Shown piece by piece: positions 1 through 64,000 of a DNA stretch of 64,000 nucleotides; the first letter of the stretch is position 1; the number at the start of each line of letters is the position of its first letter. The translations under genes and the position numbers were made by a program. Origin of the DNA: Arthrobacter sp. C2 (GTDB lineage Bacteria > Actinomycetota > Actinomycetes > Actinomycetales > Micrococcaceae); the NCBI GenBank assembly GCA_024207135.1, contig CP042428.1:2914001-2978000 (forward strand). Direction: 5' to 3'. The notes beneath the pieces are model-generated. The model made no database searches. It was not told where the DNA came from and saw nothing but the letters and a program-made list of their open reading frames with translations.

Positions 1-63
1 CTCATAACGGGACTTGAAGTGAACGAGTGAACCTTCGGTGTTGGGGTTGGCGTAGACCGTCAT
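1..63 (-). CDS. Aldehyde dehydrogenase, N-terminal fragment (runs off the window)
   Basis: Reading leftward from the ATG at 63, the first 21 codons give MTVYANPNTEGSLVHFKSRY followed by E, which I recognise as the usual beginning of Micrococcaceae NAD-dependent aldehyde dehydrogenases; the catalytic part lies outside the window. An AAGGAG ribosome binding site stands about 6 nt upstream of the ATG. The gene faces away from the GAF-domain regulator at 898-2208, a family that often controls alcohol, acetoin or aldehyde oxidation genes, which fits the call. With only 21 residues visible the family call rests on N-terminal similarity alone. Confidence 0.6.
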   Translation of the reverse strand, partial: MTVYANPNTEGSLVHFKSRYE

Positions 64-107
64 GACGACTCCTTGGAGATGAGTGGGGTGGTGAACTTGT
101 TGCTTGA

Positions 108-164
108 TGTGAGCCTACTCACACCGAGGTTGCGGCAACGTTGCACGCGAGGCTGCAACGTTGC
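108..164. promoter_or_regulatory. Operator/promoter region of the aldehyde dehydrogenase gene
   Basis: Two perfect copies of the palindrome GCAACGTTGC lie at 135-144 and 155-164, centres 20 bp apart (two helical turns), and with flanks they form one larger inverted repeat. Nearer the gene, TGTGAG-N4-CTCACA (108-123) contains TAGGCT (117 to 112 on the minus strand), a usable -10 box for the gene starting at 63. The paired palindromes would then sit around and upstream of the -35, a typical activator position. The rest of 64-364 shows nothing else that I can support. Assignment to the GAF regulator at 898-2208 is inference. Confidence 0.5.
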
Positions 165-364
165 CTGGCGGGCGGGATCCCGCGGATTTCCGGGGCAATT
201 CGCCCAGCCAACCCGCCTATCCCTCCACCCGATCGGAGCGCACCTCCCTTTTCTCCGCGCTTCCTTGAAGCTTCGGCAGGGAATTTTCAGTCCTCGGGTC
301 CATCTCCCCGCACATTGGGCTTTTCCGGCCGCGCGCCGGGCGCGGGCGGAGCAGACTGGGGTTC

Positions 365-901
365 ATGACCACCACCGCGCCAACCGGCACCCCGAGGGGG
401 CACGCATCCACCGACACCGCGATCCGCCACCTGGCCGACGCGGTGCTGGCGCTGGGGGGCCGCGGACCTGGATGCAGCCTCCGCCGCCTTGGTGCTGGGG
501 CTGTACGAGCAGGGAAACCGGGCGGTCGCCTTCGGGCAGCTGCTCACCGCGTTCGCCGCCGACGCGGCCGGGGTGAATCGGCTGGACCCGGAGACCGCTG
601 CGGAGATCGATGCCCTGGCTGCCGATCCCCGGGAACTGGCCGCCGGCACCGCCCCGGTTCCCGTGGAGGCGATGTGCCAGGGGATGGCCCCGCACCGAAC
701 CACCACGGCCTGGATGCAGTCGCACCGGCACATCTCCGAGACCGAGGCGCGCCGCCGGATTGCCGGTGCCCGGTTGCTCGTCGCCCCGGCCCCGCCCGCA
801 CCGGGTTCGGTCTCGGAACCCGGCTCCGCACTCGGGGTGCCGGCATTCCGATCCTGGCCCGGGCAGCGGCCGGCTACACCCCGCCGATGTTCACCGACTA
901 A
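365..901 (+). pseudogene. Decayed DUF222/HNH endonuclease gene (13E12-type), frameshifted and truncated
   Basis: The first frame (from ATG 365) encodes about 32 residues ending in an LALGG-like segment. After a G6 run at 454-459 the reading continues in another frame as DLDAASAALVLGLYEQGNR and then a long DUF222-like stretch including VPVEAMCQGMAPH and HISETEARRRIAGARLL. That is the N-terminal DUF222 region found in front of HNH nuclease domains in Arthrobacter, where dispersed copies are common. After about residue 130 the similarity dissolves and no HNH motif follows; a stop at 899-901 overlaps the end of the opposing regulator gene. An intact homologue would have about 400-500 residues, so this is a remnant. 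Confidence 0.7.
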
Positions 902-2208
902 CCTCGGGATTCGATCCGTTCAAGCGCCGCGACCACCAGGGCCCGGTGCGGGGAGCGGGGTGGCAACACCTGCAATGTGGTGCCAAGGACCTCTTCGTCG
1001 TCTTGGGCCTCGGACAATCCCAGGAACCGAATCAGATGCGTGTCGCTTCCGTCTTGCAGCATTGCCTGGCGGAGGGCCGCGAACACCTCGTCACGGATCT
1101 CTTCTATGCCGGGGGCCAGCGAACGCGGCAGGATGGGACCCTGGTAATACGACAAGGCGGCGTCCAGGTCGCCCTTCTCGATTGCCCGGAGGACCTCGCG
1201 GGCATCGCATCGCGGCAGGTTTCCCAACCTGTAGGGGCGCGAGAGCGGGACCAACGACTCGTCGAAGTCCGCAAGCACCTTGCGCAACCGCACCAGTTCG
1301 GCCCGAAGCGTGCCCGCATCTGCCGCATCCGGATTGATGTGCAGCAGTTCGACGAGTTCCTCGCCGCTGAGGCCTCGCGGGTACCAGCTCAGTAGCGCGA
1401 GCAGCTCCGCATGCCGCGTGGATAGTTCAATGCTGACGTTGCCGCGGCGTAATTGGGCACCGGCACCGGAGGTCAGATGCAGCATGGATTCCGGTTCAGG
1501 TGCCATCTTGGGCTTGCGGGAGGCGGGAACGATGAAGGTCTTGCGTTCCGGATCGGCATGCTCCTGGTGCCAGCGCAGTTCCGACTCGGCCGCCGCGACG
1601 GCCGCCTTCAGGAGCGCCAATGAATGCGACGCCACGGCGTCCGCGCCACCGGTGATGTCAACAACCCCGAGCATCTCCCCGGTGTCCGGAGAATGGATGG
1701 GGACCGCAGTGCAACTCCACCTGTGGGCAATGGGATCGAAATGTTCGGCGCCGGCGACCTGCACTCCCCCGCCGGTGACCAGTGCGGTTCCCGGTGCGGA
1801 AGTCCCCACGGCTCGTTCGGACCAGTCCGCACCGGGAACAAAGGCCATGGACTCCGCATCTCGCAATACCTGGCTGTCGCCCTTGACCCACAGCAACCGC
1901 CCGTTGGGATCGCCGATGGCAAGGATCAGGTTGGTGTCCCGCGTCGATTCCAGGAGCAGGCGGTCAAAGACCGGCAATACCAGACGCAGCGGCGAGGCGG
2001 TTCGCAAATCGCGCAGTGCCTCGTCGCTTAGCACCGTGTGGGCATTGGATTCGACACTGTCCTTGTATTCAAGCGAGCGCAACCAGGACTCGCGGACCAC
2101 ATCGCGGAGCTGCCATGCCGTTTCGTTCGGGACACCGGCCCCCAGTGCCTCGTGCGCAGCCAGCGCACGGCGCTGCAAAGCCATCGAGGCCGGGGTCACC
2201 AGAGGCAT
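898..2208 (-). CDS. GAF-domain transcriptional regulator with C-terminal winged-helix region
   Basis: 436 residues, start ATG at 2208 with GGAAGG upstream. Residues about 25-190 resemble the N-terminal sensory part of AcoR-type regulators: a WLRSLEYKDS-like segment, then a GAF fold containing LLWVKGDSQVLR, WSERAVGTSAPGTAL and MLGVVDITGG. The C-terminal half has no sigma-54 AAA+ domain. It instead shows a winged-helix-like segment (RHAELLALLSWYPRGLSGEELVELL region) and a helical tail resembling bacterial transcriptional activator domains. Such GAF regulators sit beside aldehyde or alcohol dehydrogenase genes in Arthrobacter relatives, and the gene at 1-63 is one. It probably senses a small metabolite and binds the palindromes at 135-164; that link is inferred. 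Confidence 0.75.
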   Translation of the reverse strand: MPLVTPASMALQRRALAAHEALGAGVPNETAWQLRDVVRESWLRSLEYKDSVESNAHTVLSDEALRDLRTASPLRLVLPVFDRLLLESTRDTNLILAIGDPNGRLLWVKGDSQVLRDAESMAFVPGADWSERAVGTSAPGTALVTGGGVQVAGAEHFDPIAHRWSCTAVPIHSPDTGEMLGVVDITGGADAVASHSLALLKAAVAAAESELRWHQEHADPERKTFIVPASRKPKMAPEPESMLHLTSGAGAQLRRGNVSIELSTRHAELLALLSWYPRGLSGEELVELLHINPDAADAGTLRAELVRLRKVLADFDESLVPLSRPYRLGNLPRCDAREVLRAIEKGDLDAALSYYQGPILPRSLAPGIEEIRDEVFAALRQAMLQDGSDTHLIRFLGLSEAQDDEEVLGTTLQVLPPRSPHRALVVAALERIESRG

Positions 2209-2560
2209 CTTTTACCTTCCACGAGTCAGGAAATCACCACGTGGGCGCCCGCACGGCACCCAATGTGACCCCCTTCACGATTTAGCTCCTAGTTTAGGGG
2301 AGATTCCATACCAGTAATACCCCTGCGGATTCGCGTGGGCCGCCCAAGCCGCAACACCGCAAGAAAGCGGTGTGATTCGCACACCCCCACGGGAAATCGA
2401 GCGATTTTCCGCAGCTCCGTCCCGGAGGGCCGCACCGCCCCGGGCGATCCGACGGGTGGAATTCTCCACCGGCTATTGCCACCGCAACGGGCGGGCACGG
2501 ATCATGGGTGCGGGATCATTTCCCGACTCATCCATCGCACACCAACAAAGGAACGATCCG
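2209..2560. other. Intergenic region between divergent regulator and VOC genes
   Basis: 352 bases without a convincing gene. It holds the ribosome binding site of the regulator gene (minus strand, next to 2209), a small hairpin with stem ACACCGC/GCGGTGT at 2354-2373, and the upstream region of the VOC gene. Short open frames here lack ribosome binding sites and coding character. I could not place a confident promoter. Confidence 0.5.
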
Positions 2561-2977
2561 ATGGCACGCATGATTTTCGTCAATCTTCCCACCAAGGATC
2601 TGGCAATCTCGGACACTTTTTACGCCGGGCTGGGTTTCGAGAAGAACACCGATTTCTCCAACGAGGTCGCCAGCGCCTGGATGATCACCGAGACCATCTG
2701 GGTCATGGTGCTCACCGAGGAGTTCTACTCTTCGTTCCTGCGCAACGGAGACACACCCACCTACGGCGCGGGCCCGCGCGAGGTGCTCAACGCCATCAGC
2801 GGGGAGACCCGCGAAGAGGTCGATGAGTACGCGCGCCGCGCCCTCGCCCATGGCGGCACCATCTATCGAGAGGCCGCGGAGGAGTTCCCGGGGATGTATT
2901 CCGTAGCCTTCCTGGATCCCGACGGGCACGAATGGGAGGTCGGCTGGATGGACATGTCGGCCGTCCAGGGCGCCTAG
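2561..2977 (+). CDS. VOC-family (glyoxalase/bleomycin-resistance fold) protein
   Basis: 138 residues, one VOC module pair. It opens MARMIFVNLPTKDL and carries AGLGFEKN typical of the first beta-alpha-beta unit; the second half ends with FLDPDGHEWEVGWMD, the common metal-ligand Glu/His context of glyoxalase-like proteins. The start at 2561 is preferred because it begins the conserved strand and follows AAAGGAACG; an in-frame frame extending to 2372 has no family similarity. Proteins of this type are often annotated as lactoylglutathione-lyase-like or extradiol-dioxygenase-like, but substrate cannot be read from sequence. It stands alone, convergent with the small zinc-ribbon gene. Confidence 0.85.
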   Translation: MARMIFVNLPTKDLAISDTFYAGLGFEKNTDFSNEVASAWMITETIWVMVLTEEFYSSFLRNGDTPTYGAGPREVLNAISGETREEVDEYARRALAHGGTIYREAAEEFPGMYSVAFLDPDGHEWEVGWMDMSAVQGA

Positions 2978-2988
2978 CCGCATGCGAA

Positions 2989-3023
2989 AGGCGTGTCGCC
3001 GGGCATGGCCCGGTGACACGCCT
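2989..3023. terminator. Bidirectional hairpin terminator
   Basis: A 16-bp stem AGGCGTGTCGCCGGGC / GCCCGGTGACACGCCT (one G-T wobble) with a 3-nt loop lies between the convergent VOC gene (ends 2977) and zinc-ribbon gene (ends 3063). Confidence 0.75.
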
Positions 3024-3062
3024 CGTGCCTGTGCCCGCGTGGCTCTCCGGGAACGTCCCGGA

Positions 3063-3230
3063 TCAGGCCGTGCAGGCCTCGTTGGTGCAACCGGCATCGC
3101 GCGGCGACCAGTGGGCTTCGGCCTCGCCTTGGTCCTCCCACACGACGTGCCGGCGTTGCCCACAACGCTCACAGGCCGGTGAAAGATACGACGCACGCTC
3201 GGCATCCGTGTACAACTTGTAGTCACCCAT
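3063..3230 (-). CDS. Small zinc-ribbon-like protein, 55 residues
   Basis: ATG at 3230 (minus) is preceded by AAGGGAGGCAGCA, a strong ribosome binding site. The product starts MGDYKLYTDAERASYLSPAC and contains CERC (residues 20-23 region, C-x2-C) and a C-terminal CTNEAC (C-x4-C), so four cysteines that could hold one zinc ion. The composition, ribosome binding site and terminator immediately downstream support a real gene despite its size. I do not recognise a characterised homologue; proteins like this are seen as short hypothetical zinc-ribbon proteins in Micrococcaceae. Function unknown. Confidence 0.7.
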   Translation of the reverse strand: MGDYKLYTDAERASYLSPACERCGQRRHVVWEDQGEAEAHWSPRDAGCTNEACTA

Positions 3231-3296
3231 TGCTGCCTCCCTTGAACCGCCCCCCGAGGGCTTTTCTTCACTCTACGCCGGGCCGGGTTCGGAACT

Positions 3297-4565
3297 CTAG
3301 GCTGCCGGGTGGTGGCGCTTGAACTTGCGGTAGTGGTTCACGGTGCTCAGCAGGATGTAGAGCCAACGCCGGGGGCTGGTTTCCTTCTTGTAGTACAGCG
3401 GATGGCTGTATCGCTTTGAGGAAATCAGCTCCTCGACCCCGCTCGTCATGTCACCGGGCACGTAACGTCGCAGGAGGCGCAGCGGAAGGATGTTGTAGAG
3501 GTGGCGTTCGCTGGCCACCTGCAGGTCGCTGCCTCCGGCCAGTCCGCCGCGCAGGTACTCCTCGACGTAGAAGCGCGTGACATTGTGTCCTGCCGCGGTG
3601 ACATAGAAGTGGTTCCGGCCCAGGCGGGGATTCAGCTCGAAGAACTTGTATGCGCCGTCGCGCGGGTCCAGCTTCATGTCGAACATGGAGAAGCCGGTCC
3701 ACCCGAGCTCCTCCAACAGCCGGGTCCCCTCGGCCACCGCGACATCGTTTGGCTGGGCGACGATGGCCGCCGAGTTCCCCAGGGCGCCGGGAGCATGCTC
3801 CTCGACAATGACCCGTCCGCAGGAGACAAAACGCACCCGTCCGGCCTTGTCGCTGAAGAACGTGGCCAGGTGCATGCCGCTGTCATCGCCCGGGATCAGG
3901 TCCTGGATGACGAGGGTGCCTGCGTACCCGGCTCCGGAGGCCTTGGCGACCAGGTTGGTGAGCTCCGCCAGCGAGGCGACAGTGTGGACCTTCTTCTTGC
4001 CCGGGAATTCCAGGGCTCCCCAGGCGACCCCGTCCGAGGGCTTCACGATGGCCGGGAACGGCACGCCCTCGGCTGCCAGCTCGGCCTCCAGCGCCGGGGC
4101 GTCAACGGAACCCCCGGCACAGTCGTGGACCACGGTGGCCGGGTAGCTCACGCCCAGGTCGCGGCAGAGTTGGTAGAAGGCGTCCTTCTCCGTGGCCCGG
4201 TCCAGTTCGGAGTTGCCGACGTACGGGATGGTGAACCATTCGGAGAGCTCGTCGGCATGCGTGGCGATGAAGCGGATGTGTTGGTCCGCCGCGCCCAGCA
4301 GCAGCAGCGGCCGCTTGGTGCCGTTGGAACCGCCGAATTCGCGTCCCAGTTCGGAGACGAAGGCGGCAAATGCGCCCGGGTCGTCCTGCTGCGCGAAGGG
4401 CCGCGGGAGCAGGATGCGCGAATGCTCGGTGATACCGGTCATCACCGAGGGAACAACCACCGAATGCACGTCGTATTGCTCGTGGAATTCCCGCGCCAAC
4501 GAGTAGGCGCCGATGTCACCGCCCAGAATGACAGGGACAAAAGGCTGGTTCTCGCTGATCTGCAT
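3297..4565 (-). CDS. ATP-grasp carboxylate-amine ligase (COG3919-like)
   Basis: 422 residues. The N-terminal 100 residues form the pre-ATP-grasp fold (VPVILGGDIGAYSLAREF). The ATP-grasp core follows with FPAIVKPSDGVAWG, TLVIQDLIPGDD, and the metal-binding end FFELNPRLGRNHFY. This matches the predicted ATP-grasp family that includes the D-aspartate ligase of enterococcal cell-wall synthesis: ATP activates a carboxylate, which is then joined to an amine. Because Micrococcaceae have lysine peptidoglycan with amino-acid cross-bridges, a role in bridge or polymer synthesis is plausible, but this is inference. No partner gene adjoins it; the divergent neighbour is the copper operon. Confidence 0.75.
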   Translation of the reverse strand: MQISENQPFVPVILGGDIGAYSLAREFHEQYDVHSVVVPSVMTGITEHSRILLPRPFAQQDDPGAFAAFVSELGREFGGSNGTKRPLLLLGAADQHIRFIATHADELSEWFTIPYVGNSELDRATEKDAFYQLCRDLGVSYPATVVHDCAGGSVDAPALEAELAAEGVPFPAIVKPSDGVAWGALEFPGKKKVHTVASLAELTNLVAKASGAGYAGTLVIQDLIPGDDSGMHLATFFSDKAGRVRFVSCGRVIVEEHAPGALGNSAAIVAQPNDVAVAEGTRLLEELGWTGFSMFDMKLDPRDGAYKFFELNPRLGRNHFYVTAAGHNVTRFYVEEYLRGGLAGGSDLQVASERHLYNILPLRLLRRYVPGDMTSGVEELISSKRYSHPLYYKKETSPRRWLYILLSTVNHYRKFKRHHPAA

Positions 4566-4596
4566 GATCCAAAACTATCAACCTGCCACAAATCGA

Positions 4597-4641
4597 ATAC
4601 CCCATGGGGGTACTTGACAACATACCCTTAGGGGGTATTAT
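4597..4641 (+). promoter_or_regulatory. csoR promoter with two CsoR-type operators
   Basis: TTGACA (4614-4619) and TATTAT (4636-4641) are spaced by 16 nt. Two GC-run palindromes of the CsoR/RcnR class flank and overlap them: ATACCCCATGGGGGTAC at 4597-4613, just upstream of the -35, and ATACCCTTAGGGGGTAT at 4622-4638, between the boxes and overlapping the -10. The -10 ends 7 nt before the ATG at 4649, so the mRNA is probably leaderless. Copper binding by CsoR would release both sites and induce the operon. Confidence 0.85.
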
Positions 4642-4648
4642 TCGAAGT

Positions 4649-4978
4649 ATGGAAAACATTGTCGTCCCTGCCGATTCCCACGTTGACCACGGCTACACGG
4701 CCAACAAGGAAGCCCTGCTGAAGCGGCTCAGCCGCATCGAAGGCCAGGTCCGCGGGGTCAGCCGCATGGTCGACGAGGAAAAGTACTGCATCGACATCCT
4801 CACCCAGATCTCCGCCATCAATGCCGCCCTGCACAAGGTCAGCCTGGGGCTGGTCGAGGAGCACGTTTCACATTGCGTGGTCAACGCCGCTGCCCAGTCA
4901 CTCGAGACCGGGGACCGGTCCTATGTGGACGACAAGGTCAGCGAAGTGACAACGGCCATCGGCCGCCTGCTGCGCTAG
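4649..4978 (+). CDS. csoR: CsoR-family copper-sensing repressor
   Basis: 109 residues. The family segment LLKRLSRIEGQVRGVSRMV is followed by Cys47, His72 and Cys76, spaced as in the Mycobacterium tuberculosis Cu(I) site (C-x24-H-x3-C), so the ligand set is complete. It is an all-alpha DNA-binding protein that leaves DNA on Cu(I) binding. The start at 4649 is chosen because it lies 7 nt downstream of a -10 box and no ribosome binding site is seen, which suggests leaderless translation. It is first in the operon with a copper chaperone and CopA and is preceded by matching operators, so autoregulation is expected. Confidence 0.95.
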   Translation: MENIVVPADSHVDHGYTANKEALLKRLSRIEGQVRGVSRMVDEEKYCIDILTQISAINAALHKVSLGLVEEHVSHCVVNAAAQSLETGDRSYVDDKVSEVTTAIGRLLR

Positions 4979-5018
4979 GTACCCACACCACTTTTCAACA
5001 ACCCGACCAGGAGAACAC

Positions 5019-5351
5019 ATGAGCAACGAATCAAGCTGCGGTTGCGGCGGCTGCGGCTGCGGCTGCGGAAGCAACTCGAACGAAGGCCTCACCATCACCA
5101 CCAAGCCCTCCGAGGAAGCCATGAGCCAGAGCACCATCACCCTGAAAATCGACGGCATGACCTGCGGCCACTGCGTCGCCTCCGTCAACGAGGAACTCAA
5201 CGAGGTTCCCGGTGTCAGCAACGTCGAAGTCATCTTGTCCGCCGGAGGAACCTCCACCGCCGTCGTCACCACCAATTCCCCCGTCGAGAACTCGGTTCTC
5301 GAAGCCGCAGTGACGGAGGCCGGCTACACGCTCGTCTCCGCAAGCGCCTAA
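5019..5351 (+). CDS. HMA-domain copper chaperone with Cys/Gly-rich N-terminal extension
   Basis: 110 residues if begun at ATG 5019, which follows AGGAGAACAC. Residues 35-110 form one heavy-metal-associated domain with the Cu(I) motif MTCGHC, of CopZ type. Residues 7-17 form an unusual CGCGGCGCGCG tract holding six cysteines, likely an extra metal-binding tail. An internal ATG at 5121 has GAGGAA in front of it and would give the ordinary chaperone length, so two products are possible. The gene lies 40 nt after csoR and 81 nt before copA; the protein should hand Cu(I) to the ATPase in the cytoplasm. Confidence 0.88.
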   Translation: MSNESSCGCGGCGCGCGSNSNEGLTITTKPSEEAMSQSTITLKIDGMTCGHCVASVNEELNEVPGVSNVEVILSAGGTSTAVVTTNSPVENSVLEAAVTEAGYTLVSASA

Positions 5352-5432
5352 GCATCTCCCCGCTCGCCACGGGGACGGGATTCCCCAACGGGCGTCCGGG
5401 TGTCCCCCGCGGCCGGGCAAAGAAATGGAATC

Positions 5433-7742
5433 ATGAGCAACGACATCACGTTCCCCGCCAACCAACGCATCGTCGAACTGGACATCCAGGGCATGACGTG
5501 TGCATCTTGCGTGGGTCGGGTTGAGCGAAAACTTGGAAAGATCGACGGCGTCGAGGCCCTCGTGAACCTGCCGCTGGAATCGGCACGCATCACGGTCCCC
5601 GAAAACGTCAGCGATGAACAGCTCATCGCCACGGTCCAGTCGGCCGGCTACCAGGCAAGCCTCAAGGTCGACCAGTACGCCACCGCGGCAGCCACCGCGA
5701 TCCCCGGGAATAGTGGATCCGGCCAAGCGCCTTCCCCCCTGTCCACCGGCGAACCGAGCAGGCAGCTGGGCACCAACCACGCGCCGGACACCGCGGGGGA
5801 CGAGCTGAAAAAGCGCCTGGTGATCGGCGCGATCTTCACCGTGCCGCTGTTCATCATTTCCATGATTCCCGGGGCGCAATTCCCCCATTGGGGCTGGGTC
5901 GCGCTGTTCCTGGCAACCCCGGTGGTCTTCTGGTCCGCCTGGCCGTTCCACCGCGCCGCGGCGATCAACGCCCGCCACTTCGCCTCCACGATGGACACCC
6001 TGGTGTCCATCGGCGTCCTGGCGGCCTACTTCTTCTCGCTCTGGCAGCTGATCGCCGACCCGAACATCACGGCACACGTCGGCATGTCGATGAGCGATCA
6101 CGCGCTGTACTTCGAAACCGCCGGCGTCGTGGCCACGTTCCTGCTGCTCGGCCGCTGGCTCGAGGCCCGCGCCAAGTCTCGTGCCGGCGACGCGCTGAAG
6201 GCCCTGCTGGACCTGGGCGCCAAGGAAGCCACGGTGCTGCGCAACGGCGTGGAAACCAAGATCGCGGCCTCCGAGCTGGTTCCCGGCGACGAGTTCGTCG
6301 TGAGGCCCGGGGAGAAGATCGCCACCGACGGCTTCGTCGTCACCGGGCACTCGGCCATCGACACCGCGCTGGTCACCGGCGAGTCGGTGCCCGTCGAGGT
6401 GGGTCCGGACGACACCGTCACCGGTGCCACCATCAACACCTCCGGGGCCCTGCTGGTGCGCGCCACCCGCGTCGGGGCGGACACCACCCTGGCCCAGATG
6501 GGCCGGCTGGTGTCCGAGGCGCAGACCGGCAAGGCACCCATAGCCCGGCTGGCCGACCGCATTTCCGCCGTCTTCGTGCCGATCGTGCTGGTCATCGCGC
6601 TTCTCACCTTCATCCTCTGGCTGGTGTTCACCGGTGAGGTGAACTCCGCCTTCACCGCGGCCGTCGCCGTGCTGGTCATCGCCTGCCCGTGCGCCTTGGG
6701 CCTTGCCACCCCGATCGGGCTGCTGGTGGGAACCGGTCGCGGGGCCCAGTTAGGCATCCTGATCCGCGGCCCCCAGGTCCTGGAAGACACCCGCAAGATC
6801 GACACCGTGCTGCTGGACAAGACCGGAACCATCACCGAGGGGAACCTCGCCGTCACCTCGCTGGACCCGGTCGACGGGTTCGACGAGTCGGAGCTGCTGG
6901 CCCTGGCCGGTGCGGCGGAGTCCGGCTCGGAGCACCCGATCGCCCACGCGATCGTCGCAGCGGCCCGCGCCAAGGACTCGCTGCGAGAGACCAGCGGATT
7001 CAATTCCGCACCGGGCGGCGGCGTGCGCGCCACGGTCGGCACCCGAGTTGTTGTCGCGGGCCGGGAAAGCTGGTTGAAGGAAAGCGGCATCGAACTCACC
7101 GATGCGCACCGCGCCGGCCTTGCCGCCGCGCAGCAGGCCGGAGCCACCTCCATCATGGTTGGCGTCGACGGCTCCTTCGCCGGACTGGTGAACCTGACCG
7201 ACACCATCAAGGAATCCTCCGCCGCCGCCATTGCCAAGCTCATGGAACTGGGCCTGCGCCCGGTGCTGCTCACCGGCGACAATGCTGCGGTCGCCAAGTT
7301 GGTTGCAGCCCAGGTCGGCATCGCCGGGGAGGACGTCTTCGCCGACGTGTTCCCCGACGGCAAGGCCCGGGCCGTGCGCGAGCTCCAGGCCCGCGGCCAG
7401 GTGGTCGCCATGGTCGGCGACGGCGTGAACGACGCCCCGGCGCTGGCCCAGGCCGACCTCGGCATCGCCATGGGATCGGGCACCGACGTCGCCATCGAGG
7501 CGGCCGACCTGACCATCATGGGCAACGACCTGGCCCAGGTGGCGCAGTCCATCGAGCTTTCCCGCAAGACCCTGGGCACCATCAAGGTGAACCTGTTCTG
7601 GGCCTTCGCCTACAACACGGCCGGCATCCCGATCGCGGCACTCGGGTTCCTGAACCCGATGATCGCCGGGGCCGCGATGGCCGCCAGTTCGGTGCTGGTG
7701 GTGGCCAACTCGCTGCGCCTGCGTCGCTTCGGCCGCAAGTAG
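5433..7742 (+). CDS. copA: Copper-exporting P1B-type ATPase
   Basis: 769 residues. One N-terminal HMA domain carries MTCASC (Cys23, Cys26). The membrane part contains the ion-conducting CPC motif in IACPCALGLATP (Cys418, Cys420). The soluble domains have the phosphorylation motif DKTGT (Asp462), the SEHPIAHAI nucleotide-binding motif and the hinge GDGVNDAPAL (from about 661). These are the marks of class 1B Cu(I) exporters in the cytoplasmic membrane. The start at 5433 fits the family N-terminus; a frame opening 11 codons earlier adds no conserved sequence. It is the last gene of the csoR operon and ends before a hairpin terminator. Confidence 0.95.
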   Translation: MSNDITFPANQRIVELDIQGMTCASCVGRVERKLGKIDGVEALVNLPLESARITVPENVSDEQLIATVQSAGYQASLKVDQYATAAATAIPGNSGSGQAPSPLSTGEPSRQLGTNHAPDTAGDELKKRLVIGAIFTVPLFIISMIPGAQFPHWGWVALFLATPVVFWSAWPFHRAAAINARHFASTMDTLVSIGVLAAYFFSLWQLIADPNITAHVGMSMSDHALYFETAGVVATFLLLGRWLEARAKSRAGDALKALLDLGAKEATVLRNGVETKIAASELVPGDEFVVRPGEKIATDGFVVTGHSAIDTALVTGESVPVEVGPDDTVTGATINTSGALLVRATRVGADTTLAQMGRLVSEAQTGKAPIARLADRISAVFVPIVLVIALLTFILWLVFTGEVNSAFTAAVAVLVIACPCALGLATPIGLLVGTGRGAQLGILIRGPQVLEDTRKIDTVLLDKTGTITEGNLAVTSLDPVDGFDESELLALAGAAESGSEHPIAHAIVAAARAKDSLRETSGFNSAPGGGVRATVGTRVVVAGRESWLKESGIELTDAHRAGLAAAQQAGATSIMVGVDGSFAGLVNLTDTIKESSAAAIAKLMELGLRPVLLTGDNAAVAKLVAAQVGIAGEDVFADVFPDGKARAVRELQARGQVVAMVGDGVNDAPALAQADLGIAMGSGTDVAIEAADLTIMGNDLAQVAQSIELSRKTLGTIKVNLFWAFAYNTAGIPIAALGFLNPMIAGAAMAASSVLVVANSLRLRRFGRK

Positions 7743-7767
7743 ACTTCGTCCCCGTCCCTCCGCACGA

Positions 7768-7813
7768 CGCCGGATCCCCGCTCCTCCTGCCATGGAGGCG
7801 CAGGGCTCCGGCG
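7768..7813 (+). terminator. Hairpin terminator after copA
   Basis: An imperfect long stem (CGCCGGATCCC...GGGCTCCGGCG with an inner GCTCCTCC/GGAGGCGC stem) ends at 7813 and is followed by TTT. It separates copA from the convergent EamA gene. Confidence 0.6.
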
Positions 7814-7848
7814 TTTGGCTTGTCCGGGACCAGGCGTCCGTCGGTCCG

Positions 7849-8823
7849 CTACGGGCTACGCAGTTCGTCGGCACGCACCAGCAGCACGCCCCCGACGATC
7901 AACATCCCGCCGAGCAGCTGGATCCCGGCGGGCAGTTCGCCCAGCAGCAGCCACGCCCAGAGCACCGCAAAGAGCACCTCGGTCAGGGAGATGAAGGACG
8001 CCAGCTTCGAGCCCAGGGCGCGGGCCGCCATGATCCCGGTGACATAGGAAATGACGGTGGAGATGAGGACCAGTCCACCCAGGGCCACCCACCACTGCGT
8101 CTCCCATTGCGCCAACCGCACCGGCACGAAGGTCATCTTCATTTCCAGCAGGCCTACCAGCGCCAACAGGCCCATGGTTGCCGCTCCGACCAGCAGCCCG
8201 CCGGTGGCCAGCACGATCGGTGGCAGCGCGCCGTCCGCCCGGGCGCTGACGAAGAAGTACACGGTCAGGCCCACTGCCGCACCCAATCCCCACAGCACCC
8301 CGATCGGATCCACCCGGGTGTCCCCGGTGAGGTCCAGGACCAATGCGAGCCCGGCCAGCGAAAGCAGCGTGCCCCCGATCGTCATGACCTTGGGCCGCTT
8401 GCGGAACTTCACCCAGAGGAAGAGCACGATCAACACCGGCGCCAGGTATTCGAGCAGCAGCGCCACCCCGACGTCAAGGCGCTCGACGGCCAGGAAGTAG
8501 AAGAACTGGCAGGCTCCGACGCCGAAGAGCCCAAAAAGCAGGATGGATTTCCAGTTGGTCGCCACCAATGGCCACTTGCCGCGCATGACCAGGAGCGTCG
8601 GAAGCAGCAGCACCAGCGCGGCCCCGGCCATCCGCAGGGTGACCGCCGCGGCAGGGCTCCATCCGGCCTCGAGCAGCGCCTTTGCGAACGAACCCGATAC
8701 ACCGAAGACCGCCGAGGAAAACAGGGCGACCCCGATCCCGCCCAGGCGTGGCTTGCGCAGCGTCGGGGAGACCGGGAGCGGTGCAGGAGGTGCCACCTGG
8801 GTATGGATTTCTTCTCTTGGCAC
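7849..8823 (-). CDS. EamA/DMT-superfamily transporter
   Basis: 324 residues with about ten hydrophobic helices arranged as two EamA repeats (RarD/YdcZ-like drug/metabolite transporter fold). The first helix is GGIGVALFSSAVFGVSGSFA, and the second repeat opens with DPIGVLWGLGAAVGLTVYFF. Such proteins export amino acids or other small metabolites across the cytoplasmic membrane; the substrate cannot be told. It is divergent from the CGNR zinc-finger regulator gene at 8972, which is a plausible controller. The start at 8823 is the longest choice; downstream starts inside the hydrophilic first 30 residues are possible. Confidence 0.82.
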   Translation of the reverse strand: MPREEIHTQVAPPAPLPVSPTLRKPRLGGIGVALFSSAVFGVSGSFAKALLEAGWSPAAAVTLRMAGAALVLLLPTLLVMRGKWPLVATNWKSILLFGLFGVGACQFFYFLAVERLDVGVALLLEYLAPVLIVLFLWVKFRKRPKVMTIGGTLLSLAGLALVLDLTGDTRVDPIGVLWGLGAAVGLTVYFFVSARADGALPPIVLATGGLLVGAATMGLLALVGLLEMKMTFVPVRLAQWETQWWVALGGLVLISTVISYVTGIMAARALGSKLASFISLTEVLFAVLWAWLLLGELPAGIQLLGGMLIVGGVLLVRADELRSP

Positions 8824-8971
8824 GGCGAAACGCTCCCTGGGACGAGGTTGCTCCGGCGAACGAGGTGGCCTTATGACCCAAATCGACTGTCAGGAGCAAA
8901 AGAATGTATGCTCATGACATTAGGACCACAGTGGTTCCTCCGTCAATACACGCGTCCCCACAGGAGTCATA

Positions 8972-9526
8972 ATGATATTTGCCCCTGACACAGAAGTTGC
9001 CCTGGGCACCATCGTGGCGCTCATCAACTCGGCAACCCCTTCAAACGACCACCTGCTGACCGGGGCGGACCTCGACCATTTCCTGGACCAGCAGGGGTTC
9101 ACCGGATCACGCACCCGCAACGAGGCGGAGTTGCGTTCGGTGCGCCAGCTGCGCAGCCAGCTGCACTGCATCTGGCTGGCCGACGAGGAGCAGTCGGTGG
9201 ACGCTGTCAACAACATCCTGCGCAACGCACGGGCGTTGCCGCAGCTGGTCAAGCACGACGGCTGGGAATACCACATCCACGCCACCACCCCGGAGGCGCC
9301 GCTGAGCGAACGCATGGCGGTCGAGGCCGCCATGGCGCTGGTCGACGTGCTGCGTTCAGGGGAATTGTCCCGGCTGAGGGTCTGCGCGGCCACGGACTGC
9401 GAGGCGGTGCTGCTGGATCTGTCCCGGAACCGCTCCAAGCGCTACTGCGACACCGGCAACTGCGCCAACCGCGAGCACGTCCGCGCATACCGCCAACGGA
9501 AATCCGAGCAAAAACCCGGGGCTTGA
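8972..9526 (+). CDS. CGNR zinc-finger (ABATE-domain) regulator
   Basis: 184 residues. The N-terminal ABATE domain is followed by a C-terminal CGNR zinc finger: CAATDC, then CDTGNCANREHVRAYRQR, giving four cysteines and the Arg-rich recognition segment. These are found in actinobacterial transcription regulators. The ATG at 8972 follows AGGAGTCATA. Divergent orientation with the EamA exporter, with 148 bp between, suggests that it controls that gene. The ligand is unknown. Confidence 0.85.
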   Translation: MIFAPDTEVALGTIVALINSATPSNDHLLTGADLDHFLDQQGFTGSRTRNEAELRSVRQLRSQLHCIWLADEEQSVDAVNNILRNARALPQLVKHDGWEYHIHATTPEAPLSERMAVEAAMALVDVLRSGELSRLRVCAATDCEAVLLDLSRNRSKRYCDTGNCANREHVRAYRQRKSEQKPGA

Positions 9527-9584
9527 ACATACACTGGAGCCATGGGGCGAAAGTGCATTCGTCCCGCCGATCGGAGGAGTCCCC

Positions 9585-9920
9585 GTGAACAGCGAAGAAG
9601 TCCCGCAACCGCAACAGCACGCCGCTGACGAGTACGAAGTCGACCTGGAGAAGTCCAACGACGGCCCGGTGCGCGCTGCGGCCCGCTGGGCGGCCGGCCT
9701 GGTCGATGCATTCTTCGGCGGAGACGGGTCAGACGCCGTCGGCGCCGCCGTCGTGGTCCACCGCATCGACAACGACGCCGAGGTGCTGCGCATCAATGCC
9801 GGCAGCATCGAGGAGGCCGAGTCACTGGTGGCGATGGTCCGCTCCGACCTGGAGGAGCTGGGACACGAAGAGTTCTTGGACCGCTGGGGCGGGCGCGACG
9901 GCGCCGAGCCGGCGCGTTAG
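9585..9920 (+). CDS. Hypothetical acidic protein, 111 residues
   Basis: GTG start at 9585 with GGAGGAG 7 nt upstream. The product is acidic, with a low-complexity N-terminus rich in Glu/Asp/Gln, no membrane helix and no cysteine. The segment AVVVHRIDNDAEVLRINAG looks like paired beta strands, and the C-terminal part is a helix with LVAMVRSDLEELGHEEFLDRW. Codon use resembles its neighbours, so it is a real gene. I do not recognise a family. It may be cotranscribed with the CGNR gene 58 nt upstream. Confidence 0.7.
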   Translation: MNSEEVPQPQQHAADEYEVDLEKSNDGPVRAAARWAAGLVDAFFGGDGSDAVGAAVVVHRIDNDAEVLRINAGSIEEAESLVAMVRSDLEELGHEEFLDRWGGRDGAEPAR

Positions 9921-10122
9921 AAAGGTTCCCCGGCGTCCAGCTGGCTCGCACCCTCGGGCGGCACGGCCACTGGCCGTACCAGTCCCCCGCCATGGCTTGG
10001 GCACACCGCTCGACGGGTTACCGCCCCTGTGCCGGGATGAATGCCGCAGCCAGTGCCGGCAGCTTGCCTTCGAAGTAGTACCCGCAGGCCGGGGCGGGGC
10101 ACTGAAGCCACCCACCCGACAC
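9917..10122 (-). pseudogene. Possible frameshifted small Cys-containing protein gene
   Basis: Reading leftward from GTG 10122 gives VSGGWLQCPAPACGYYFEGK followed by LPALAAAFIPAQGR and a TAA. Moving one base at the G4 run just before that stop joins the next frame, which continues AVTRRAVCPSHGGGLVRPVA and ends DAGEPF at 9917. The joined product (about 67 residues) would have C-x4-C plus a later C-P-S-H, a plausible zinc site. Both parts look like protein, so a single-base indel in a genuine small gene, or a sequencing error, is the likely explanation. No strong ribosome binding site supports the start. Confidence 0.35.
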
Positions 10123-10145
10123 TCACCGAACCGCCCGTTAAGCAG

Positions 10146-10178
10146 CGAAGCCGCCCGGATTCTTCCAGGGCGGCTTCG
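10146..10178 (-). terminator. Hairpin terminator of the 10192-10530 gene
   Basis: An 11-bp stem CGAAGCCGCCC/GGGCGGCTTCG (10146-10156 and 10168-10178) lies just beyond the stop of the small membrane protein gene on the minus strand. Confidence 0.65.
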
Positions 10179-10191
10179 GTGAAAGGACTAG

Positions 10192-10530
10192 TTACTTCTT
10201 GGTGTCCGGCTTTTCATCCGGCGTGGACGACGAGCGGTTGACGCCCGATCCGGTGCCCATTTCCTCGGGGTTGTCCTTGCCGGCCATGGTCATCACGGAG
10301 ATGACCAGCAGGCAGGCGACAAAGGCGACGCCGAAGGCGACCAGCCCGATGTCGATCCGCAACGGGTTGTCGGACCCGCCGGTTGCCGAGATGGTGGCAA
10401 TGACGCCGGCGATGATGGCCATGACCAGGGAGAACGACAGGGGTGCCTTGATACTCTGCTGCCAAGATTTCTTCTGCTCGGCTGGGGTGTTGCCCACGAA
10501 AGGCCCTCCTACGGATTTTTGGTTCAACAT
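10192..10530 (-). CDS. Small membrane protein, two predicted helices
   Basis: 112 residues. A hydrophilic N-terminus contains TPAEQKKSWQQSIKAPLSFS, followed by a first helix (LVMAIIAGVIATISATGG) and a second (IGLVAFGVAFVACLLVISVM). The tail is charged and Ser/Thr/Lys-rich. Such two-helix proteins are common conserved hypotheticals in Micrococcaceae. It lies 5 nt downstream of the 190-residue membrane protein gene on the same strand, so the two are probably cotranscribed. No function can be assigned. Confidence 0.75.
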   Translation of the reverse strand: MLNQKSVGGPFVGNTPAEQKKSWQQSIKAPLSFSLVMAIIAGVIATISATGGSDNPLRIDIGLVAFGVAFVACLLVISVMTMAGKDNPEEMGTGSGVNRSSSTPDEKPDTKK

Positions 10531-10535
10531 CTAGT

Positions 10536-11108
10536 CTAGCTCCAAACCCCGGTCTCGGGTTCCTTGGCCGCATGGCGCAGGCCGAAGGCAGAAATCAGCT
10601 CAAACACCGCCAGGATGATGGCCCCGCCGCCGGCCAGGCCGAGCAGTCCGTGCGCGTCGAGGTCCAGTCCCATCAGCAGCGCGGCCCCGGCGCCCAGCGA
10701 CACGAAGCCGGTGACCAGCTGGTCCTTGAACGGGGCGAAGTCGGCGCGGTGCCGGATGAAGACCACGATTTCCAGCACCCCGGCGATGATCCAGGCCGCG
10801 GCAGCGGCGATCGCGATCACCAGCGTCTCGGGCCGGAAGGCCATCACCAGGGCCGCGATGATCATCGCCACCGCGGCGACCGCGTAGAGGCCGCGCACCG
10901 GCTTCGGCGCGCTTGGGGCACTGGCGTAGTCCCAGAGGAACTTCGAGCTGAGCACCATGAAGGCGGCCAGCGCATAGGCCAGCACCTGGTTGGTCGCGGC
11001 GGGCCAGAAGATGGACAGGAGCGCAAAACCGGCGGCCGTCGCGGCGCGCCCCATGACTGGGACGGCTGCTTCGGCGGCAATGGTTGCGGGGATCTTTACT
11101 GCAGGCAC
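10536..11108 (-). CDS. DUF308/HdeD-like integral membrane protein
   Basis: 190 residues and mostly hydrophobic: six helices, for example VRGLYAVAAVAMIIAALVMA and ETLVIAIAAAAAWIIAGVLE. The repeating pattern of paired helices with Gly/Ala-rich packing resembles the DUF308 (HdeD, acid-resistance membrane protein) family, though the match is judged by eye. GTG start at 11108. Downstream of the lldD-like gene by 34 nt and upstream of another small membrane protein, so it may lie at the end of that transcript. Confidence 0.65.
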   Translation of the reverse strand: MPAVKIPATIAAEAAVPVMGRAATAAGFALLSIFWPAATNQVLAYALAAFMVLSSKFLWDYASAPSAPKPVRGLYAVAAVAMIIAALVMAFRPETLVIAIAAAAAWIIAGVLEIVVFIRHRADFAPFKDQLVTGFVSLGAGAALLMGLDLDAHGLLGLAGGGAIILAVFELISAFGLRHAAKEPETGVWS

Positions 11109-11142
11109 GCCTACGAGTCTACCGGGCGCGGGGCCCTGGGCC

Positions 11143-12363
11143 TTATCCGCGCCCGGACCGCCGGCGGATCAGCTCCGGGCCCAGGTCCGCGATGGTCGCG
11201 GCGCCCATGAGCTGCATGTTGACCTCGATTTCCCTGGCCAGCAGCTCGATGACCCGCTCCACTCCGGCTTCCCCGCCGGCCATCAGCCCGTAGAGGTAGG
11301 CCCGGCCGATGAGCACGAAGTCGGCCCCGGCGCAGAGCGAGGCGACGATGTCGGCGCCGGACATGATGCCCGAGTCCAGGATGATCTCGGTGCCCGCACC
11401 CACCTCGGCGCGCACCTCGGCCAGTGCCTCGAAGGAGACCGGCGCGCGGTCCAGCTGGCGTCCGCCGTGGTTGGAAACCACCAGCCCGTCGGCCCCGGCA
11501 TCGACGGACTTGCGGGCGTCCTCAGCCGTGAGCACGCCCTTCACGAAGAGCTTCCCGTCCCAGATGGAGCGGATCCATTCCAGGTCGGCGAAGGAGAGCG
11601 TCGGGTCGAACATCGAGTTGATCAGCGTGGGCAGGTCGGTGGCGCTGTCGGACAGCGAGGCGAACTTCAGCGAGTCCGTGGTCAGGAAGTTGAACCACCA
11701 TTCGGGGCGGTAGGAGGCGTCCAGCACGGTCTTGAGGTTCAGCCGCGGCGGGATGACCATGCCGTTGCGGGCATCGCGCAGCCGCTGGCCGGCCACCGGG
11801 GTGTCGACGGTGACCAGCAGGGTGTCATAGCCGCTGGCTGCCGCGCGCTCGAGCAGCGCCCGGGACTTCTCGCGGTCCTTCCACAGGTAGAGCTGGAACC
11901 AGCGGCGGGAATCCGGGGCCGCGGCCGCAACCTCCTCCAGCGAGCGGGTGCCCATGGTTGACAGGGAGAACGGGATGCCCGCGCGGGCCGCGGCGCGCAC
12001 CGCACCGGTCTCGCCCTCGGCGTGCATGAACCGGGTGAACCCGGTCGGGGCGATGCCGAAGGGCAGCGCGGACGGTGCCCCGGCAATGGTGGTGGACAAA
12101 TCCGCGCTCGCGGTGCCGTGCAGGATGCGCGGGACCAGCTCGATGGAGTCGAAGACCTCGCGGGCGCGGCGGGCGGTCAGTTCGCGCTGGGCGGCGCCAT
12201 CGACGTAGTCGAAGGCCGGGGTGGGGGTGCGCCGCTTGGCGATGGCGCGCAGGTCCCACACGTCGGCGGCCTTGGCCAGGCGGGCCGCCCGCCGGTCCAG
12301 GGTGACGGGTTCGAACTTCATCAACGAGCGGAGTTCGGAAATCTGCGGCAGGCGACGCTTCAT
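11143..12363 (-). CDS. lldD: FMN-dependent alpha-hydroxy-acid dehydrogenase (L-lactate dehydrogenase/oxidase type)
   Basis: 406 residues, single FMN-binding TIM barrel. Conserved parts visible are FDYVDGAAQRE near the N-terminus, the FMN segment FGIAPTGFTRFMH, WFQLYLWKDRE, and the active-site stretch GLVVSNHGGRQLD, whose His is the catalytic base. The enzyme oxidises a 2-hydroxy acid such as L-lactate to the 2-oxo acid, usually at the cytoplasmic face of the membrane. It lies downstream of an MHS-family transporter, both under the likely control of the divergent GntR regulator at 13912. Lactate is the most likely substrate, but glycolate or mandelate types share the motifs. Confidence 0.85.
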   Translation of the reverse strand: MKRRLPQISELRSLMKFEPVTLDRRAARLAKAADVWDLRAIAKRRTPTPAFDYVDGAAQRELTARRAREVFDSIELVPRILHGTASADLSTTIAGAPSALPFGIAPTGFTRFMHAEGETGAVRAAARAGIPFSLSTMGTRSLEEVAAAAPDSRRWFQLYLWKDREKSRALLERAAASGYDTLLVTVDTPVAGQRLRDARNGMVIPPRLNLKTVLDASYRPEWWFNFLTTDSLKFASLSDSATDLPTLINSMFDPTLSFADLEWIRSIWDGKLFVKGVLTAEDARKSVDAGADGLVVSNHGGRQLDRAPVSFEALAEVRAEVGAGTEIILDSGIMSGADIVASLCAGADFVLIGRAYLYGLMAGGEAGVERVIELLAREIEVNMQLMGAATIADLGPELIRRRSGRG

Positions 12364-12429
12364 GTGGATTTGTCCGGCTTTCTGTGGATCGTGCGTGGAG
12401 GGATGGCTATGGGCCCCGGCGGGGGCTGG

Positions 12430-13764
12430 TCAGTCGTTGGCGGGAACCCTCATCGAGAGCAGGACGGCGATCGCCGAGAGCAGGCAGCAGGCCAGCAGGT
12501 AGCCGGCGGCCAGGTGGGTGCCGCCGTCCGCGGCGTTGACCAGGGCGGCGGCAATGAGAGGGCTGAGCCCGGCGACCACTGCGCCGTTGGTCTCGCGGGC
12601 CACGCCGATGCCGCTGAGCCGGCGCCGGGCCGGGAAGAGGTTGGTGAGGAAGGCGCCCTGGGCGCCGCTGGTGGCCGGGATGACCAGCCCGTAGCCCAGC
12701 GCGATCGCGGTGAAGGCCGGCGCGAAGCTGCCGGCCGTGAGCAGCCCGAAGATCGGGTAGGCCAGCGCCGCACCCATGACCGAGCCGAAGAGCAGCACCT
12801 TCGGTGCCCCGAACCTGTCCGAGAGCCAGCCGCCCACCGGGGTCAGCGCGACCGAGACCAGCGAGCCCAGGGTGACGGCCAGCAGGGCGTCGGGCTTGGC
12901 CAGGCCGACCAGCGGGGAGGTCATGAGGCTCAGCGCGTAGACGGCCAGGATGTAGTTCATGGCGTTGTGGCCGGTGATGGCGAAGAACCCGATGAGCACC
13001 TGGCGCCAGTCACGGGCCAGTACGTCGCGCAGCGGGGCGCGGGCCTTGGTTCGCTCGGCCGCCGCCTTCTCGATGGCCGCGGTGTACTCCGGGGTTTCCT
13101 CGAGCCGGTTGCGGATGTACAGGGCCAGGCCGAAGAGCACCGCGGACACGAGGAACGGGACGCGCCAGGCCCAGCCCAGCAGCACGTCGGTGCCCAGGGA
13201 GGAGACGGCAAAGAACGCGAAGGTCGCCAGCGCGATGCCGGCCGGCGGGGTGGAGAGCACCAGCGAGGTGTAGAAGCCGCGGCGCTTGGGCGGGGCGAAC
13301 TCGGCCACCAGGGTCATGGCACCGGCCAGCTCGGCTCCCGCGCCGAATCCCTGCAACAGCCGCAGGACGACCAGCAGCAGCGGGGCGGCGGCCCCGATTG
13401 CGGCGCTGGTGGGCAGCAGCCCCACCCCCACCGTGGCCACGCCCATGAGGATGATGGTCAGCATCATGGCGGGGCGGCGGCCGTGCCTGTCGCCAATGTG
13501 CCCGACGATGACACCGCCCAGCGGGCGGGCGACGAAACCCACCGCGAACGTGGCAAAGGCCATCATGGCGGCGGCCGAGGACACGGCGTCGGAGAAGAAG
13601 AGCGGGGCGATGACCAGTCCGGCCGCGGCGCCGTAGAGCGCGTAGTCGTACCATTCGATGACCGTGCCGAGCACCGCGGCAAAGACCGCCCGGCGCCCGG
13701 CAGGGGTGAGGCGTTGGTTGTCTGCTCTCTGTTCCTCGGCGCGAAGCCCGGGGTTAGTGGTCAT
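12430..13764 (-). CDS. MFS transporter, metabolite:H+ symporter (MHS) family
   Basis: 444 residues, 12 predicted helices. The N-terminus has EWYDYALYGAAAG and the loop GGVIVGHIGDRHGRRPAM, both characteristic of the MHS family (shikimate, alpha-ketoglutarate, proline and related carboxylate symporters); the segment RLLQGFGAGAELAGA is also typical. It probably imports the 2-hydroxy or 2-oxo acid used by the downstream oxidase, 66 nt away. ATG at 13764 is taken as start; an in-frame GTG three codons upstream is possible. The divergent GntR gene and an inverted repeat between the two indicate regulation by substrate. Confidence 0.85.
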   Translation of the reverse strand: MTTNPGLRAEEQRADNQRLTPAGRRAVFAAVLGTVIEWYDYALYGAAAGLVIAPLFFSDAVSSAAAMMAFATFAVGFVARPLGGVIVGHIGDRHGRRPAMMLTIILMGVATVGVGLLPTSAAIGAAAPLLLVVLRLLQGFGAGAELAGAMTLVAEFAPPKRRGFYTSLVLSTPPAGIALATFAFFAVSSLGTDVLLGWAWRVPFLVSAVLFGLALYIRNRLEETPEYTAAIEKAAAERTKARAPLRDVLARDWRQVLIGFFAITGHNAMNYILAVYALSLMTSPLVGLAKPDALLAVTLGSLVSVALTPVGGWLSDRFGAPKVLLFGSVMGAALAYPIFGLLTAGSFAPAFTAIALGYGLVIPATSGAQGAFLTNLFPARRRLSGIGVARETNGAVVAGLSPLIAAALVNAADGGTHLAAGYLLACCLLSAIAVLLSMRVPAND

Positions 13765-13803
13765 CCGTGACACTCATCCGTTCAAAACTCCATGAAAAAT
13801 CCC

Positions 13804-13839
13804 TGAAAGATATTTCTAACAGGCAGGTAGTATCTTTCA
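13804..13839. promoter_or_regulatory. Inverted repeat operator between MHS transporter and GntR gene
   Basis: TGAAAGATA (13804-13812) and its exact complement TATCTTTCA (13831-13839) are separated by 18 nt. The region is AT-rich compared with the surroundings and lies between the divergent starts at 13764 and 13912, so binding by the GntR protein could control both directions. Confidence 0.6.
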
Positions 13840-13911
13840 CAAGGGCCGCGGACGCATCCGGCCCAATGTGACGCGGGGAAGAAGCCCGCCTGATCCCGGG
13901 GAGTTGAACCG

Positions 13912-14571
13912 ATGAGCCCCTCGCTCACCGATCGCCTGGTCGTGAAGCTGCGCGCTGCCATCCTTTCCGGGCGGATCGCCCCGGGCAGCATCGTGGTCGA
14001 ACCGCGGCTGGCCGAGGAATACTCCGTCTCCAAGACCCCGGTCCGCGAGGCGCTGCGCCTGCTCACCTCCCAGGGACTGCTCACGGTGCTGCCGAAGAAG
14101 GGCTACCTGGTGCGCACCATGGGCCTGAACGACGTGCAGGAGACCCTGGACCTGCGCATGCTCCTGGAACCGCACGCTGCGGCGGCCGCCGCAGGGTTCC
14201 TGCCGCAGGAACTCACCGTGAAGCTGCGCCAGCTGCTCGACACCCAGGCGGCGCTGTCCGCCGCCGACCCGCTGGGCGCCATGAACGCGGCGCAGGACTT
14301 CCACCAGGCCATTGCGGATGCATCGCGCAATTCACGCCTGGCAGACTCCCTGCGGCGCTGCTTCGACGAGACCGCCCGTGCCCATCACGTCCTCCCCGGG
14401 CTGCAGCACTACATGGGTGCTCCCACCGAGCTTGCCGAGCACGAGGCCATCTACGCCGCCATCGCCGCGGCGGATGCCCGGGCCGCGGAGGAGGCCATGC
14501 GCGTGCACCTGCGCTCCATCCGCACCGCCATGGCCCAGCAGTTCACCGATCCCGGCAGTCTCTGGGCCTAA
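13912..14571 (+). CDS. GntR-family regulator, FCD (FadR/LldR-type) domain
   Basis: 219 residues. The N-terminal winged helix has GRIAPGSIVVEPRLAEEYSV and the recognition region SKTPVREALRLL. The C-terminal all-helical FCD domain shows DLRMLLEPHAAAAAA, a FHQAIADAS segment, and HEAIYAAIAAADARAAEEAM, with the His/Asp positions that bind metal and carboxylate ligands. ATG at 13912 follows GGGGAG. It is divergent from the transporter/hydroxy-acid oxidase pair and is probably their substrate-sensing repressor. Confidence 0.88.
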   Translation: MSPSLTDRLVVKLRAAILSGRIAPGSIVVEPRLAEEYSVSKTPVREALRLLTSQGLLTVLPKKGYLVRTMGLNDVQETLDLRMLLEPHAAAAAAGFLPQELTVKLRQLLDTQAALSAADPLGAMNAAQDFHQAIADASRNSRLADSLRRCFDETARAHHVLPGLQHYMGAPTELAEHEAIYAAIAAADARAAEEAMRVHLRSIRTAMAQQFTDPGSLWA

Positions 14572-14583
14572 GCGTCCCGCGCC

Positions 14584-15942
14584 TCAGGCGCCCAGGCGCA
14601 TCCACTTGTCGTTGCGCACCCGCCAGGACAGGGTTGCGGCGCGGGCCAGCATGAACCCGAGCCCGAAGGCCACCCAGATCCAGGCGACGGCGGAGACCCC
14701 GGGGTGCTCGAAGAGCGTGACGATAAACAGCATCGGCAGGTAGGCGGCCAGGTTGATCATGCCGGCGACCGCCAGGTAGCGTGCATCCCCGGCGCCGATG
14801 AGCACGCCGTCCAGCACGAAGACGAGCCCACACACCGGCTGTGACGCGGCGAGGATCCAGACCCCGACCATGGTCGCCTGGCGCACCGAGTCATCCGAGG
14901 TGAACAGCGCACCCACAAAGGGGGCAATGACAGCCAGCACCGCGCCGGTCGCCACCCCGAAGTACACGCCCCAGCGGCACATGGTCTTGGTGAGCAGGTT
15001 CGTCCGGCCCGCATTCCCGGCGCCCAGTTCCTTGCCGATGAGCGCCTGCGCGGCAATGGCCAGCGCATCCAGGGCGAAGGCCATGAAGGTGAAGATGGTG
15101 AAGACCAGCTGGTGCGCCGCAAGCGTGAGCGCCCCCTGTCCGGTGGCAACCCAGACCGTGGCGAGCAGGGCCAGGCGCAGCGACAGCGTGCGCAGCATCA
15201 GCCAGGATCCGACCTGCCCGGTGCCCAGCACCCCGCGCCCGTGCGGCGCCAGCGACTGTCCGGCCTTGCGGATCCGCGGGACCAGCATCCACAGATAGAC
15301 CGCCGCCATCCCCCACTGCGCGATCGATGTGCCCAGTGCGGCACCGGCGACGGACATGCCCAGCGGGTAGACCAGGATGAAGTTCAGTGGGATGTTGGCG
15401 GCGAAGCCGAACCCGGCCACGTACAGCGGGGTCTTGGTATCCTGCATGCCGCGCAGCACCCCGGTCGCGGCGAGCACCAGCAGCATCGCGGGGATGCCGA
15501 AAGTGGAATATTGGATGTAGTCCACCGCGAACCCGCGCACCTCACCCTCGGCGCCCATGGCGGCTGCCAGCGTCGGGGCCCCGAAGAACCCGGCCAGCGC
15601 CAGGACCACGCCCAGGCCGACGGCAAGCCAGATCCCGTCGCGCCCGGCGGCCATGGCCTTGCCCATGTTTCCAGCACCGATGGCCCGCGCCACCGCGGGG
15701 GTGGTGGAGTATGCCAGGAACACCATGAGTCCCACGGCGGTCTGCAGGACCGTGGTCCCCAGCCCGGCGCCGGCCAGCTCGTTGATGCCCAGGTGCCCGA
15801 TGATGGCCATGTCCGCCAGCAGGAAGAGCGGCTCGGCGATCAGTGCGCCGAGCGCGGGAACCGCCAGCGCCAGGATGGTTCGTCCCAGCCCACGCGCGGA
15901 GTCGGGGGCCGTGACCTGGTTTTTGGCGGCTTCTTTCACCAC
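14584..15942 (-). CDS. MATE-family efflux protein (DinF-like)
   Basis: 452 residues, 12 hydrophobic helices in two six-helix halves. The segments ALVPALGALIAEPLFLLADMAI-like at the N-terminus and GVLRGMQDTKTPLY match the DinF/NorM group of multidrug and toxin extrusion proteins, which use Na+ or H+ gradients to expel cationic compounds. Two adjacent GTG codons (15942, 15939) can start it. Convergent with the GntR gene with 12 nt between, and divergent from the small regulated operon at 16088. Confidence 0.87.
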   Translation of the reverse strand: MVKEAAKNQVTAPDSARGLGRTILALAVPALGALIAEPLFLLADMAIIGHLGINELAGAGLGTTVLQTAVGLMVFLAYSTTPAVARAIGAGNMGKAMAAGRDGIWLAVGLGVVLALAGFFGAPTLAAAMGAEGEVRGFAVDYIQYSTFGIPAMLLVLAATGVLRGMQDTKTPLYVAGFGFAANIPLNFILVYPLGMSVAGAALGTSIAQWGMAAVYLWMLVPRIRKAGQSLAPHGRGVLGTGQVGSWLMLRTLSLRLALLATVWVATGQGALTLAAHQLVFTIFTFMAFALDALAIAAQALIGKELGAGNAGRTNLLTKTMCRWGVYFGVATGAVLAVIAPFVGALFTSDDSVRQATMVGVWILAASQPVCGLVFVLDGVLIGAGDARYLAVAGMINLAAYLPMLFIVTLFEHPGVSAVAWIWVAFGLGFMLARAATLSWRVRNDKWMRLGA

Positions 15943-16003
15943 TCCAGACTACCGGGGGCACGGTCCGGGACGGGTGCCAAGGATTTTTCCCATGTGGCGT
16001 GAC

Positions 16004-16033
16004 GCAAATAGGTTTGCGTTACAACCTATTTGC
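16004..16033 (+). promoter_or_regulatory. Nested palindromic operator of the 16088-16862 operon
   Basis: GCAAATAGGTT (16004-16014) and AACCTATTTGC (16023-16033) form a perfect 11-bp inverted repeat with an 8-nt spacer. Overlapping it, ACGCAAA-N4-TTTGCGT (16002-16019) is a second palindrome. It lies 55 bp before the first ATG of an operon that ends with a winged-helix regulator, so autoregulation is the natural reading. Confidence 0.65.
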
Positions 16034-16087
16034 AGATGCACCATGGTTTGCCGCGCGGTCCACCGCCACCACCGAAGGGAACGCACC

Positions 16088-16144
16088 ATGAACACGAACC
16101 AGCCAGCCACACCGGAACCGGCACTCGACCCCCTGCCGCCCTGA
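16088..16144 (+). CDS. Short ORF (18 codons) in front of the membrane protein gene: leader peptide or frameshifted N-terminus
   Basis: ATG 16088 has the strong site GAAGGGAACGCACC before it and encodes MNTNQPATPEPALDPLPP, then TGA at 16142. The next gene starts only 6 nt later without its own ribosome binding site. Either the two are translationally coupled, or one base was lost or gained in the C5 run near 16129, since the downstream frame reads on smoothly (PAALTSMNQAV) as the natural continuation. I cannot choose between these from the sequence. Confidence 0.5.
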   Translation: MNTNQPATPEPALDPLPP

Positions 16145-16149
16145 CATCG

Positions 16150-16575
16150 ATGAACCAGGCCGTCCTCTGCACCGCGGTGGCCGGAATCCGGTCCGGCTCC
16201 GAGATCCGCGGGGATTCCAAATTCGCCGGCATGGCCTACGGGATGAGCTGGATGGGAGGATTCCTGGTCGTCGCGCTGTTCTCCATCGCCATCTCCCGGC
16301 TTCTGGCCGGCACGGACCAGCTGGTCACCGGCTGGCTGATCAATTCCGTGGCCATCCTCGTGGTGGGCATCATGTACATGGCCGGCGCCGCGATCTTCGG
16401 CGACCGCCCGATGTTCCTTCTGGGCGCCTGCTTCACGGTGCTCAACGCCGCAGGCCTCATCGCCGGGGCGCAGGCCTTCATCTCGATCTTCGCCATCGGC
16501 GGCCCGATTCTCTTCCTCGCCGCCGGCATCCTTGCCCTGGTTCGCCGCCGCGCTTCCTCCCCGGGGGCGAAGTAG
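16150..16575 (+). CDS. Membrane protein with four predicted helices, in operon with a winged-helix regulator
   Basis: 141 residues from ATG 16150, or about 160 if joined to the preceding frame. Four helices are visible: WMGGFLVVALFSIAISRLLA, LINSVAILVVGIMYMAGAAI, MFLLGACFTVLNAAGLIAGA and GGPILFLAAGILALVRR. I do not recognise a characterised family. The gene is followed after 2 nt by a MarR/ArsR-like winged-helix protein, a pairing often seen for small membrane proteins controlled by their own repressor. Missing ribosome binding site and the neighbouring short ORF are discussed there. Confidence 0.65.
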   Translation: MNQAVLCTAVAGIRSGSEIRGDSKFAGMAYGMSWMGGFLVVALFSIAISRLLAGTDQLVTGWLINSVAILVVGIMYMAGAAIFGDRPMFLLGACFTVLNAAGLIAGAQAFISIFAIGGPILFLAAGILALVRRRASSPGAK

Positions 16576-16577
16576 CC

Positions 16578-16862
16578 ATGGCCGAGTTGGATCCACTCAT
16601 CCACGCGGATGCCCGGTTGCGGGTCATGTCGGCGCTGAACACCCTGGGGCCGAAGGAATCCATGGCGTTTCCCAAGCTGCGCGAAATCCTGACGATGACC
16701 GCGGGCAACCTTTCGACGCACCTGCGCAAGCTGGAGGACGCCGGATACATCTCCCAGGAGAAGGTCCTCGAGGGCCGAAGCCCCGCCACCTATGTCGGCG
16801 TCACCGCCCGGGGCGTCGCCGCGTTCGAGGCCTACAAGGCCCAGCTCATCCAGCTGCTCTAG
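16578..16862 (+). CDS. Winged-helix transcriptional regulator (HTH_34 type)
   Basis: 94 residues consisting of one winged-helix domain. The helix-turn-helix is in FPKLREILTMTAGNLSTHLR and the wing contains GRSPATYVGVTARG. This is the short MarR/ArsR-like family found across actinobacteria. With no room for a ligand-binding domain, sensing would occur at the dimer interface. It is cotranscribed with the membrane protein before it and probably binds the palindrome at 16004-16033. Confidence 0.82.
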   Translation: MAELDPLIHADARLRVMSALNTLGPKESMAFPKLREILTMTAGNLSTHLRKLEDAGYISQEKVLEGRSPATYVGVTARGVAAFEAYKAQLIQLL

Positions 16863-16982
16863 ATGCGCGCAACCCGGCCGGCCGCGGGCGTCACGTCACG
16901 AATCCCGGCCCCCCTGCACCGATCGTGCCCCGGGGCCTGCCCGGAAGGACGGAGGCAGCCCCTGCGCTTTCCCCCGGATGCA

Positions 16983-17014
16983 GCAAGCCCCGTCCATTGC
17001 CGGACGGGGCTTGC
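16983..17014. terminator. Bidirectional hairpin terminator
   Basis: A perfect 14-bp stem GCAAGCCCCGTCCA-type (GCAAGCCCCGTCC / GGACGGGGCTTGC) lies between the regulator gene (ends 16862) and the convergent 27-codon gene (ends 17039). Confidence 0.75.
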
Positions 17015-17038
17015 CGTTAACTACTCAGAGACGATGCC

Positions 17039-17122
17039 CTAGATCGCAGAAGCGATCCAGATTACCAAGGCAACGGCGACGAGAACGCCTACGATTGTCC
17101 ATACAAGGTTGCTTCCACGCAT
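17039..17122 (-). CDS. 27-residue single-helix membrane protein
   Basis: ATG at 17122 (minus) with GGAAGTGGACCAC upstream opens a 27-codon frame: MRGSNLVWTIVGVLVAVALV, then IWIASAI and TAG at 17039. It is almost wholly one transmembrane helix with a short positively charged N-terminus. Strong hydrophobic pattern, ribosome binding site and immediate terminator make a real small gene likely; very similar tiny one-helix proteins occur widely in Micrococcaceae. Function unknown. Confidence 0.65.
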   Translation of the reverse strand: MRGSNLVWTIVGVLVAVALVIWIASAI

Positions 17123-17270
17123 GTGGTCCACTTCCAATCTCTTCGTTGTTACTTCTCAATATGGGTATACAGAGAACTTCTTCAGCATAACGGGTGGCGC
17201 CGCCGGAGCCATCACGATTTGCACGGACTCGCCGGGAAAACCCGTCCTCGGGCCAGCTTGCCCCGCAAGC

Positions 17271-18491
17271 CTAGGGGTGCCGATGCAACCCGCCCAGGGC
17301 CAGCAGCGCCGCCAGCACCAGCAGGGACACCACCGAGACCACCAGCCCCGGCCAGTCCCCGGCCTTGAACGCCAGCCCGATGGCCCAGCCAAAGATCGAG
17401 GACCCGGAGTAGTAGGCCAGGTTGTACAGGCTCGCGGCCTGCGCCCGGCCCCCGACACCCAGCATCGGGATCCACCCGCTGGCCACCGAGTGCGCGGCAA
17501 AGAACCCTGCGGTGAACACCAGCAGCCCGGCAATGATCGCGGGCAGGTAGTCGGCCAGCGTCACCGCCAGCCCGGCGGCCATCAACCCGATGGAGGCCAG
17601 CAGCACCGGCAGCCGCCCGAAGCGGGCCACCATCGCACCGGATTGCCTCGAGGACCACGTGCCCGAGAGGTACGCGATGAACACCAGCGAGGCCAGCGAG
17701 GCGGGGATCAGGAACGGGGCGGCCTCGAGCCGGAATCCCAGGTAGTTGTAGACGGCCACGAAGCCTCCCATGAGCAGGAACCCCTGTGCGTAGAGCACCA
17801 GCAACTGCCCCTTGTGCAGGTTCATCCACAGCTTTTTCCACAGGGGTATGCGGTTCGGGCTGCGCCAGGGCACCGGGGTGAAGCCGCGCGGCTTGGGCGC
17901 CACCGCGATGAACACGCCGGCGGCGATCGCCGCCATGATCGAGACCACCAGGGTGCCCAGGCGCCAGGAAACGAACTCGCTCAGCGGACCGGCCACCAGC
18001 CGCCCGGCCAGCCCGCCCAGGGTGGTGCCGGAGATGTAGGTGCCGGCGGCAACGGCCGAATGCAGCGGCGAAACCTCCTCGGAGAGGTAGGCCAGGGCGA
18101 CCGCGGGGATCCCGCCCAGGGCCAGGCCCTCGATGAAGCGCAACGCCAGCAGCACCTCGAAGCCCGGGGAGAACGGGACCGCGAGGCCCAGCACCACGGC
18201 CGCGAGCACCGCGATGGTCATGGTGCGCAACCGGCCCATGCGGTCGGCCAGCAGCGACCAGAAGAGCACCGAGGCGGCCAGGCCCAGGGTCGCGGCGGAG
18301 ACCGCCAGCGCCGCGTCGGCCTCGGACACCGCCAGGTCCCGGGCCAGCTCCGGCAGCACCCCCTGCACCGAATACAGCTGGGAGAAGGTGGCGACCCCGG
18401 CGGCGAAGAGCGCCAGGATCATGCGGCGGTAGCCGTCGCTGCCGTGGATGTGGCCGTGCCAAGGTCCACCCCGGCCGGGGTCGTTGCTCAC
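17271..18491 (-). CDS. MFS transporter (YnfM/arabinose-efflux-like)
   Basis: 406 residues, 12 helices. The first helix region RRMILALFAAGVATFSQLYS and the loop LLADRMGRLRTMT carry the DHA1 pattern; AVALAYLSEEVSPLHSAVAAGTYIS and the rest resemble YnfM-type exporters. These expel small molecules by H+ antiport; the substrate cannot be told. GTG start at 18491. It lies 57 nt upstream... in transcriptional terms downstream... of the CPBP protease gene on the same strand, so the two may share a message. Confidence 0.83.
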   Translation of the reverse strand: MSNDPGRGGPWHGHIHGSDGYRRMILALFAAGVATFSQLYSVQGVLPELARDLAVSEADAALAVSAATLGLAASVLFWSLLADRMGRLRTMTIAVLAAVVLGLAVPFSPGFEVLLALRFIEGLALGGIPAVALAYLSEEVSPLHSAVAAGTYISGTTLGGLAGRLVAGPLSEFVSWRLGTLVVSIMAAIAAGVFIAVAPKPRGFTPVPWRSPNRIPLWKKLWMNLHKGQLLVLYAQGFLLMGGFVAVYNYLGFRLEAAPFLIPASLASLVFIAYLSGTWSSRQSGAMVARFGRLPVLLASIGLMAAGLAVTLADYLPAIIAGLLVFTAGFFAAHSVASGWIPMLGVGGRAQAASLYNLAYYSGSSIFGWAIGLAFKAGDWPGLVVSVVSLLVLAALLALGGLHRHP

Positions 18492-18548
18492 GTGCGCTTG
18501 CCGTTCCTCTTCGTGGCTGGCTCCGGGGAGCCGGGTGGATCCGGGCGG

Positions 18549-19313
18549 CTACTGCTGGATCAGCGGCAGCAGCGTGTAGGACAGGGACAGCGCCACCGCG
18601 TTGTTGAACACGTGCAGCACGTAGGAATACGCCAACGACTTGCCGGTGAGCACGTAGGCCACCGACATCATGATGCCCAGCGTCGTGTACGGAATCGCGC
18701 TGGTCACATCGAAGGACCCGGAGCCGATGAAGTGCAGCGCAGTGAAAAGCACCACCGAGATCGCCACGCAGACCCACACGTTGAGCCGGCGGCTGAGCTT
18801 GCCGATGAGCAGGTGGCGGAAGATGTATTCCTCCACGAACGGGCCCAGGATCGCGGTGACCACGAACATCGTGATGAACGGGACCGCGCGCGTCATGCCC
18901 TCCAGGGCCAGCTGGTTTTCGCTTTTGACCGGGTTGCCCATTGACACCAGCACGACGGCGCTGACGATCAGGGACCCCAGCCAGCCGCCGGGCACCATCA
19001 GGGCCTTGGCCCACGGGTGGTACTTGAAGGTGGCAAACGAGCTGCGCAGTGTCTCGAAGCCCATGATGATCGCGCCGGTGAACACCACCACGTACATGAT
19101 CAGGTTCACCCCGAACAGCGCGGATTCCTGGTCCTGGAAGGCCTCGATGAACCCCGGGACCAGGGCCAGCAGCCCGGCGGCGCCGAAGACGAACAGCGCC
19201 AGGTAGATGCCCACCACCACCAGGTCCCCGCGCCGCAGGGGTCCGGCGTCGAAGACCGGTTGCCGCTTTTTCGGCGGCGGGGCGAATGGGTACGGGACGG
19301 GCGGCTGGTGCAT
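18549..19313 (-). CDS. CPBP-family intramembrane glutamic protease
   Basis: 254 residues. After a Pro-rich cytoplasmic start there are seven or eight helices. The catalytic motifs of the CPBP (CAAX protease and bacteriocin-processing) family are present: EEYIFRHLL with the paired Glu, FTALHF, and the late HVFNN. These proteases cleave within or next to the membrane; bacterial members act in bacteriocin immunity or unknown processing. ATG 19313 follows AGGGTGGAAACC; longer upstream frames lack support. It precedes the MFS gene on the same strand. Confidence 0.85.
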   Translation of the reverse strand: MHQPPVPYPFAPPPKKRQPVFDAGPLRRGDLVVVGIYLALFVFGAAGLLALVPGFIEAFQDQESALFGVNLIMYVVVFTGAIIMGFETLRSSFATFKYHPWAKALMVPGGWLGSLIVSAVVLVSMGNPVKSENQLALEGMTRAVPFITMFVVTAILGPFVEEYIFRHLLIGKLSRRLNVWVCVAISVVLFTALHFIGSGSFDVTSAIPYTTLGIMMSVAYVLTGKSLAYSYVLHVFNNAVALSLSYTLLPLIQQ

Positions 19314-19369
19314 GGTTTCCACCCTATCGACCTTGGGCACCCCGGCGTGTGCGCCGCCCCGCGGCGGAG

Positions 19370-20032
19370 CTACTGGACCCGCAGGCCCAGCTCGTTTGCC
19401 AGGATCGGGGCCAGGTCCATGAGCTGCTCGAAGCTGACCGTGGCGCCCTTGAGCGCGGAGATACCCGAGAGCGTGCGCAGCCGCGCGCCGCGCAAATCCA
19501 CGTCCTTGAGCTTGGCGCCGTTCAGCGCCAGGGTGTCGATGGTGCAGTCGATGAAGGTGACCCGCTCCAGGTTCGCTCCCCCGGCGTCGAGCTCGTCGAT
19601 GTGAACATCGCGGAATTCGACGTCCTTGATCTTCGCGCGGCGCAGGTTCAGGTAGCCGAGCTTGGCGCGTTCGAACTTCACCGAGCGGAAGGTGGAGCCG
19701 TAGAGTTCCGCCGATCCGATGCGCCCGCCGATGACCGCGGTGTTCCACCAGCCGGAGTCCGGGGCCTCGAGCACCGGGGCGTTGACCTCCTCGATGCGGC
19801 AGTCCCCGAATGTCACCCGCGCCATGGGTGCGCCCTGCAGGGAGACCGCGCGGAAGATGCATTCGGTGAAGACCGCGTCCTCCAGGTCCACCCCATCGGC
19901 ATCGTCGGATTCGAAGAGCAGGGACTCGGCGCGGCCATCCAGATCCAGCCCCGTCAGGTCCCCCGAGCCGGTGGTGGCCGGTTCCTTGAAGGCGGGCAGG
20001 CGGGGGGCTTTCACGGATGCAGGCATGGGCAA
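19370..20032 (-). CDS. Pentapeptide-repeat protein
   Basis: 220 residues. From about residue 60 on there are successive A(D/N)LxX-type pentapeptides, for example in VDLEDAVFTECIF, FERAKLGYLNLRRAKIKDV and LNGAKLKDVDLRGARL. This builds a right-handed quadrilateral beta helix. Some family members (MfpA, Qnr) mimic DNA and protect gyrase from fluoroquinolones, but most have no known role, and this one has a less regular repeat. Cytoplasmic, no signal peptide. Start at 20032. Confidence 0.85.
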   Translation of the reverse strand: MPMPASVKAPRLPAFKEPATTGSGDLTGLDLDGRAESLLFESDDADGVDLEDAVFTECIFRAVSLQGAPMARVTFGDCRIEEVNAPVLEAPDSGWWNTAVIGGRIGSAELYGSTFRSVKFERAKLGYLNLRRAKIKDVEFRDVHIDELDAGGANLERVTFIDCTIDTLALNGAKLKDVDLRGARLRTLSGISALKGATVSFEQLMDLAPILANELGLRVQ

Positions 20033-20153
20033 TAGCTTATGCGGCGGCGCGGACGATTCCCGCCGAAGCGCACGTTGGCTTTCTCACCGGCAGGCGGCTT
20101 GGCGTCACCGGGTCCGGTGGCCCCATCCCCGGGGCATCCGCCGCCCGCCGTGC

Positions 20154-22361
20154 CTACCTGCCGGTGGCGAAGACGGGGTTCTTCTCCAGTTCGCCGGCCA
20201 GCCGGGGTGCCAGCGAGGCGGAGAAGTCGTGGGAGAGGTGGGATTGGTCGTAGTAGGTGATCAGCGAGCCGATGACGGCGAAGCAGGTTTCCTCCGAGCA
20301 GATCGAATCGGTCAGGTCCGCGCGCACGATGCCGGCCGGGGCCGAGTCGGCTTCCAGCGCCCTTTGCAGGTTGTGCCGGATCGACAGGCCCTGCTTGCGG
20401 GTCACCGAGCAGGCCAGCGGGTCACCGGGGTTCGAGGCCACGCAGGTGGGCACGTTCTTGTTGCCCAGCCGCGGCACCTCGCCGATCACCGCGACGGTCT
20501 TGCCGGCGTCGGTCCATTGCTTCCAGAGTCTGGTGAAGCCCTCGGTGGCCGGATCCTTGAACTCGTAGCCCGGGGAGGAGATCCAGCTGCGCTTGTTGCC
20601 CTGCGCGGCGACGATGACCGCGTCGATGCCCGGATCCGCGGCGAGACCCGGTCCCAGCGCGCGCACCGATTCGGTGCACAGGCGTTCGGCCGCGCCGCTG
20701 AGCTTCTCCGCACCCTTGAGCGCGGCAACCGAGGGCGAGCAGCCGGAGCGGATGTGCGTGACCAGTTCCCAGTCGCGCGCCTTGGCGATCACCGCCAGGG
20801 CCGGCAGCCAGGCCGAGGCGTGGGAGTCCCCCACCACGGCCACGCGCAGCGTGGGGTTGGCGGTGTTGCCCAGCCGGCAGCTGGACTCGCCCACCTGCAG
20901 CGTGTCGGTCTCGCAACCCGGGAACAGGGGGGCACGCACCTGCTGGGACACCGCGACCGCCGAAGGGTAGGGGGCGAAGTCCGAGGCCACGGGCAGGCAG
21001 TCCTTGGGGTGTTCCATGGTTCCGGCGCCGTAGCACTTCGAACTGACATCCATCCGGGGCAGGTTGGAACTTTGCGCGGAGGCGGCGGTTCCCGCCCAGG
21101 CCAGGGAGGCCAGCACCAGCATCCCGGCCAGGGCGAAGACGAACGCGTTGCGCACCGGCTTCAGCCACGTCCCGAAGCGCAGCGGGTCCTCGATGAGCAG
21201 CTGGCAGATCCAGGCCAGGGCCAGGGTCAGCGCCAGGATGCCGGCCTCGTGGTACCACTTGGGTTCGGTGTGCAGCACAAACGGCGCGACGATGATCAGC
21301 GGCCAGTGCCACAGGTACGCGCCATAGCTGATGTCCCCGACCCAGCGCGCGGGCCGGATCGAAAGCCAGGTGGAGTGGGAGAAGATGCGCAGCCCGGGCC
21401 TTTCGGTGCCGCTGGCCGCAAGCACCGCGGCGGTGCCGAGCACCGGAACCAGCGCCATGGTGCCGGGGAAACGGGTCTCGGTGGGGATCAGCACCGCGCC
21501 GGCCAGCAGGGCGGCCAGGCCTCCCCAACCGAGCAGGAACCCAAGCGCACCGCCGATCCCGCGGTTCACGCAGAGCAGCGCCACGATGCCGCCGGCGGCG
21601 AATTGCCAAGCCCGCCCGGCGGTGTCGAAGTAGGCCGCCTGCGGGCTGGCAGCGGTGACCCAGAGCCCGTAGGCGAAGGAAAGCACCATGATCGCGCCGA
21701 TGACGCCCAGGAAGAGCTGCCGGGTGCCGGGCCCGGCGAAGGTGTGCCTGCCGATGCCGGCCCGTGGCCCGAATCGGGGCAGCAGCCTCCCGGCGATGAA
21801 CGCGCCGCCCAAGAGCAGCAGCGGCCAGGCGAGGTAGAACTGTTCCTCCACCGAGAGCGACCAGTAGTGCTGCACCGCGGTGGCCATCTGCCCGGCGGCG
21901 GAGTAGTCCGTGGCGTCCAGAACCAGCGCCCAGTTCTCCACGTAGAGCCCGGAAGCGGCAATGTGCTTGAACATCGTGCCGTGCTCGGTGGCGGGGATGA
22001 AGAAATACACCAACCCGGCGCTGGCCAGCAGCACCGTGAAGGCCAGCGGCAGCAGCCGGCGGATGCGCCTGGCCCAGAACGTTGCCAGCTTGATGGTTCC
22101 GGTGGCGCGCATTTCCCGGAACAGGTGCGCGGTGATCAGGTACCCGGAAATCACGAAGAACATGTCCACGCCGATGAATCCGCCGCTGAGTGCGCCGGGG
22201 CGCAGGTGGTGGATGACCACCATCAGCACGGCGATCGCGCGCAGCCCTTGGATGTCGGCCCGGAACCCCATCGACGATCCGCGCCCGGCGGCCTGCGGGG
22301 CCTTCACGGACGGGGCATTGCGCGGGGTTTGTTGCGGGGCGGAGCCGGTTGAAACTGTCAC
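20154..22361 (-). CDS. Acyltransferase-3 / SGNH fusion (OafA/YrhL type)
   Basis: 735 residues. The N-terminal 380 residues form the acyltransferase-3 membrane domain: the opening FRADIQGLRAIAVLMVVIHH, GFIGVDMFFVISGYLI and the SLSVEEQFYLAWPL motif. The C-terminal 280 residues are an extracytoplasmic SGNH hydrolase-like domain with VAVVGDSHASAWLPAL and a late YYDQSHLSHDFS carrying the catalytic Asp-x-x-His equivalent. Such two-domain proteins move an acyl group (often acetyl) through the membrane onto a cell-wall or surface glycan. It is a single gene with GTG start. Confidence 0.9.
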   Translation of the reverse strand: MTVSTGSAPQQTPRNAPSVKAPQAAGRGSSMGFRADIQGLRAIAVLMVVIHHLRPGALSGGFIGVDMFFVISGYLITAHLFREMRATGTIKLATFWARRIRRLLPLAFTVLLASAGLVYFFIPATEHGTMFKHIAASGLYVENWALVLDATDYSAAGQMATAVQHYWSLSVEEQFYLAWPLLLLGGAFIAGRLLPRFGPRAGIGRHTFAGPGTRQLFLGVIGAIMVLSFAYGLWVTAASPQAAYFDTAGRAWQFAAGGIVALLCVNRGIGGALGFLLGWGGLAALLAGAVLIPTETRFPGTMALVPVLGTAAVLAASGTERPGLRIFSHSTWLSIRPARWVGDISYGAYLWHWPLIIVAPFVLHTEPKWYHEAGILALTLALAWICQLLIEDPLRFGTWLKPVRNAFVFALAGMLVLASLAWAGTAASAQSSNLPRMDVSSKCYGAGTMEHPKDCLPVASDFAPYPSAVAVSQQVRAPLFPGCETDTLQVGESSCRLGNTANPTLRVAVVGDSHASAWLPALAVIAKARDWELVTHIRSGCSPSVAALKGAEKLSGAAERLCTESVRALGPGLAADPGIDAVIVAAQGNKRSWISSPGYEFKDPATEGFTRLWKQWTDAGKTVAVIGEVPRLGNKNVPTCVASNPGDPLACSVTRKQGLSIRHNLQRALEADSAPAGIVRADLTDSICSEETCFAVIGSLITYYDQSHLSHDFSASLAPRLAGELEKNPVFATGR

Positions 22362-22502
22362 TCGCGCAAGCCTAGCCCATCGGTCGTGCGCACTGATCTC
22401 GTCGCTGAAAGTGATAGTAAGGGCGGTGTTCCGCGGTCAAGGCCCGATCAATCATTGTGTGACCGGGCACGGGCCCGAAATCGGCAACCCGGACCAAACG
22501 TA

Positions 22503-22551
22503 GGTGGCCCCAGGTGCAATGGATGTTGAATCCATCGCGCCCGGGGCCACC
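22503..22551 (-). terminator. Hairpin terminator of the ABC exporter operon
   Basis: GGTGGCCCC (22503-22511) and GGGGCCACC (22543-22551) form the outer stem, with an inner ATGGAT/ATCCAT stem. It lies just downstream of the second ABC gene, which ends at 22568. Confidence 0.65.
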
Positions 22552-22567
22552 AGCGAGCCAGTGGGTG

Positions 22568-24640
22568 CTAGCCGTTGGCGTCCAGCCGGGACTCGGCCGC
22601 GCCGGGCTCAATGCCCGTCAGCACCGGGGCTCCGCCGCCGGCAGCTTCCGCGTCGACGTTCTCGGCCGGGCCGGCGAACTGCGACTGGTAGAGCCGGTAG
22701 TACGCACCGCGGGCCGCGAGCAGCACCTCGTGGTTGCCCTGTTCCACGATCTTGCCCTCTTCCATCACCAGGATGGTGTCGGCATCGCGGATGGTGGAGA
22801 GCCGGTGCGCGATCACGAAGCTGGTCCGGTCGCTGCGCAGCGCCGCCATGGCCTTCTGCACCAGCAGCTCGGTGCGGGTGTCCACCGAGGAGGTCGCCTC
22901 GTCCAGGATCAGCAGCGACGGGTTGGCCACGAACGCGCGGGCGATCGTGATCAGCTGCTTCTCGCCGGCCGACACGTTGGTGCCTTCCTCGTCGATGACC
23001 GTCTCGTAGCCCTCGGGCAGTGCGCGGACGAACCTGTCCACGAAGGTGGCCTTGGCCGCCTCGATGACCTCTTCGTCCGTGGCCTCCAGGCGCCCGTAGC
23101 GGATGTTCTCCAGGATGGAGCCGCCGAAGAGCCACGCGTCCTGCAGCACCATGCCGACCTTGGAGCGCAGGTCGGCGCGGCTGATCTGGGTCACGTCCAC
23201 CCCGTCCAGGGTGATGCGCCCGGAATTCAGTTCGTAGAAGCGCATGACCAGGTTCACCAGCGTGGTCTTGCCTGCGCCGGTGGGTCCGACGATGGCCACG
23301 GTGTGCCCGGGGTGCGCCTCGAAGGACAGGTCCTCGATGAGCGGCTTGTCTTCCGAGTAGGAGAAGGTGACGTGCTCGAACTCGACGTGGCCGTCGGTGC
23401 GCGCCGGAAGCGACGCCGTGACGGTGTCCTCGTCCTGCTCGTCGGCATCCAGCAGCTCGAAGGTGCGCTCCGCGGAGGCCACGCCGGACTGGAGCATGTT
23501 GGCCATGCCGGCCATCTGCCCCAGCGGCTGGGTGAACTCGCGCGAGTACTGGATGAACGCGGTCGCGTCGCCCAGGGACATCTGCCCCGAGGCCACGCGC
23601 AGCCCGCCGACCACGGCGATGCCGACGTAGGCCAGGTAGGAGATGAAGTTCATGACCGGGAAGATCATGCCGGAGACGAACTGGGCGCCGAAGGATGCCT
23701 TGTAGAGCTCCTCGTTCTTCTCGTGGAAGCGGTCGAGCATGTCCTGCTCGCGGCCGAAGACCTTCATCAGGTCGTGGCCGGAGAAGGACTCCTCGATCTG
23801 CCCGTTCAGCGCGCCGGTGTTCTTCCACTGCGCGGTGAACAATCCCTGGGCGCGGGAGCCGATGACACCCGCGGCGACCGCGGACAGCGGCAGTGCGATG
23901 AGCGCAATCAGCGCCATCTGCCAGGAGATGATGAACATCATGATGATGATGCCGATGACCGTCAGCAGCGACTGCACCAGCTGGCTGATCGCCTGCTGCA
24001 GCGCGTTCTGGATGTTGTCCACGTCGTTGGTGACCCGCGAAAGCAGGTCCCCGCGCTGGCGGGTGTCGAAGTAGTTCAGCGGCAGCCGGTTGAGCTTGGT
24101 TTCCACGTCGCGGCGCAGGCCGTAGACGACCTTCATGACCAGGCGGTTCAGCAACCAGCCCGAGGCCCACATGAACAGCGAAGCCACGAAGTACATGGAG
24201 AGCACGATGAGGATATAGCGGCTCAGCAGCGGGAAGTCGATGCCCACGCCGGGGATGAGGTTCATCTTGGACATCATCTCGGCCAAGTCGTTCTGCCCGG
24301 AGGCGCGCAGCCCCTCAACGACCTGCTCCACCGGGACGTTGGCGGGCATGTTCCCGCCAATGGCTCCGGCGAAGATCACGTCCATGGCCTGGCCCAGGAT
24401 CTTCGGTGCGATCACCGAAAGCACCACGCCGGCGGCCGCCAGCAGCAGGACCACGGTCATGCCGAGTTTTTGCGGGGCCAGCAGCCCCACCAGGCGCTTG
24501 GCCGAGGGCCAGAAGTGCTTGGCCTTGCGGACCGGCATCGAGTCCCCGAACATGTCGGAGGCCCCTGCCGTGTCGAACTCGTCGATCTCGTCGGTTGGTT
24601 CCACGACCGCTGTCGTTTCCTTCTTGGTACGTTTTGCCAT
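22568..24640 (-). CDS. ABC exporter half-transporter, canonical ATPase subunit
   Basis: 690 residues. After a hydrophilic N-terminus of about 50 residues comes a six-helix exporter domain, then a nucleotide-binding domain with Walker A GPTGAGKTT, signature VSAGEKQ and Walker B LLILDEATSSVD with the catalytic Glu present. The gene follows its partner directly (TAAATG, GGAGGTG ribosome binding site), and the two should form a heterodimeric multidrug or lipid exporter of the TM287/288 or LmrCD type. An insertion of about 70 residues around helix 2 distinguishes it from the partner, as in the longer subunit of other pairs. Confidence 0.9.
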   Translation of the reverse strand: MAKRTKKETTAVVEPTDEIDEFDTAGASDMFGDSMPVRKAKHFWPSAKRLVGLLAPQKLGMTVVLLLAAAGVVLSVIAPKILGQAMDVIFAGAIGGNMPANVPVEQVVEGLRASGQNDLAEMMSKMNLIPGVGIDFPLLSRYILIVLSMYFVASLFMWASGWLLNRLVMKVVYGLRRDVETKLNRLPLNYFDTRQRGDLLSRVTNDVDNIQNALQQAISQLVQSLLTVIGIIIMMFIISWQMALIALIALPLSAVAAGVIGSRAQGLFTAQWKNTGALNGQIEESFSGHDLMKVFGREQDMLDRFHEKNEELYKASFGAQFVSGMIFPVMNFISYLAYVGIAVVGGLRVASGQMSLGDATAFIQYSREFTQPLGQMAGMANMLQSGVASAERTFELLDADEQDEDTVTASLPARTDGHVEFEHVTFSYSEDKPLIEDLSFEAHPGHTVAIVGPTGAGKTTLVNLVMRFYELNSGRITLDGVDVTQISRADLRSKVGMVLQDAWLFGGSILENIRYGRLEATDEEVIEAAKATFVDRFVRALPEGYETVIDEEGTNVSAGEKQLITIARAFVANPSLLILDEATSSVDTRTELLVQKAMAALRSDRTSFVIAHRLSTIRDADTILVMEEGKIVEQGNHEVLLAARGAYYRLYQSQFAGPAENVDAEAAGGGAPVLTGIEPGAAESRLDANG

Positions 24641-26374
24641 TTAGGCCACCTCCTCCACTGCCAGCTGGCTGGTCACGATTTCCTGGTAGGTTTCCGAGGA
24701 TTCCAGGAGTTCCTCGTGCGTTCCGCGGGCCACGATTTCGCCGTGGTCCAGGACCAGGATCTGGTCGGCCGAGGTGATCGTGGAGATGCGTTGGGCGACG
24801 ATGATGACGGCCGCATCCTTGGTGGGTTCCTTCAGCGCGGCCCGCAGGTGCGCGTCGGTTGCCACGTCGAGGGCGGAGAAGGAATCGTCAAAGAGGTAGA
24901 CCTCGGGTTTCGCGGCCAGGGCCCGGGCGATGCACAGGCGTTGGCGCTGTCCTCCGGAGACGTTGGTGCCGCCCTGGGAGATCTTCCCGTTCAGGCCGTC
25001 CTCGCGTGCTGCGACGAAGTCCTCGGCCTGGGCGGTGCGCAGGGCGTCCCACAGCTCCTCGTCGCTGGCGTGCTCCGCGCCGAAGCGCAGGTTGGAGGCC
25101 ACGGTTCCGGAGAAGAGGTAGGGGCGCTGCGGGACGGTGGCCACCGAGGCGGAAATCTGCGCGCGGGTCAGCTTGGTGACAGGGGCCCCGCCCATCAGCA
25201 CCTGGCCTTCCCTCGCGTCGTAGAGCCGCGGGATCAGGTTCAGCAGCGTGCTCTTGCCCGAGCCGGTTGACCCGACGATGGCGGTGGTTTCGCCGCGACG
25301 GGCGGTGAAGGAGATGTTGTTGAGCACCGGCGCCTCGGCACCGGGGTAGCCGAAGGTGACGTTGCGGAACTCGATGGTTCCGGGGGCGTCCATCTCGGTC
25401 ACGTGCTCGTGCTGGTCGGTGAGCGACGGGGCCATGGTGGTGACCTCGTCGATGCGCTCGGCACAGACGATGGCACGGGGAATCATCATGGCCATGAAGG
25501 TTCCCATCATCACCGCGATGAGGATCTGCAGCAGGTACTGCAGGAAGGCGGTCAGCGCGCCGACCTGCATTTCGCCCGTCTCCACGCGGTGCCCGCCGAA
25601 CCACAGCACGGAGGCGGTGGCGATGTGCAGGATCATGCCGATCAGCGGGAACATCAACACGAAGAGGTTGCCGACCTTCACGCCCACGCGGGTGAGCTTG
25701 GCGTTGGCTTCCTCGAAGCGCTCGGTCTCGTGGGGTTCGCGCACGAAGGCACGCACCACGCGGATGCCGGTGATCTGCTCGCGCAGCACCCCGTTGATCC
25801 CGTCGATGCGGTCCTGCATCTGGCGGAAGAGCGGCATCAGGAAGATGACCAGGACGCCGACGACCACCAGCAGGACGGGCACGGAGACCCAGACCAGCCA
25901 GGACAGGCCGACGTCCTCGCGCAGCGCCATGATGATGCCGCCGATGCACATGATGGGGGCGGAAACCATGAAGTTCAGGCCCATCAGCACCAGCATCTGC
26001 ACCTGCTGTACGTCGTTGGTGCCGCGGGTGATCAGCGTTGCGGCGCCGAACTTGTTCACGTCCTGCGCGGAGAACCCGGTGACGGCGTCAAAGACGGAAT
26101 GGCGCAGGTCGCGGCCGATGGCCATGGCGGTCTTCGCGCCGAAGTACACGGCGGCGATGGCCGTGAGCACCTGGACGAATGCGACGGCAAGCATCACGCC
26201 GCCGGTGCGCCAGATGAAGTCGGTGTCGCCCTTGACCACGCCGGTGTCGATGATGCGGGCGTTGAGGCTGGGCAGGAAGAGTGTGGCGATGGTGGTGGCG
26301 AGCTGGAAGAACAGCACGGCGGCAATCCACCACTTGTAGGGTTTCGAATGTCTAAGTATGAGCTTTAAGAGCAT
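24641..26374 (-). CDS. ABC exporter half-transporter, degenerate ATPase-site subunit
   Basis: 577 residues: six-helix exporter domain followed by a nucleotide-binding domain with Walker A GSTGSGKST and signature VSGGQRQ. In Walker B the catalytic Glu is replaced by Asp (LFDDSFSALD), so one of the two composite ATP sites would hydrolyse poorly. This asymmetry is established for heterodimeric exporters. It is the first gene of the pair, starting at 26374 after GAGGACACTGCCTG, and ends exactly where its partner begins. Expected location is the cytoplasmic membrane; the substrate is unknown, with drug or lipid most likely. Confidence 0.9.
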   Translation of the reverse strand: MLLKLILRHSKPYKWWIAAVLFFQLATTIATLFLPSLNARIIDTGVVKGDTDFIWRTGGVMLAVAFVQVLTAIAAVYFGAKTAMAIGRDLRHSVFDAVTGFSAQDVNKFGAATLITRGTNDVQQVQMLVLMGLNFMVSAPIMCIGGIIMALREDVGLSWLVWVSVPVLLVVVGVLVIFLMPLFRQMQDRIDGINGVLREQITGIRVVRAFVREPHETERFEEANAKLTRVGVKVGNLFVLMFPLIGMILHIATASVLWFGGHRVETGEMQVGALTAFLQYLLQILIAVMMGTFMAMMIPRAIVCAERIDEVTTMAPSLTDQHEHVTEMDAPGTIEFRNVTFGYPGAEAPVLNNISFTARRGETTAIVGSTGSGKSTLLNLIPRLYDAREGQVLMGGAPVTKLTRAQISASVATVPQRPYLFSGTVASNLRFGAEHASDEELWDALRTAQAEDFVAAREDGLNGKISQGGTNVSGGQRQRLCIARALAAKPEVYLFDDSFSALDVATDAHLRAALKEPTKDAAVIIVAQRISTITSADQILVLDHGEIVARGTHEELLESSETYQEIVTSQLAVEEVA

Positions 26375-26609
26375 CAGGCAGTGTCCTCATGATTTTTTAG
26401 CCGCACGAATCCACCATGGTTTGGTGGCCCCGCGAGGGCGGCAACGCGGCATTTTTCAGCCAAGCATTGGTCACTCTACCCTCGATGCCCCACGGTTTGA
26501 CCCTCCCTAAGACTGACTTTTTGCCCCCCGCGTACATCGCGCGCGGTATGCGGGCCCGATCGGTGCCCCGACGGGTGTGCAATGCGTGGTTTTCACCCTC
26601 GTTCACCCC

Positions 26610-26638
26610 TTGTTGGTCCGCCACACAAGCAATAGGAT
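26610..26638 (+). promoter_or_regulatory. Promoter of the bcp gene
   Basis: TTGTTG (26610-26615) and TAGGAT (26633-26638) are 17 nt apart, giving a start of transcription near 26645 and a leader of about 35 nt before GTG 26680. The rest of the 26375-26679 gap serves the divergent ABC operon. I see no convincing gene in it; a 46-codon open frame on the minus strand lacks support. Confidence 0.5.
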
Positions 26639-26679
26639 GAAATTGAATTATCAGGATGTGGAAACGAATGGAGTCGCTT

Positions 26680-27156
26680 GTGTCTGAACTTTCATCACCG
26701 CTGGCCGTTGGGCAGCGCGCACCGCAATTCACCTTGGCCGATGCCACCGGCCGGCAGGTCTCGCTGGGCGACTACGCGGGCAAGAACGTCGTCGTGTACT
26801 TCTACCCCAAGGCGGCCACCCCCGGCTGCACCACCGAGGCCTGCGACTTCCGGGACAACCTGAACTCGCTGCGGGGCGCCGGGTACGAGGTCCTGGGCAT
26901 CTCCCCGGACCAGGGCGAGGCCCTGGCCTCGTTCACCGCTGCCGAATCGCTGAACTTCCCGCTGCTTTCGGATCCCGATTTTGCGGTGGCCACCGCCTAC
27001 GGCTCGTACGGGGAAAAGGAGTTCAACGGCAAGAAGTCCTCCGGCACGCTGCGCAGCACCGTGGTGGTCGACGGCGACGGCCTGGTCTCGCTGGCCGAGT
27101 ACAACGTCGCCGCCGGCGGGCATGTGGCCCGTCTGCGCGAGGAACTCGGCATCTAG
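26680..27156 (+). CDS. bcp: Thioredoxin-dependent peroxiredoxin, Bcp/PrxQ type
   Basis: 158 residues. The conserved stretch FYPKAATPGCTTEACDFRDN contains the peroxidatic Cys and, five residues on, the resolving Cys of the atypical two-cysteine PrxQ group, so it should reduce hydroperoxides with thioredoxin. GTG at 26680 is chosen because GGAG stands 6 nt before it and the protein then starts close to the family N-terminus; ATGs at 26656 and 26668 are alternatives. It is a single gene, divergent from the ABC exporter pair. Confidence 0.92.
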   Translation: MSELSSPLAVGQRAPQFTLADATGRQVSLGDYAGKNVVVYFYPKAATPGCTTEACDFRDNLNSLRGAGYEVLGISPDQGEALASFTAAESLNFPLLSDPDFAVATAYGSYGEKEFNGKKSSGTLRSTVVVDGDGLVSLAEYNVAAGGHVARLREELGI

Positions 27157-27175
27157 CCGCTTCCCTGCCTCCCCG

Positions 27176-27787
27176 CTACAGGAGTTCGGGGATGTCTGCG
27201 GGATGGACCGGGGCGATGCGTTCCGGTTCGTCCGGCATCCCGAAGTGCGTGGCCAGCTGCGCCAGCTGCCGGCATTCGAACCCGCTCCAGGTTTCGATGC
27301 CGCGCACGGAGCCATCGGGCAGCGTGATCCACAGCTGGTCGCGCGCGCGTTCGTCCCCGCCTGCGTCCCAGGCGACGTGGCGCAGGATGCCGGTGTCCCG
27401 GGGCACCACGTGGCTGGGGCCCCGGGTGCGTTCGAGGACCAGGCCCGCCTCGTAGACGTGGCCCAGCAGGATCCCGCGGATGCCCTCGCGGTCCCGGAAG
27501 AGCATCCGGTAGCCGCACACCGCCACGAACCCCAGCCCCAGGACGCTCAGTGCCAACCCGCCCAGCTTCAATCCGGGCACCGCGGGATGGGCGCGCACCA
27601 GGAACATGATGCTGGCGGTGGCGACAATCAGCCCGACGACCAGGCCTGCGGCGTTGTTGACCAACGACTTGCGGTCTTCCTCGCGTTCCAGCTGCAGGGT
27701 GTAGAGCCATCGCCCCAGGTCGGCGTCTTCGGCCTGCCCGCGGGCACGGGCGGTGGTTTCCCAGCCGCCGCCCTGGATGGTGCTCAT
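27176..27787 (-). CDS. Two-helix membrane protein of unknown function
   Basis: 203 residues from ATG 27787. Residues 1-45 are charged; two helices follow (LVVGLIVATASIMFLV and GLALSVLGLGFVAVCGYRML), and then a soluble C-terminal domain of about 110 residues with WITLPDGSVRGIETWSGFEC. I do not recognise the family. The open frame extends further upstream with an ATG at 27875 that has GAGG in front, so the N-terminus is uncertain. Convergent with bcp, 19 nt apart. Confidence 0.6.
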   Translation of the reverse strand: MSTIQGGGWETTARARGQAEDADLGRWLYTLQLEREEDRKSLVNNAAGLVVGLIVATASIMFLVRAHPAVPGLKLGGLALSVLGLGFVAVCGYRMLFRDREGIRGILLGHVYEAGLVLERTRGPSHVVPRDTGILRHVAWDAGGDERARDQLWITLPDGSVRGIETWSGFECRQLAQLATHFGMPDEPERIAPVHPADIPELL

Positions 27788-27995
27788 CGCCGGGACCCGC
27801 GGGGCGCGCCGGCAGATGGCGCACCTCTGCGGAAGGCTGGATCGGGGTGGATGAGGGGTGGCAAAGCAACGCATGATGGGTGCCTCATGCTGCGAGGGTA
27901 GCAGAGGCGCGGGGGAAAGTAACCGGCTTGGCGCCGGACCCCGGGCGGCCCGCTGCCGCGGCGCCGCCGGGCACCGTCGCCGCAACACAACCGCA

Positions 27996-28018
27996 CCCCC
28001 GCAAGGTGCTTGCGGGGG
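27996..28018 (-). terminator. Hairpin terminator of the asparagine/aspartate operon
   Basis: A perfect 10-bp stem CCCCCGCAAG/CTTGCGGGGG with loop GTG lies 29 nt beyond the stop of the permease gene (28047) on the minus strand. Confidence 0.65.
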
Positions 28019-28046
28019 CGGGTGCGGGCGCCGGGTGCCGGGTGGC

Positions 28047-29576
28047 TCAGGCCTCCGGCCCGGAGGCGGAAAGCGCGACTTCGTAGCGCTCGTCGGCCGC
28101 ATCGCGTGCCGCGGCGATGTCGGCGATGCGCCCGCGGGAGGCGTACCAACCGATCATCAACGCCGGGACAATGACGATGATCGAGGCCACGGTCCAGGTG
28201 CCCACCGGCGAGTCGAAGGCCATCAACACGATGACCGCGGCCAGGAAGGCCAGGGTCAGGTACCCGGTGTAGGGCGCCCCGATCATGCGGAAGGCCGGCC
28301 GGGCCATTTCCCCGCGCCGGGACAGGCGGTACAGCGCCAGCTGGCAGAGCACGATCATGCCCCAGGAGGCGATGATGCCCAGCGCCGCCATGTTCAGCAC
28401 GATCTCGAAGGCCTGTGCCGGAACGATCGCGTTGAGCACCACTCCGAGGCCTGCGACCACGGTGGTCAGCGCGATGCCGCCGTAGGGCACGCCCCGCTTG
28501 TTCAGCCGCGCGGCGAAGCGCGGCGCGGATCCGGCCAGAGCCATCGAACGCAGGATGCGCCCGGTGGAATACAGCCCGGCGTTCAACGAGGACATCGCCG
28601 CGGTGAGCACCACCAGGTTCATGATCGAGTCCATGCCGGCGACGCCGATGGACCCGAAGAACGTCACGAACGGGGATTCGCCGGCCTTGTAGGCACTGTA
28701 GGGCAGCAGTAGCGAGAGCAGCACCAGGGAGCCGACGTAGAACACGGCGATGCGGATGATCACGGTGTTGATGGCCTTGGGCATGACCTTCTCCGGGTTT
28801 TCGGTCTCCCCGGCCGCGGTGCCGATCAGCTCGATCGAGGCGTAGGCGAACACCACGCCCTGCATCACCACGACCACCGGAAGCAGGCCGTTGGGGAAGA
28901 ACCCGCCGTTGTCCGCGATCAGCGAGAAGCCGACCTCGTGCCCGGGGACCGGAGACCCGAAGATGACAAAGTAGACGCCCACGGCCAGGAACGCCACCAG
29001 CGCGACGACCTTGATCAACGCGAACCAGAACTCCAGCTCGCCGAAGACCTTCACCGAGACCAGGTTCAGCCCCAGCACCAGCAGCAGCGCCGCCAACGCC
29101 CAGGTCCACTGCGGGACCGCGCCGATCCACGGCACGTACTTGGCGAAGAAGTTCATGTACAGCGCGATCGCGGTGATGTCCACGATCGCGGTCATGGCCC
29201 AGTTCAGCCAGTACAGCCAGCCGGTGACGAAGGCTGCCTTCTCGCCGAAGAACTCGCGGGCGTAGGAGACGAAGGAACCCGAGGAGGGGCGGTGGACGAC
29301 CAGTTCGCCCAGCGCGCGCAGGATCAGGAACGCGAAGAACCCGCAGACCGCATAGCTGAACATCAATGCCGGGCCGGCGCCGGCCAGCCGGCCGCCGGCA
29401 CCCATGAACAGGCCGGTGCCGATGGCCCCGCCGATCGCGATCATCTGGATCTGGCGGGATTTCAGCCCCTTGTGCATGCCGGCGTCCTCGGCGGTCAATG
29501 CCGACTTCGGCCGGCCGTCGGCCAGGGTGTTTCCGGAACGCGGCGCGGGGCCGGGTGTGGGGTTTTCACGTGTCAT
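28047..29576 (-). CDS. Amino-acid permease, APC superfamily (L-asparagine permease type)
   Basis: 509 residues, 12 helices. The N-terminal signature [20 protein letters not shown] and the later [20 protein letters not shown] identify the amino-acid/H+ symporter (AAT) family, which includes AnsP and GabP. Its place at the end of an operon with a GntR regulator, asparaginase and aspartase makes asparagine or aspartate the likely substrate. The gap to aspA is 153 nt and no terminator is seen there. Cytoplasmic-membrane protein. Confidence 0.87.
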
Positions 29577-29729
29577 GCGCGTGGGCCTCTCGGGGAGTGG
29601 ATGTCGTGGGGGCTTGCTTGCAAGGTGGTGCGTGATGGCGGAACGGGTCGTGAAGGCCGCGGCGGGGGTGGGCCGCGGGCGGGGCGCCGGTTGCGGGCGG
29701 GTGTGCCCGGAAACCGGCGGAGGGAACAG

Positions 29730-31163
29730 CTATTCGCTGAGGTTGGCCAGGCGCTCGGGGCGCAGCAGCTCGCGCAGCTGGGAGGCCGAGAGCAGCCCGT
29801 GTTCCAGGACCAGCTCGGCCACGCCGCGGCCGGTGGACAGAGCCTCCAGGGCGATCTTGGTGGAGGCGGCGTAGCCCAGCTGAACGGTCAGTGCGGTGAC
29901 CAGGCCGATGGAGTTTTCCACCTGGGCCCGCAGCTTGTCCTCGTGCGCGGTGATCCCGACGATGCACTTGTCGGCCAGCGTGGTGCAGGCGGCCTCGAGG
30001 TGGCGCATCGACTTGGTCAGGCTGTGCACGATGATCGGCTCGAAGGCGTTGAGCTGCAGCTGCCCGGACTCTGCGGCCATCGTGATGGTCACGTCGTTGC
30101 CGATGACCTCGTAGGCCACCTGGTTCACGACCTCGGGGATCACCGGGTTGACCTTGCCGGGCATGATCGAGGAGCCGGACTGCACCGCGGGCAGGTCGAT
30201 CTCGCCCAGGCCGGCGCGCGGGCCGGAGGAGAGCAGGCGCAAATCGTTGCAGATTTTGGAGAGCTTGACGGCCACGCGCTTGAGCACCCCGGAGAGGTGC
30301 ACGAAGGCGCCGACGTCGGCGGTGGCCTCGATCAGGTCGAACGCGGTTTCCAGCTTCAGCCCGGAGATCTCCGCCAGGTGGGTGCAGGCCAGCGCCGAGT
30401 AGCCGGCCGGGGCGTTGAGCCCGGTGCCGATGGCGGTGGCACCGAGGTTGATCTCGTGGACCAGCAAGGTGGCCTCGGCCAGCCGCAAGCGGTCCTCGCC
30501 CAGGGTCACGGCATAGGAGTTGAACTCCTGCCCCAGGGTCATCGGCACGGCGTCCTGCAGCTGGGTCCGGCCCATCTTCACCACGGTGCGGAACTCGACG
30601 GCCTTGGCGGCGAAGGCCGCGCCGAGGTGCTCCATCGCACCGACCAGCGAGGTCGCGGCGAAGATCGTGGCCACGCGCACCGCGGTGGGGTAGACGTCGT
30701 TGGTGGACTGGCTGAGGTTCACGTGGTCGTTGGGGTGCAGGTACTGGTATTCGCCCTTGGCGTGGCCCATGAGTTCCAGGGCCCGGTTGGCGATGACCTC
30801 GTTGGCGTTCATGTTCGAGGAGGTCCCGGCGCCGCCCTGGATCACGTCGACGACGAACTGGTCGTGCAGCTTGCCGCCGATGATTTCGGCGCAGGCGGCG
30901 ACGATGGCCTCGGCGCGGGGCGCGTCGAGCAGGCCCAGTTCCAGGTTGGTCCGGGCTGCTGCCTGCTTGACCATGGCCAGGGCCACCACCAGGTTGGTGT
31001 TGGTGGACAGCGGCTGGCCGGTGATCGGGAAGTTTTCCACGGCGCGCAGCGAGTGCACGCCCCAATACACGTGCGCGGGAATGTCCCGGTCGCCGATCAA
31101 ATCGTGTTCGCTGCGGGTGCCCTGGGGGGCCGTGGCCTGCAAGGTGGCGGTGGATTCGTTCAT
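29730..31163 (-). CDS. aspA: Aspartate ammonia-lyase
   Basis: 477 residues, the usual length for aspartase. The fumarase/aspartase signature GSSIMPGKVNP is present, as are HPNDHVNLSQSTNDVYPTA and SSNMNANEVIANRA. Aspartases begin with EHDLIGDRDIPAHVYWGVHS much as here, which separates them from class II fumarases. The enzyme converts L-aspartate to fumarate and ammonia. ATG 31163 is chosen over longer frames because AGGAGAACC precedes it. It lies 140 nt downstream of the asparaginase gene, so the two steps Asn to Asp to fumarate are encoded in order. Confidence 0.93.
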   Translation of the reverse strand: MNESTATLQATAPQGTRSEHDLIGDRDIPAHVYWGVHSLRAVENFPITGQPLSTNTNLVVALAMVKQAAARTNLELGLLDAPRAEAIVAACAEIIGGKLHDQFVVDVIQGGAGTSSNMNANEVIANRALELMGHAKGEYQYLHPNDHVNLSQSTNDVYPTAVRVATIFAATSLVGAMEHLGAAFAAKAVEFRTVVKMGRTQLQDAVPMTLGQEFNSYAVTLGEDRLRLAEATLLVHEINLGATAIGTGLNAPAGYSALACTHLAEISGLKLETAFDLIEATADVGAFVHLSGVLKRVAVKLSKICNDLRLLSSGPRAGLGEIDLPAVQSGSSIMPGKVNPVIPEVVNQVAYEVIGNDVTITMAAESGQLQLNAFEPIIVHSLTKSMRHLEAACTTLADKCIVGITAHEDKLRAQVENSIGLVTALTVQLGYAASTKIALEALSTGRGVAELVLEHGLLSASQLRELLRPERLANLSE

Positions 31164-31302
31164 GGCGGGAGGTTCTCCTGTGCTGGGGCGGTGCGTGGGC
31201 GATGGATGGTGCGCTGCGTTGGAAGGGCTGTTTTTGGGCACGACAAGGCAGCGCGCGGTGGTGCGTTGTGGGTGGGGCCGTGTTGCGGCCCCGGGAGCGG
31301 CG

Positions 31303-32268
31303 CTAGCTGAGGGGCAGCCCGGACAGGGTGCCGACCGGGTGGCCGCCGCCGAGCACGGGGAGGTTGTTGAAGGGTTCCAGCGGCCCGGGCGCCACGCCCA
31401 GGGCCAGCAAGGCGGGGACGGCGGCCGGCATGCGCGCCCGGTCCGACCCGTCGGAGATCTTCAGTGCCACCGCGGAGCCGTCGGGCAGGGCGATGAGCTG
31501 GATTCCCTCGAACCCGTCCTTGGCCAGCAGCCCGGGCACGGCCTCCATGAGCGCCGTGACATCGCGCCCGATACCGGCAACCATCAGCGGGTGCGCGCGC
31601 ATGGCGTCGGCGACCCGGCGTTCGGCGGTGCCCCCGGTGGCCGTGACCAGCCTGGAGAATGCCCTGGCCATGCCGGTCAGGGAGAGTGCGAAGACCTCGG
31701 TGCCGCACCCGTCGGTGCTGGTGATGGTCACGTCCTCGCCGGTGAGTTCGGCGACGACCGCCCGGATGAGGGTGGGCAGCGGGTGGTCGTGGTGCAGGTA
31801 GGTATCGGTGTCCCAGCCGTTGAGCACGCAAGCGGCCAGCATCGCGGCGTGCTTGCCCGAGCAGTTCTGGGCCAGTTGGGTGGGGCCGTTGCCGGCGTGG
31901 ATCCACGCGTGGCGTTCGGCGGTCCCGTAGGGCAGGTCGGTGGAGTTGCGCAGCGCCGCGGGATCCAGCCCGGCCTCGGCGAGGATCTTGGCGGCGAGGT
32001 CCTGGTGGTCGGCGGAGCCGGAGTGGCTGGCGGCGGCCAGGGCGAGCTGCTCGGCGGGCAGCTCGAGCCCGGCGCGCACCATGGCCACGGCGAAGAGCGG
32101 CTTCAGGGCCGAACGCGGGTAGATCCGGGCTCCGGGTTCCCCGCGGGTGAGCACGGTGGTGCCGTGTGGATCCAGGGCCGCCAGGGAGCCGTAGTGGACG
32201 CTTTCCACCAGCTGGCCGCGGGTTTGCACGGCGAGCGGAGCGTGGCCGGGGAAATTGGCGAGGTTCAC
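31303..32268 (-). CDS. Asparaginase of the Rhizobium etli type II family
   Basis: 321 residues. It carries the family segments RGQLVESVHYGS, SALKPLFAVAMV, CSGKHAAMLAAC and STDGCGTEVFALSLTGMARA of the thermolabile R. etli-like asparaginase family, unrelated to E. coli AnsA/AnsB. Conserved Ser and Lys in SALKP and SGKH and two Cys are expected near the active site. It hydrolyses L-asparagine to aspartate and ammonia in the cytoplasm. The GTG start at 32268 overlaps the TGA of the regulator gene (GTGA), so translation is coupled. Confidence 0.9.
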   Translation of the reverse strand: MNLANFPGHAPLAVQTRGQLVESVHYGSLAALDPHGTTVLTRGEPGARIYPRSALKPLFAVAMVRAGLELPAEQLALAAASHSGSADHQDLAAKILAEAGLDPAALRNSTDLPYGTAERHAWIHAGNGPTQLAQNCSGKHAAMLAACVLNGWDTDTYLHHDHPLPTLIRAVVAELTGEDVTITSTDGCGTEVFALSLTGMARAFSRLVTATGGTAERRVADAMRAHPLMVAGIGRDVTALMEAVPGLLAKDGFEGIQLIALPDGSAVALKISDGSDRARMPAAVPALLALGVAPGPLEPFNNLPVLGGGHPVGTLSGLPLS

Positions 32269-32972
32269 GGTTTGCCCACTCCAAGGATCAGGGTCAGGGC
32301 TTCGTCGACGGCGGCCAGGTGTGCGGCCATGGCCTTCCCGGCCGCGGGTCCGTCGCCGGCTTCGATGGCCGCGAGGATCTCGCGGTGTTCGGCGTGCGAG
32401 GGGTGCTGGCGGCCGGTGATGAGGTTGATGGTCTCGGACTGGTTGACCATCGCGTCGCGGATGTCGTTGACCACGCGGGCGAAGACGCCGTTGCCGCTGG
32501 CCGCGGCGATGGTGGCATGGAAGCTGGCATCGAGCGTGACCCACATTTCCGGGTCGTCCTCGTCTTCCATGGCCTCGATGATGCCGCGCAGCTGGAGAAG
32601 CTGGTCGGCGGTGGCGCGGGTGGCGGCGAATTGCGCCGCGGGGATCTCGATGTGCGGGCGTGCCTCCATGAGGCTGCGCGCGGAGAAGGCCCCGAGCACC
32701 AGGTCGCCGCCGGCGCGCGGGGCAATGACGAAGGTGCCCTTGCCGGTTTGGGTCTGGGTGAGCCCGAGTGCAGCGCAGGAGCGCAGGGCCTCGCGGATGA
32801 CCGAGCGGCTGACCGCGTATTGGGCGGCAAGCACCGATTCGGCGCTCAACTTGCTGCCGACGGGCAGTTCGCCGGACTCGATGGCGTCGCGGATGGAGGT
32901 AAAGACGGCCTCGGCCGCGCTGACTCTCACGATCGGCTGCGGTCCGGCTGCCCGGCTGTCTGACAGGTTCAT
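32265..32972 (-). CDS. GntR-family regulator, FCD domain, of the asparagine operon
   Basis: 235 residues. Winged helix with ESGELPVGSKLSAESVLAAQ and SRSVIREALRSC, followed by a FadR-type helical FCD domain with SFHATIAAASGNGVFARVV and HREILAAIEAGDGPAA. It heads the operon with asparaginase, aspartase and permease and probably senses aspartate, fumarate or asparagine. The ATG at 32972 lies 6 nt after a -10 box, so the mRNA is likely leaderless. Confidence 0.88.
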   Translation of the reverse strand: MNLSDSRAAGPQPIVRVSAAEAVFTSIRDAIESGELPVGSKLSAESVLAAQYAVSRSVIREALRSCAALGLTQTQTGKGTFVIAPRAGGDLVLGAFSARSLMEARPHIEIPAAQFAATRATADQLLQLRGIIEAMEDEDDPEMWVTLDASFHATIAAASGNGVFARVVNDIRDAMVNQSETINLITGRQHPSHAEHREILAAIEAGDGPAAGKAMAAHLAAVDEALTLILGVGKP

Positions 32973-32978
32973 GTTCCG

Positions 32979-33008
32979 ACTATGTCACGTCTCACAAAAC
33001 ACTGTCAA
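32979..33008 (-). promoter_or_regulatory. Promoter of the gntR-asparaginase-aspA-permease operon
   Basis: On the minus strand TTGACA (33008 to 33003) and CATAGT (32984 to 32979) are 18 nt apart; six bases later comes the ATG at 32972. Between the boxes GTGAGACGTGAC may be a GntR target, but no perfect repeat is present. Confidence 0.65.
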
Positions 33009-33122
33009 GGCGCGCGAGCCCCCACATGCCGCCCGCGGTATTTTCGCGCCGGAACCGGCAGGCCAGACCTTGGCCGCCCTCGGAGCACGCCGTTCGCTGC
33101 CGTGAATGTCTCGCGAAAAGAC

Positions 33123-33143
33123 CACGCTGACATGGACAGCGTG
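33123..33143. promoter_or_regulatory. Inverted repeat upstream of the amidohydrolase gene
   Basis: CACGCTG (33123-33129) and CAGCGTG (33137-33143) with a 7-nt spacer, about 95 bp before ATG 33238. It may be an operator or an mRNA hairpin. Nothing else stands out in 33009-33237. Confidence 0.35.
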
Positions 33144-33237
33144 CTCCCGGCGGGAATACATTTGGCCTTGTGGATCCGCGGACGAGGCACCCAGCATCCG
33201 GCAACGTCCGTTCGCGGCCGGGACGGAAGGCCGAAGC

Positions 33238-34467
33238 ATGAGCTATCAAGCTGTTTTCAGCTCGCTGGAAAAGCAGTTGGAGTGGCAACGCGAGCTGTAC
33301 AGGCATTTCCACCGCCATCCGGAGCTCGGCCTGCAGGAACACGAGACCTCCGAACGCATCGCGGCCGAACTCGGCACCCTGGGATACGAGATCCAGCGGA
33401 TCGGCGGCACCGGCGTGGTCGGGGTGCTGGCCAACGGCGACGGACCTGTGGTCCTTGCCCGCGCCGACATGGACGCGCTTCCGGTCACGGAAGACACCGG
33501 GCTGGAGTATTCCTCCACCGTCGCGGGCGTCATGCATGCCTGCGGGCACGACATGCACATGGCCACCCTGCTGGGCGCCGCGAAGGTGCTGGCCGACCAC
33601 CGGGACGCCTGGTCCGGGACGCACATCGCGCTCTTCCAGCCGGCCGAGGAAACCGCCGCGGGAGCCAGGGCCATGGTCGCCGACGGGCTTGTCGACAAGC
33701 TGCCGCGTCCCGACGTCGCCCTGGCCCAGCACGTGATGCCCATGGAGGCCGGGATGATCGGCACCACCGCCGGGCCGATCCTCTCCGCCGGCGACAGCCT
33801 GAAGATCACCGTCCACGGCCGCGGCGCCCACGGCTCCATGCCGCACAACTCGGTGGACCCGGTGGTGCTGGCCGCCTCGATCGTGTTGAAGCTGCAGACC
33901 ATCGTGTCCCGGGAGACCCGGCCGGGTCAGTTCGCGGTGGTGACGGTCGGTGCGTCCAACGCCGGGACCACCGCCAACATCATCCCCGACCGGGCCGAAC
34001 TGAGGCTGAACATCCGCACCTATGACACGGAGCTGCGCAAGCACGTGATGGCCTCCATCGAGCGGATCGTGCGCGGGGAATGCGCCGCGGCCGGTTCCCC
34101 GAAGGAGCCGGAGTTCGAGTACTACGACCAGTTCCCGCTCACCAGCAACGATGCCGAGGTGAACGAAACCGTCACCCGGGCCTTCACCGAACACTTCCCC
34201 GACGGTCAGGTCCATCGCGCCGACCCGGCCACCGCCTCGGAGGACTTCAGCACCATCCCCGACGCGTTCGGCATCCCCTACACGTACTGGACGGTTGGCT
34301 GCGTCCCGGCCGAGGCCTACCGCAAGGCGGTGGCAAGCGGGACGGTGTCCTCCGACATCCCCGCGAACCACTCCCCCTTCTTCGCCCCCGCCATCGACCC
34401 CACGCTCGAAACCGCCACCCGCACCCAAGTCATCGCCGCACTGGCCTACCTGGGCAAGAAGAACTGA
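33238..34467 (+). CDS. M20-family metal-dependent amidohydrolase (hippurate hydrolase type)
   Basis: 409 residues. The M20D pattern is complete: RADMDALPV, then MHACGHDMHMATLLGAAKVL with metal ligands Cys and His, FQPAEETAAGA with Glu, and the dimerisation domain starting near VHGRGAHGSMPHNSVDPV. Enzymes of this family split N-acyl amino acids such as hippurate or indole-acetyl amino acids. ATG 33238 follows GGAAGG and begins directly before the conserved helix. A DHA2 transporter gene follows 20 nt later, so the pair may process and move one compound. Confidence 0.9.
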   Translation: MSYQAVFSSLEKQLEWQRELYRHFHRHPELGLQEHETSERIAAELGTLGYEIQRIGGTGVVGVLANGDGPVVLARADMDALPVTEDTGLEYSSTVAGVMHACGHDMHMATLLGAAKVLADHRDAWSGTHIALFQPAEETAAGARAMVADGLVDKLPRPDVALAQHVMPMEAGMIGTTAGPILSAGDSLKITVHGRGAHGSMPHNSVDPVVLAASIVLKLQTIVSRETRPGQFAVVTVGASNAGTTANIIPDRAELRLNIRTYDTELRKHVMASIERIVRGECAAAGSPKEPEFEYYDQFPLTSNDAEVNETVTRAFTEHFPDGQVHRADPATASEDFSTIPDAFGIPYTYWTVGCVPAEAYRKAVASGTVSSDIPANHSPFFAPAIDPTLETATRTQVIAALAYLGKKN

Positions 34468-34487
34468 GAGAAGGAACGTGGAACACC

Positions 34488-36026
34488 ATGAGCGCTGAAA
34501 CCCACTCCCCGGCGACCACCGCCTGGAAGCCCACCGACAAGTGGCTGTTGGGCATCGTCCTGGCGGTCATCAACTTCTGGCTCTTTGCCCAGACCCTGCT
34601 CAACGTCATTCCCGGCATCCGCGGCCAGCTCGGCGTGGAGGAGACCCTGGCGAACCTGGCGGTGTCGGTCACCTCGCTGTTCTCCGGCATCTTCATCGTT
34701 GTCGCCGGCGGGTTGGCCGACCGGATCGGCCGGGTCAAGATTCTCTACGCCGGCATCTGGCTGTCCATCGCCGGCTCGCTGCTGATCGCCCTGACCCCGG
34801 AAAACCTCGGCGGGCTGACCAGCACCATGCTGCTGGGCGGACGCGTGGTCCAGGGCCTGTCCGCGGCCTGCATCATGCCCTCCTCGATGGCGCTGGTGAA
34901 GACCTTCTACGAGGGCAAGGCCCGGCAGCGCGCGCTGTCCTTCTGGTCGATCGGCTCCTGGGGCGGCTCCGGCTTCTGCTCGCTCTTCGGCGGGCTGATG
35001 GCTTCCACCTTCCTGGGCTGGCGCTCGATCTTCTGGATCTCCGTGGTGCTTTCGATCCTCGCCCTGTGGCTGCTGCGCGGCACCCCCGAGTCGCGGGCCG
35101 AGCGTGATCCTGCCGCCGTGGAGCAGGGCTTCGACTGGGGCGGACTGGTCGCGTTCATCGTGCTGCTGGTCTCGATCAACATCTACATCTCCCAGGGCCC
35201 GGCCTTGGGCTGGCTGAGCCTCGCCGGGCTGGGGCTGATCGCACTGGCCGCGGTCTCGGGGCTGGTCTTCCTGTACATCGAGACGCACCGGGCCGGCGCG
35301 TTCGTGAACCTGAAGCTGTTCTCCAACGGCACCTTCACCGGCGCCACCCTGTCCAACTTCCTGCTCAACGGCGCGGCCGGAACGCTGATCGTGTCCCTGG
35401 GCCTGGTGCAGGTCGCGGCCGGGATGTCCTCGCTGCAATCGGGCCTGCTCACCCTGGGCTACCTGGTGGCGATCCTGGCCACCATCCGGGTGGGCGAGAA
35501 GCTGCTGCAGCGCTTCGGCCCGAAGAAGCCGATGCTCTGGGGCTCGATGATCACCGGCGTCGGCATCCTGATGTGCTCGATGACATTTTTGTACATCGAC
35601 CAGTACATCGTGCTGTCCGTCATCGGTTTCACGCTCTTCGGGGTGGGCCTGGGCTTCTACGCGACACCGTCCACCGACGCGGCGCTCTCCAACGTCCCGG
35701 ACGCCCAGGTGGGCGCGGCCTCGGGCATCTACAAGATGGCCTCCTCGCTGGGCAACGCGATCGGGGTGGCGATCTCCGCGGCCCTGTACGTGGCCGGCCA
35801 GGCCGTCAACCCGGAACTCATCCAGTCCTGGGGCCTGTTCATCGGCCGGCAGGACAATGTCGCGCTGCGCTTCGGCGGGGCCATCGGCCTGCTGTTCAAC
35901 GTGCTGATGGTGGTCATTGCGATCGCCGCGATCATCGTCACGGTCCCGGCCGAGCCGAAGGACCGCGTGCCGGAGGCCGAGCCGTTCGAACCGCATGACG
36001 TCGCTCCCCCGGCGTTCGGCAACTAG
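34488..36026 (+). CDS. MFS transporter, DHA2 (14-helix) family
   Basis: 512 residues with 14 predicted helices, the DHA2 (EmrB/QacA) layout. The first helix WLLGIVLAVINFWLFAQTLL, the loop GGLADRIGRVKILYAG, and the VVQGLSAACIMPSSMALVKT motif are typical. Proteins of this kind usually export drugs by H+ antiport, but some import or export metabolites. The start ATG 34488 follows GAAGGAACGTGGAACACC. It is cotranscribed with the M20 amidohydrolase and ends before a strong terminator. Confidence 0.87.
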   Translation: MSAETHSPATTAWKPTDKWLLGIVLAVINFWLFAQTLLNVIPGIRGQLGVEETLANLAVSVTSLFSGIFIVVAGGLADRIGRVKILYAGIWLSIAGSLLIALTPENLGGLTSTMLLGGRVVQGLSAACIMPSSMALVKTFYEGKARQRALSFWSIGSWGGSGFCSLFGGLMASTFLGWRSIFWISVVLSILALWLLRGTPESRAERDPAAVEQGFDWGGLVAFIVLLVSINIYISQGPALGWLSLAGLGLIALAAVSGLVFLYIETHRAGAFVNLKLFSNGTFTGATLSNFLLNGAAGTLIVSLGLVQVAAGMSSLQSGLLTLGYLVAILATIRVGEKLLQRFGPKKPMLWGSMITGVGILMCSMTFLYIDQYIVLSVIGFTLFGVGLGFYATPSTDAALSNVPDAQVGAASGIYKMASSLGNAIGVAISAALYVAGQAVNPELIQSWGLFIGRQDNVALRFGGAIGLLFNVLMVVIAIAAIIVTVPAEPKDRVPEAEPFEPHDVAPPAFGN

Positions 36027-36047
36027 CACGGCGCCCGCCACTTGCGG

Positions 36048-36094
36048 GCGGAAGGAGCCGGGACCAGTTCAAGTGGCGTCCCGGCTCCTTCCGC
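36048..36094 (+). terminator. Strong hairpin terminator
   Basis: A perfect 17-bp stem GCGGAAGGAGCCGGGAC (36048-36064) / GTCCCGGCTCCTTCCGC (36078-36094) 21 nt after the transporter stop at 36026. Confidence 0.8.
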
Positions 36095-36146
36095 GTCCCG
36101 CGGCGCCCGGCGAGCGCCGACAAGGAGCCCCGGATCACAGGGGAAT

Positions 36147-36192
36147 TAGTTGCGCAACAGCAACTAGTTCAATATAGTTGATACCAATCAAC
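36147..36192 (+). promoter_or_regulatory. Promoter with two MarR-type operators before the DHA2-MarR operon
   Basis: TTGCGC (36150-36155) and TATAGT (36173-36178) are 17 nt apart. One inverted repeat, TAGTTGC-N6-GCAACTA (36147-36166), covers the -35. A second, GTTGAT-N4-ATCAAC (36177-36192), covers the start of transcription. Binding by the MarR protein encoded at the end of the operon would block RNA polymerase, with release by a substrate of the transporter. Confidence 0.7.
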
Positions 36193-36221
36193 CATCTTCC
36201 CCCTTGTTTTGGAGTCCCCTT

Positions 36222-37904
36222 TTGTCCCAGACACCCAGCGCCACGAAGGCGGCGCCCCAGTTGTCCGAATCGGGCATGACCCACCGCCAGGTGATGCAAT
36301 CACTGACCGGCCTGCTCATGGGCATGTTCGTCTCGATCCTCGCCGGCACCGTCGTCTCCACCTCGCTCCCGGTCATCATTTCCGACCTGGCCGGCGACCA
36401 GACCTCCTACACCTGGGTGGTCACCGCAACCCTGCTGGCCACCACCATCTCCACCCCGATCTGGGGCAAACTGGCCGACCTGTCCAACCGCAAGCTCCTG
36501 CTGCAGCTCTCGCTGCTGATCTTCGTGGTCGCCTCGGCCATCGCCGGGTTCTCGCAGGACACCACGATGCTCATCACCATGCGCGTCTTCCAGGGCCTGG
36601 GCGCAGGCGGACTGACAGCCCTGACCCAAATCGTCATGGCCGACATCATCTCCCCGCGCGAGCGCGGCAAGTACATGGGCCTCTTCGGCGCCGTCATGGC
36701 GCTTGGCACCGTGGGCGGACCGCTGATCGGCGGATTCATCACCGACGCCATCAACTGGCGCTGGAACTTCTTCATCGCCCTGCCCTTCGCGGCCATCGCG
36801 ATCATCCTGATCCAAAAGACCCTTCACCTGCCCGCGGTGGCCAAGCGCAAGGTGTCCATCGACTACGCGGGCATCGTGCTGCTTTCGGCCGGCGTCTCGG
36901 CGCTGCTGATCTGGGTTTCGATGGCCGGCAAGAACTTCGAGTGGGCCTCGGCCACGACCGCATGGATGGTCGGCGGCGCCGTTGCCGCGCTGGCCGCGTT
37001 CGTGATCGTGGAATTCAAGGCCGCCGAGCCGATCATCCCGCTGACCATGTTCAAGAACAACACCTTCACCCTTTCGGTGGTCGCCTCGATCTCCGTGGGC
37101 GTGTCGATGTTCGGCACCTCGGTCTTCCTGGCCCAGTACATGCAGCTGGCCCGCGGCGCCAACGCCACCCAATCCGGGCTGATGACCATCCCGATGATGG
37201 CCGGATTGCTGGTCATCTCCACCATCGCCGGAGCCCTGATCTCCAAGCACGGCAAGTGGAAGGCCATCATGGTCACCGGCTCGGTGCTGCAGCTGGCAGG
37301 GCTCTACCTGCTGGGCACCATCCACTACGACACCAACTTCGTACTGGTCTCCACCTACATGTTCGTCCTCGGCGCCGGCCTGGGCATGGTCATGCAGAAC
37401 CTGGTGCTGATCGTGCAGAACGCCGTCACCCCGGCGGAGATCGGCGTGGCTTCCTCCGGGATCGCGTTCTTCCGCTCGCTGGGCGGCACCATCGGCGTCT
37501 CGGTCCTTGGGGCACTGATGGCCACGAAGGTCGCCGACCTCATGGGCGCCAAGAGCGCCGAGCTGGGCGCCGCAATTGCCGCACTCGGGGACAAGGGCAA
37601 GGACCTGGCCGCCTCGCTGGCCTCCGGGAACATCCCCGCGGTCCATGCCCTGCCCGATTCGGTCCGTTCCATCATCGAGTCCTCCTACGGCGACGCCGTG
37701 GCCTACGTCTTCATGGTGGCGGCCCCGCTGAGCATCCTGACCATCCTGGCCGTGGCCTTCATGCCCAACCTGGAGCTGGGCACCCAGACCCGCCACCAGC
37801 GCGCGGAGGCCGAGGCCGCCGAGGCAAACCTGGTTGAGGTCAGCGAGGCTGCCATCGCGGCGACCCCGCGCCTGGACGACGAGAACACCTCGGCGCGCCG
37901 CTGA
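36222..37904 (+). CDS. MFS multidrug exporter, DHA2 (EmrB/QacA) family
   Basis: 560 residues, 14 helices. Diagnostic motifs are GKLADLSNRKLLL in loop 2-3, GVFQGLGAGGL-like VFQGLGAGGLTAL, and the motif C-like segment GAVMALGTVGGPLIGGFIT, all of drug:H+ antiporters. TTG at 36222 is taken as start, with GGAG 7 nt upstream; ATG 36276 would give an exporter starting nearer helix 1. A MarR regulator follows after one base (TGAGATG), an arrangement typical of self-regulated drug efflux operons. Confidence 0.88.
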   Translation: MSQTPSATKAAPQLSESGMTHRQVMQSLTGLLMGMFVSILAGTVVSTSLPVIISDLAGDQTSYTWVVTATLLATTISTPIWGKLADLSNRKLLLQLSLLIFVVASAIAGFSQDTTMLITMRVFQGLGAGGLTALTQIVMADIISPRERGKYMGLFGAVMALGTVGGPLIGGFITDAINWRWNFFIALPFAAIAIILIQKTLHLPAVAKRKVSIDYAGIVLLSAGVSALLIWVSMAGKNFEWASATTAWMVGGAVAALAAFVIVEFKAAEPIIPLTMFKNNTFTLSVVASISVGVSMFGTSVFLAQYMQLARGANATQSGLMTIPMMAGLLVISTIAGALISKHGKWKAIMVTGSVLQLAGLYLLGTIHYDTNFVLVSTYMFVLGAGLGMVMQNLVLIVQNAVTPAEIGVASSGIAFFRSLGGTIGVSVLGALMATKVADLMGAKSAELGAAIAALGDKGKDLAASLASGNIPAVHALPDSVRSIIESSYGDAVAYVFMVAAPLSILTILAVAFMPNLELGTQTRHQRAEAEAAEANLVEVSEAAIAATPRLDDENTSARR

Positions 37905-37905
37905 G

Positions 37906-38394
37906 ATGGACGCCGTGGCCGATCACTTCGCCGTCGCGGAACCCTCCAGGGCCGATGACGCCGTCATGGCTCCGCTGATCGACGAGGTCGAGAAGCAATT
38001 CGCGACCATGTTCGTCAACGCGCGCAACAGCATCCGGGCCCGGGCCGCGGCCATCGACCCGGAGCTGCCCCCCATGGGGTTCAAGGTGCTCACCATCCTC
38101 TCCCGCTCGGGGCCCCGGCAGCAGGGGTGCCTGGCCGAGGAGATGGAGGTGGACAAGGCCATGATGAGCCGGACCATCAAGCAGCTCGACCACCTGGGGC
38201 TGGTCGACCGGAGCATGGATCCCAGCGACGGGCGGGCCCTGCTGGTCTCCATGACCGTTGAGGCACGGGCACGCTTCGACGCGAACCTGGCCGACGCCCG
38301 CCGGGTGCTCCATGACCGGCTCGCGGAGTGGGAACCGGGCGAGGTCCGCCGCTTCACCGACCTGCTGGCGCGGCTGAACAACTCCCCGCTCTAA
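37906..38394 (+). CDS. MarR-family regulator
   Basis: 162 residues. The winged helix includes RQQGCLAEEMEVDKAMMSRTIKQL as helix-turn-helix and DRSMDPSDGRALLVSMT as the wing with its Asp-Arg pair, the hallmark of MarR. Flanking helices form the dimer interface. It is translationally tied to the DHA2 exporter gene (stop and start one base apart) and probably binds the repeats at 36147-36192. Confidence 0.9.
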   Translation: MDAVADHFAVAEPSRADDAVMAPLIDEVEKQFATMFVNARNSIRARAAAIDPELPPMGFKVLTILSRSGPRQQGCLAEEMEVDKAMMSRTIKQLDHLGLVDRSMDPSDGRALLVSMTVEARARFDANLADARRVLHDRLAEWEPGEVRRFTDLLARLNNSPL

Positions 38395-38410
38395 ACCCCG
38401 GGTTTCACAG

Positions 38411-38455
38411 GTGGTCCCTGTCGGCGGAACAAATCGTTCCGCCGACAGGGACCAC
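38411..38455. terminator. Long perfect hairpin after the MarR gene
   Basis: A perfect 20-bp stem GTGGTCCCTGTCGGCGGAAC (38411-38430) / its complement (38436-38455) with a 5-nt loop AAATC. No T-run follows, but the stem is very stable. Confidence 0.7.
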
Positions 38456-38527
38456 TTGCGTATCGGGTAGCGTTTCAGGCAACGTCTCCGGTCCCCCGCA
38501 CGGGACCACAATCCAAGGACTGCCAAC

Positions 38528-39592
38528 ATGGGAATGACCTTCAGCCACGACACCCTGCCCCAACGGGTCCTCTTCGGCACCGGCAAGGCGGCCGAGCACC
38601 TTGCGGCGGAGGTGGCCAGGTTCGACGCCACCCGGGTGATGGTGATCGCCGGGCGGCGCGATTCCGGCACCGTTGACGAACTGACCCGACGGCTCCCCGT
38701 GGCGCTGCGCTATTCCGACATCGTCCAGCACGTGCCGATCGCCAGCGCGAAGACGGCCCGCGCCGCCGCCCGGGAGAACGGCATCGATCTGCTGGTGTGC
38801 CTCGGTGGCGGGTCGGCCGTCGGCCTGGCCAAGGCCATCGCCCTGGACACCGCGCTGCCCATCGTCGCCGTACCCACCACCTATGCCGGATCCGAGGCCA
38901 CCAACGTCTGGGGCCTGACCGAGGCGGGGCGCAAGACCACGGGTGTCGATGCCCGGGTGCTGCCGGCCACCGTCATCTACGACTCCGCGCTGACTACCTC
39001 GTTGCCAATCGGCCTGTCCGTGGCCTCGGGCTTGAACGCCATGGCCCACTGCATCGACTCAATGTGGGGGCCGCGCGCCGACCCGATCAATGCGGCGCTG
39101 GCCGCCGAGGGGATCCGGGCCCTTGCCGCCGGGCTGCCGGAAATTGTGGCGGATCCCGCAGGCATCGAGGGACGCGAACAGGCCCTCTACGGCGCGTACC
39201 TGTCGGCGGTGGCGTTCGCCTCTGCCGGATCCGGGATGCACCACAAGATCTGCCACGTGCTCGGCGGAACCTACGACATGCCCCACGCCCAGACCCATGC
39301 CACGGTGCTGCCCTACGTGCTGGCCTTCAACGCGCCTGCGGCTCCCGGGGCAGAGGCCCGCATGGCAGCGGCATTTGGAAGCCCGACCGCCCTTGGTGGG
39401 CTCAACGCGCTACGCTCCCGGCTGGATGCGCCGCGTGCGTTGAAGGACTACGGATTCGCGGCGGCAAACATCCCCGAGGCTGTTTCGCTCATTCTTCCGG
39501 CCATTCCGGCCAACAACCCCCGGACCGTCACCGCGGAAGATCTGGCGGGGCTGCTCACCGCGGCGCTCCACGGCTCCGAACCGGCCTACTGA
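38528..39592 (+). CDS. Maleylacetate reductase (iron-containing alcohol dehydrogenase family)
   Basis: 354 residues. The family pattern is clear: PQRVLFGTGKA at the start, CLGGGSAVGLAKAIAL for dinucleotide binding, VPTTYAGSEATNVWGLTE, and the metal site HHKICHVLGGTYDMPHAQTHA. It reduces maleylacetate to 3-oxoadipate with NAD(P)H, the last step of hydroxyquinol or chlorocatechol degradation. No ring-cleavage dioxygenase or monooxygenase gene is nearby, so it is an orphan here. ATG 38528 follows AAGGACTGCCAAC. Confidence 0.88.
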   Translation: MGMTFSHDTLPQRVLFGTGKAAEHLAAEVARFDATRVMVIAGRRDSGTVDELTRRLPVALRYSDIVQHVPIASAKTARAAARENGIDLLVCLGGGSAVGLAKAIALDTALPIVAVPTTYAGSEATNVWGLTEAGRKTTGVDARVLPATVIYDSALTTSLPIGLSVASGLNAMAHCIDSMWGPRADPINAALAAEGIRALAAGLPEIVADPAGIEGREQALYGAYLSAVAFASAGSGMHHKICHVLGGTYDMPHAQTHATVLPYVLAFNAPAAPGAEARMAAAFGSPTALGGLNALRSRLDAPRALKDYGFAAANIPEAVSLILPAIPANNPRTVTAEDLAGLLTAALHGSEPAY

Positions 39593-39828
39593 ACCGGTCC
39601 GGTCCGTCCACGGCGAATAAATGCAGGGAGTGTGCCAGACAGAGTGCCGCGGGCAGATTTGCCAGTCCGCCAGAAATGCGAACCGTCATTCCACGAACTG
39701 CGGCATTGACTGACGGATTACGGGATTCAACGCGACCGATGGAAAGTTGAGCCGCGCGCAATTCCCCGCATCTCAAGGTTGGCTCTCGTTCAAGCGTTGA
39801 TCATCACACGACTCCGGACGTGGGTGGT

Positions 39829-40731
39829 CTACGGGACGGACTGCGCGGCAACCGCCGGTTGCGCGATCTTTGCCGGGTCGCGACGGCCGGTGCGTGTGGC
39901 ACCGATCCCCGCGACGATGACCAGCAGGATGCCAAGAATCGCGGCCGGGCGCGGGACCTGGTGGAGGATCAGCAGCCCGACGACCATCGCGATGGCCGGC
40001 TCCAGGCACATCAACGTGCCGAACGCCGCGGTGGTCAGCCGTCGCAGCGCCAGCAGTTCGAGGCTGAACGGGATCACCGGCAGCAGCAGCGCGAGCGCGA
40101 ATCCTATGGCCAGCACCTGCACGTCCATGCGTCCGATCACCTCCGGGCCCACCACCAGCGTTGCGGCCACCGCCGCGACGGGCATGGATATGGCCAATGC
40201 GCCGATGCCGTCTACCGCGTCCCCGGCGCGCTGGGTGAGCAGGACATAGGCGGCCCAGCAGACCGCGCCGCCGAGTGCAAAAAGCACGCCGGCGGGATCT
40301 GCGGCACCGTGCCAGGGCTCGGTCAGCCCGAGCACTCCGGCGGCGGCGACCAGCGCCCACCAGCGCCCCGCGCCGCGGCCCTGGATGATGGCCACGGCCA
40401 GCGGCCCCATGAATTCCAGGGCGCTCGCGGTACCCAGGGGTATGGTTTCCACCGCCTTCATGAAGCCCAGCGTCATGCCGGCGGTGGCCAGGCCCAGCAG
40501 CGCACAGATCCCCAGCGTGGCACGGGTGAATTTCATCCTCCAGGGCCGGGCGATGGCCACCAGGATCACCGCGGCCCAAGCCAGGCGCAGCCAGGCGACA
40601 CCCTCGGAGCCCAGGGTCCCGGCCAGGCCTATCGAAGCCGCCAGGCCCAGCTGGACGCAGCCCATCGCGGCAAACGCCATCATGGAGCCAACGCCGGCGG
40701 TCTTGCCTGCGGATGCGTGTGTTGAAGTCAT
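39829..40731 (-). CDS. EamA-family exporter (RhtA-like)
   Basis: 300 residues with ten hydrophobic helices in two EamA repeats. GTASALEFMGPLAVAI and MCLEPAIAMVVGLLILHQV are close to RhtA, the threonine/homoserine exporter. Start ATG at 40731. It is divergent from the LysR gene at 40807 with 75 bp between, a classic exporter/LysR arrangement. The 39593-39828 stretch downstream shows no gene. Confidence 0.85.
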   Translation of the reverse strand: MTSTHASAGKTAGVGSMMAFAAMGCVQLGLAASIGLAGTLGSEGVAWLRLAWAAVILVAIARPWRMKFTRATLGICALLGLATAGMTLGFMKAVETIPLGTASALEFMGPLAVAIIQGRGAGRWWALVAAAGVLGLTEPWHGAADPAGVLFALGGAVCWAAYVLLTQRAGDAVDGIGALAISMPVAAVAATLVVGPEVIGRMDVQVLAIGFALALLLPVIPFSLELLALRRLTTAAFGTLMCLEPAIAMVVGLLILHQVPRPAAILGILLVIVAGIGATRTGRRDPAKIAQPAVAAQSVP

Positions 40732-40806
40732 TGACCCAGTAGAGCCGAGGCAAGTCATCCATGTCCACGCGAGAATCATCAACATATCGTCCAGGATTCC
40801 TGCACA

Positions 40807-41709
40807 ATGGAGATCATGGATACCCGGCGCCTGCAATACCTCTACGAACTTGCCCGCATGGGCTCGATGCGGGCCGTCGCAGACGTTCTGGGAACCACCA
40901 CTTCGACAGTCTCCCAGCAGATCGCGCAACTCTCGAGGGAAACCGGCGCCCGGTTGCTGGAACCCGACGGGCGCGGGGTCCGGCTCACCCCGGCCGGCCG
41001 ACGGCTGGCCGAGCACGCGCACACCATCCTCGGCGCCATCGATGCGGCGAGGCTCGACCTGGATCCCGCCGCCGAGCCCTCGGGCACACTGCGGGTGGCG
41101 GGGTTCGCGACTGCGATCCGCACCACGCTGATGCCCATCATCAAGGAGCTGGCCGAGCATCATCCTCGGGTGCGGATCGTGGTGTTGGAGCACGAACCGG
41201 CCGAGGCGCTGAAGCTGCTGGCCGCCGACGACGTAGACCTGGCCCTGACCTACGACTACAACCTGGCCCCGGATTCGGCCGGTCCCGGCGTGGAAAGGCT
41301 GGACTTGTGGAGCACGCCGTGGGGCCTGGGTGTGCCCAGCGGCGATGCGGAAGGCTTCACGGCTGCGCCCGATGCGCCGGACGTGTTTTCCGCCTTCCGC
41401 GACCGGGACTGGATCGGGAACTCTCGCAACATCGCCGACGAGACGGTGCTGCGGCTGCTGTCCTCGATGGCCGGGTTTGCCCCGGCCATGCGCCACCAGG
41501 CCGACAGCCTGGACTTGGTCGAGGACCTGATCCTGGCCGGGCTCGGGGTGGGGCTGCTCCCGGAAAACCGCCCGCGGAAGGAAGGGATCGCCATCCTGCC
41601 GCTGCGCAAGCCGGACCTGCGGCTGCGGTCTTTCGCCCGGACCCGCGCCGGGCGCAGCGCCTGGCCGGCCCTCGGGCTGGTGCTCGGGCGGATGAACCAG
41701 GGCAGGTAG
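40807..41709 (+). CDS. LysR-family regulator
   Basis: 300 residues. The N-terminal helix-turn-helix is in RRLQYLYELARMGSMRAVAD and TTTSTVSQQIAQLSRETGAR; a periplasmic-binding-like effector domain follows (GTLRVAGFATAIRTTLMPII and LILAGLGVGLLPEN). ATG 40807 has AGGA nine bases upstream; ATG 40816 is an alternative. It is divergent from the RhtA-like exporter and probably controls it in response to an amino acid. Confidence 0.9.
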   Translation: MEIMDTRRLQYLYELARMGSMRAVADVLGTTTSTVSQQIAQLSRETGARLLEPDGRGVRLTPAGRRLAEHAHTILGAIDAARLDLDPAAEPSGTLRVAGFATAIRTTLMPIIKELAEHHPRVRIVVLEHEPAEALKLLAADDVDLALTYDYNLAPDSAGPGVERLDLWSTPWGLGVPSGDAEGFTAAPDAPDVFSAFRDRDWIGNSRNIADETVLRLLSSMAGFAPAMRHQADSLDLVEDLILAGLGVGLLPENRPRKEGIAILPLRKPDLRLRSFARTRAGRSAWPALGLVLGRMNQGR

Positions 41710-41827
41710 CCGGACAGGTCGGTCACCAGAGGCCGCGCCAGGGGGCCGGCCCGCTTGTAACCGGGAGCCACTCGGGCCAGACTCGAGGATACGCAAGATG
41801 CCCGCACGGCCGAGAGGAGCCCTCGAG

Positions 41828-43012
41828 ATGTCGCACCACAAGCACCCCAAGCACCCGGTGTATCCCGGCGAGCTGCCCCCGGCGCTGGCCCGCGAACACG
41901 CCCGGGTCTTCGAGGCCGCCGTCGAGGCAGGCCGGCGGGCCGGGCGGAAAGCCGCCAAGAAGAAGCTGAAGCGCGCGGCACGGCACGGCGGCATCACGCT
42001 TTCCAAGGCGTTGCGTGACGCGACGTTGCGCGACGCCGAGAAGGCCGGAGGCAGGGCCGCCTACGCCGCGGCCACCAAGGCGCTGCGCAAGGCACGGCCC
42101 CGTGCACTGCCTCCGCTGCCGCCGGCGCCGGGCGCCGAACCGCAGCACGCGGTTGCGGTTGCCGGGCCAGCCCCTGCCGATACCGCGGCGCCGGTCCGCA
42201 CCCGGGTGCGCGGTTCGCAGATCGTGCTCGAGGTGCTGCGCACCCAATGGCTGAGCCAAAGCATGGTGCGCATTGTTGCCGGCGGCGAGGGTTTTGCCGA
42301 CTTCGAGTCCAACGGCGCGGCCGACCAGCACGTCAAGGTGCATTTCGCCAACCCCGCCCTGGGATTGGTCCCGCCCTATGAGATGCGTTCACTGCGCGGG
42401 CGCCTGGCCCGCGAGGACCTGCCGGTCTCCCGCTCATACACGATCCGCAGCCATGATCCGGCGGCCCGTGAAATAGCAATCGACTTCTTCGTCCACGGGA
42501 CCGACGGCGTCGGTGGCTCCTGGGCGGCCGGGGCCAAATCGGGCGACCTGCTGGTGCTTTCGAAGTCCAAGGGCAAGTTCCGCCCGGATGCCGGGGCGGA
42601 GCAGCACCTGTATGTCGGGGACGAGTCCGCCATCCCGGCCATCGCCGCGGCCCTGGAAATGTTGCCGCGCAACGCCGTGGGCCAGGTGATCTTGGAGGTC
42701 GATTCCGCGCAGGACGAGTTCGAGATCGACCGGCCCGCGGGCATGGCACTGCATTGGGTCCACCGCTCGGGCGAGCCCTCCGCCACCAGCACCATGCTGG
42801 CCAATGCCCTGCGCGACCTGCCGGCCGCCCACGGCCAGGTGGAGATCCTGGCGTTGGGAGAGCGTTCCGCCACGCAGGAGATCCGTCGCCTGCTTTCCCA
42901 CTGGGACCTGGACCAGCGCCGGATCACGACCTCCAATTACTGGACGCCGAGGAAGGCCAAGCGGGCGTGGCGCACGCTTCCGATCGGCAACCCCGGCTCG
43001 CCGACGGAGTAA
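41828..43012 (+). CDS. Siderophore-interacting protein (ferric-siderophore reductase) with Lys/Ala-rich N-terminal extension
   Basis: 394 residues. Residues from about 125 to the end are a SIP/ViuB domain: an FAD-binding barrel with the SRSYTIRSHD flavin motif, then an NAD(P)H-binding part with GDESAIPAIAAALEM and the terminal YWTPRKAKRAWR. Such enzymes reduce Fe(III)-siderophores in the cytoplasm. The first 120 residues are an added basic helical region (AGRKAAKKKLKRAARHGG) followed by a Pro/Ala-rich linker; ordinary family members have only about 250-280 residues. ATG 41828 follows GAGGAGCCCTCGAG. Confidence 0.88.
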   Translation: MSHHKHPKHPVYPGELPPALAREHARVFEAAVEAGRRAGRKAAKKKLKRAARHGGITLSKALRDATLRDAEKAGGRAAYAAATKALRKARPRALPPLPPAPGAEPQHAVAVAGPAPADTAAPVRTRVRGSQIVLEVLRTQWLSQSMVRIVAGGEGFADFESNGAADQHVKVHFANPALGLVPPYEMRSLRGRLAREDLPVSRSYTIRSHDPAAREIAIDFFVHGTDGVGGSWAAGAKSGDLLVLSKSKGKFRPDAGAEQHLYVGDESAIPAIAAALEMLPRNAVGQVILEVDSAQDEFEIDRPAGMALHWVHRSGEPSATSTMLANALRDLPAAHGQVEILALGERSATQEIRRLLSHWDLDQRRITTSNYWTPRKAKRAWRTLPIGNPGSPTE

Positions 43013-43029
43013 ACGCACCCCGGAGCAGT

Positions 43030-43061
43030 GGTGCCCCTGGCCACAGGCGGTAAGGGGCACC
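43030..43061. terminator. Hairpin terminator after the siderophore-interacting protein gene
   Basis: GGTGCCCCT (43030-43038) and AGGGGCACC (43053-43061) form a 9-bp stem between the convergent genes ending at 43012 and 43179. Confidence 0.6.
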
Positions 43062-43178
43062 GCCGACGGCGGAACGGGGTCAGGACCTATCGCGGCAAAC
43101 CGCGGGTTGCGGCCCTGGTTCCCGTTGCGCACCACGGTTTTCTTGGCAACTCGCCGCAGTGCGACGAAGCGGCCGTCA

Positions 43179-43826
43179 TCAGCCGACGGGCTGGAATGCC
43201 GCTCGTCCCTGCATCGCGGAGGAGCCCAGGTCGCCCTTGGGCAGTTCGGCTCCGCCCTCGACGGACTGCGCCCAGGCGTCGGTGGTGGCGACGGTGGCGA
43301 AGTTGGAGTGCAGCAGCACCATCAACGTCTCGTGCAGCTGCTGCGCACCGACCTGGCCTGACTCGTTCGCCAGGTGGATGGCGCCGCTGGCGTCGGAGAG
43401 CATTTCCACGCCGAAGCCCAGCGGCTCGGCGGCCGCCGCGGTGGCCAGGTCGCAGTTGTTGGTCATGTATCCGACCACGGTGATGGTCTCGACGTCGTTT
43501 TCCCGCAGCCAGGCTTCGAAGTCGGTGCCGGCAAAGACGCTGGCGTAGCTCTTGACCAAGTGCTTCCACGAGTCCTTGCGGCGGGAGGCGATCTCCGGGT
43601 GCAGCTTCCAGCCCTCGGAGCCCTCGGCGAACACCGGTGCCCCGGCCGGGTACTGGTGCTGGACGACGGCTATGGGCATGCCCTTTGCGTCGGCCAGGTC
43701 GATGGCCCGGGTGATGTTGGCCAGGGATTCGTTGCGGTCCGGGTACTGGATCGCGAGCGGTCCTTCCTCGGCAAAGTAGTCGTTCTGCACGTCGATGATG
43801 ACCAGTGCGCGGCGCAGTTCAGCCAT
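43179..43826 (-). CDS. Isochorismatase-family cysteine hydrolase
   Basis: 215 residues. The triad pattern of the family is visible: Asp in ALVIIDVQNDYF, Lys in the HLVKSYASVFAGT region and Cys in VGYMTNNCDLATA. Members act on nicotinamide, N-carbamoyl compounds, ureidoacrylate or isochorismate. No closer assignment is possible by eye. ATG 43826 follows GGGAGCCCACC. It is divergent from the AraC/DJ-1-type regulator at 43890, which probably controls it. Confidence 0.87.
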   Translation of the reverse strand: MAELRRALVIIDVQNDYFAEEGPLAIQYPDRNESLANITRAIDLADAKGMPIAVVQHQYPAGAPVFAEGSEGWKLHPEIASRRKDSWKHLVKSYASVFAGTDFEAWLRENDVETITVVGYMTNNCDLATAAAAEPLGFGVEMLSDASGAIHLANESGQVGAQQLHETLMVLLHSNFATVATTDAWAQSVEGGAELPKGDLGSSAMQGRAAFQPVG

Positions 43827-43889
43827 GGTGGGCTCCCATTCGTGGTGTTTGGTTGGTCATCCCAGCATGGCACCGTGCCCTCGGGTACA

Positions 43890-44879
43890 GTGAGTGGCGT
43901 ATCTGCACATCTTCGATGGAAACGGGCCAAACTGAAGATCGCCATCCATGCCTTTGACGGAATCACCATGTTCCACCTCGCGACCCCGCTGCTCGTCTTT
44001 GGCGAGGTCTCCCGGCTGGGCCTGGCCGATGACTGGACCACCGAGGTCTTTAGCGAATCGGGGCATCCGGTGCGCAGCGCCGAGGGCTACGTAATTGGCG
44101 AGGTCTCCGGACCGAAGGTTGCCGCCGATGCGGACCTCTTGGTGTTTCCGTCCTGGCTCTCGGAGCTACCCGACCCGTCCGGGGACCTGCTCCGGCTGGT
44201 CCGCGATTCCCACGGACGCGGCGCCGCGATCGCGGGGCTGTGCCTGGGCGCCTACCCGGTCGCGCGCAGCGGCGTGCTCGACGGCCGCACGGCGGTCACA
44301 CATTGGGGTGGCGCCAAGGCGGTGGCTGCCAAGCCACATGCCGTGGAATTCAACGACTCCGCCCTCTACATAGACCACGGCGACGTGCTCACCTCGGCCG
44401 GCACCGCTTCCGCCCTTGACGCCTGCCTGCACATCGTGCGCACGCACCTGGGCTCGGCGGCCGCCGCGGCGGTGGCGCGCCAAATCGTCGTTGCGCCCCA
44501 CCGGGACGGGGACCAGGCGCAATACATTGCCCGCCCGCTGCCGGATCCCGACTTGGACGGGCCGCTGGGCAGGACCATCCAATGGGCGCTGGCAAACCTG
44601 GACCAGGACCTCGAGGTGGAGAGTCTTGCGGCGCACGCCACCATGAGCAAGCGCAACTTCACCCGCAGGTTCAAGGAGGTCACCGGGCTTTCTCCGGCGC
44701 GCTGGGTGCTGGGCCGCCGGCTCGACGACGCCCGCCAATTACTCGAAACCACCAATTGGAGCATCGCCCGCATTGCCGAGTCGTGTGGCTTCGGCAGCGC
44801 CGTGACGTTCCGCCAGAACTTCATCGCGGCCTACGCCACGACGCCGACCTCCTACCGGACCCGCTTCACCAGCCGCTGA
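43890..44879 (+). CDS. AraC-family regulator with DJ-1/PfpI-like (GlxA-type) N-terminal domain
   Basis: 329 residues from GTG 43890. The N-terminal 190 residues are a glutamine-amidotransferase-like DJ-1/PfpI domain (AIAGLCLGAYPVARSGVLDG holds the nucleophile-elbow Cys). The C-terminal 110 residues are an AraC DNA-binding domain with two helix-turn-helix units (LAAHATMSKRNFTRRFKEVT and IARIAESCGFGSAVTFRQNF). This is the GlxA/FtrA layout. The start is uncertain, since the GTG has only a weak ribosome binding site. Divergent from the cysteine hydrolase gene. Confidence 0.87.
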   Translation: MSGVSAHLRWKRAKLKIAIHAFDGITMFHLATPLLVFGEVSRLGLADDWTTEVFSESGHPVRSAEGYVIGEVSGPKVAADADLLVFPSWLSELPDPSGDLLRLVRDSHGRGAAIAGLCLGAYPVARSGVLDGRTAVTHWGGAKAVAAKPHAVEFNDSALYIDHGDVLTSAGTASALDACLHIVRTHLGSAAAAAVARQIVVAPHRDGDQAQYIARPLPDPDLDGPLGRTIQWALANLDQDLEVESLAAHATMSKRNFTRRFKEVTGLSPARWVLGRRLDDARQLLETTNWSIARIAESCGFGSAVTFRQNFIAAYATTPTSYRTRFTSR

Positions 44880-44919
44880 GCCGCAGAAACTCGCGGCCGA
44901 AGGCACATCGAACCGTGGC

Positions 44920-45339
44920 TCACCGGGCCGAGGCGGCATCCGCTTCGCGGCGCCGGTTGGCCAGTTGCAGTCCGGCGATGGACCCGGCGTAAAGCAGCGC
45001 GGGCAGCAGTGCCCAGCCCCAGTCGCCGGGGAACACCTCGAAGGCCTCCGCCGTGGCCCCGCCCATGTTGATCCAGGCCGACAAGGGGACCGAGAGCGCC
45101 CAGGCCAGTCCCACGGCAAGCATGCAATTGCGGCAGGAGGAAAACCCGAGGAACCTTGCCCCCAGCGCGCTGAACACCGCGGCGAGCACCACGAAGCTGA
45201 ACACCACCAGAAGCAGGGTGTTGACCAGGCGGAACTCGTGCAGTCCCCCGGCGCCGTTGGAGACCAGGACGGCCAGGATGAGGGCCGTCAACACCCCCGA
45301 GAGCCCCATGCCCAGGAAGTTCGCCTGCTTCCAGTTCAT
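44920..45339 (-). CDS. Membrane protein with four predicted helices
   Basis: 139 residues. ATG 45339 follows GGAAGGGACGGCA. Helices are visible at LSGVLTALILAVLVSNGAGG, NTLLLVVFSFVVLAAVFSAL, NCMLAVGLAWALSVPLSAWI and WALLPALLYAGSIAGLQLAN. A CRNC pair lies between helices 2 and 3. No characterised family is recognised. It stands alone, convergent with the AraC-type gene; a LacI-type palindrome lies about 110 bp upstream. Confidence 0.7.
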   Translation of the reverse strand: MNWKQANFLGMGLSGVLTALILAVLVSNGAGGLHEFRLVNTLLLVVFSFVVLAAVFSALGARFLGFSSCRNCMLAVGLAWALSVPLSAWINMGGATAEAFEVFPGDWGWALLPALLYAGSIAGLQLANRRREADAASAR

Positions 45340-45445
45340 TGCCGTCCCTTCCTGCCCGCAGCCCGACTTCGGCGGGATCAAGATTGTCGCGCACCACCTC
45401 GTTGTGGTGCGATGCGCGGGACGAGCCCGCGCCGTACAAGCATAT

Positions 45446-45459
45446 AGTAAAGCGCTTGG
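45446..45459. promoter_or_regulatory. LacI-type operator-like palindrome
   Basis: The core AAGCGCTT (45450-45457) in an AT-rich flank (GTAAAGCGCTTGGAT) resembles operators of LacI-family repressors, which centre on CG. It lies upstream of the membrane protein gene at 45339. No LacI gene is in the window. The rest of 45340-45605 holds no gene that I can support. Confidence 0.3.
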
Positions 45460-45605
45460 ATAAAGCGACCGACAAACCGGTCCAGGGTTAAAAGACCGGG
45501 CCGCCTCGGCACCACCGTGTTCCTCCAACATGTTCACTGACCAAAGAGAGCGTTGGAAAAACCGGGGGAAGCCGGGGCGGCCCGGAAGGGTGTGGCGGCG
45601 GGTGT

Positions 45606-46997
45606 TTAGACCTCGCCGCGGCGGATCAGCTTGCCGTGCGGGGTCTTGAAGTCGACCTCGACGCCGCGCACGAAGGTGCGGCTGACCTTGCCGGCCAGGA
45701 CCTTGCCCTGGTACGGGGAAATCGGGTTCTTGTGGTGCAGCTTGTCCACGTCGACCACGAAGCTGTCCTCCGGCCCGAAGAACGCGAAGTCGGCGTCGTT
45801 GCCCAGCGCGATGGCGCCCTTGTGGTGCAGGCCGGCGATTTCCGCCGGGCGCTTGGACATCCAGTTCAGCACGGTCTCGAGCTTGATGCCGCGGCGCTTG
45901 GCCTCGGTCCAGATCAGTGCCAGGCCCAGCTGCAGCGAGGCAACCCCGCCCCAGGCCACGCCGAAGTCGCCGTTCTCGACGTCCTTCAGGTCGATGGTCG
46001 AGGGCGAGTGGTCCGAGACGATGCAGTCGATGATCCCGTCTTCCAAGCCCTTCCAGAGCAGTTCCCGGTTGGAGGCCTCGCGGATCGGCGGGCAGCACTT
46101 GAAGGCGGTGGCGCCGTTGGGGATTTCCTCGGCCAGCAGCGTGAGGTAGTGCGGGCAGGTCTCCACGGTCAGCTTCACGCCGTCGCGCTTGGCCGATTCG
46201 ATCATCGGCAGGGCGTCGGAGGAGGACAGGTGCAGGATGTGGGCGCGGGCCCCGGTCCAGCGGGCGCGCTCGATGACCTCGGCCACCGCGACGTTCTCGG
46301 CGCCGCGCGGGCGGGAGGCCAGGAAACGGTCGTAGTGGTCGCCCTCGGCGTTCGGGGCGCGGTCGATGGCCCGCGAATCCTCGGCGTGGACCAGCATCAT
46401 CGAGTCGAAGGACACGATCTCGGTCATGTCCTCTTCCATCTCGTCGGGTTCGAGGTAGGGGAATTCCTCGACGCCCGAGTGCAGCAGGAAGCACTTGAAG
46501 CCGAAGACGCCGGCGTCGTGCAGCTCGCGCAAATCGGTCTTGTTGCCCGGGATGGCACCGCCCCAGAATCCGACGTCGACGAACGCCTTGGGCCGTGCGG
46601 CTGCCTGCTTGAGTTCCAGTGCCTCGACGTTGACGGTCGGCGGGATGGAGTTCAGCGGCATGTCCACCACGGTGGTCACGCCTCCGGCGGCGGCTGCCTT
46701 GGTGGCGGACTCGAAGCCCTCCCACTCGGTGCGGCCGGGCTCGTTGATGTGCACGTGGGTGTCGACCAGTCCCGGGATCAGGACCTGCTCGGCGGACAGC
46801 TCGATGACCGTGGCGCCGGCAAGGTTGTTGCCCAGGGGCTCGATGGCGACGATCTTGCCGTCGCGGACCCCGATTTCGCGCGCGACCGTGCCGGCGCCGG
46901 TGACGATCTGCTCGCCGCGGATCACCAGATCGAAGTCGGTGCCTGTGTTTGCTTCCGGTGACGGCGTGCCTGCCTCGGTGAGCTCGGTGTTGCCCAT
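45606..46997 (-). CDS. allB: Allantoinase
   Basis: 463 residues, amidohydrolase superfamily. Metal ligands appear in VDTHVHINEPGRTEWEGFES (two His), the carbamylated Lys in VFGFKCFLLHSG, His in LHLSSSDALP and CPHYLTLLAEE, and Asp in CIVSDHSPST. The NEPG and GFES segments favour allantoinase over dihydroorotase or dihydropyrimidinase. It opens the hydantoin ring of allantoin to give allantoate. The gene is last on the minus strand of a block with glycerate kinase, gcl, glxR and hyi, which deal with the glyoxylate released later in the pathway. Confidence 0.92.
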   Translation of the reverse strand: MGNTELTEAGTPSPEANTGTDFDLVIRGEQIVTGAGTVAREIGVRDGKIVAIEPLGNNLAGATVIELSAEQVLIPGLVDTHVHINEPGRTEWEGFESATKAAAAGGVTTVVDMPLNSIPPTVNVEALELKQAAARPKAFVDVGFWGGAIPGNKTDLRELHDAGVFGFKCFLLHSGVEEFPYLEPDEMEEDMTEIVSFDSMMLVHAEDSRAIDRAPNAEGDHYDRFLASRPRGAENVAVAEVIERARWTGARAHILHLSSSDALPMIESAKRDGVKLTVETCPHYLTLLAEEIPNGATAFKCCPPIREASNRELLWKGLEDGIIDCIVSDHSPSTIDLKDVENGDFGVAWGGVASLQLGLALIWTEAKRRGIKLETVLNWMSKRPAEIAGLHHKGAIALGNDADFAFFGPEDSFVVDVDKLHHKNPISPYQGKVLAGKVSRTFVRGVEVDFKTPHGKLIRRGEV

Positions 46998-47057
46998 GAT
47001 CGCATCCTTACATCTCGTGCATTGGAAAATGGTGGTTGGGGAAAGAGTAGCCCGGCC

Positions 47058-48206
47058 CTAGGTGTTGGCCGCGTGGGCGGCCAGGAATTCCTCGGCCAAG
47101 AGGGTTGCCGCCCGTTGCACAAGAGATCCACCCTCACTCATGCAACGGGCAACATCTGGTTCCAGCTCGAGCAGCGATCGTACCGCGGTGAAGCCCGCGG
47201 ATGTTGCCTGCTCGGTGGAAAGTTGGTTGCGTCCACATATGGCGTAGACGGGAATGCCGCGGGCGGCGGCCAGCTGGGCGACGCCCACCGGAGTCTTCCC
47301 CTCCAGCGACTGGGTGTCCAGGCTGCCCTCGCCGGTGAACACGGCGGCCGCGCCCTCCAGCGCGCCCTCCAGCCCGGTCAGTTCCAGCACCACGTCGATG
47401 CCGCGGCGCCGGGTGGCGTCCAGCACCGCCAGCGCGGCGAAGCCCACGCCGCCGGCCGCCCCGGCACCCGGGGACGCCGCGATGCCGGCGATGCGCTGCC
47501 CTCCGAGTGCGGCACCCAGGCCCTGCGCGAAGCGGCCCAGCGCCGCGTCCAGCTCGATGACCTGGGCGTCGCTTGCGCCCTTTTGCGGGCCGAAGACGAA
47601 GGCCGCGCCATTGGACCCAGTCAGCGGGTTTTCCACGTCGGCCGCCAGCGTGAAGGTGGTCGCGGCGATCCGCGGATCCAGCCCTGACAGATCGACCCGG
47701 TGCAGGGTTCCCAGCGGTCCGCCGCCGCGGGCCACCTCGTGGCCCGCGGAATCGAGCAGCCTCGCGCCGAGCCCCTGGAGCATGCCGGCGCCGCCGTCCG
47801 TGCAGGCGCTGCCGCCGACGCCCAGGATGATCTCGGTGGCCCCGGCGTCCAGCGCCGCGGCGATCAGCTGGCCGGTGCCCAGGCTGCTGGCGCCCATCGC
47901 GTCCTTCACCCCGCCGGCCAGGCGGTCGAGGCCCGAGGCCTCGGCCATCTCCACGATGGCGGTGTGCCCCTTCAGCCCGAAGGCCGCACTGACCGGTTCC
48001 CCGGTGGGGCCGGAGACCTGCGCGTGGTGCTGCACGAAGCCGCATTCCAGGGCGGCGGCGAGGGTTCCCTCGCCGCCGTCCGCGACGGGCACCGTGAGAG
48101 TGCGCGCCTGCGGCAGCGCCTGGCGCAGCCCGGCACTGATCGAGGCGGCAACCTCCGCGCCCGTGAGAGTTCCCTTGAACTTGTCCGGTGCCACAACGAT
48201 CAGCAT
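47058..48206 (-). CDS. Glycerate 2-kinase (GarK/GlxK family)
   Basis: 382 residues, the usual length of the family. The N-terminus MLIVVAPDKFKGTLTGAEVA and the segments PVADGGEGT and EIILGVGGSACTDGGAGML are diagnostic, the second being the nucleotide-binding Gly-rich loop. It phosphorylates D-glycerate to 2-phosphoglycerate with ATP, the step that brings carbon from tartronate semialdehyde into glycolysis. It lies between gcl and allB with 28 and 60 nt gaps, in one transcription unit. Confidence 0.92.
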   Translation of the reverse strand: MLIVVAPDKFKGTLTGAEVAASISAGLRQALPQARTLTVPVADGGEGTLAAALECGFVQHHAQVSGPTGEPVSAAFGLKGHTAIVEMAEASGLDRLAGGVKDAMGASSLGTGQLIAAALDAGATEIILGVGGSACTDGGAGMLQGLGARLLDSAGHEVARGGGPLGTLHRVDLSGLDPRIAATTFTLAADVENPLTGSNGAAFVFGPQKGASDAQVIELDAALGRFAQGLGAALGGQRIAGIAASPGAGAAGGVGFAALAVLDATRRRGIDVVLELTGLEGALEGAAAVFTGEGSLDTQSLEGKTPVGVAQLAAARGIPVYAICGRNQLSTEQATSAGFTAVRSLLELEPDVARCMSEGGSLVQRAATLLAEEFLAAHAANT

Positions 48207-48234
48207 TGCGTGTTTCTTCCCTTTGTCTGCTTGC

Positions 48235-50040
<1,806 letters not shown>

Positions 50041-50209
50041 GTTGTACTGCTCCTTGTATCAATTCCGGTCGCCGGCAGGGCCTGGCGGCGGGAAGGGTGT
50101 GAAGTTCGGGTGGGCCCCTGTGCGCGCGGCGGATGCCGCGCGGCGGTCCGGGTGGTGTGGGCGGCGCGTTTCCCGCAGGGAAGCGGTCCGGCGCCGTCGG
50201 TGCGTGGGG

Positions 50210-51127
50210 CTAGTTGGCGGCCACTGGTTCGGCCGGCACGTCTGCGGACCCGCTGAGGCGTTGTACGCCGCGGAAGAGCCCGGAGTGGTCAAGCGCGCCG
50301 TCGCCGCTGGCCACGGTGGAGGCCACGAGCTGGGCGACGAGTGCACCGAGCGGAAGCACGACCCCGGCCTCGCGGGCCGCGGAGGTCACGATGCCCATGT
50401 CCTTGTGGTGCAGGGCCAGGCGGAAGCCGGGCTCGAATGACCTCTCAAGGATCTTCTGGCCTTTCTGGTCCAGGACCTTGGAGCCGGCAAGCCCGCCGCC
50501 GAGGACCTCCAGGGCGGCGTCGGTGTCCACGCCGTAGGCCTCGAGGAAGACCACGGCCTCGGAGAGGGCCTGGATGTTGGCCGCCACGATCAGCTGGTTG
50601 GCCGCCTTGACGGTCTGGCCGGATCCGGCCGGGCCGACCAGCACGATGGTCTTGCCCACGGCGTTGAAGACGGCCTCGGCAGCGGCAAAGTCCGCCGGCT
50701 CGCCGCCGACCATGATCGACAGGACGCCGCCGATCGCACCGGCCTCGCCGCCGGAGACCGGGGCATCCAGCGGGCGGATGCCGGCGGCCCGGGCCTCGTC
50801 GGCCAGGCGGGCGGCGACGTCGGGACGGATGGAGGAGTTGTCGATCCACAGGGCGCCGGCCTTGGCGTGGGCGAAGACGCCAGCCTCGCCGGTGACCACC
50901 GCTTCGACGTCCGCGGAGTCCGGGACCATGGTGATGACGACGTCGGCGCCTGCCACGGCCTCCGGGATGGAGCCCGCGCCCTTGCCGCCGGCGGCCACCA
51001 GTTCCGCGGTCTTTTCCGGGCTGCGGTTGTAGCCGGTGACCTCGAAGCCTGCCTTGGCCAGGTTGATGGCCATGGGCAGGCCCATGATGCCCAGGCCGAT
51101 GAATGCGATTTTTTGCGTGTTCGACAT
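50210..51127 (-). CDS. glxR: 2-hydroxy-3-oxopropionate reductase (tartronate-semialdehyde reductase)
   Basis: 305 residues of the beta-hydroxyacid dehydrogenase family. The NAD(P) fingerprint IAFIGLGIMGLPMAINLAKA starts the protein; the substrate motif DAPVSGGEAGAIGG and the catalytic Lys in GSGQTVKAANQLIVAAN follow. It reduces tartronate semialdehyde to D-glycerate. It lies between hyi and gcl, preceded by AGGAGCACGGC. Confidence 0.93.
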   Translation of the reverse strand: MSNTQKIAFIGLGIMGLPMAINLAKAGFEVTGYNRSPEKTAELVAAGGKGAGSIPEAVAGADVVITMVPDSADVEAVVTGEAGVFAHAKAGALWIDNSSIRPDVAARLADEARAAGIRPLDAPVSGGEAGAIGGVLSIMVGGEPADFAAAEAVFNAVGKTIVLVGPAGSGQTVKAANQLIVAANIQALSEAVVFLEAYGVDTDAALEVLGGGLAGSKVLDQKGQKILERSFEPGFRLALHHKDMGIVTSAAREAGVVLPLGALVAQLVASTVASGDGALDHSGLFRGVQRLSGSADVPAEPVAAN

Positions 51128-51194
51128 GCCGTGCTCCTGAAAACTTGTGTGCTGGTGGCTTGGGCAATGGTGGCCCGGAAGGGTGGGATGCGGG

Positions 51195-51986
51195 TTAGGC
51201 GGACTGGCGGATGAGCCAGTTGAAGGCCTGCGCGTGGGCGGCCTTGTATTCCAGGGCGACGCCTCCGGCGTAGCCGAGGTCGCGGGAACGAGTGACCCAT
51301 TCGCCCAGCGGGAGGGTGCCGGTGCCCGGTGCGCCGCGTCCCGGATCGTCGGCGATCTGGATGTGGCCGAATTCGTGGGCGTGGCCCTCGATCAGTGCGG
51401 CGACGTCGTCGCCGTTGACGGCCAGGTGGTAGAAGTCGGCCAGCAGCTTCACGTTGGAGGCGCCGGCGGCGTGGACCTTTTCCAGGACAAAGAACGCGTC
51501 GGCCGAGGTCTTCAGCGGGTAGGCCTCGGAACCGGAGATCGGTTCAAGCAACACCGTGCCGCCGATGCGCTCGACGCCCTGGGCGGCCGCGAGAAGGTTT
51601 TCGATGGCCAGCTTGTCCTGTGCCTGGCCGTCGAGGCCCGGCTGGCGGTTGCCGTACAGGGCATTGAAGCCCTTGCAGCCGGTCGCTTCGCCGATGCCGG
51701 CGACAACATCGATGTTGGCCAGGAACTCGGATTCGCGTCCCACCCAGGAAACCAGGCCGCGGTCCCCGGCCGGCATGTCGCCGGCGAAAAAGTTCAGGCC
51801 CTCGAGCGTGACGCCCGCGTCCTTGATCGAGGCGATGAAGGCATCGACCTCGGAGTCGGAGGGAACCGCGGAGGCAAAGGGCCACCAGAATTCAACGCTG
51901 TCAAAGCCGGCGGCCTTCGCCGCAGCGGCGCGCTCCAGGAGGGGCAGCTCGGTGAGCAGGATTGAACAGTTGACGGTGTAGGCCAT
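51195..51986 (-). CDS. hyi: Hydroxypyruvate isomerase
   Basis: 263 residues, AP-endonuclease-2-like TIM barrel. The start MAYTVNCSILLTELPLLERA and EFWWPF, FFAGDMPAGDRGL, and the metal-binding region LLEPISGSEAYPL match the Hyi family, which interconverts hydroxypyruvate and tartronate semialdehyde. ATG 51986 is chosen because AAGGAG stands 6 nt upstream; the open frame runs ten codons further but without conserved sequence. It is the first gene of the minus-strand glyoxylate block, with its promoter at 52047-52076. Confidence 0.9.
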   Translation of the reverse strand: MAYTVNCSILLTELPLLERAAAAKAAGFDSVEFWWPFASAVPSDSEVDAFIASIKDAGVTLEGLNFFAGDMPAGDRGLVSWVGRESEFLANIDVVAGIGEATGCKGFNALYGNRQPGLDGQAQDKLAIENLLAAAQGVERIGGTVLLEPISGSEAYPLKTSADAFFVLEKVHAAGASNVKLLADFYHLAVNGDDVAALIEGHAHEFGHIQIADDPGRGAPGTGTLPLGEWVTRSRDLGYAGGVALEYKAAHAQAFNWLIRQSA

Positions 51987-52013
51987 CTTCGACTCCTTCA
52001 TGGTTCCAACTTC

Positions 52014-52076
52014 CATATTGTGAAATATGTTTATTGCTTGACGAGAACTCTACCGAGTGGCCTGAGTCACTGTCAA
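52014..52076 (-). promoter_or_regulatory. Promoter and palindromic operator of the hyi-glxR-gcl-glxK-allB block
   Basis: On the minus strand TTGACA (52076 to 52071) and TAGAGT (52052 to 52047) are 18 nt apart, with transcription expected to begin near 52040. Directly downstream lies the perfect palindrome CATATT-GTGA-AATATG (52014-52029), well placed for a repressor that blocks elongation or clearance. No regulator gene for it is in the window. Confidence 0.6.
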
Positions 52077-52174
52077 GAAGCGCATCGCACCAGAATCCCC
52101 TCCGGGCGCCGCACCGTCGACAGCTTTCGGCACGCGACATGGGCGGGAGTGCCCAACTGCCACACCGTGGGCAC

Positions 52175-52221
52175 TTCCACGGCGTTTCCACCAGACGAAA
52201 ACTCTTTTCTTTTACGTGGAA
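52175..52221. promoter_or_regulatory. TTCCAC repeats upstream of the allantoin permease gene
   Basis: TTCCAC occurs at 52175-52180 and 52186-52191 (11 bp apart, one helical turn), and its complement GTGGAA at 52216-52221. TGGAA/TTCCA half-sites are known from IclR-family operators, and allantoin genes are often IclR-controlled. CATTAT at 52228-52233 may be the -10 of the permease gene, without a clear -35. Together with the preceding feature this accounts for 51987-52287, where I see no gene. Confidence 0.4.
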
Positions 52222-52287
52222 CCGTGCCATTATCGTTCAACGCAGTAATCCCCGTCACACCCCTTGTGGTGAAAGGTACGACCAGTC

Positions 52288-53808
52288 ATGACCCATCCAG
52301 ATGTGCGCACAGCGTCGTCCGTGCCAAGCGTGCCGTCGACAGAACTGCACGAACTGAACCCCCATGGGCTTAGCGCCTCGCTCTACAACAGCGACCTCGC
52401 TCCCACCACGAAGGCAGGCCGGACCTGGTCCAGCTACAGCATCTTCACGCTGTGGGCCAACGACGTCCACTCGCTTGGCAACTATGCGTTTGCGATCGGG
52501 CTCTTCGCCCTCGGCCTGGGTGGCTGGCAGATCCTGCTGGCCCTGGGCTTCGGCGCACTGCTGCTCTTCGGCCTGCTGAACTTCTCCGGATTCATGGGCG
52601 AGAAGACCGGCGTACCGTTCCCTGTCATGAGCCGCATTGCCTTCGGCATCCGCGGGGCACAGATTCCGGCACTGCTCCGTGGCGGCGTCGCCATCGCCTG
52701 GTTCGGCATCCAGACCTACCTGGCCTCCGTGGTCCTGGTCGTCATGGTCCTCGCCGTGGCCCCCGGGGCGTCAACCCTGAACGACAACCTCTTCCTGGGG
52801 CTGTCCACCCTCGGATGGGTCTGCTTCGTGGCCCTGTGGGCACTGCAGTTGGTCATCGTCAGCTACGGCATGGAAATGATCCGCAAGTACGAGGCCTTTG
52901 CGGGCCCGGTCATCCTTGTCACCATGGGCGCACTGGCCGTGTGGATGTTCATCCAGGCAGGCGGCTCGATCGCCTGGTCCACCGGTGACACCAAGACCGG
53001 TGCCGACATGTGGATCGGGATCCTCGGCGGCGGCGCCCTGTGGGTCTCCATCTATGCCACCTTCGTGCTGAACTTCTGCGACTTCACCCGCAGCGCCAAG
53101 TCCAAGGGTTCGATCGTGCGCGGCAACTTCTTCGGCATCCCGCTGAACATGCTCCTTTTCGGCCTGATCGTCGTGGTCCTGACCGGTGCGCAGTTCAAGA
53201 TCGACGGCACCATCATCGACAGCCCCTCGGACGTCGTCGAGGCCATCCCGAACACCTTCCTGCTGCTGGCGGCCTCTGCCGCACTGCTGATCCTGACCAT
53301 CGCGGTGAACCTGATGGCCAACTTCGTCGCCCCGATCTACGCGCTGACGAACCTGTTCCCGAAGCACCTGAACTTCCGCCGCGCCGGCATCATCTCCGGT
53401 GTCATCGGACTGCTGATCCTGCCGTGGAACCTGTACAACTCCCCCGCGGTCATCACCTACTTCCTCGGCGGCCTGGGCGCGCTGCTCGGCCCGCTGTTCG
53501 GCATCATCATGGCCGACTACTGGATCCTGCGCCGCTCCCGGATCAACATCCCGGACCTGTACCGGGCCAATCCCGAGGGCACGTATTACTTCACCCGAGG
53601 CGTGAACTTCCGCGCGATCCTCGCCCTGGGCGTCTCGGCCGTCGCGGCCCTGGTCCTGGCCTTCAACCCGGCGCTGCATGCCGTCTCGGCCTTCGCGTGG
53701 TTCATCGGCTCCGGCCTCGGTGCCGTCGTCTACCTGGCCATTGCCAAGCGCGGCCAGGCACACGAGGATGTCAGCGGCGAGCACATCGCCGTCGCCCCCA
53801 CCCACTAG
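52288..53808 (+). CDS. NCS1-family nucleobase/allantoin permease
   Basis: 506 residues, 12 helices. The NCS1 signature is present early: WSSYSIFTLWANDVHSLGNY and GEKTGVPFPVMSRIAFGIRG, followed by LRGGVAIAWFGIQTYL. This family carries uracil, cytosine, hydantoins and allantoin; the surrounding allantoin genes make allantoin (PucI-like) the best guess. ATG 52288 follows GAAAGGTACGACCAGTC. It is divergent from the hyi block and upstream of the racemase gene, 49 nt apart. Confidence 0.88.
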   Translation: MTHPDVRTASSVPSVPSTELHELNPHGLSASLYNSDLAPTTKAGRTWSSYSIFTLWANDVHSLGNYAFAIGLFALGLGGWQILLALGFGALLLFGLLNFSGFMGEKTGVPFPVMSRIAFGIRGAQIPALLRGGVAIAWFGIQTYLASVVLVVMVLAVAPGASTLNDNLFLGLSTLGWVCFVALWALQLVIVSYGMEMIRKYEAFAGPVILVTMGALAVWMFIQAGGSIAWSTGDTKTGADMWIGILGGGALWVSIYATFVLNFCDFTRSAKSKGSIVRGNFFGIPLNMLLFGLIVVVLTGAQFKIDGTIIDSPSDVVEAIPNTFLLLAASAALLILTIAVNLMANFVAPIYALTNLFPKHLNFRRAGIISGVIGLLILPWNLYNSPAVITYFLGGLGALLGPLFGIIMADYWILRRSRINIPDLYRANPEGTYYFTRGVNFRAILALGVSAVAALVLAFNPALHAVSAFAWFIGSGLGAVVYLAIAKRGQAHEDVSGEHIAVAPTH

Positions 53809-53857
53809 GGCACCTAACCCCTTCCTCAGATCCACCGCTACACAGGAGCATTCCCCC

Positions 53858-54616
53858 ATGCGCATTCTGGTCCTCAACGTCAACACCACCGCGTCCATGA
53901 CCCGGTCTATCGGCGACTCGGCCCGCTCGGCGGCCTCCCCGGGCACCGAAATCATCGAGCTGACGCCCAACTTCGGCGCGGATTCCTGCGAGGGAAACTT
54001 CGAGAGCTACCTTGCGGCGATCGCGGTGATGGACAAGGTCGTGAACTACACCGAACCGTACGACGCGGTCATCCAGGCCGGCTACGGCGAACACGGCCGC
54101 GAGGGCCTGCAGGAACTGCTCGACGTCCCGGTCGTGGACATCACCGAGGCCGCGGCCTCCACCGCGCAGTTCCTGGGCCACAAGTACTCCGTGGTCACCA
54201 CGCTGGACCGCACGGTGCCGCTGATCGAGGACCGGCTGAAGCTGGCCGGGCTCACCGACCGCTGCGCCTCGGTCCGCGCCAGCGGGCTGGGCGTGCTCGA
54301 GCTCGAATCCGACCCGGAACGTGCGGTCGCCGCCATCGTGGAGCAATCCCGCCAAGCCGTGGAAAACGACAAGGCCGAGGTCATCGTGCTCGGCTGCGGC
54401 GGCATGGCGGAACTTGAGGCCAAGGTCGCCGAGGCGACCGGAGTGCCGATCGTCGACGGCGTGCGCGCCGCGGTGACCATCGCCGAGTCGCTGGTGCGCC
54501 TGGGCCTGAGCACCTCCAAGGTGCGCACCTACGCGACCCCGCGGCCGAAGGTCGTCACCGGCTGGCCGATCACCAAGGCCGACGTCAAGGCCGACATCAA
54601 GGTGGAGATCTCCTAG
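53858..54616 (+). CDS. Asp/Glu/hydantoin racemase family protein, probable allantoin racemase
   Basis: 252 residues. The family start MRILVLNVNTTASMT and the second half motif VIVLGCGGMAELEAKV with Cys180 match the hydantoin/allantoin racemase group. In the first half, where HpxA-type racemases have a catalytic Cys in a CYGD-like motif, this protein has Gly75 (VIQAGYGEHGREGLQEL). A two-base mechanism is therefore in doubt, and it may act on one face only or do another reaction. Position next to an allantoin permease supports a role with allantoin or a hydantoin. ATG 53858 follows AGGAG. Confidence 0.8.
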   Translation: MRILVLNVNTTASMTRSIGDSARSAASPGTEIIELTPNFGADSCEGNFESYLAAIAVMDKVVNYTEPYDAVIQAGYGEHGREGLQELLDVPVVDITEAAASTAQFLGHKYSVVTTLDRTVPLIEDRLKLAGLTDRCASVRASGLGVLELESDPERAVAAIVEQSRQAVENDKAEVIVLGCGGMAELEAKVAEATGVPIVDGVRAAVTIAESLVRLGLSTSKVRTYATPRPKVVTGWPITKADVKADIKVEIS

Positions 54617-54636
54617 CTCCGGCACCGCAAGAGTCC

Positions 54637-54680
54637 AGGCATTGGCGTTCATTCCCGCCCGGGAATGAACGCCAATGCCT
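54637..54680 (+). terminator. Strong intrinsic terminator after the racemase gene
   Basis: A perfect 21-bp stem AGGCATTGGCGTTCATTCCC-type (54637-54657 with 54660-54680) followed by TTGTTG; it also separates the convergent FUSC gene. Confidence 0.85.
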
Positions 54681-54714
54681 TTGTTGCGGCTCTGCCTTCC
54701 CCGAGCCATCGGCT

Positions 54715-55773
54715 TCAGCCCGCGCGCAACGCCCGCGGCTCGCGGATGCACAGGGCCACCAGCACCCCGGACGCGGCCCCGATCACCGTCTCCACGGCCC
54801 GGTCGGCCATGAGAACGGCGGGATCCGTCGGGGAGGCCAGGTGCGTCATCACCAGGATCAGCGGCGTAAAGAAGACCAGCGCCAGCCCGTAGTGTCGGGC
54901 CATGAACAGCTCGGAGGGAAACTGCAGCACGACCACCGCCAGCCCCAGGAGCATGATGGGAGGCTGCGGCAGCAGGATCAGTGCGGTCACCCCGACCCCG
55001 GCCAACGTTCCCACGACGCGGTGGATGCCGCGGACGATGCGCGCCCCGAGGGTCTCTGCGGCCAGCGGAACCGCGCCGGCGGCCATCGCCCAGTAGGGGT
55101 GCCCTATGCCCAGGAGTATCCCCGCGGCCCCGGCGCCGCCCACGGCCAGGACGTAGCGCAGGGCGTGGACGAGGATCGCCGGCGAGATGGCCGCTTCGAC
55201 CGGGCGGACGGTGCCGGGCACCCAGCTCCGCGACCCCATCCACCCGACGAGCACGGCGAACAGTGCCGAACCAAGGCAAATGAGTGTGGCGCACCACCAC
55301 GGGACCGCGAGCGGAACCGAGGCGCAGGCCCCCAGGGCGAAGATGCAGAAGAAGGGGCCGCCGGGCTTGAGCCTGTATTTGTCGGCAACGATCGAGACGA
55401 CGCCCGCGACCAGCGCCTCGAGCGCCACCAGCGTCCACGGCCCGATATGCGCCGCTGCCAGGCCGATGCCGATCACGGTCCCGCCCACGAGCAGCACCGC
55501 GGCCTGCCCCTGGTGGATGACGCGCAGCTGGTGCGGCTCGTTCCTGCCGTACATGCCGACGAAGGCCCCGAATACCGCGTAGATGACCAGGTCCGGGCGG
55601 CCGGTTGCCAGCAGGGCCAGCGAGGGGACGGCAACACCCAGCGCCACGCGCCAGGCGGCCAGCCGGTCGCCCTGTGCCGGGCCCATGGCGAAGAACGCGC
55701 GGGACCCCAACGCGCCGAGGGCTCCACCACCGCCACCTGGTTCGGTGGCCCGTGGCCCCGCCATCCTTGCCAT
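54715..55773 (-). CDS. FUSC-family membrane protein (aromatic-acid exporter type)
   Basis: 352 residues. Two blocks of about five to six hydrophobic helices occur, for example LAAWRVALGVAVPSLALLAT and, in the second block, HPYWAMAAGAVPLAAETLGA with the FUSC-like HRVVGTLAGVGVTALIL motif. FUSC/YccS proteins are linked to export of p-hydroxybenzoate and fusaric acid. ATG 55773 is preferred because GGGAGG precedes it; GTG 55797 is an alternative. A LysR gene lies directly upstream on the same strand and a perfect palindrome lies between. Confidence 0.82.
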   Translation of the reverse strand: MARMAGPRATEPGGGGGALGALGSRAFFAMGPAQGDRLAAWRVALGVAVPSLALLATGRPDLVIYAVFGAFVGMYGRNEPHQLRVIHQGQAAVLLVGGTVIGIGLAAAHIGPWTLVALEALVAGVVSIVADKYRLKPGGPFFCIFALGACASVPLAVPWWCATLICLGSALFAVLVGWMGSRSWVPGTVRPVEAAISPAILVHALRYVLAVGGAGAAGILLGIGHPYWAMAAGAVPLAAETLGARIVRGIHRVVGTLAGVGVTALILLPQPPIMLLGLAVVVLQFPSELFMARHYGLALVFFTPLILVMTHLASPTDPAVLMADRAVETVIGAASGVLVALCIREPRALRAG

Positions 55774-55863
55774 TGCGCCTCCCGCACCTTGGGGCACCGT
55801 GCCCCGGGGTCAACTGTGCGCGATACCGGTCATAAGCGTCAAAGAGACAATGACGATGCCCCT

Positions 55864-55878
55864 ATAGGCACTGCCTAT
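55864..55878. promoter_or_regulatory. LysR-type binding palindrome before the FUSC gene
   Basis: ATAGGCA-C-TGCCTAT is a perfect 15-bp palindrome of the ATA-N9-TAT (T-N11-A) kind bound by LysR proteins. It overlaps the last codons of the LysR gene and lies about 90 bp upstream of the FUSC start. Confidence 0.55.
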
Positions 55879-56792
55879 CGTGGTTTTTCGGCCGGGAGGT
55901 GCTCCAGGAACGTGAGATCGGTCGATTCCGCCACGGACAGCAAGGCGCGGACCAACACCGGAGCGGGGTCGCGGGCCAGGGTCACCAACCCGACAGGCAC
56001 CGGGCGCCGGGGTTCAACCAACGGCACGGCCTGCAGGTTGGCCGGGATCCCGAAGACATGCAGCCAGGCCGCGGGCACGATCGTCGACCACGAGCCCGTC
56101 TGCACGTGCGCGAAGAGCGAGGCCACGGAGTCGGTTTCGAGCCGGGGCGCTGGAACGGCCCCCACCTCCGCAAAGACCTCGTCGATGCGTCGCCGGCCCT
56201 GCATGCTTGGGGCCAGCAGACACAGCGGCAGCGTCGCCGCCTGGGCCCAGGTCGCGGAGGACGCCGTCACGGCACCCCTGGAGGTCAGCAGCACATGGCG
56301 TTCCAGGTACAGCGGGAGCACGCGGAATTCCTCCGGCACCGGATCCTGGATGTAGGTGATGCCCGCATCGATCTCGAAGGACCGCAGCCTGCCCAGGACG
56401 TCCCCGGAGGTCAGGTCGGAGACCACCTGGACGCGGGCCCGGGGATGGAGATCGCAGAATGGCGCATTCAACAGCGACACCGCGATCGAGGCGGTCGGGA
56501 TCGAGCCGAAGCGCAGCTGGCCGGAAACCCCGGTGCGCATGGCGGCGATCTCGTCGTTCATGGCGTCCCGGTCCGCGAGGATCCTGCGCGCCCAGCTGAC
56601 GAGCTCTTGGCCCTCGGCGGTCAGACCCTCGAACTTGTTGCCCCGGCGGATCAGGGGAACATCCAGTTCCTTTTCCAGCTTCCGGATCCCCTCCGAGAGG
56701 GCGGGCTGGGAGACCGAGCAGGATTGGGCGGCACGCACGAAGTGCCGCTCGCGCGCGAGGGCGACCATGTACTCGAGTTGCCGGATGAACAT
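55875..56792 (-). CDS. LysR-family regulator of the FUSC gene
   Basis: 305 residues. Helix-turn-helix in YMVALARERHFVRAAQSCSV and SQPALSEGIRKLEKELDVPL; effector domain with GQLRFGSIPTASIAVSLLNA and WSTIVPAAWLHVFGIP. ATG 56792 follows ACCGGAGGC. It precedes the FUSC gene on the same strand, and the palindrome between them supports direct control of that exporter, probably in answer to an aromatic acid (inference). Confidence 0.88.
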   Translation of the reverse strand: MFIRQLEYMVALARERHFVRAAQSCSVSQPALSEGIRKLEKELDVPLIRRGNKFEGLTAEGQELVSWARRILADRDAMNDEIAAMRTGVSGQLRFGSIPTASIAVSLLNAPFCDLHPRARVQVVSDLTSGDVLGRLRSFEIDAGITYIQDPVPEEFRVLPLYLERHVLLTSRGAVTASSATWAQAATLPLCLLAPSMQGRRRIDEVFAEVGAVPAPRLETDSVASLFAHVQTGSWSTIVPAAWLHVFGIPANLQAVPLVEPRRPVPVGLVTLARDPAPVLVRALLSVAESTDLTFLEHLPAEKPR

Positions 56793-56948
56793 GCCTCCGG
56801 TCTACAGCATCGCGTCCCGCCGCGCCACTTCCCCCGGCGGGGCGTCCCTTGGATGGCGTGCGGGCTCGAACCATCCCGCCCCCGCCCTGTGAGGTCATCT
56901 GCGACCGACCGCTACCCCTTTCCCCGTATCCCGGGGCATGATCGAATC

Positions 56949-57719
56949 GTGGAGATTCCCCTGGCCTCGATCCCGTCCGGAAGCATTCGCATGCGCGACG
57001 CGCGTTCCGAGGCGGTTCGCGAAGTGCATTTGCGCCCCTTCGAACTCGGCAACACCCATGTCACCGGCGACCAATGGGCGCAAGTCCAGGGGACGGACCC
57101 GATTGGCCGGCCGGGATCGAACGTTCCGACGCATCCGGTGACCTGGTTTGCTGCGGTGCGCTGGTGCAACGCCGCTTCCCGCCTGGCGGGGCTCGAGCCC
57201 GCCTACGCCTTCGGCACCGATACCGTCACCTGGAACGTGGCGGCCGAGGGCTACCGGCTCCCCACGGAAGCCGAATGGGAGTTTGGCGCCCGCGCCGGAA
57301 CGAGCACCCCGACGCACGGGCCGCTGGCTGACATCGCCTGGACCTCGGCCGACGGCCTCGATGGCCCGCAAGCGGTCGGGCTCAAGCAGCCCAACGATTT
57401 CGGCCTGTTCGACATGATCGGTAATGCCTGGGAATGGTGCTGGGACTACGCGGATACCGCCCGCTACGGCGGCTACCGAAGCCTGCGCGGCGGCGGGTGG
57501 GACGACAAGGCCTGGAGCTGCCGGGCATCGGTGCGCCGCGGCAGCGCACCGGACGCCGTGCTGGAGGACGTCGGCTTCCGGGTGGCCCGCGGAGCGGTCG
57601 GCGAGCGCGGCGCGAGAGCCGCCCAGGGCTGGTCTGCCGAGGCCGATCGGCAACGCGCCGATATCCGCGGCCTGTTTCCCCTCGGCTGGACCCCGCTGCG
57701 GAGCCTGCTGCGCGACTGA
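56949..57719 (+). CDS. SUMF1/formylglycine-generating-enzyme-like domain protein
   Basis: 256 residues from GTG 56949. The FGE-sulfatase (SUMF1) fold is recognisable by FELGNTHVTGDQWAQVQG, the run PVTWFAAVRWCNAASRLAG, RLPTEAEWEFGARAG and GNAWEWCWDYAD, RGGGWDDKAWSCRAS and GFRVAR. In true formylglycine-generating enzymes a copper-binding Cys pair lies near the end (SYCxRYR context); here only one Cys remains in that stretch. It is therefore more likely a SUMF1-like protein of other function than a sulfatase maturase, and no sulfatase gene is nearby. The ribosome binding site is weak. Confidence 0.8.
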   Translation: MEIPLASIPSGSIRMRDARSEAVREVHLRPFELGNTHVTGDQWAQVQGTDPIGRPGSNVPTHPVTWFAAVRWCNAASRLAGLEPAYAFGTDTVTWNVAAEGYRLPTEAEWEFGARAGTSTPTHGPLADIAWTSADGLDGPQAVGLKQPNDFGLFDMIGNAWEWCWDYADTARYGGYRSLRGGGWDDKAWSCRASVRRGSAPDAVLEDVGFRVARGAVGERGARAAQGWSAEADRQRADIRGLFPLGWTPLRSLLRD

Positions 57720-57723
57720 GCGC

Positions 57724-58014
57724 GTGCCGACGGGCACCCGTTGCGCGGGCGTATACTTTTTCCCATGTCCATCACGATCTCGACCCAGCTGCCCCGCGGG
57801 CGTTCGGGGGTAGCCGGCGTCTTTTTCGCCGGCTCGAGATAGGGCTGTCCGCTTTCGGTGATTTTTTGCGCCCCCGTGGCGCGCCCGCATCCGCTGCAGG
57901 TTTTGTGCGCTTTCCTGCGCCCCTGCACCTGCGGATCACGTAAACCCACCCCGAACGTGCCCCCTCGCCCGCGCTGCGGCGACGAGGCGGCAAGACAGTC
58001 AGGACCTTTTCTCC
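57724..58014 (+). promoter_or_regulatory. Promoter and structured leader of the FBP (FusB-like) gene
   Basis: TATACT (57752-57757) is a good -10 box; GTGCC-N4-GGCAC (57724-57737) covers the -35 position, where no consensus is seen. The message should begin close to the ATG of a 25-codon ORF (57765-57842). Hairpin 1, AGCCGGCG/CGCCGGCT (57812-57834), lies inside the end of that ORF. A T6 run follows at 57862-57867. Hairpin 2, ATCCGC-TGCAGG paired with CCTGCA-CCT-GCGGAT (57889-57936), and a weak third stem (57963-57987) precede the FBP ribosome binding site. The layout suggests attenuation by ribosome stalling. Confidence 0.55.
57765..57842 (+). CDS. 25-codon leader ORF upstream of the FBP gene
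   Basis: ATG 57765 lies 7 nt after the -10 box and has no ribosome binding site, so it would be read from a leaderless message. It encodes MSITISTQLPRGRSGVAGVF, then FAGSR and TAG. The last eight codons lie within or just past hairpin 1, so the position of a translating or stalled ribosome would decide whether that hairpin forms. The peptide resembles no protein I know. Its value is probably regulatory, acting on the downstream gene that encodes a ribosome/EF-G-associated protein. Confidence 0.5.
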   Translation: MSITISTQLPRGRSGVAGVFFAGSR

Positions 58015-58506
58015 ATGCTCCCCCTCATCGAACAACAAATCCGCGCCTCCTTCATCAACGCCTCGCTGCGCGAGCGCAAGGCCATCACCCTCCCGGAAAA
58101 CTTCGGCTCCCTGGACTGGGCCAACCTGGAATTCCTGGGTTGGCGGGATCCGAAACTGCCGCTGGTCGGCTACGTCGTCACCTCCCTGGGCGATGCAACC
58201 GTGGGCATCATGTTCCGCAAGGCCGAGGGCAAGATCCGCAACCGGGCCCAGTGCTCGTGGTGCGAAGATGTTGACCTGCCCAACGACGTGGTGTTCTTCA
58301 ACGCCAAGGCCGGCGGTCAGGCCGGTCGCGACGGCGACACCATCGGCATGCTCGTGTGCGCCAACTTCGAATGCTCCGCCAATGTCCGCATGATGAAGTC
58401 GTTGCCGTACATCGGCTTTGATCGCGAGGCCGAAATGCACCGGCGCATCGCCGTGCTGCAGGAGCACGTGTTGAACTTCGCCAAGCGCGTGCGCGACGGC
58501 GAATAG
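58015..58506 (+). CDS. FBP-domain protein (FusB-like, EF-G-binding, treble-clef zinc finger)
   Basis: 163 residues. An N-terminal helical part is followed by the FBP_C treble-clef zinc finger: Cys80 and Cys83 in AQCSWCEDV, Cys115 and Cys120 in VCANFECSANVR. This is the domain of staphylococcal FusB/FusC, which bind elongation factor G and free stalled ribosomes from fusidic acid; actinobacterial chromosomal members are common and little studied. ATG 58015 follows AGGACCTTTTCTCC. It has a long leader with its own small ORF. A role in protecting or rescuing translation is inferred from the family. Confidence 0.85.
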   Translation: MLPLIEQQIRASFINASLRERKAITLPENFGSLDWANLEFLGWRDPKLPLVGYVVTSLGDATVGIMFRKAEGKIRNRAQCSWCEDVDLPNDVVFFNAKAGGQAGRDGDTIGMLVCANFECSANVRMMKSLPYIGFDREAEMHRRIAVLQEHVLNFAKRVRDGE

Positions 58507-58539
58507 CTCCCCCGGCCGGTCTCCCGCGAAGCGACGCAA

Positions 58540-59148
58540 TCAGCCGCGGGAGACCAGCCATCCAAGAACACCGGGTTCCAGTTCCCGGTCGGCGAAAATG
58601 AGTCGCTGCACCGACTCGCGCCCCACCGCGGCCCGCGTCTTCTCCGAGGCTTCCCCCGTCCACTGAAGTTCCAGCCCGGCTTTCGCCGCCACCCGGGCGG
58701 AGGCGGGATTGGTGGAGAGCACCCGGGCGATGACCGGCACTTCAGCCAGCTTCTCCCCCGCGCAAGCCACGGCCGTGCGGGCAAGCTCGGAGGCAAACCC
58801 GTGGCCCCAGCAAGCCGGATCCAACCGGTAGCCGAGATTCCAGATCCTTCCTCCGGCCTCCGACTCGAAGAGGTGCACTCCCCCGGTGCCCAGCACCCGG
58901 CCCGGTTCCAGGCCCGGTATGGCGCAGCCCTCCCCCAAGCGCACGACCCAATGCGAGAGACCGTGCTCCCGCCAGCCGGTGCCAAACATCTCCAGCGTTG
59001 CCTCGACCCGTGCCGGATCGGTGCTCCGCGCTCCCGGGATGTGCGCCCAGGTGCGCGGGTCGCTGGCGATCGCGAAGACCGCGTCCCGGTCGGCGGGCAC
59101 GGGTGGATCGAGCTGCAGCCTTGGTGTCCCGGGGTTCATCTCCGTCAT
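58540..59148 (-). CDS. GNAT acetyltransferase (RimJ/RimL-like)
   Basis: 202 residues. The GNAT fold of the RimJ/RimL type is seen in RLQLDPPVPADRDAVFAIAS, WNLGYRLDPACWGHGFASEL (acetyl-CoA loop: the Gly-His-Gly-Phe-Ala positions) and VIARVLSTNPASARVAAKAG with the conserved Asn. Transfers acetyl from acetyl-CoA to an amine; the acceptor is unknown. An unusual feature is that it overlaps no neighbour and is convergent with the FBP gene (33 nt). Confidence 0.85.
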   Translation of the reverse strand: MTEMNPGTPRLQLDPPVPADRDAVFAIASDPRTWAHIPGARSTDPARVEATLEMFGTGWREHGLSHWVVRLGEGCAIPGLEPGRVLGTGGVHLFESEAGGRIWNLGYRLDPACWGHGFASELARTAVACAGEKLAEVPVIARVLSTNPASARVAAKAGLELQWTGEASEKTRAAVGRESVQRLIFADRELEPGVLGWLVSRG

Positions 59149-59317
59149 GTCCCCAACCTATCGCGCGCCGCCGACACAAACAGGGTGCGAAGGGCCCCGC
59201 GCCCGGGGCCCGGGAAGACTGCTGCCTCCGGGAGCCCCCTGCATATGAGTCGATACCAGTTCGATATGTATGGGTTTTCGGCAACCGCGCCGGGCTGCCC
59301 GTTGGTAGGGTGGCCAC

Positions 59318-60016
59318 ATGATCAACTCCGCCCGCCTGCACTCGGACCTCTCCCGCCTCGGCCGCGAAACAAACATGCTGCTGGCCACCATCGAGACCCT
59401 GTCCGCCGAAGAATTGGCCGCCCCCTCGCTGTGCGAAGGCTGGAGCCGGGCAGATGTCATCGCCCACCTCGCCTCCAACGGCCGCTCGCTGGTCAAGCTC
59501 ATCGACTGGGCCACCACCGGGGACGAGCAGCAGCTCTACGCATCGCCCGAGGCCCGCGCCGAGGAAATCGCGGCGCTCGCGGCCCTGCCCCGCGCGGAAC
59601 TGGTCGAGAAGGTCCGCACGGCCGCGGAATTCTTCGCCGAGCAGTCCGAACGGCTGACCGGCGAACTCGCCGTCGAGGAAGTGGACCTGCACGGCAAGGT
59701 CATCCCCGCCACCTCCATCGTGGCGCTGCGCATCGCCGAGGTCGTCGTCCACCACCACGACCTGGACACCGCCTGGACCATCGAGGAAGCCGACCCGGAT
59801 TCGCAGCTCAACGCAGTCGAGGCGGCGGTGCGCACCATGCGGGCCAAGGACGCCCCGGGCATGACCCTGGTGACCGAGGAAGGCGACGAATGGGTGATCG
59901 GCGACGGCGCCCTGCACGTGAAGTCCGACCGCGAGGGCCTGATCGAGTGGCTGGCGCGCGGCCAGGCGCGCTACATCGAGGCCGACGGCCCGCTGCCGGT
60001 GCTGCCCGCCTGGTAG
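59318..60016 (+). CDS. Maleylpyruvate-isomerase-family mycothiol-dependent enzyme (DinB fold)
   Basis: 232 residues. The N-terminal DinB-like four-helix bundle has LSAEELAAPSLCEGWSRADV and IAHLASNGRSL with the first metal His; RIAEVVVHHHDLDTAW provides the Glu, His and Asp ligands. A C-terminal MDMPI domain follows. Members use mycothiol, the thiol of actinobacteria, for isomerisation or S-transfer. Actual substrate unknown; most relatives are annotated only by family. ATG 59318 follows AGGGTGGCCAC. Confidence 0.87.
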   Translation: MINSARLHSDLSRLGRETNMLLATIETLSAEELAAPSLCEGWSRADVIAHLASNGRSLVKLIDWATTGDEQQLYASPEARAEEIAALAALPRAELVEKVRTAAEFFAEQSERLTGELAVEEVDLHGKVIPATSIVALRIAEVVVHHHDLDTAWTIEEADPDSQLNAVEAAVRTMRAKDAPGMTLVTEEGDEWVIGDGALHVKSDREGLIEWLARGQARYIEADGPLPVLPAW

Positions 60017-60040
60017 GCCGCGGACCGCGCCAAGGCACGC

Positions 60041-60094
60041 AAAAGCCGGGTGCGGCGAATCCGCAGATGATTGGATTCGCACGCGCCCGGCTTT
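60041..60094. terminator. Bidirectional intrinsic terminator
   Basis: AAAGCCGGG...CCCGGCTTT forms the outer stem and GCGAATCC/GGATTCGC the inner; CGTTTTGC follows on the plus strand and TTTTGCG on the minus strand. It serves the convergent genes ending at 60016 and 60107. Confidence 0.8.
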
Positions 60095-60106
60095 CGTTTT
60101 GCGATT

Positions 60107-60943
60107 TTACAAGGCGATCTGGCGGTTCTGGTCCTTGTAGAGCAGGTAGCGGAAGTTCGACGGTCCGCCGGCGTAGCAGGCCTGCGGGCAGAAGGCGCGC
60201 AGCGACATGTAGTCGCCCGCCTCCACCTCGACCCAGTCGGCGTTCAGGCGGTAGACGGCCTTGCCCTCAAGCACGTACAGGCCGTGCTCCATGACGTGGG
60301 TTTCGGCGAACGGGATCGATGCGCCCGGCTCGAAGGTGACGATGTTGACGCCGAAGTCGAAGGCCACGTCCTCGGGATCGAGCATCCGGGTGGTGCGCCA
60401 CTTGCCGTCGGTTTCCGGCATGGCTCCGGGCTCGATGTCGCGCTCGTTGCCGAAGACCGGGCCCGGGGCGGCGACTCCGGCCAGGACCTCGTAGCGCTTG
60501 CGGATCCAGTGGAAGGTGGCCACCTCGACGCCGTTGTTGTGCGCCGACCACTTGGCACCTGCCGGGGCGAAGGCGAAGCCGCCCTCCTCCAGGGTCTGGG
60601 TCTGGCCGTTGATGCTCACGGTCAGGGAACCTGCGACCACGAAGATGAAGGACTGGACCTCGGCCTGCGGCTCCGGGTTCTCCGAGCCGCCGCCGGGGTT
60701 GACCTCGACGATGGACTGGGCGAAGGTCGTGGCGCCGCCGGCGACCGGGCGGTTCAGCACCCAGGCCCGGGTTCCGGTCCACTCCGGGAAGACCGAGGTG
60801 ACGATGTCGCGCAGCACGCCGCGCGGAATGACCGTGTAGGCCTCGGTGACGATGGCGCGGTCACTGAGCAGGTCGGTCTGCGGCGGGTGCCCTCCGTAGT
60901 TCGTGTAGTAGCTTGCATCCGCACGAGTCTGGGTCTTAGGCAT
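60107..60943 (-). CDS. allE: (S)-ureidoglycine aminohydrolase (bicupin)
   Basis: 278 residues, two cupin domains. The start YYTNYGGHPPQTDLLSDRAI, the middle FIFVVAGSLTVSINGQTQTL and the C-terminal metal site FAETHVMEHGLYVLEGKAVY with its His/Glu/His set match the YlbA/AllE family. It removes ammonia from (S)-ureidoglycine, giving (S)-ureidoglycolate, after allantoate hydrolysis. ATG 60943 is chosen for GGAGG six bases upstream and because it starts the conserved sequence. It overlaps the end of the DUF6986 gene by 8 nt and is last in the second purine block. Confidence 0.92.
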   Translation of the reverse strand: MPKTQTRADASYYTNYGGHPPQTDLLSDRAIVTEAYTVIPRGVLRDIVTSVFPEWTGTRAWVLNRPVAGGATTFAQSIVEVNPGGGSENPEPQAEVQSFIFVVAGSLTVSINGQTQTLEEGGFAFAPAGAKWSAHNNGVEVATFHWIRKRYEVLAGVAAPGPVFGNERDIEPGAMPETDGKWRTTRMLDPEDVAFDFGVNIVTFEPGASIPFAETHVMEHGLYVLEGKAVYRLNADWVEVEAGDYMSLRAFCPQACYAGGPSNFRYLLYKDQNRQIAL

Positions 60944-62213
60944 TCGAGTCCTCCGTCTGTGTTGCTCGCGCGAGCGCGATGGCTTCAAGGGTGGTCAGTG
61001 AAATTTCGGCCTGCGAGGTGATCTCCTCGGCGGTCAGCGCGCCGCAGACCAGCCCGCGGCGGATGAAGTTGGCCAGCGCCTTGGCGGTTGCCGGTTCATC
61101 CATGATGGCCGATTCGATCCGGTGCACGTAGTTGCGCAGGCGGACCGCGGCGGCGGCGAAGCCCTCGCGGTAGAAGGCGTAGGTCGCCAGGTAGCGGGTG
61201 GCCAGCTGGTTTTCGTGCAGGTCCCAGCCCTGGTAGATCCCGCGTTCCAGGTGGCGGCGCACCAGCCGGGCATGCAGCGCCCAGGCCGCCTGGACCTGTT
61301 CCGGGTCGCCGAGGGGCAGGATGTTGGTCGAGCCGTCGGACATGTGCACGCCGGTGCCGGCGATGGCCACCTGCATGACGTTCTTGGCGTAGTCGGCTGC
61401 CGGGTGCTCCATGGACTGGTAGGCCGCGGCGATGCCCAGCGAGGCCGAGTAGTCGTAGGTGCCGTAGTGCAGCGAGGAAACGCGACCCGCCCCGGCATGG
61501 ATCAGCGCGGCCGAGGGCACGGTGCCGTCGGCAGCAAGGATCAGCTGCGGGGTTTCCATCTGGACCTCGAAGCGCAGGCGGCCGGCGGGCAGCCCGTGGG
61601 CGGCCTCCAGTTGCTCGCAGACGAAGACCATGGCCTTCACCTGGGCGATGGTGGTGACCTTCGGAAGGGTCAGCACCAGGCCCTGCGGGAGGTCGCCGGC
61701 GCGGGCCAGCGTGGAAACGAACAGGTCCAGGGTGCGCAGTCCGCGGCCCCGGGTGGGTGCCTCGAAGCACTTGAAGCGGATCCCGATGAACGGCGGGGCG
61801 ACGCCCGCGGCAACGGCCTTGGCGACCTGCTCGGCGGCGGCAACCGCCGCGGCGTCCTCGGCTTCGTCGCCGCGGTCCCCGTAGCCGTCCTCGAAGTCCA
61901 GGCGCAAATCCTCGATGGGTTCGCTGCCCAGCTTCGCTGCAACCAGCGCTGCCAGCTCGCCGGGCTGCGACAGCCCCAGCTTCCCGGCAAGGGTTTCCAG
62001 TCCGGACACGCCGCCGGCCGCGGCCAGCGCCGCCGCTCCCCAGGCTGCTGGCAGCTCGGGGGTGAAGCGGTCGGCCGGGACGTAGGCGGTGTGGATCGGC
62101 TGGCGCACGCCGGAGTCGCCCGGGTAGCCCTTTTCGAGCAGCTCGTCGGTGGCCGCCAGGTCGCTGTCGACCTTGGCAAGGGCCGCGGCGTTCAGCACGC
62201 CCCGGATGCTCAC
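60936..62213 (-). CDS. DUF6986 family protein (HpcH/HpaI aldolase-like)
   Basis: 425 residues. The PEP/pyruvate TIM-barrel pattern of the HpcH/HpaI/citrate-lyase superfamily is visible in EDLRLDFEDGYGDRGDEAED (acidic metal-binding strand), LTLPKVTTIAQV, and FEVQMETPQLILAADG with the conserved Glu. The family is actinobacterial and has no settled function that I know. It is translationally coupled to malate synthase (GTGA overlap at 62210-62213) and to the ureidoglycine enzyme downstream. Because malate synthase also uses an acyl-CoA and glyoxylate, an aldol or lyase reaction with glyoxylate is a fair guess, not more. Confidence 0.75.
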   Translation of the reverse strand: MSIRGVLNAAALAKVDSDLAATDELLEKGYPGDSGVRQPIHTAYVPADRFTPELPAAWGAAALAAAGGVSGLETLAGKLGLSQPGELAALVAAKLGSEPIEDLRLDFEDGYGDRGDEAEDAAAVAAAEQVAKAVAAGVAPPFIGIRFKCFEAPTRGRGLRTLDLFVSTLARAGDLPQGLVLTLPKVTTIAQVKAMVFVCEQLEAAHGLPAGRLRFEVQMETPQLILAADGTVPSAALIHAGAGRVSSLHYGTYDYSASLGIAAAYQSMEHPAADYAKNVMQVAIAGTGVHMSDGSTNILPLGDPEQVQAAWALHARLVRRHLERGIYQGWDLHENQLATRYLATYAFYREGFAAAAVRLRNYVHRIESAIMDEPATAKALANFIRRGLVCGALTAEEITSQAEISLTTLEAIALARATQTEDSNA

Positions 62214-63838
62214 TTGGACACCAATTCGGTGCTCAGCAGGCGGTAGGCCGGCAGGGTGAGGAAGTCCTCGAAGTCCTCGTCGCGGCCGGAGACCAGGCGG
62301 CCGATCAAATCGGCTGCCGGTGCGTAGTAGGCCTTGAAGGCCTCCTCGTCGTTGACCTCGGTACGCAGCTTGGCAACCTGGGTCTCCAGGGCCTTGGCGA
62401 CCAGCTCGGCGGTGATGGTGTTGCCGGTGTCCGCGGCGACGACCTTGTTGTGGATCTGCTGCCAGATCTGCGAACGCGAGATCTCGGCGGTTGCCGCATC
62501 CTCCATGAGGTTGTGGATGGCCACCGCGCCGGTGCCCGAGAGCCACACGGCGGTGTAGGCCACGGCCACGTAGAGGTTGGTGTTGACCCCGGCCTCGGTG
62601 ACCGAGCCCGGTGCGGAGGCGACGTCGAGCAGCTGTGCGGCGGTCACGTTGACCTCCGGGCGCTGGCGGTCGATCTGGTTCGGCTTGTCTCCCAGCACGG
62701 AGTCGAAGACCTCGACGCAGATTTCCACCAGGTCCGGGTGTGCGACCCAGGAGCCGTCGAAGCCGTCGTTGGCCTCGCGGGTCTTGTCCGCGCGGACCTT
62801 CTCGAAGGCGGCGGCGGTGACCTCGGGTTCGCGGCGGTTCGGGATGACCGCGGCCATGCCGCCCATCGCGAAGGCGCCGCGCTTGTGGCAGGTGGCGACC
62901 AGCAGTTCGGTGTAGGCGCGCATCATCGGGGCGGTCATCGCCACGTCGGCGCGGTCGGGCATGATGAATGCGTCGCCGGCCTCGCGGAAGTACTTGATGA
63001 TGGAGAAGAGGTAGTCCCAGCGCCCGGCGTTCAGGCCCGAGGCATAGTCGCGCAGCTCGTAGAGCATCTCGTCCATCTGGAAGGCGGCCGTGATGGTCTC
63101 GATGAGCATGGTTGCGCGCACCGTGCCGTGTTCGATGCCCAGCTCGGCCTCGGCGAAGGAGAACACGTCGTTCCACAGGCGGGACTCGAGGTGGGACTCC
63201 ATCTTCGGCAGGTAGTAGAACGGTCCCTGGCCCTTTTCCGCAAGCACACGCGCGTTGTGGAAGAAGTGCAGGCCGAAGTCGACCAGTGCGCCCACGGCCG
63301 GTGCGCCGTTGATGAGCACGTTGGCCTCGGGCAGGTGCCAGCCGCGCGGGCGGACCACGACGGTGGCCAGCGGCGCGTCGGTGCGCAGCGCGTAGGACTT
63401 GCCGTTGCCCGCATCCTCGAAGGACAGCGTGCCGGCGGCGGCGTCGGTGAGGTTTACCAGTGCATCGATGACGTTGTGCCAGGTCGGGGTCGAGGCGTCC
63501 TCGAGATCCGCGAGCCAGACCTTGGCGCCGGAGTTCAGCGCGTTGATGGCCATCTTGGCCGGGGTGGCCGGGCCGGTGATTTCCACGCGGCGGTCCTGCA
63601 GGGCCGCCGGTGCCGGCGCGACTTTCCAGTCGCCGTTGCGGATTTCGGCGGTGGCGGGGTCGAAGTCCAGGGTTCCGGTCTTGGCCACCTCGGCGCGCGC
63701 GGCGGTGCGCGCCTCGAGGAGCGTCTCGCGGGTGGAGGCGAACTTTTCGTGCAGCTTCTCCACGAACGCCAGGGCCTCGGGGGAAAGGATCTCATCGGCC
63801 TTGGCAACGGCCGGGGTGTGGGTCAGGGTGATGCTCAT
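62210..63838 (-). CDS. aceB: Malate synthase A
   Basis: 542 residues, the usual length of the A isoform. The signature GLNAGRWDYLFS is present; earlier PRGWHLPEANVLINGAPAVG and later SWVAHPDLVEIC fit the TIM barrel, in which an Arg and an Asp catalyse the condensation. It joins glyoxylate and acetyl-CoA to malate. In the context of allantoin genes it takes up glyoxylate from ureidoglycolate. ATG 63838 begins the conserved region; longer frames have no support. It overlaps the DUF6986 gene by 4 nt (GTGA) and follows the malic enzyme gene. Confidence 0.94.
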   Translation of the reverse strand: MSITLTHTPAVAKADEILSPEALAFVEKLHEKFASTRETLLEARTAARAEVAKTGTLDFDPATAEIRNGDWKVAPAPAALQDRRVEITGPATPAKMAINALNSGAKVWLADLEDASTPTWHNVIDALVNLTDAAAGTLSFEDAGNGKSYALRTDAPLATVVVRPRGWHLPEANVLINGAPAVGALVDFGLHFFHNARVLAEKGQGPFYYLPKMESHLESRLWNDVFSFAEAELGIEHGTVRATMLIETITAAFQMDEMLYELRDYASGLNAGRWDYLFSIIKYFREAGDAFIMPDRADVAMTAPMMRAYTELLVATCHKRGAFAMGGMAAVIPNRREPEVTAAAFEKVRADKTREANDGFDGSWVAHPDLVEICVEVFDSVLGDKPNQIDRQRPEVNVTAAQLLDVASAPGSVTEAGVNTNLYVAVAYTAVWLSGTGAVAIHNLMEDAATAEISRSQIWQQIHNKVVAADTGNTITAELVAKALETQVAKLRTEVNDEEAFKAYYAPAADLIGRLVSGRDEDFEDFLTLPAYRLLSTELVSK

Positions 63839-63860
63839 GGTGGTGGACCAGACTTTCTTG

Positions 63861-64000
63861 CTACTTGTTTTTCGCGGCCGCGGTGGCGACGGCCTCGGCG
63901 ACGTCTGCGGCCACATGCGGGTCGAAGACGGACGGAATGATGAAGCCCGGGTTAAGTTCATCTTGGCTTACGCGGGCGGAAATGGCATCGGCTGCGGCCA
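63861..64000 (-). CDS. Malic enzyme, C-terminal fragment (gene continues beyond the window)
   Basis: The last 46 codons read ISARVSQDELNPGFIIPSVF followed by DPHVAADVAEAVATAAAKNK and TAG at 63861. The ELNPxFIIPSVFD segment is characteristic of the C-terminus of bacterial NAD(P)-dependent malic enzymes, which decarboxylate malate to pyruvate. It lies 22 nt upstream of aceB on the same strand, so malate made by AceB could be turned to pyruvate by the product of the same transcript. Only the tail is visible. Confidence 0.75.
   Translation of the reverse strand, partial: AAADAISARVSQDELNPGFIIPSVFDPHVAADVAEAVATAAAKNK

Follow-up and report, generated by a model that had tools for sequence, protein, structure and literature searches.

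How is a chromosomal gene for a FusB-like protein controlled in an actinobacterium? For fusB on the Staphylococcus aureus plasmid pUB101, the excerpts cited here describe translational attenuation, with induction when fusidic acid stalls ribosomes on the leader, and they report that FusB at high levels inhibits translation in vitro and name this inhibition as the reason for such control (PMC3352095, PMC12008383, PMC12493156). In an excerpt of the last of these, the regulation of FusB homologs is stated as unknown (PMC12493156). The gene named fusB in an excerpt of PMC9282665 is an EF-G paralogue, irrelevant to the FusB-like FBP treated here, and was set aside. We analysed a stretch of 64,000 nucleotides (the window, positions 2914001-2978000 of a 4.56-Mb host genome) from the genus Paeniglutamicibacter (g1, Micrococcaceae), in which an FBP gene is preceded by a short ORF that a preliminary description had put forward as a candidate ribosome-sensing leader. 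The FBP is 80-97% identical on six contigs, four from Paeniglutamicibacter and two from Arthrobacter sp.

The FBP product matches PF16571 (FBP_C) over residues 8-159 (E 2.7e-48); among 61 homologues, Cys80, Cys83 and Cys120 are invariant and Cys115 is kept in at least 90%. A profile of 61 actinobacterial FBPs matched FusC (2yb5, E 9.4e-6) and Far1/FusB (E 0.0097-0.012) through the C-terminal treble-clef domain, while a single-sequence search with FBP matched neither FusC nor Far1/FusB, and PADLOC and PHROGs gave no family for the protein. Profile positions 21-126 align to FusC residues 102-201, and the N-terminal four-helix bundle of FusB and FusC is absent. As the shared part has only some 20 residues ahead of it, we call FBP a C-terminal-domain homologue and not a FusB: the label "FusB-like" of the preliminary description holds for the PF16571 match and the treble-clef cysteines 80, 83, 115 and 120, and it does not extend to the FusB N-terminal helical domain, which has no counterpart here. 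On the ribosome, both domains of FusB contact EF-G and the C-terminal domain pulls domain IV (excerpt of PMC12008383), so that, by analogy, EF-G binding by the single-domain FBP is plausible.

The elements around this gene are collected in Table 1. The preliminary description had pointed to a TATACT box 7 nt before ATG 57765, to a 25-codon ORF without ribosome-binding site (RBS) and to an 8-bp hairpin inside the end of that ORF, and all three are present; TTTTCCC precedes the ATG and there is no Shine-Dalgarno sequence. Two further elements fared less evenly, as the T6 run exists and is not conserved among relatives, and the bulged hairpin at 57889-57936, which belongs to the consensus of 11 genus leaders with a few double changes among them (RNAalifold), is absent from the consensus of eight leaders of a second genus (g151). 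The GGRGGU element reads GGGGGU in the window leader and mostly GGAGGU in the others. The leader RNA (57758-58020) folds with a z of -3.06, none of 200 shuffles being equally stable. Upstream, an ORF with an FGE-sulfatase domain (PF03781; 55899-57719) ends 45 nt 5' of the leader ORF, and the leader -10 box sits in this 45-nt gap. Over 57600-58100, Rfam gave only two matches, both far below gathering scores, and no leader family; NCBIfam likewise has no family for the leader.

Table 1. Elements of the FBP leader and gene, in window coordinates
Feature	Position	Strand	Note or basis
-10 promoter box TATACT	57752-57757	+	7 nt 5' of leader ATG; leaderless transcript expected
Leader ORF MSITISTQLPRGRSGVAGVFFAGSR, 25 codons, last sense codon AGA, stop TAG	57765-57842	+	sequence; 25 codons in 15/15 genus members
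Possible hairpin A, GCCC-CGC-GGGC, within leader ORF	57791-57801	+	sequence conserved, covariation absent
Purine-rich GGRGGU element, immediately 5' of hairpin B	57806-57811	+	alignment and codon table
Hairpin B, 8 bp (A-U plus GCCGGCG/CGCCGGC), leader ORF end	57812-57834	+	pairing and covariation in 24 leaders
Rare arginine codon AGA, final sense codon of leader	57837-57839	+	fixed in g1 and g151 type-1 leaders
Putative anti-RBS segment GGCUGUC, directly 3' of leader stop	57843-57849	+	leader-specific complementarity; RNAalifold pairs CUGUC core
T6 run	57862-57867	+	sequence
Spacer hairpin around GCGCC-CCCGU-GGCGC	57867-57883	+	RNAalifold consensus, 11 genus leaders
Spacer hairpin ATCCGC...GCGGAT, bulged	57889-57936	+	outer pairs in RNAalifold consensus, 11 genus leaders
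Stem C, RBS side GACAGUC, 15-21 nt 5' of FBP start	57994-58000	+	RNAalifold, segment grid, pair runs
AGGA, Shine-Dalgarno-like stretch nearest FBP start	58001-58004	+	by eye
FBP gene, 163 aa, FusB/FusC C-terminal-domain homologue, four Cys	58015-58506	+	PF16571, profile matches

Is the short ORF more than a chance reading frame? An FBP gene was found in all 15 g1 members searched (own genome included), and in each of them it is preceded by an ORF of exactly 25 codons that starts with ATG or GTG 6-7 nt after a TANNNT box and ends in AGA-TAA or AGA-TAG (15/15 for all these features); the N-terminal residues vary among species. Beyond the genus, 103 of the 296 class genomes carry an FBP_C gene, as do 133 of the 245 family genomes and 16 of the 23 genomes in g151. 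This patchy presence in the Micrococcaceae, together with truncated matches in a few genomes (for example G457 and G361), suggests frequent loss or transfer. Leaders of the kind seen in the window, called type 1, were collected by a hairpin scan of 209 FBP loci combined with reading by eye; part of the upstream regions was covered by the script scan alone, and some loci are counted twice. Ten hairpin-scan matches were dropped by eye as not type 1 (L021, L026, L056, L059, L066, L102, L130, L138, L157 and L193). There remained 41 type-1 leaders, 15 in g1, 12 in g151 and 14 in other groups; the other FBP-positive g151 genomes (16 in total) comprise three with other leaders or none and one with a truncated FBP. 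The 27 leaders of g1 and g151 were picked by the FBP gene and most of the other 14 by hairpin plus the codon AGR, so that conservation of AGR and hairpin is unbiased only for those 27.

In a scan blind to reading frame, 36 of the 41 leaders showed a TANNN[T/C] box 6-8 nt before an ATG or GTG, against a control rate of 1.1-1.5% per position and frame, and in all 36 an open start lies in frame with AGR (two also have a start in another frame); stops fall in the +1 and +2 frames in 28/36 and 10/36. The signature is missing within the scanned range in five leaders (L189, L191, L192, L198 and L213), of which L191 has it further upstream than that range and L213 carries an in-frame stop 5' of hairpin B. 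A stop directly follows AGR in 33 of the 41 and not in the other eight. L114/L289 stands outside the in-frame counts (of these 41 and of the 19 new leaders below) because its frame is shifted relative to the hairpin; by eye, an in-frame AGA precedes the stop there. An internal start after GGAGGU was considered as a general mechanism and rejected, as by eye it is possible only in L112 and L213.

The alignment of 38 leaders (near-identical ones were removed here and in the stem C tests below) reads, from 5' to 3', start codon, GCCC-NNN-GGGC, GUNNGGRGGU, hairpin B (8 bp), NNN, AGR and usually a stop. A covariance model built from these 38 was run on 297 whole genomes of the order at E<=0.01 and gave 43 matches in 41 genomes, 34 of which precede FBP (in 34 of the 297 genomes): all 32 matches at E<=0.0018, and two of the 11 weaker ones. 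For the best 30 of the 43, the FBP gene lies 132-258 nt after the match start (L293 in two pieces), and 20 of these 30 are not training leaders, ten being so; of the other 13 matches four lie before FBP and nine elsewhere. Across 246 genomes of the class, the model gave 12 matches at E<=0.001. Ten had been seen before; of the two new ones, L310 precedes FBP and L311 (E 6.6e-5) does not. Matches to the model also favour AGR. Among the new leaders outside the model, a -10 box stands 6-8 nt before the start codon in 19/19 and the start is in frame with the rare AGR codon in 18/19; the exception, L294, was scored out of frame and by eye has a second, in-frame AGA 2 nt on. A stop directly follows AGR in 17 of the 18 in-frame ones. 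Their start-to-AGR distance varies from 42 to 72 nt, so that the reading frame is kept across different lengths, and leaders of 15 codons occur (for example MSFQEVVGAHCAGTR). An exact sequence pattern matched five times in 100 Micrococcaceae genomes, each time before FBP by coordinates.

By comparison, the leader ORF, leaderless and in frame, is thus real, and these comparisons give good support to a conserved leader with a leaderless ORF that is largely specific to FBP; the recurrence of its features before FBP genes is more than chance. The preliminary description had proposed alignment of related leaders as a check on the ORF and stems, and the ORF, the leaderless start, the hairpin and the AGR-stop proved to be kept far beyond the genus. 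A real ORF could also encode a leaderless small protein with a function of its own and no part in FBP control. Most of the peptide is not conserved, however, 34 of the 43 model matches precede FBP, and the stem C described below would tie the leader to the FBP start, so that we give this reading almost no credence.

Hairpin B, which overlaps the end of this ORF, is conserved at the RNA level, as judged from paired changes and codon choice. As the hairpin itself had served to find some of the leaders, it was counted again on a set of 24 from g1 and g151 that were chosen by FBP homology with the hairpin ignored: 96.4% of cells are paired, 18 cells are changed on both sides (6.5 in shuffles, 0/500), and the covariation score is 0.297 versus 0.148 in shuffles (0/500 as high), these shuffles retaining the relatedness among leaders. 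Over all 38 leaders, 91.8% of cells are paired and 29 are changed on both sides versus 9.2 (0/500), with two of five measures not clear of shuffles (57/500 and 64/500). RNAalifold recovers the hairpin unprompted. Pair 37-59, between the wobble base of one codon and the first base of another, is AU in 8, CG in 8, UA in 6, UG in 4 and other in 12 of the 38. In the codon table of 36 leaders (two gapped rows of the 38 left out), Gly in the 5' arm is encoded by GGC in 36/36 and Ala in the 3' arm by GCC in 35/36. Hairpin A is paired in 81.6% of cells over 38 leaders, shows no double change and no covariation in the 24 leaders of two genera, and by eye is absent from the 15-codon leaders L287, L290, L292 and L295; owing to the lack of covariation it is left out of the argument. 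Pairing of the leader UUCGG with the conserved spacer stretch CCCACCCGAA was likewise tried and rejected, being good in L001 and broken in L010 and L012 (by eye).

An RNA element of this sort may be read in other ways than by a ribosome. Hairpin B with GGRGGU could form a protein-binding site, for instance an operator through which FBP regulates itself, with the ORF secondary. In favour of this speak the RNA-level conservation of the hairpin and leader L213, which keeps the RNA element though the in-frame stop breaks its long ORF. An excerpt of PMC3352095, moreover, describes a tendency of FusB to bind nucleic acids and names control over its own production as one possibility. But an operator needs neither the ORF frame and start that are kept in 36/41 and 18/19 leaders nor an AGR that is an in-frame codon, and we consider it distinctly unlikely. 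The codon table bears equally on a nascent-peptide arrest of the ErmCL kind, in which the leader peptide would stall the ribosome in the presence of a drug. The general layout agrees with that of erm and cat leaders, a short ORF and hairpins preceding a resistance-type gene, and the peptide pattern [EG]V-x-G...A-[GD]-x-R recurs, including a Val before the stem (32/36) whose wobble base is free and which lies outside the stem core. Against it, this pattern mostly overlaps the hairpin arms, where the conserved Gly and Ala codons keep even their wobble base, wide variation is seen at the three loop positions and towards the N-terminus, and leaders go down to 15 codons; we hold peptide arrest to be highly unlikely.

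One fixed feature is the codon at the peptide end. AGA accounts for 8 of the 953 arginine codons in 41 composition-predicted ORFs of the window, and it is the last sense codon in 15/15 g1 and 12/12 g151 type-1 leaders; AGG prevails among the new leaders outside the model (16/19). One type-1-like leader, L112 (MSDDREGVAGMFAGSL), ends in TTG-TGA in place of AGR-stop. Because most of the peptide is not conserved, sensing by slow decoding or translocation at the rare arginine codon is more likely than peptide arrest.

How might the end of the leader reach the FBP start? Two separate RNAalifold runs, one on 11 g1 leaders and one on 8 g151 leaders, took the stretch that opens shortly before AGR and closes at the FBP start codon; both pair a CUGUC directly after the stop with a GACAG some 20 nt 5' of that codon, with an unfavourable overall covariation term (+0.92 in g1, +0.08 in g151). 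In the window this stem C joins GGCUGUC to GACAGUC, beside AGGA, and the pairing is kept despite changes in L008 (UAGUUCUGU/ACAGGACUA), L179 (CUGUUCU/AGAACAG), L185 (GCCGUUUU/GAAACGGC) and L269 (AGUUCUGCC/GGCAGAACU). As segment limits had been set after inspecting the sequences by eye, a 36-cell grid was run, in which the own pairing energy of 26 leaders from three genera was compared with that of partners swapped within the genus for 9 x 4 segment pairs. AGR+3..+20 with FBP -32..+3 gave z 4.9 (0/2000 shuffles, three genera pooled), the overlapping segment AGR-10..+7 gave z 2.7, and the other 34 of the 36 segment pairs stayed at |z|<=2.1. By genus, the RNAduplex test gave p 0.0035 in g1, 0/20000 in g151 and p 0.058 in g172, and groups f19, f9 and f7 showed no leader-specific stem C (helix score p 0.23-1.0; RNAduplex p 0.34-0.50); this per-genus test covered the leaders other than those of g6, g3, g154 and f22 and L275, L277, L284, L293 and L294.

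A contiguous run of at least six pairs exists in 20 of the 26 leaders of the three positive genera and is lacking in six, and the longest run in a few leaders is not at the CUGUC/GACAG place. Earlier anchored tests were weak (p 0.013-0.07, one with a wrong anchor), an unanchored helix test gave p 0.0038, and a test on long-segment duplexes was noisy (p 0.06 in g1, 0.02 in g151, 0.009 in both, 0.39 in the rest). The distance from AGR to the FBP start ranges from 83 to 350 nt. Since the segment limits were informed by looking and the shuffles keep relatedness, the evidence for stem C, and with it for sequestration of the FBP RBS by the post-stop segment in the three genera pooled, is good and not final. 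The g151 leaders L178 and L255, in which the stop after AGA is lost and the next one comes eight codons on, are also without a 6-pair stem C, as if both features decayed together.

The region between leader and gene could alternatively act on transcription. Attenuation by an intrinsic terminator was dropped, none being seen in 41 spacers (1.1 expected); the T6 run is not conserved, and a terminator scan of the window gave one weak site, at 57737-57749 (1 found, 1.5 expected). Rho-dependent attenuation, in which the C-rich, G-poor spacer would serve as a rut site and translation of the leader would decide whether Rho stops transcription before FBP, fits this absence of intrinsic terminators, and Rho is known to be used in such leaders. 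The spacer has more C than G in 41/41 leaders, as against 18/41 for the leader ORFs, and for other FBP loci the upstream region is richer in C than in G in 111 of 171 cases. The gene segment, however, also has C>G in 41/41 (partly on truncated stretches), and Rho leaves unexplained why the post-stop segment pairs leader-specifically with the FBP RBS; we regard this mechanism as unlikely.

Altogether, we consider it probable, from the comparative sequence data, that the leader controls FBP in cis by translational attenuation: a ribosome delayed at AGR-stop would mask the anti-RBS segment. Transcription would start at or beside ATG 57765, and with such a start ribosomes would enter at the 5' end, needing no Shine-Dalgarno sequence, and read the 25 codons through hairpin B up to AGA and the stop. 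As long as the RNA is free, 57843-57849 is predicted to form pairs with 57994-58000 and thereby to hold FBP low. When EF-G translocation, decoding or termination is slow, ribosomes would be held at AGA or the stop; the footprint of a held ribosome would then cover the anti-RBS segment, the FBP start region would be freed and FBP would be made, and FBP, like FusB, would be expected to free EF-G from the ribosome. Given the usual ribosome footprint, placing AGR or the stop in the A site would indeed cover the post-stop segment. We infer the pausing at AGR-stop, the direction of the switch, its inducer and EF-G as the target of FBP. In a footprint simulation, a ribosome at AGR raised RBS accessibility by only 0.05, and rises of 0.04 to 0.05 were also seen with the ribosome at the ORF start and at AGR+18, giving no discrimination; the simulation does not strongly support the attenuator model. 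As for the stalling attenuator put forward in the preliminary description, its conserved ORF and a leader-specific pairing between post-stop segment and RBS speak for it, and its T-run is not conserved and most of the peptide varies.

More tentatively, the leaders might form a class of attenuators, largely independent of peptide sequence, that gauges elongation capacity in general: ribosomes on the leaderless ORF would have to open the conserved hairpin and then decode the rare AGR immediately ahead of the stop, and a loss of EF-G activity from any cause, a drug being only one, would expose the RBS of an EF-G release factor; this wider reading is possible and, in our judgement, somewhat doubtful. 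If true, it would amount to a homeostatic EF-G/FBP loop in several families of the order, with two or more further leader designs in sister lineages.

The proposed attenuator has relatives among known systems. With the pUB101 fusB leader, as described in the excerpts cited above, it would share a FusB-family gene, stalled leader ribosomes and release of the RBS through an alternative mRNA fold, and it differs in its actinobacterial chromosomal setting, its leaderless start, its hairpin with rare AGR and its single-domain FBP; the two are likened by description. In the translational attenuators of cat and erm genes, a ribosome delayed on a short leader ORF uncovers a sequestered RBS. Short ORF and sequestered RBS would be common ground, whereas here most of the peptide is not conserved and what is fixed is a rare codon and an in-ORF hairpin. 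Mycobacteria have polycysteine leaderless uORF attenuators, in which the ORF before the operon is likewise short, leaderless and read out by codon, again in actinobacteria; the type-1 leader has AGR instead of a Cys run, a predicted stem to the RBS of the next gene, and a downstream gene expected to act on translation. A 2002 study in E. coli, cited in PMC3985003, reportedly dealt with an AGR codon followed by a stop, which is also the usual end of a type-1 leader, and pausing there in actinobacteria is a candidate only. Among the open-access titles and abstract starts listed for FusB, fusB or FBP leaders and for leaderless attenuation, none describes a type-1 leader.

Is the leader a property of the species or of the gene? 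The type-1 label, mapped onto a tree of 141 FBP proteins, requires 2 changes versus 31.6 in shuffles, so that the leader follows largely the FBP lineage and not the species. The family of the window contributes both type-1 and type-2 rows, and group f19 has type-1 rows besides a separate clade of nine rows without recognised leader; row L275 has an aberrant long branch and is unreliable, being probably a wrong ORF. The f19 clade is a second FBP paralogue (L029, L124, L125, L127, L129 and L131-L134). Other genera carry a different, type-2 leader before FBP, in which GVA/EVA-xx-AC is encoded over an RNA of the form GRGGYGGCC-N5-GGCCUGC (L149, L151-L157, L159, L160, L163, L193, L194 and L019-L021). 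Its ORF is led by a Shine-Dalgarno sequence where read by eye, the motif ends about 70-220 nt before FBP where measured, and 15 of the 46 matches to its exact pattern in 100 genomes lie just before FBP genes by coordinates. In genus g23 (L018, L202, L203 and L216), a type-3 leader, MQATLTLxPFV..., stands with a CCCGUUCGUC hairpin before FBP (by eye).

For the actinobacterial branch, the type-1 leader thus offers a specific, testable answer to the question of how FusB homologs are regulated, and its covariance model finds the FBP genes that carry it. The leader is a possible reporter for EF-G-limited translation. Its existence would suggest that FusB-like proteins have a physiological role beyond the staphylococci, and it may be how FusB-like genes switch on when translation falters.
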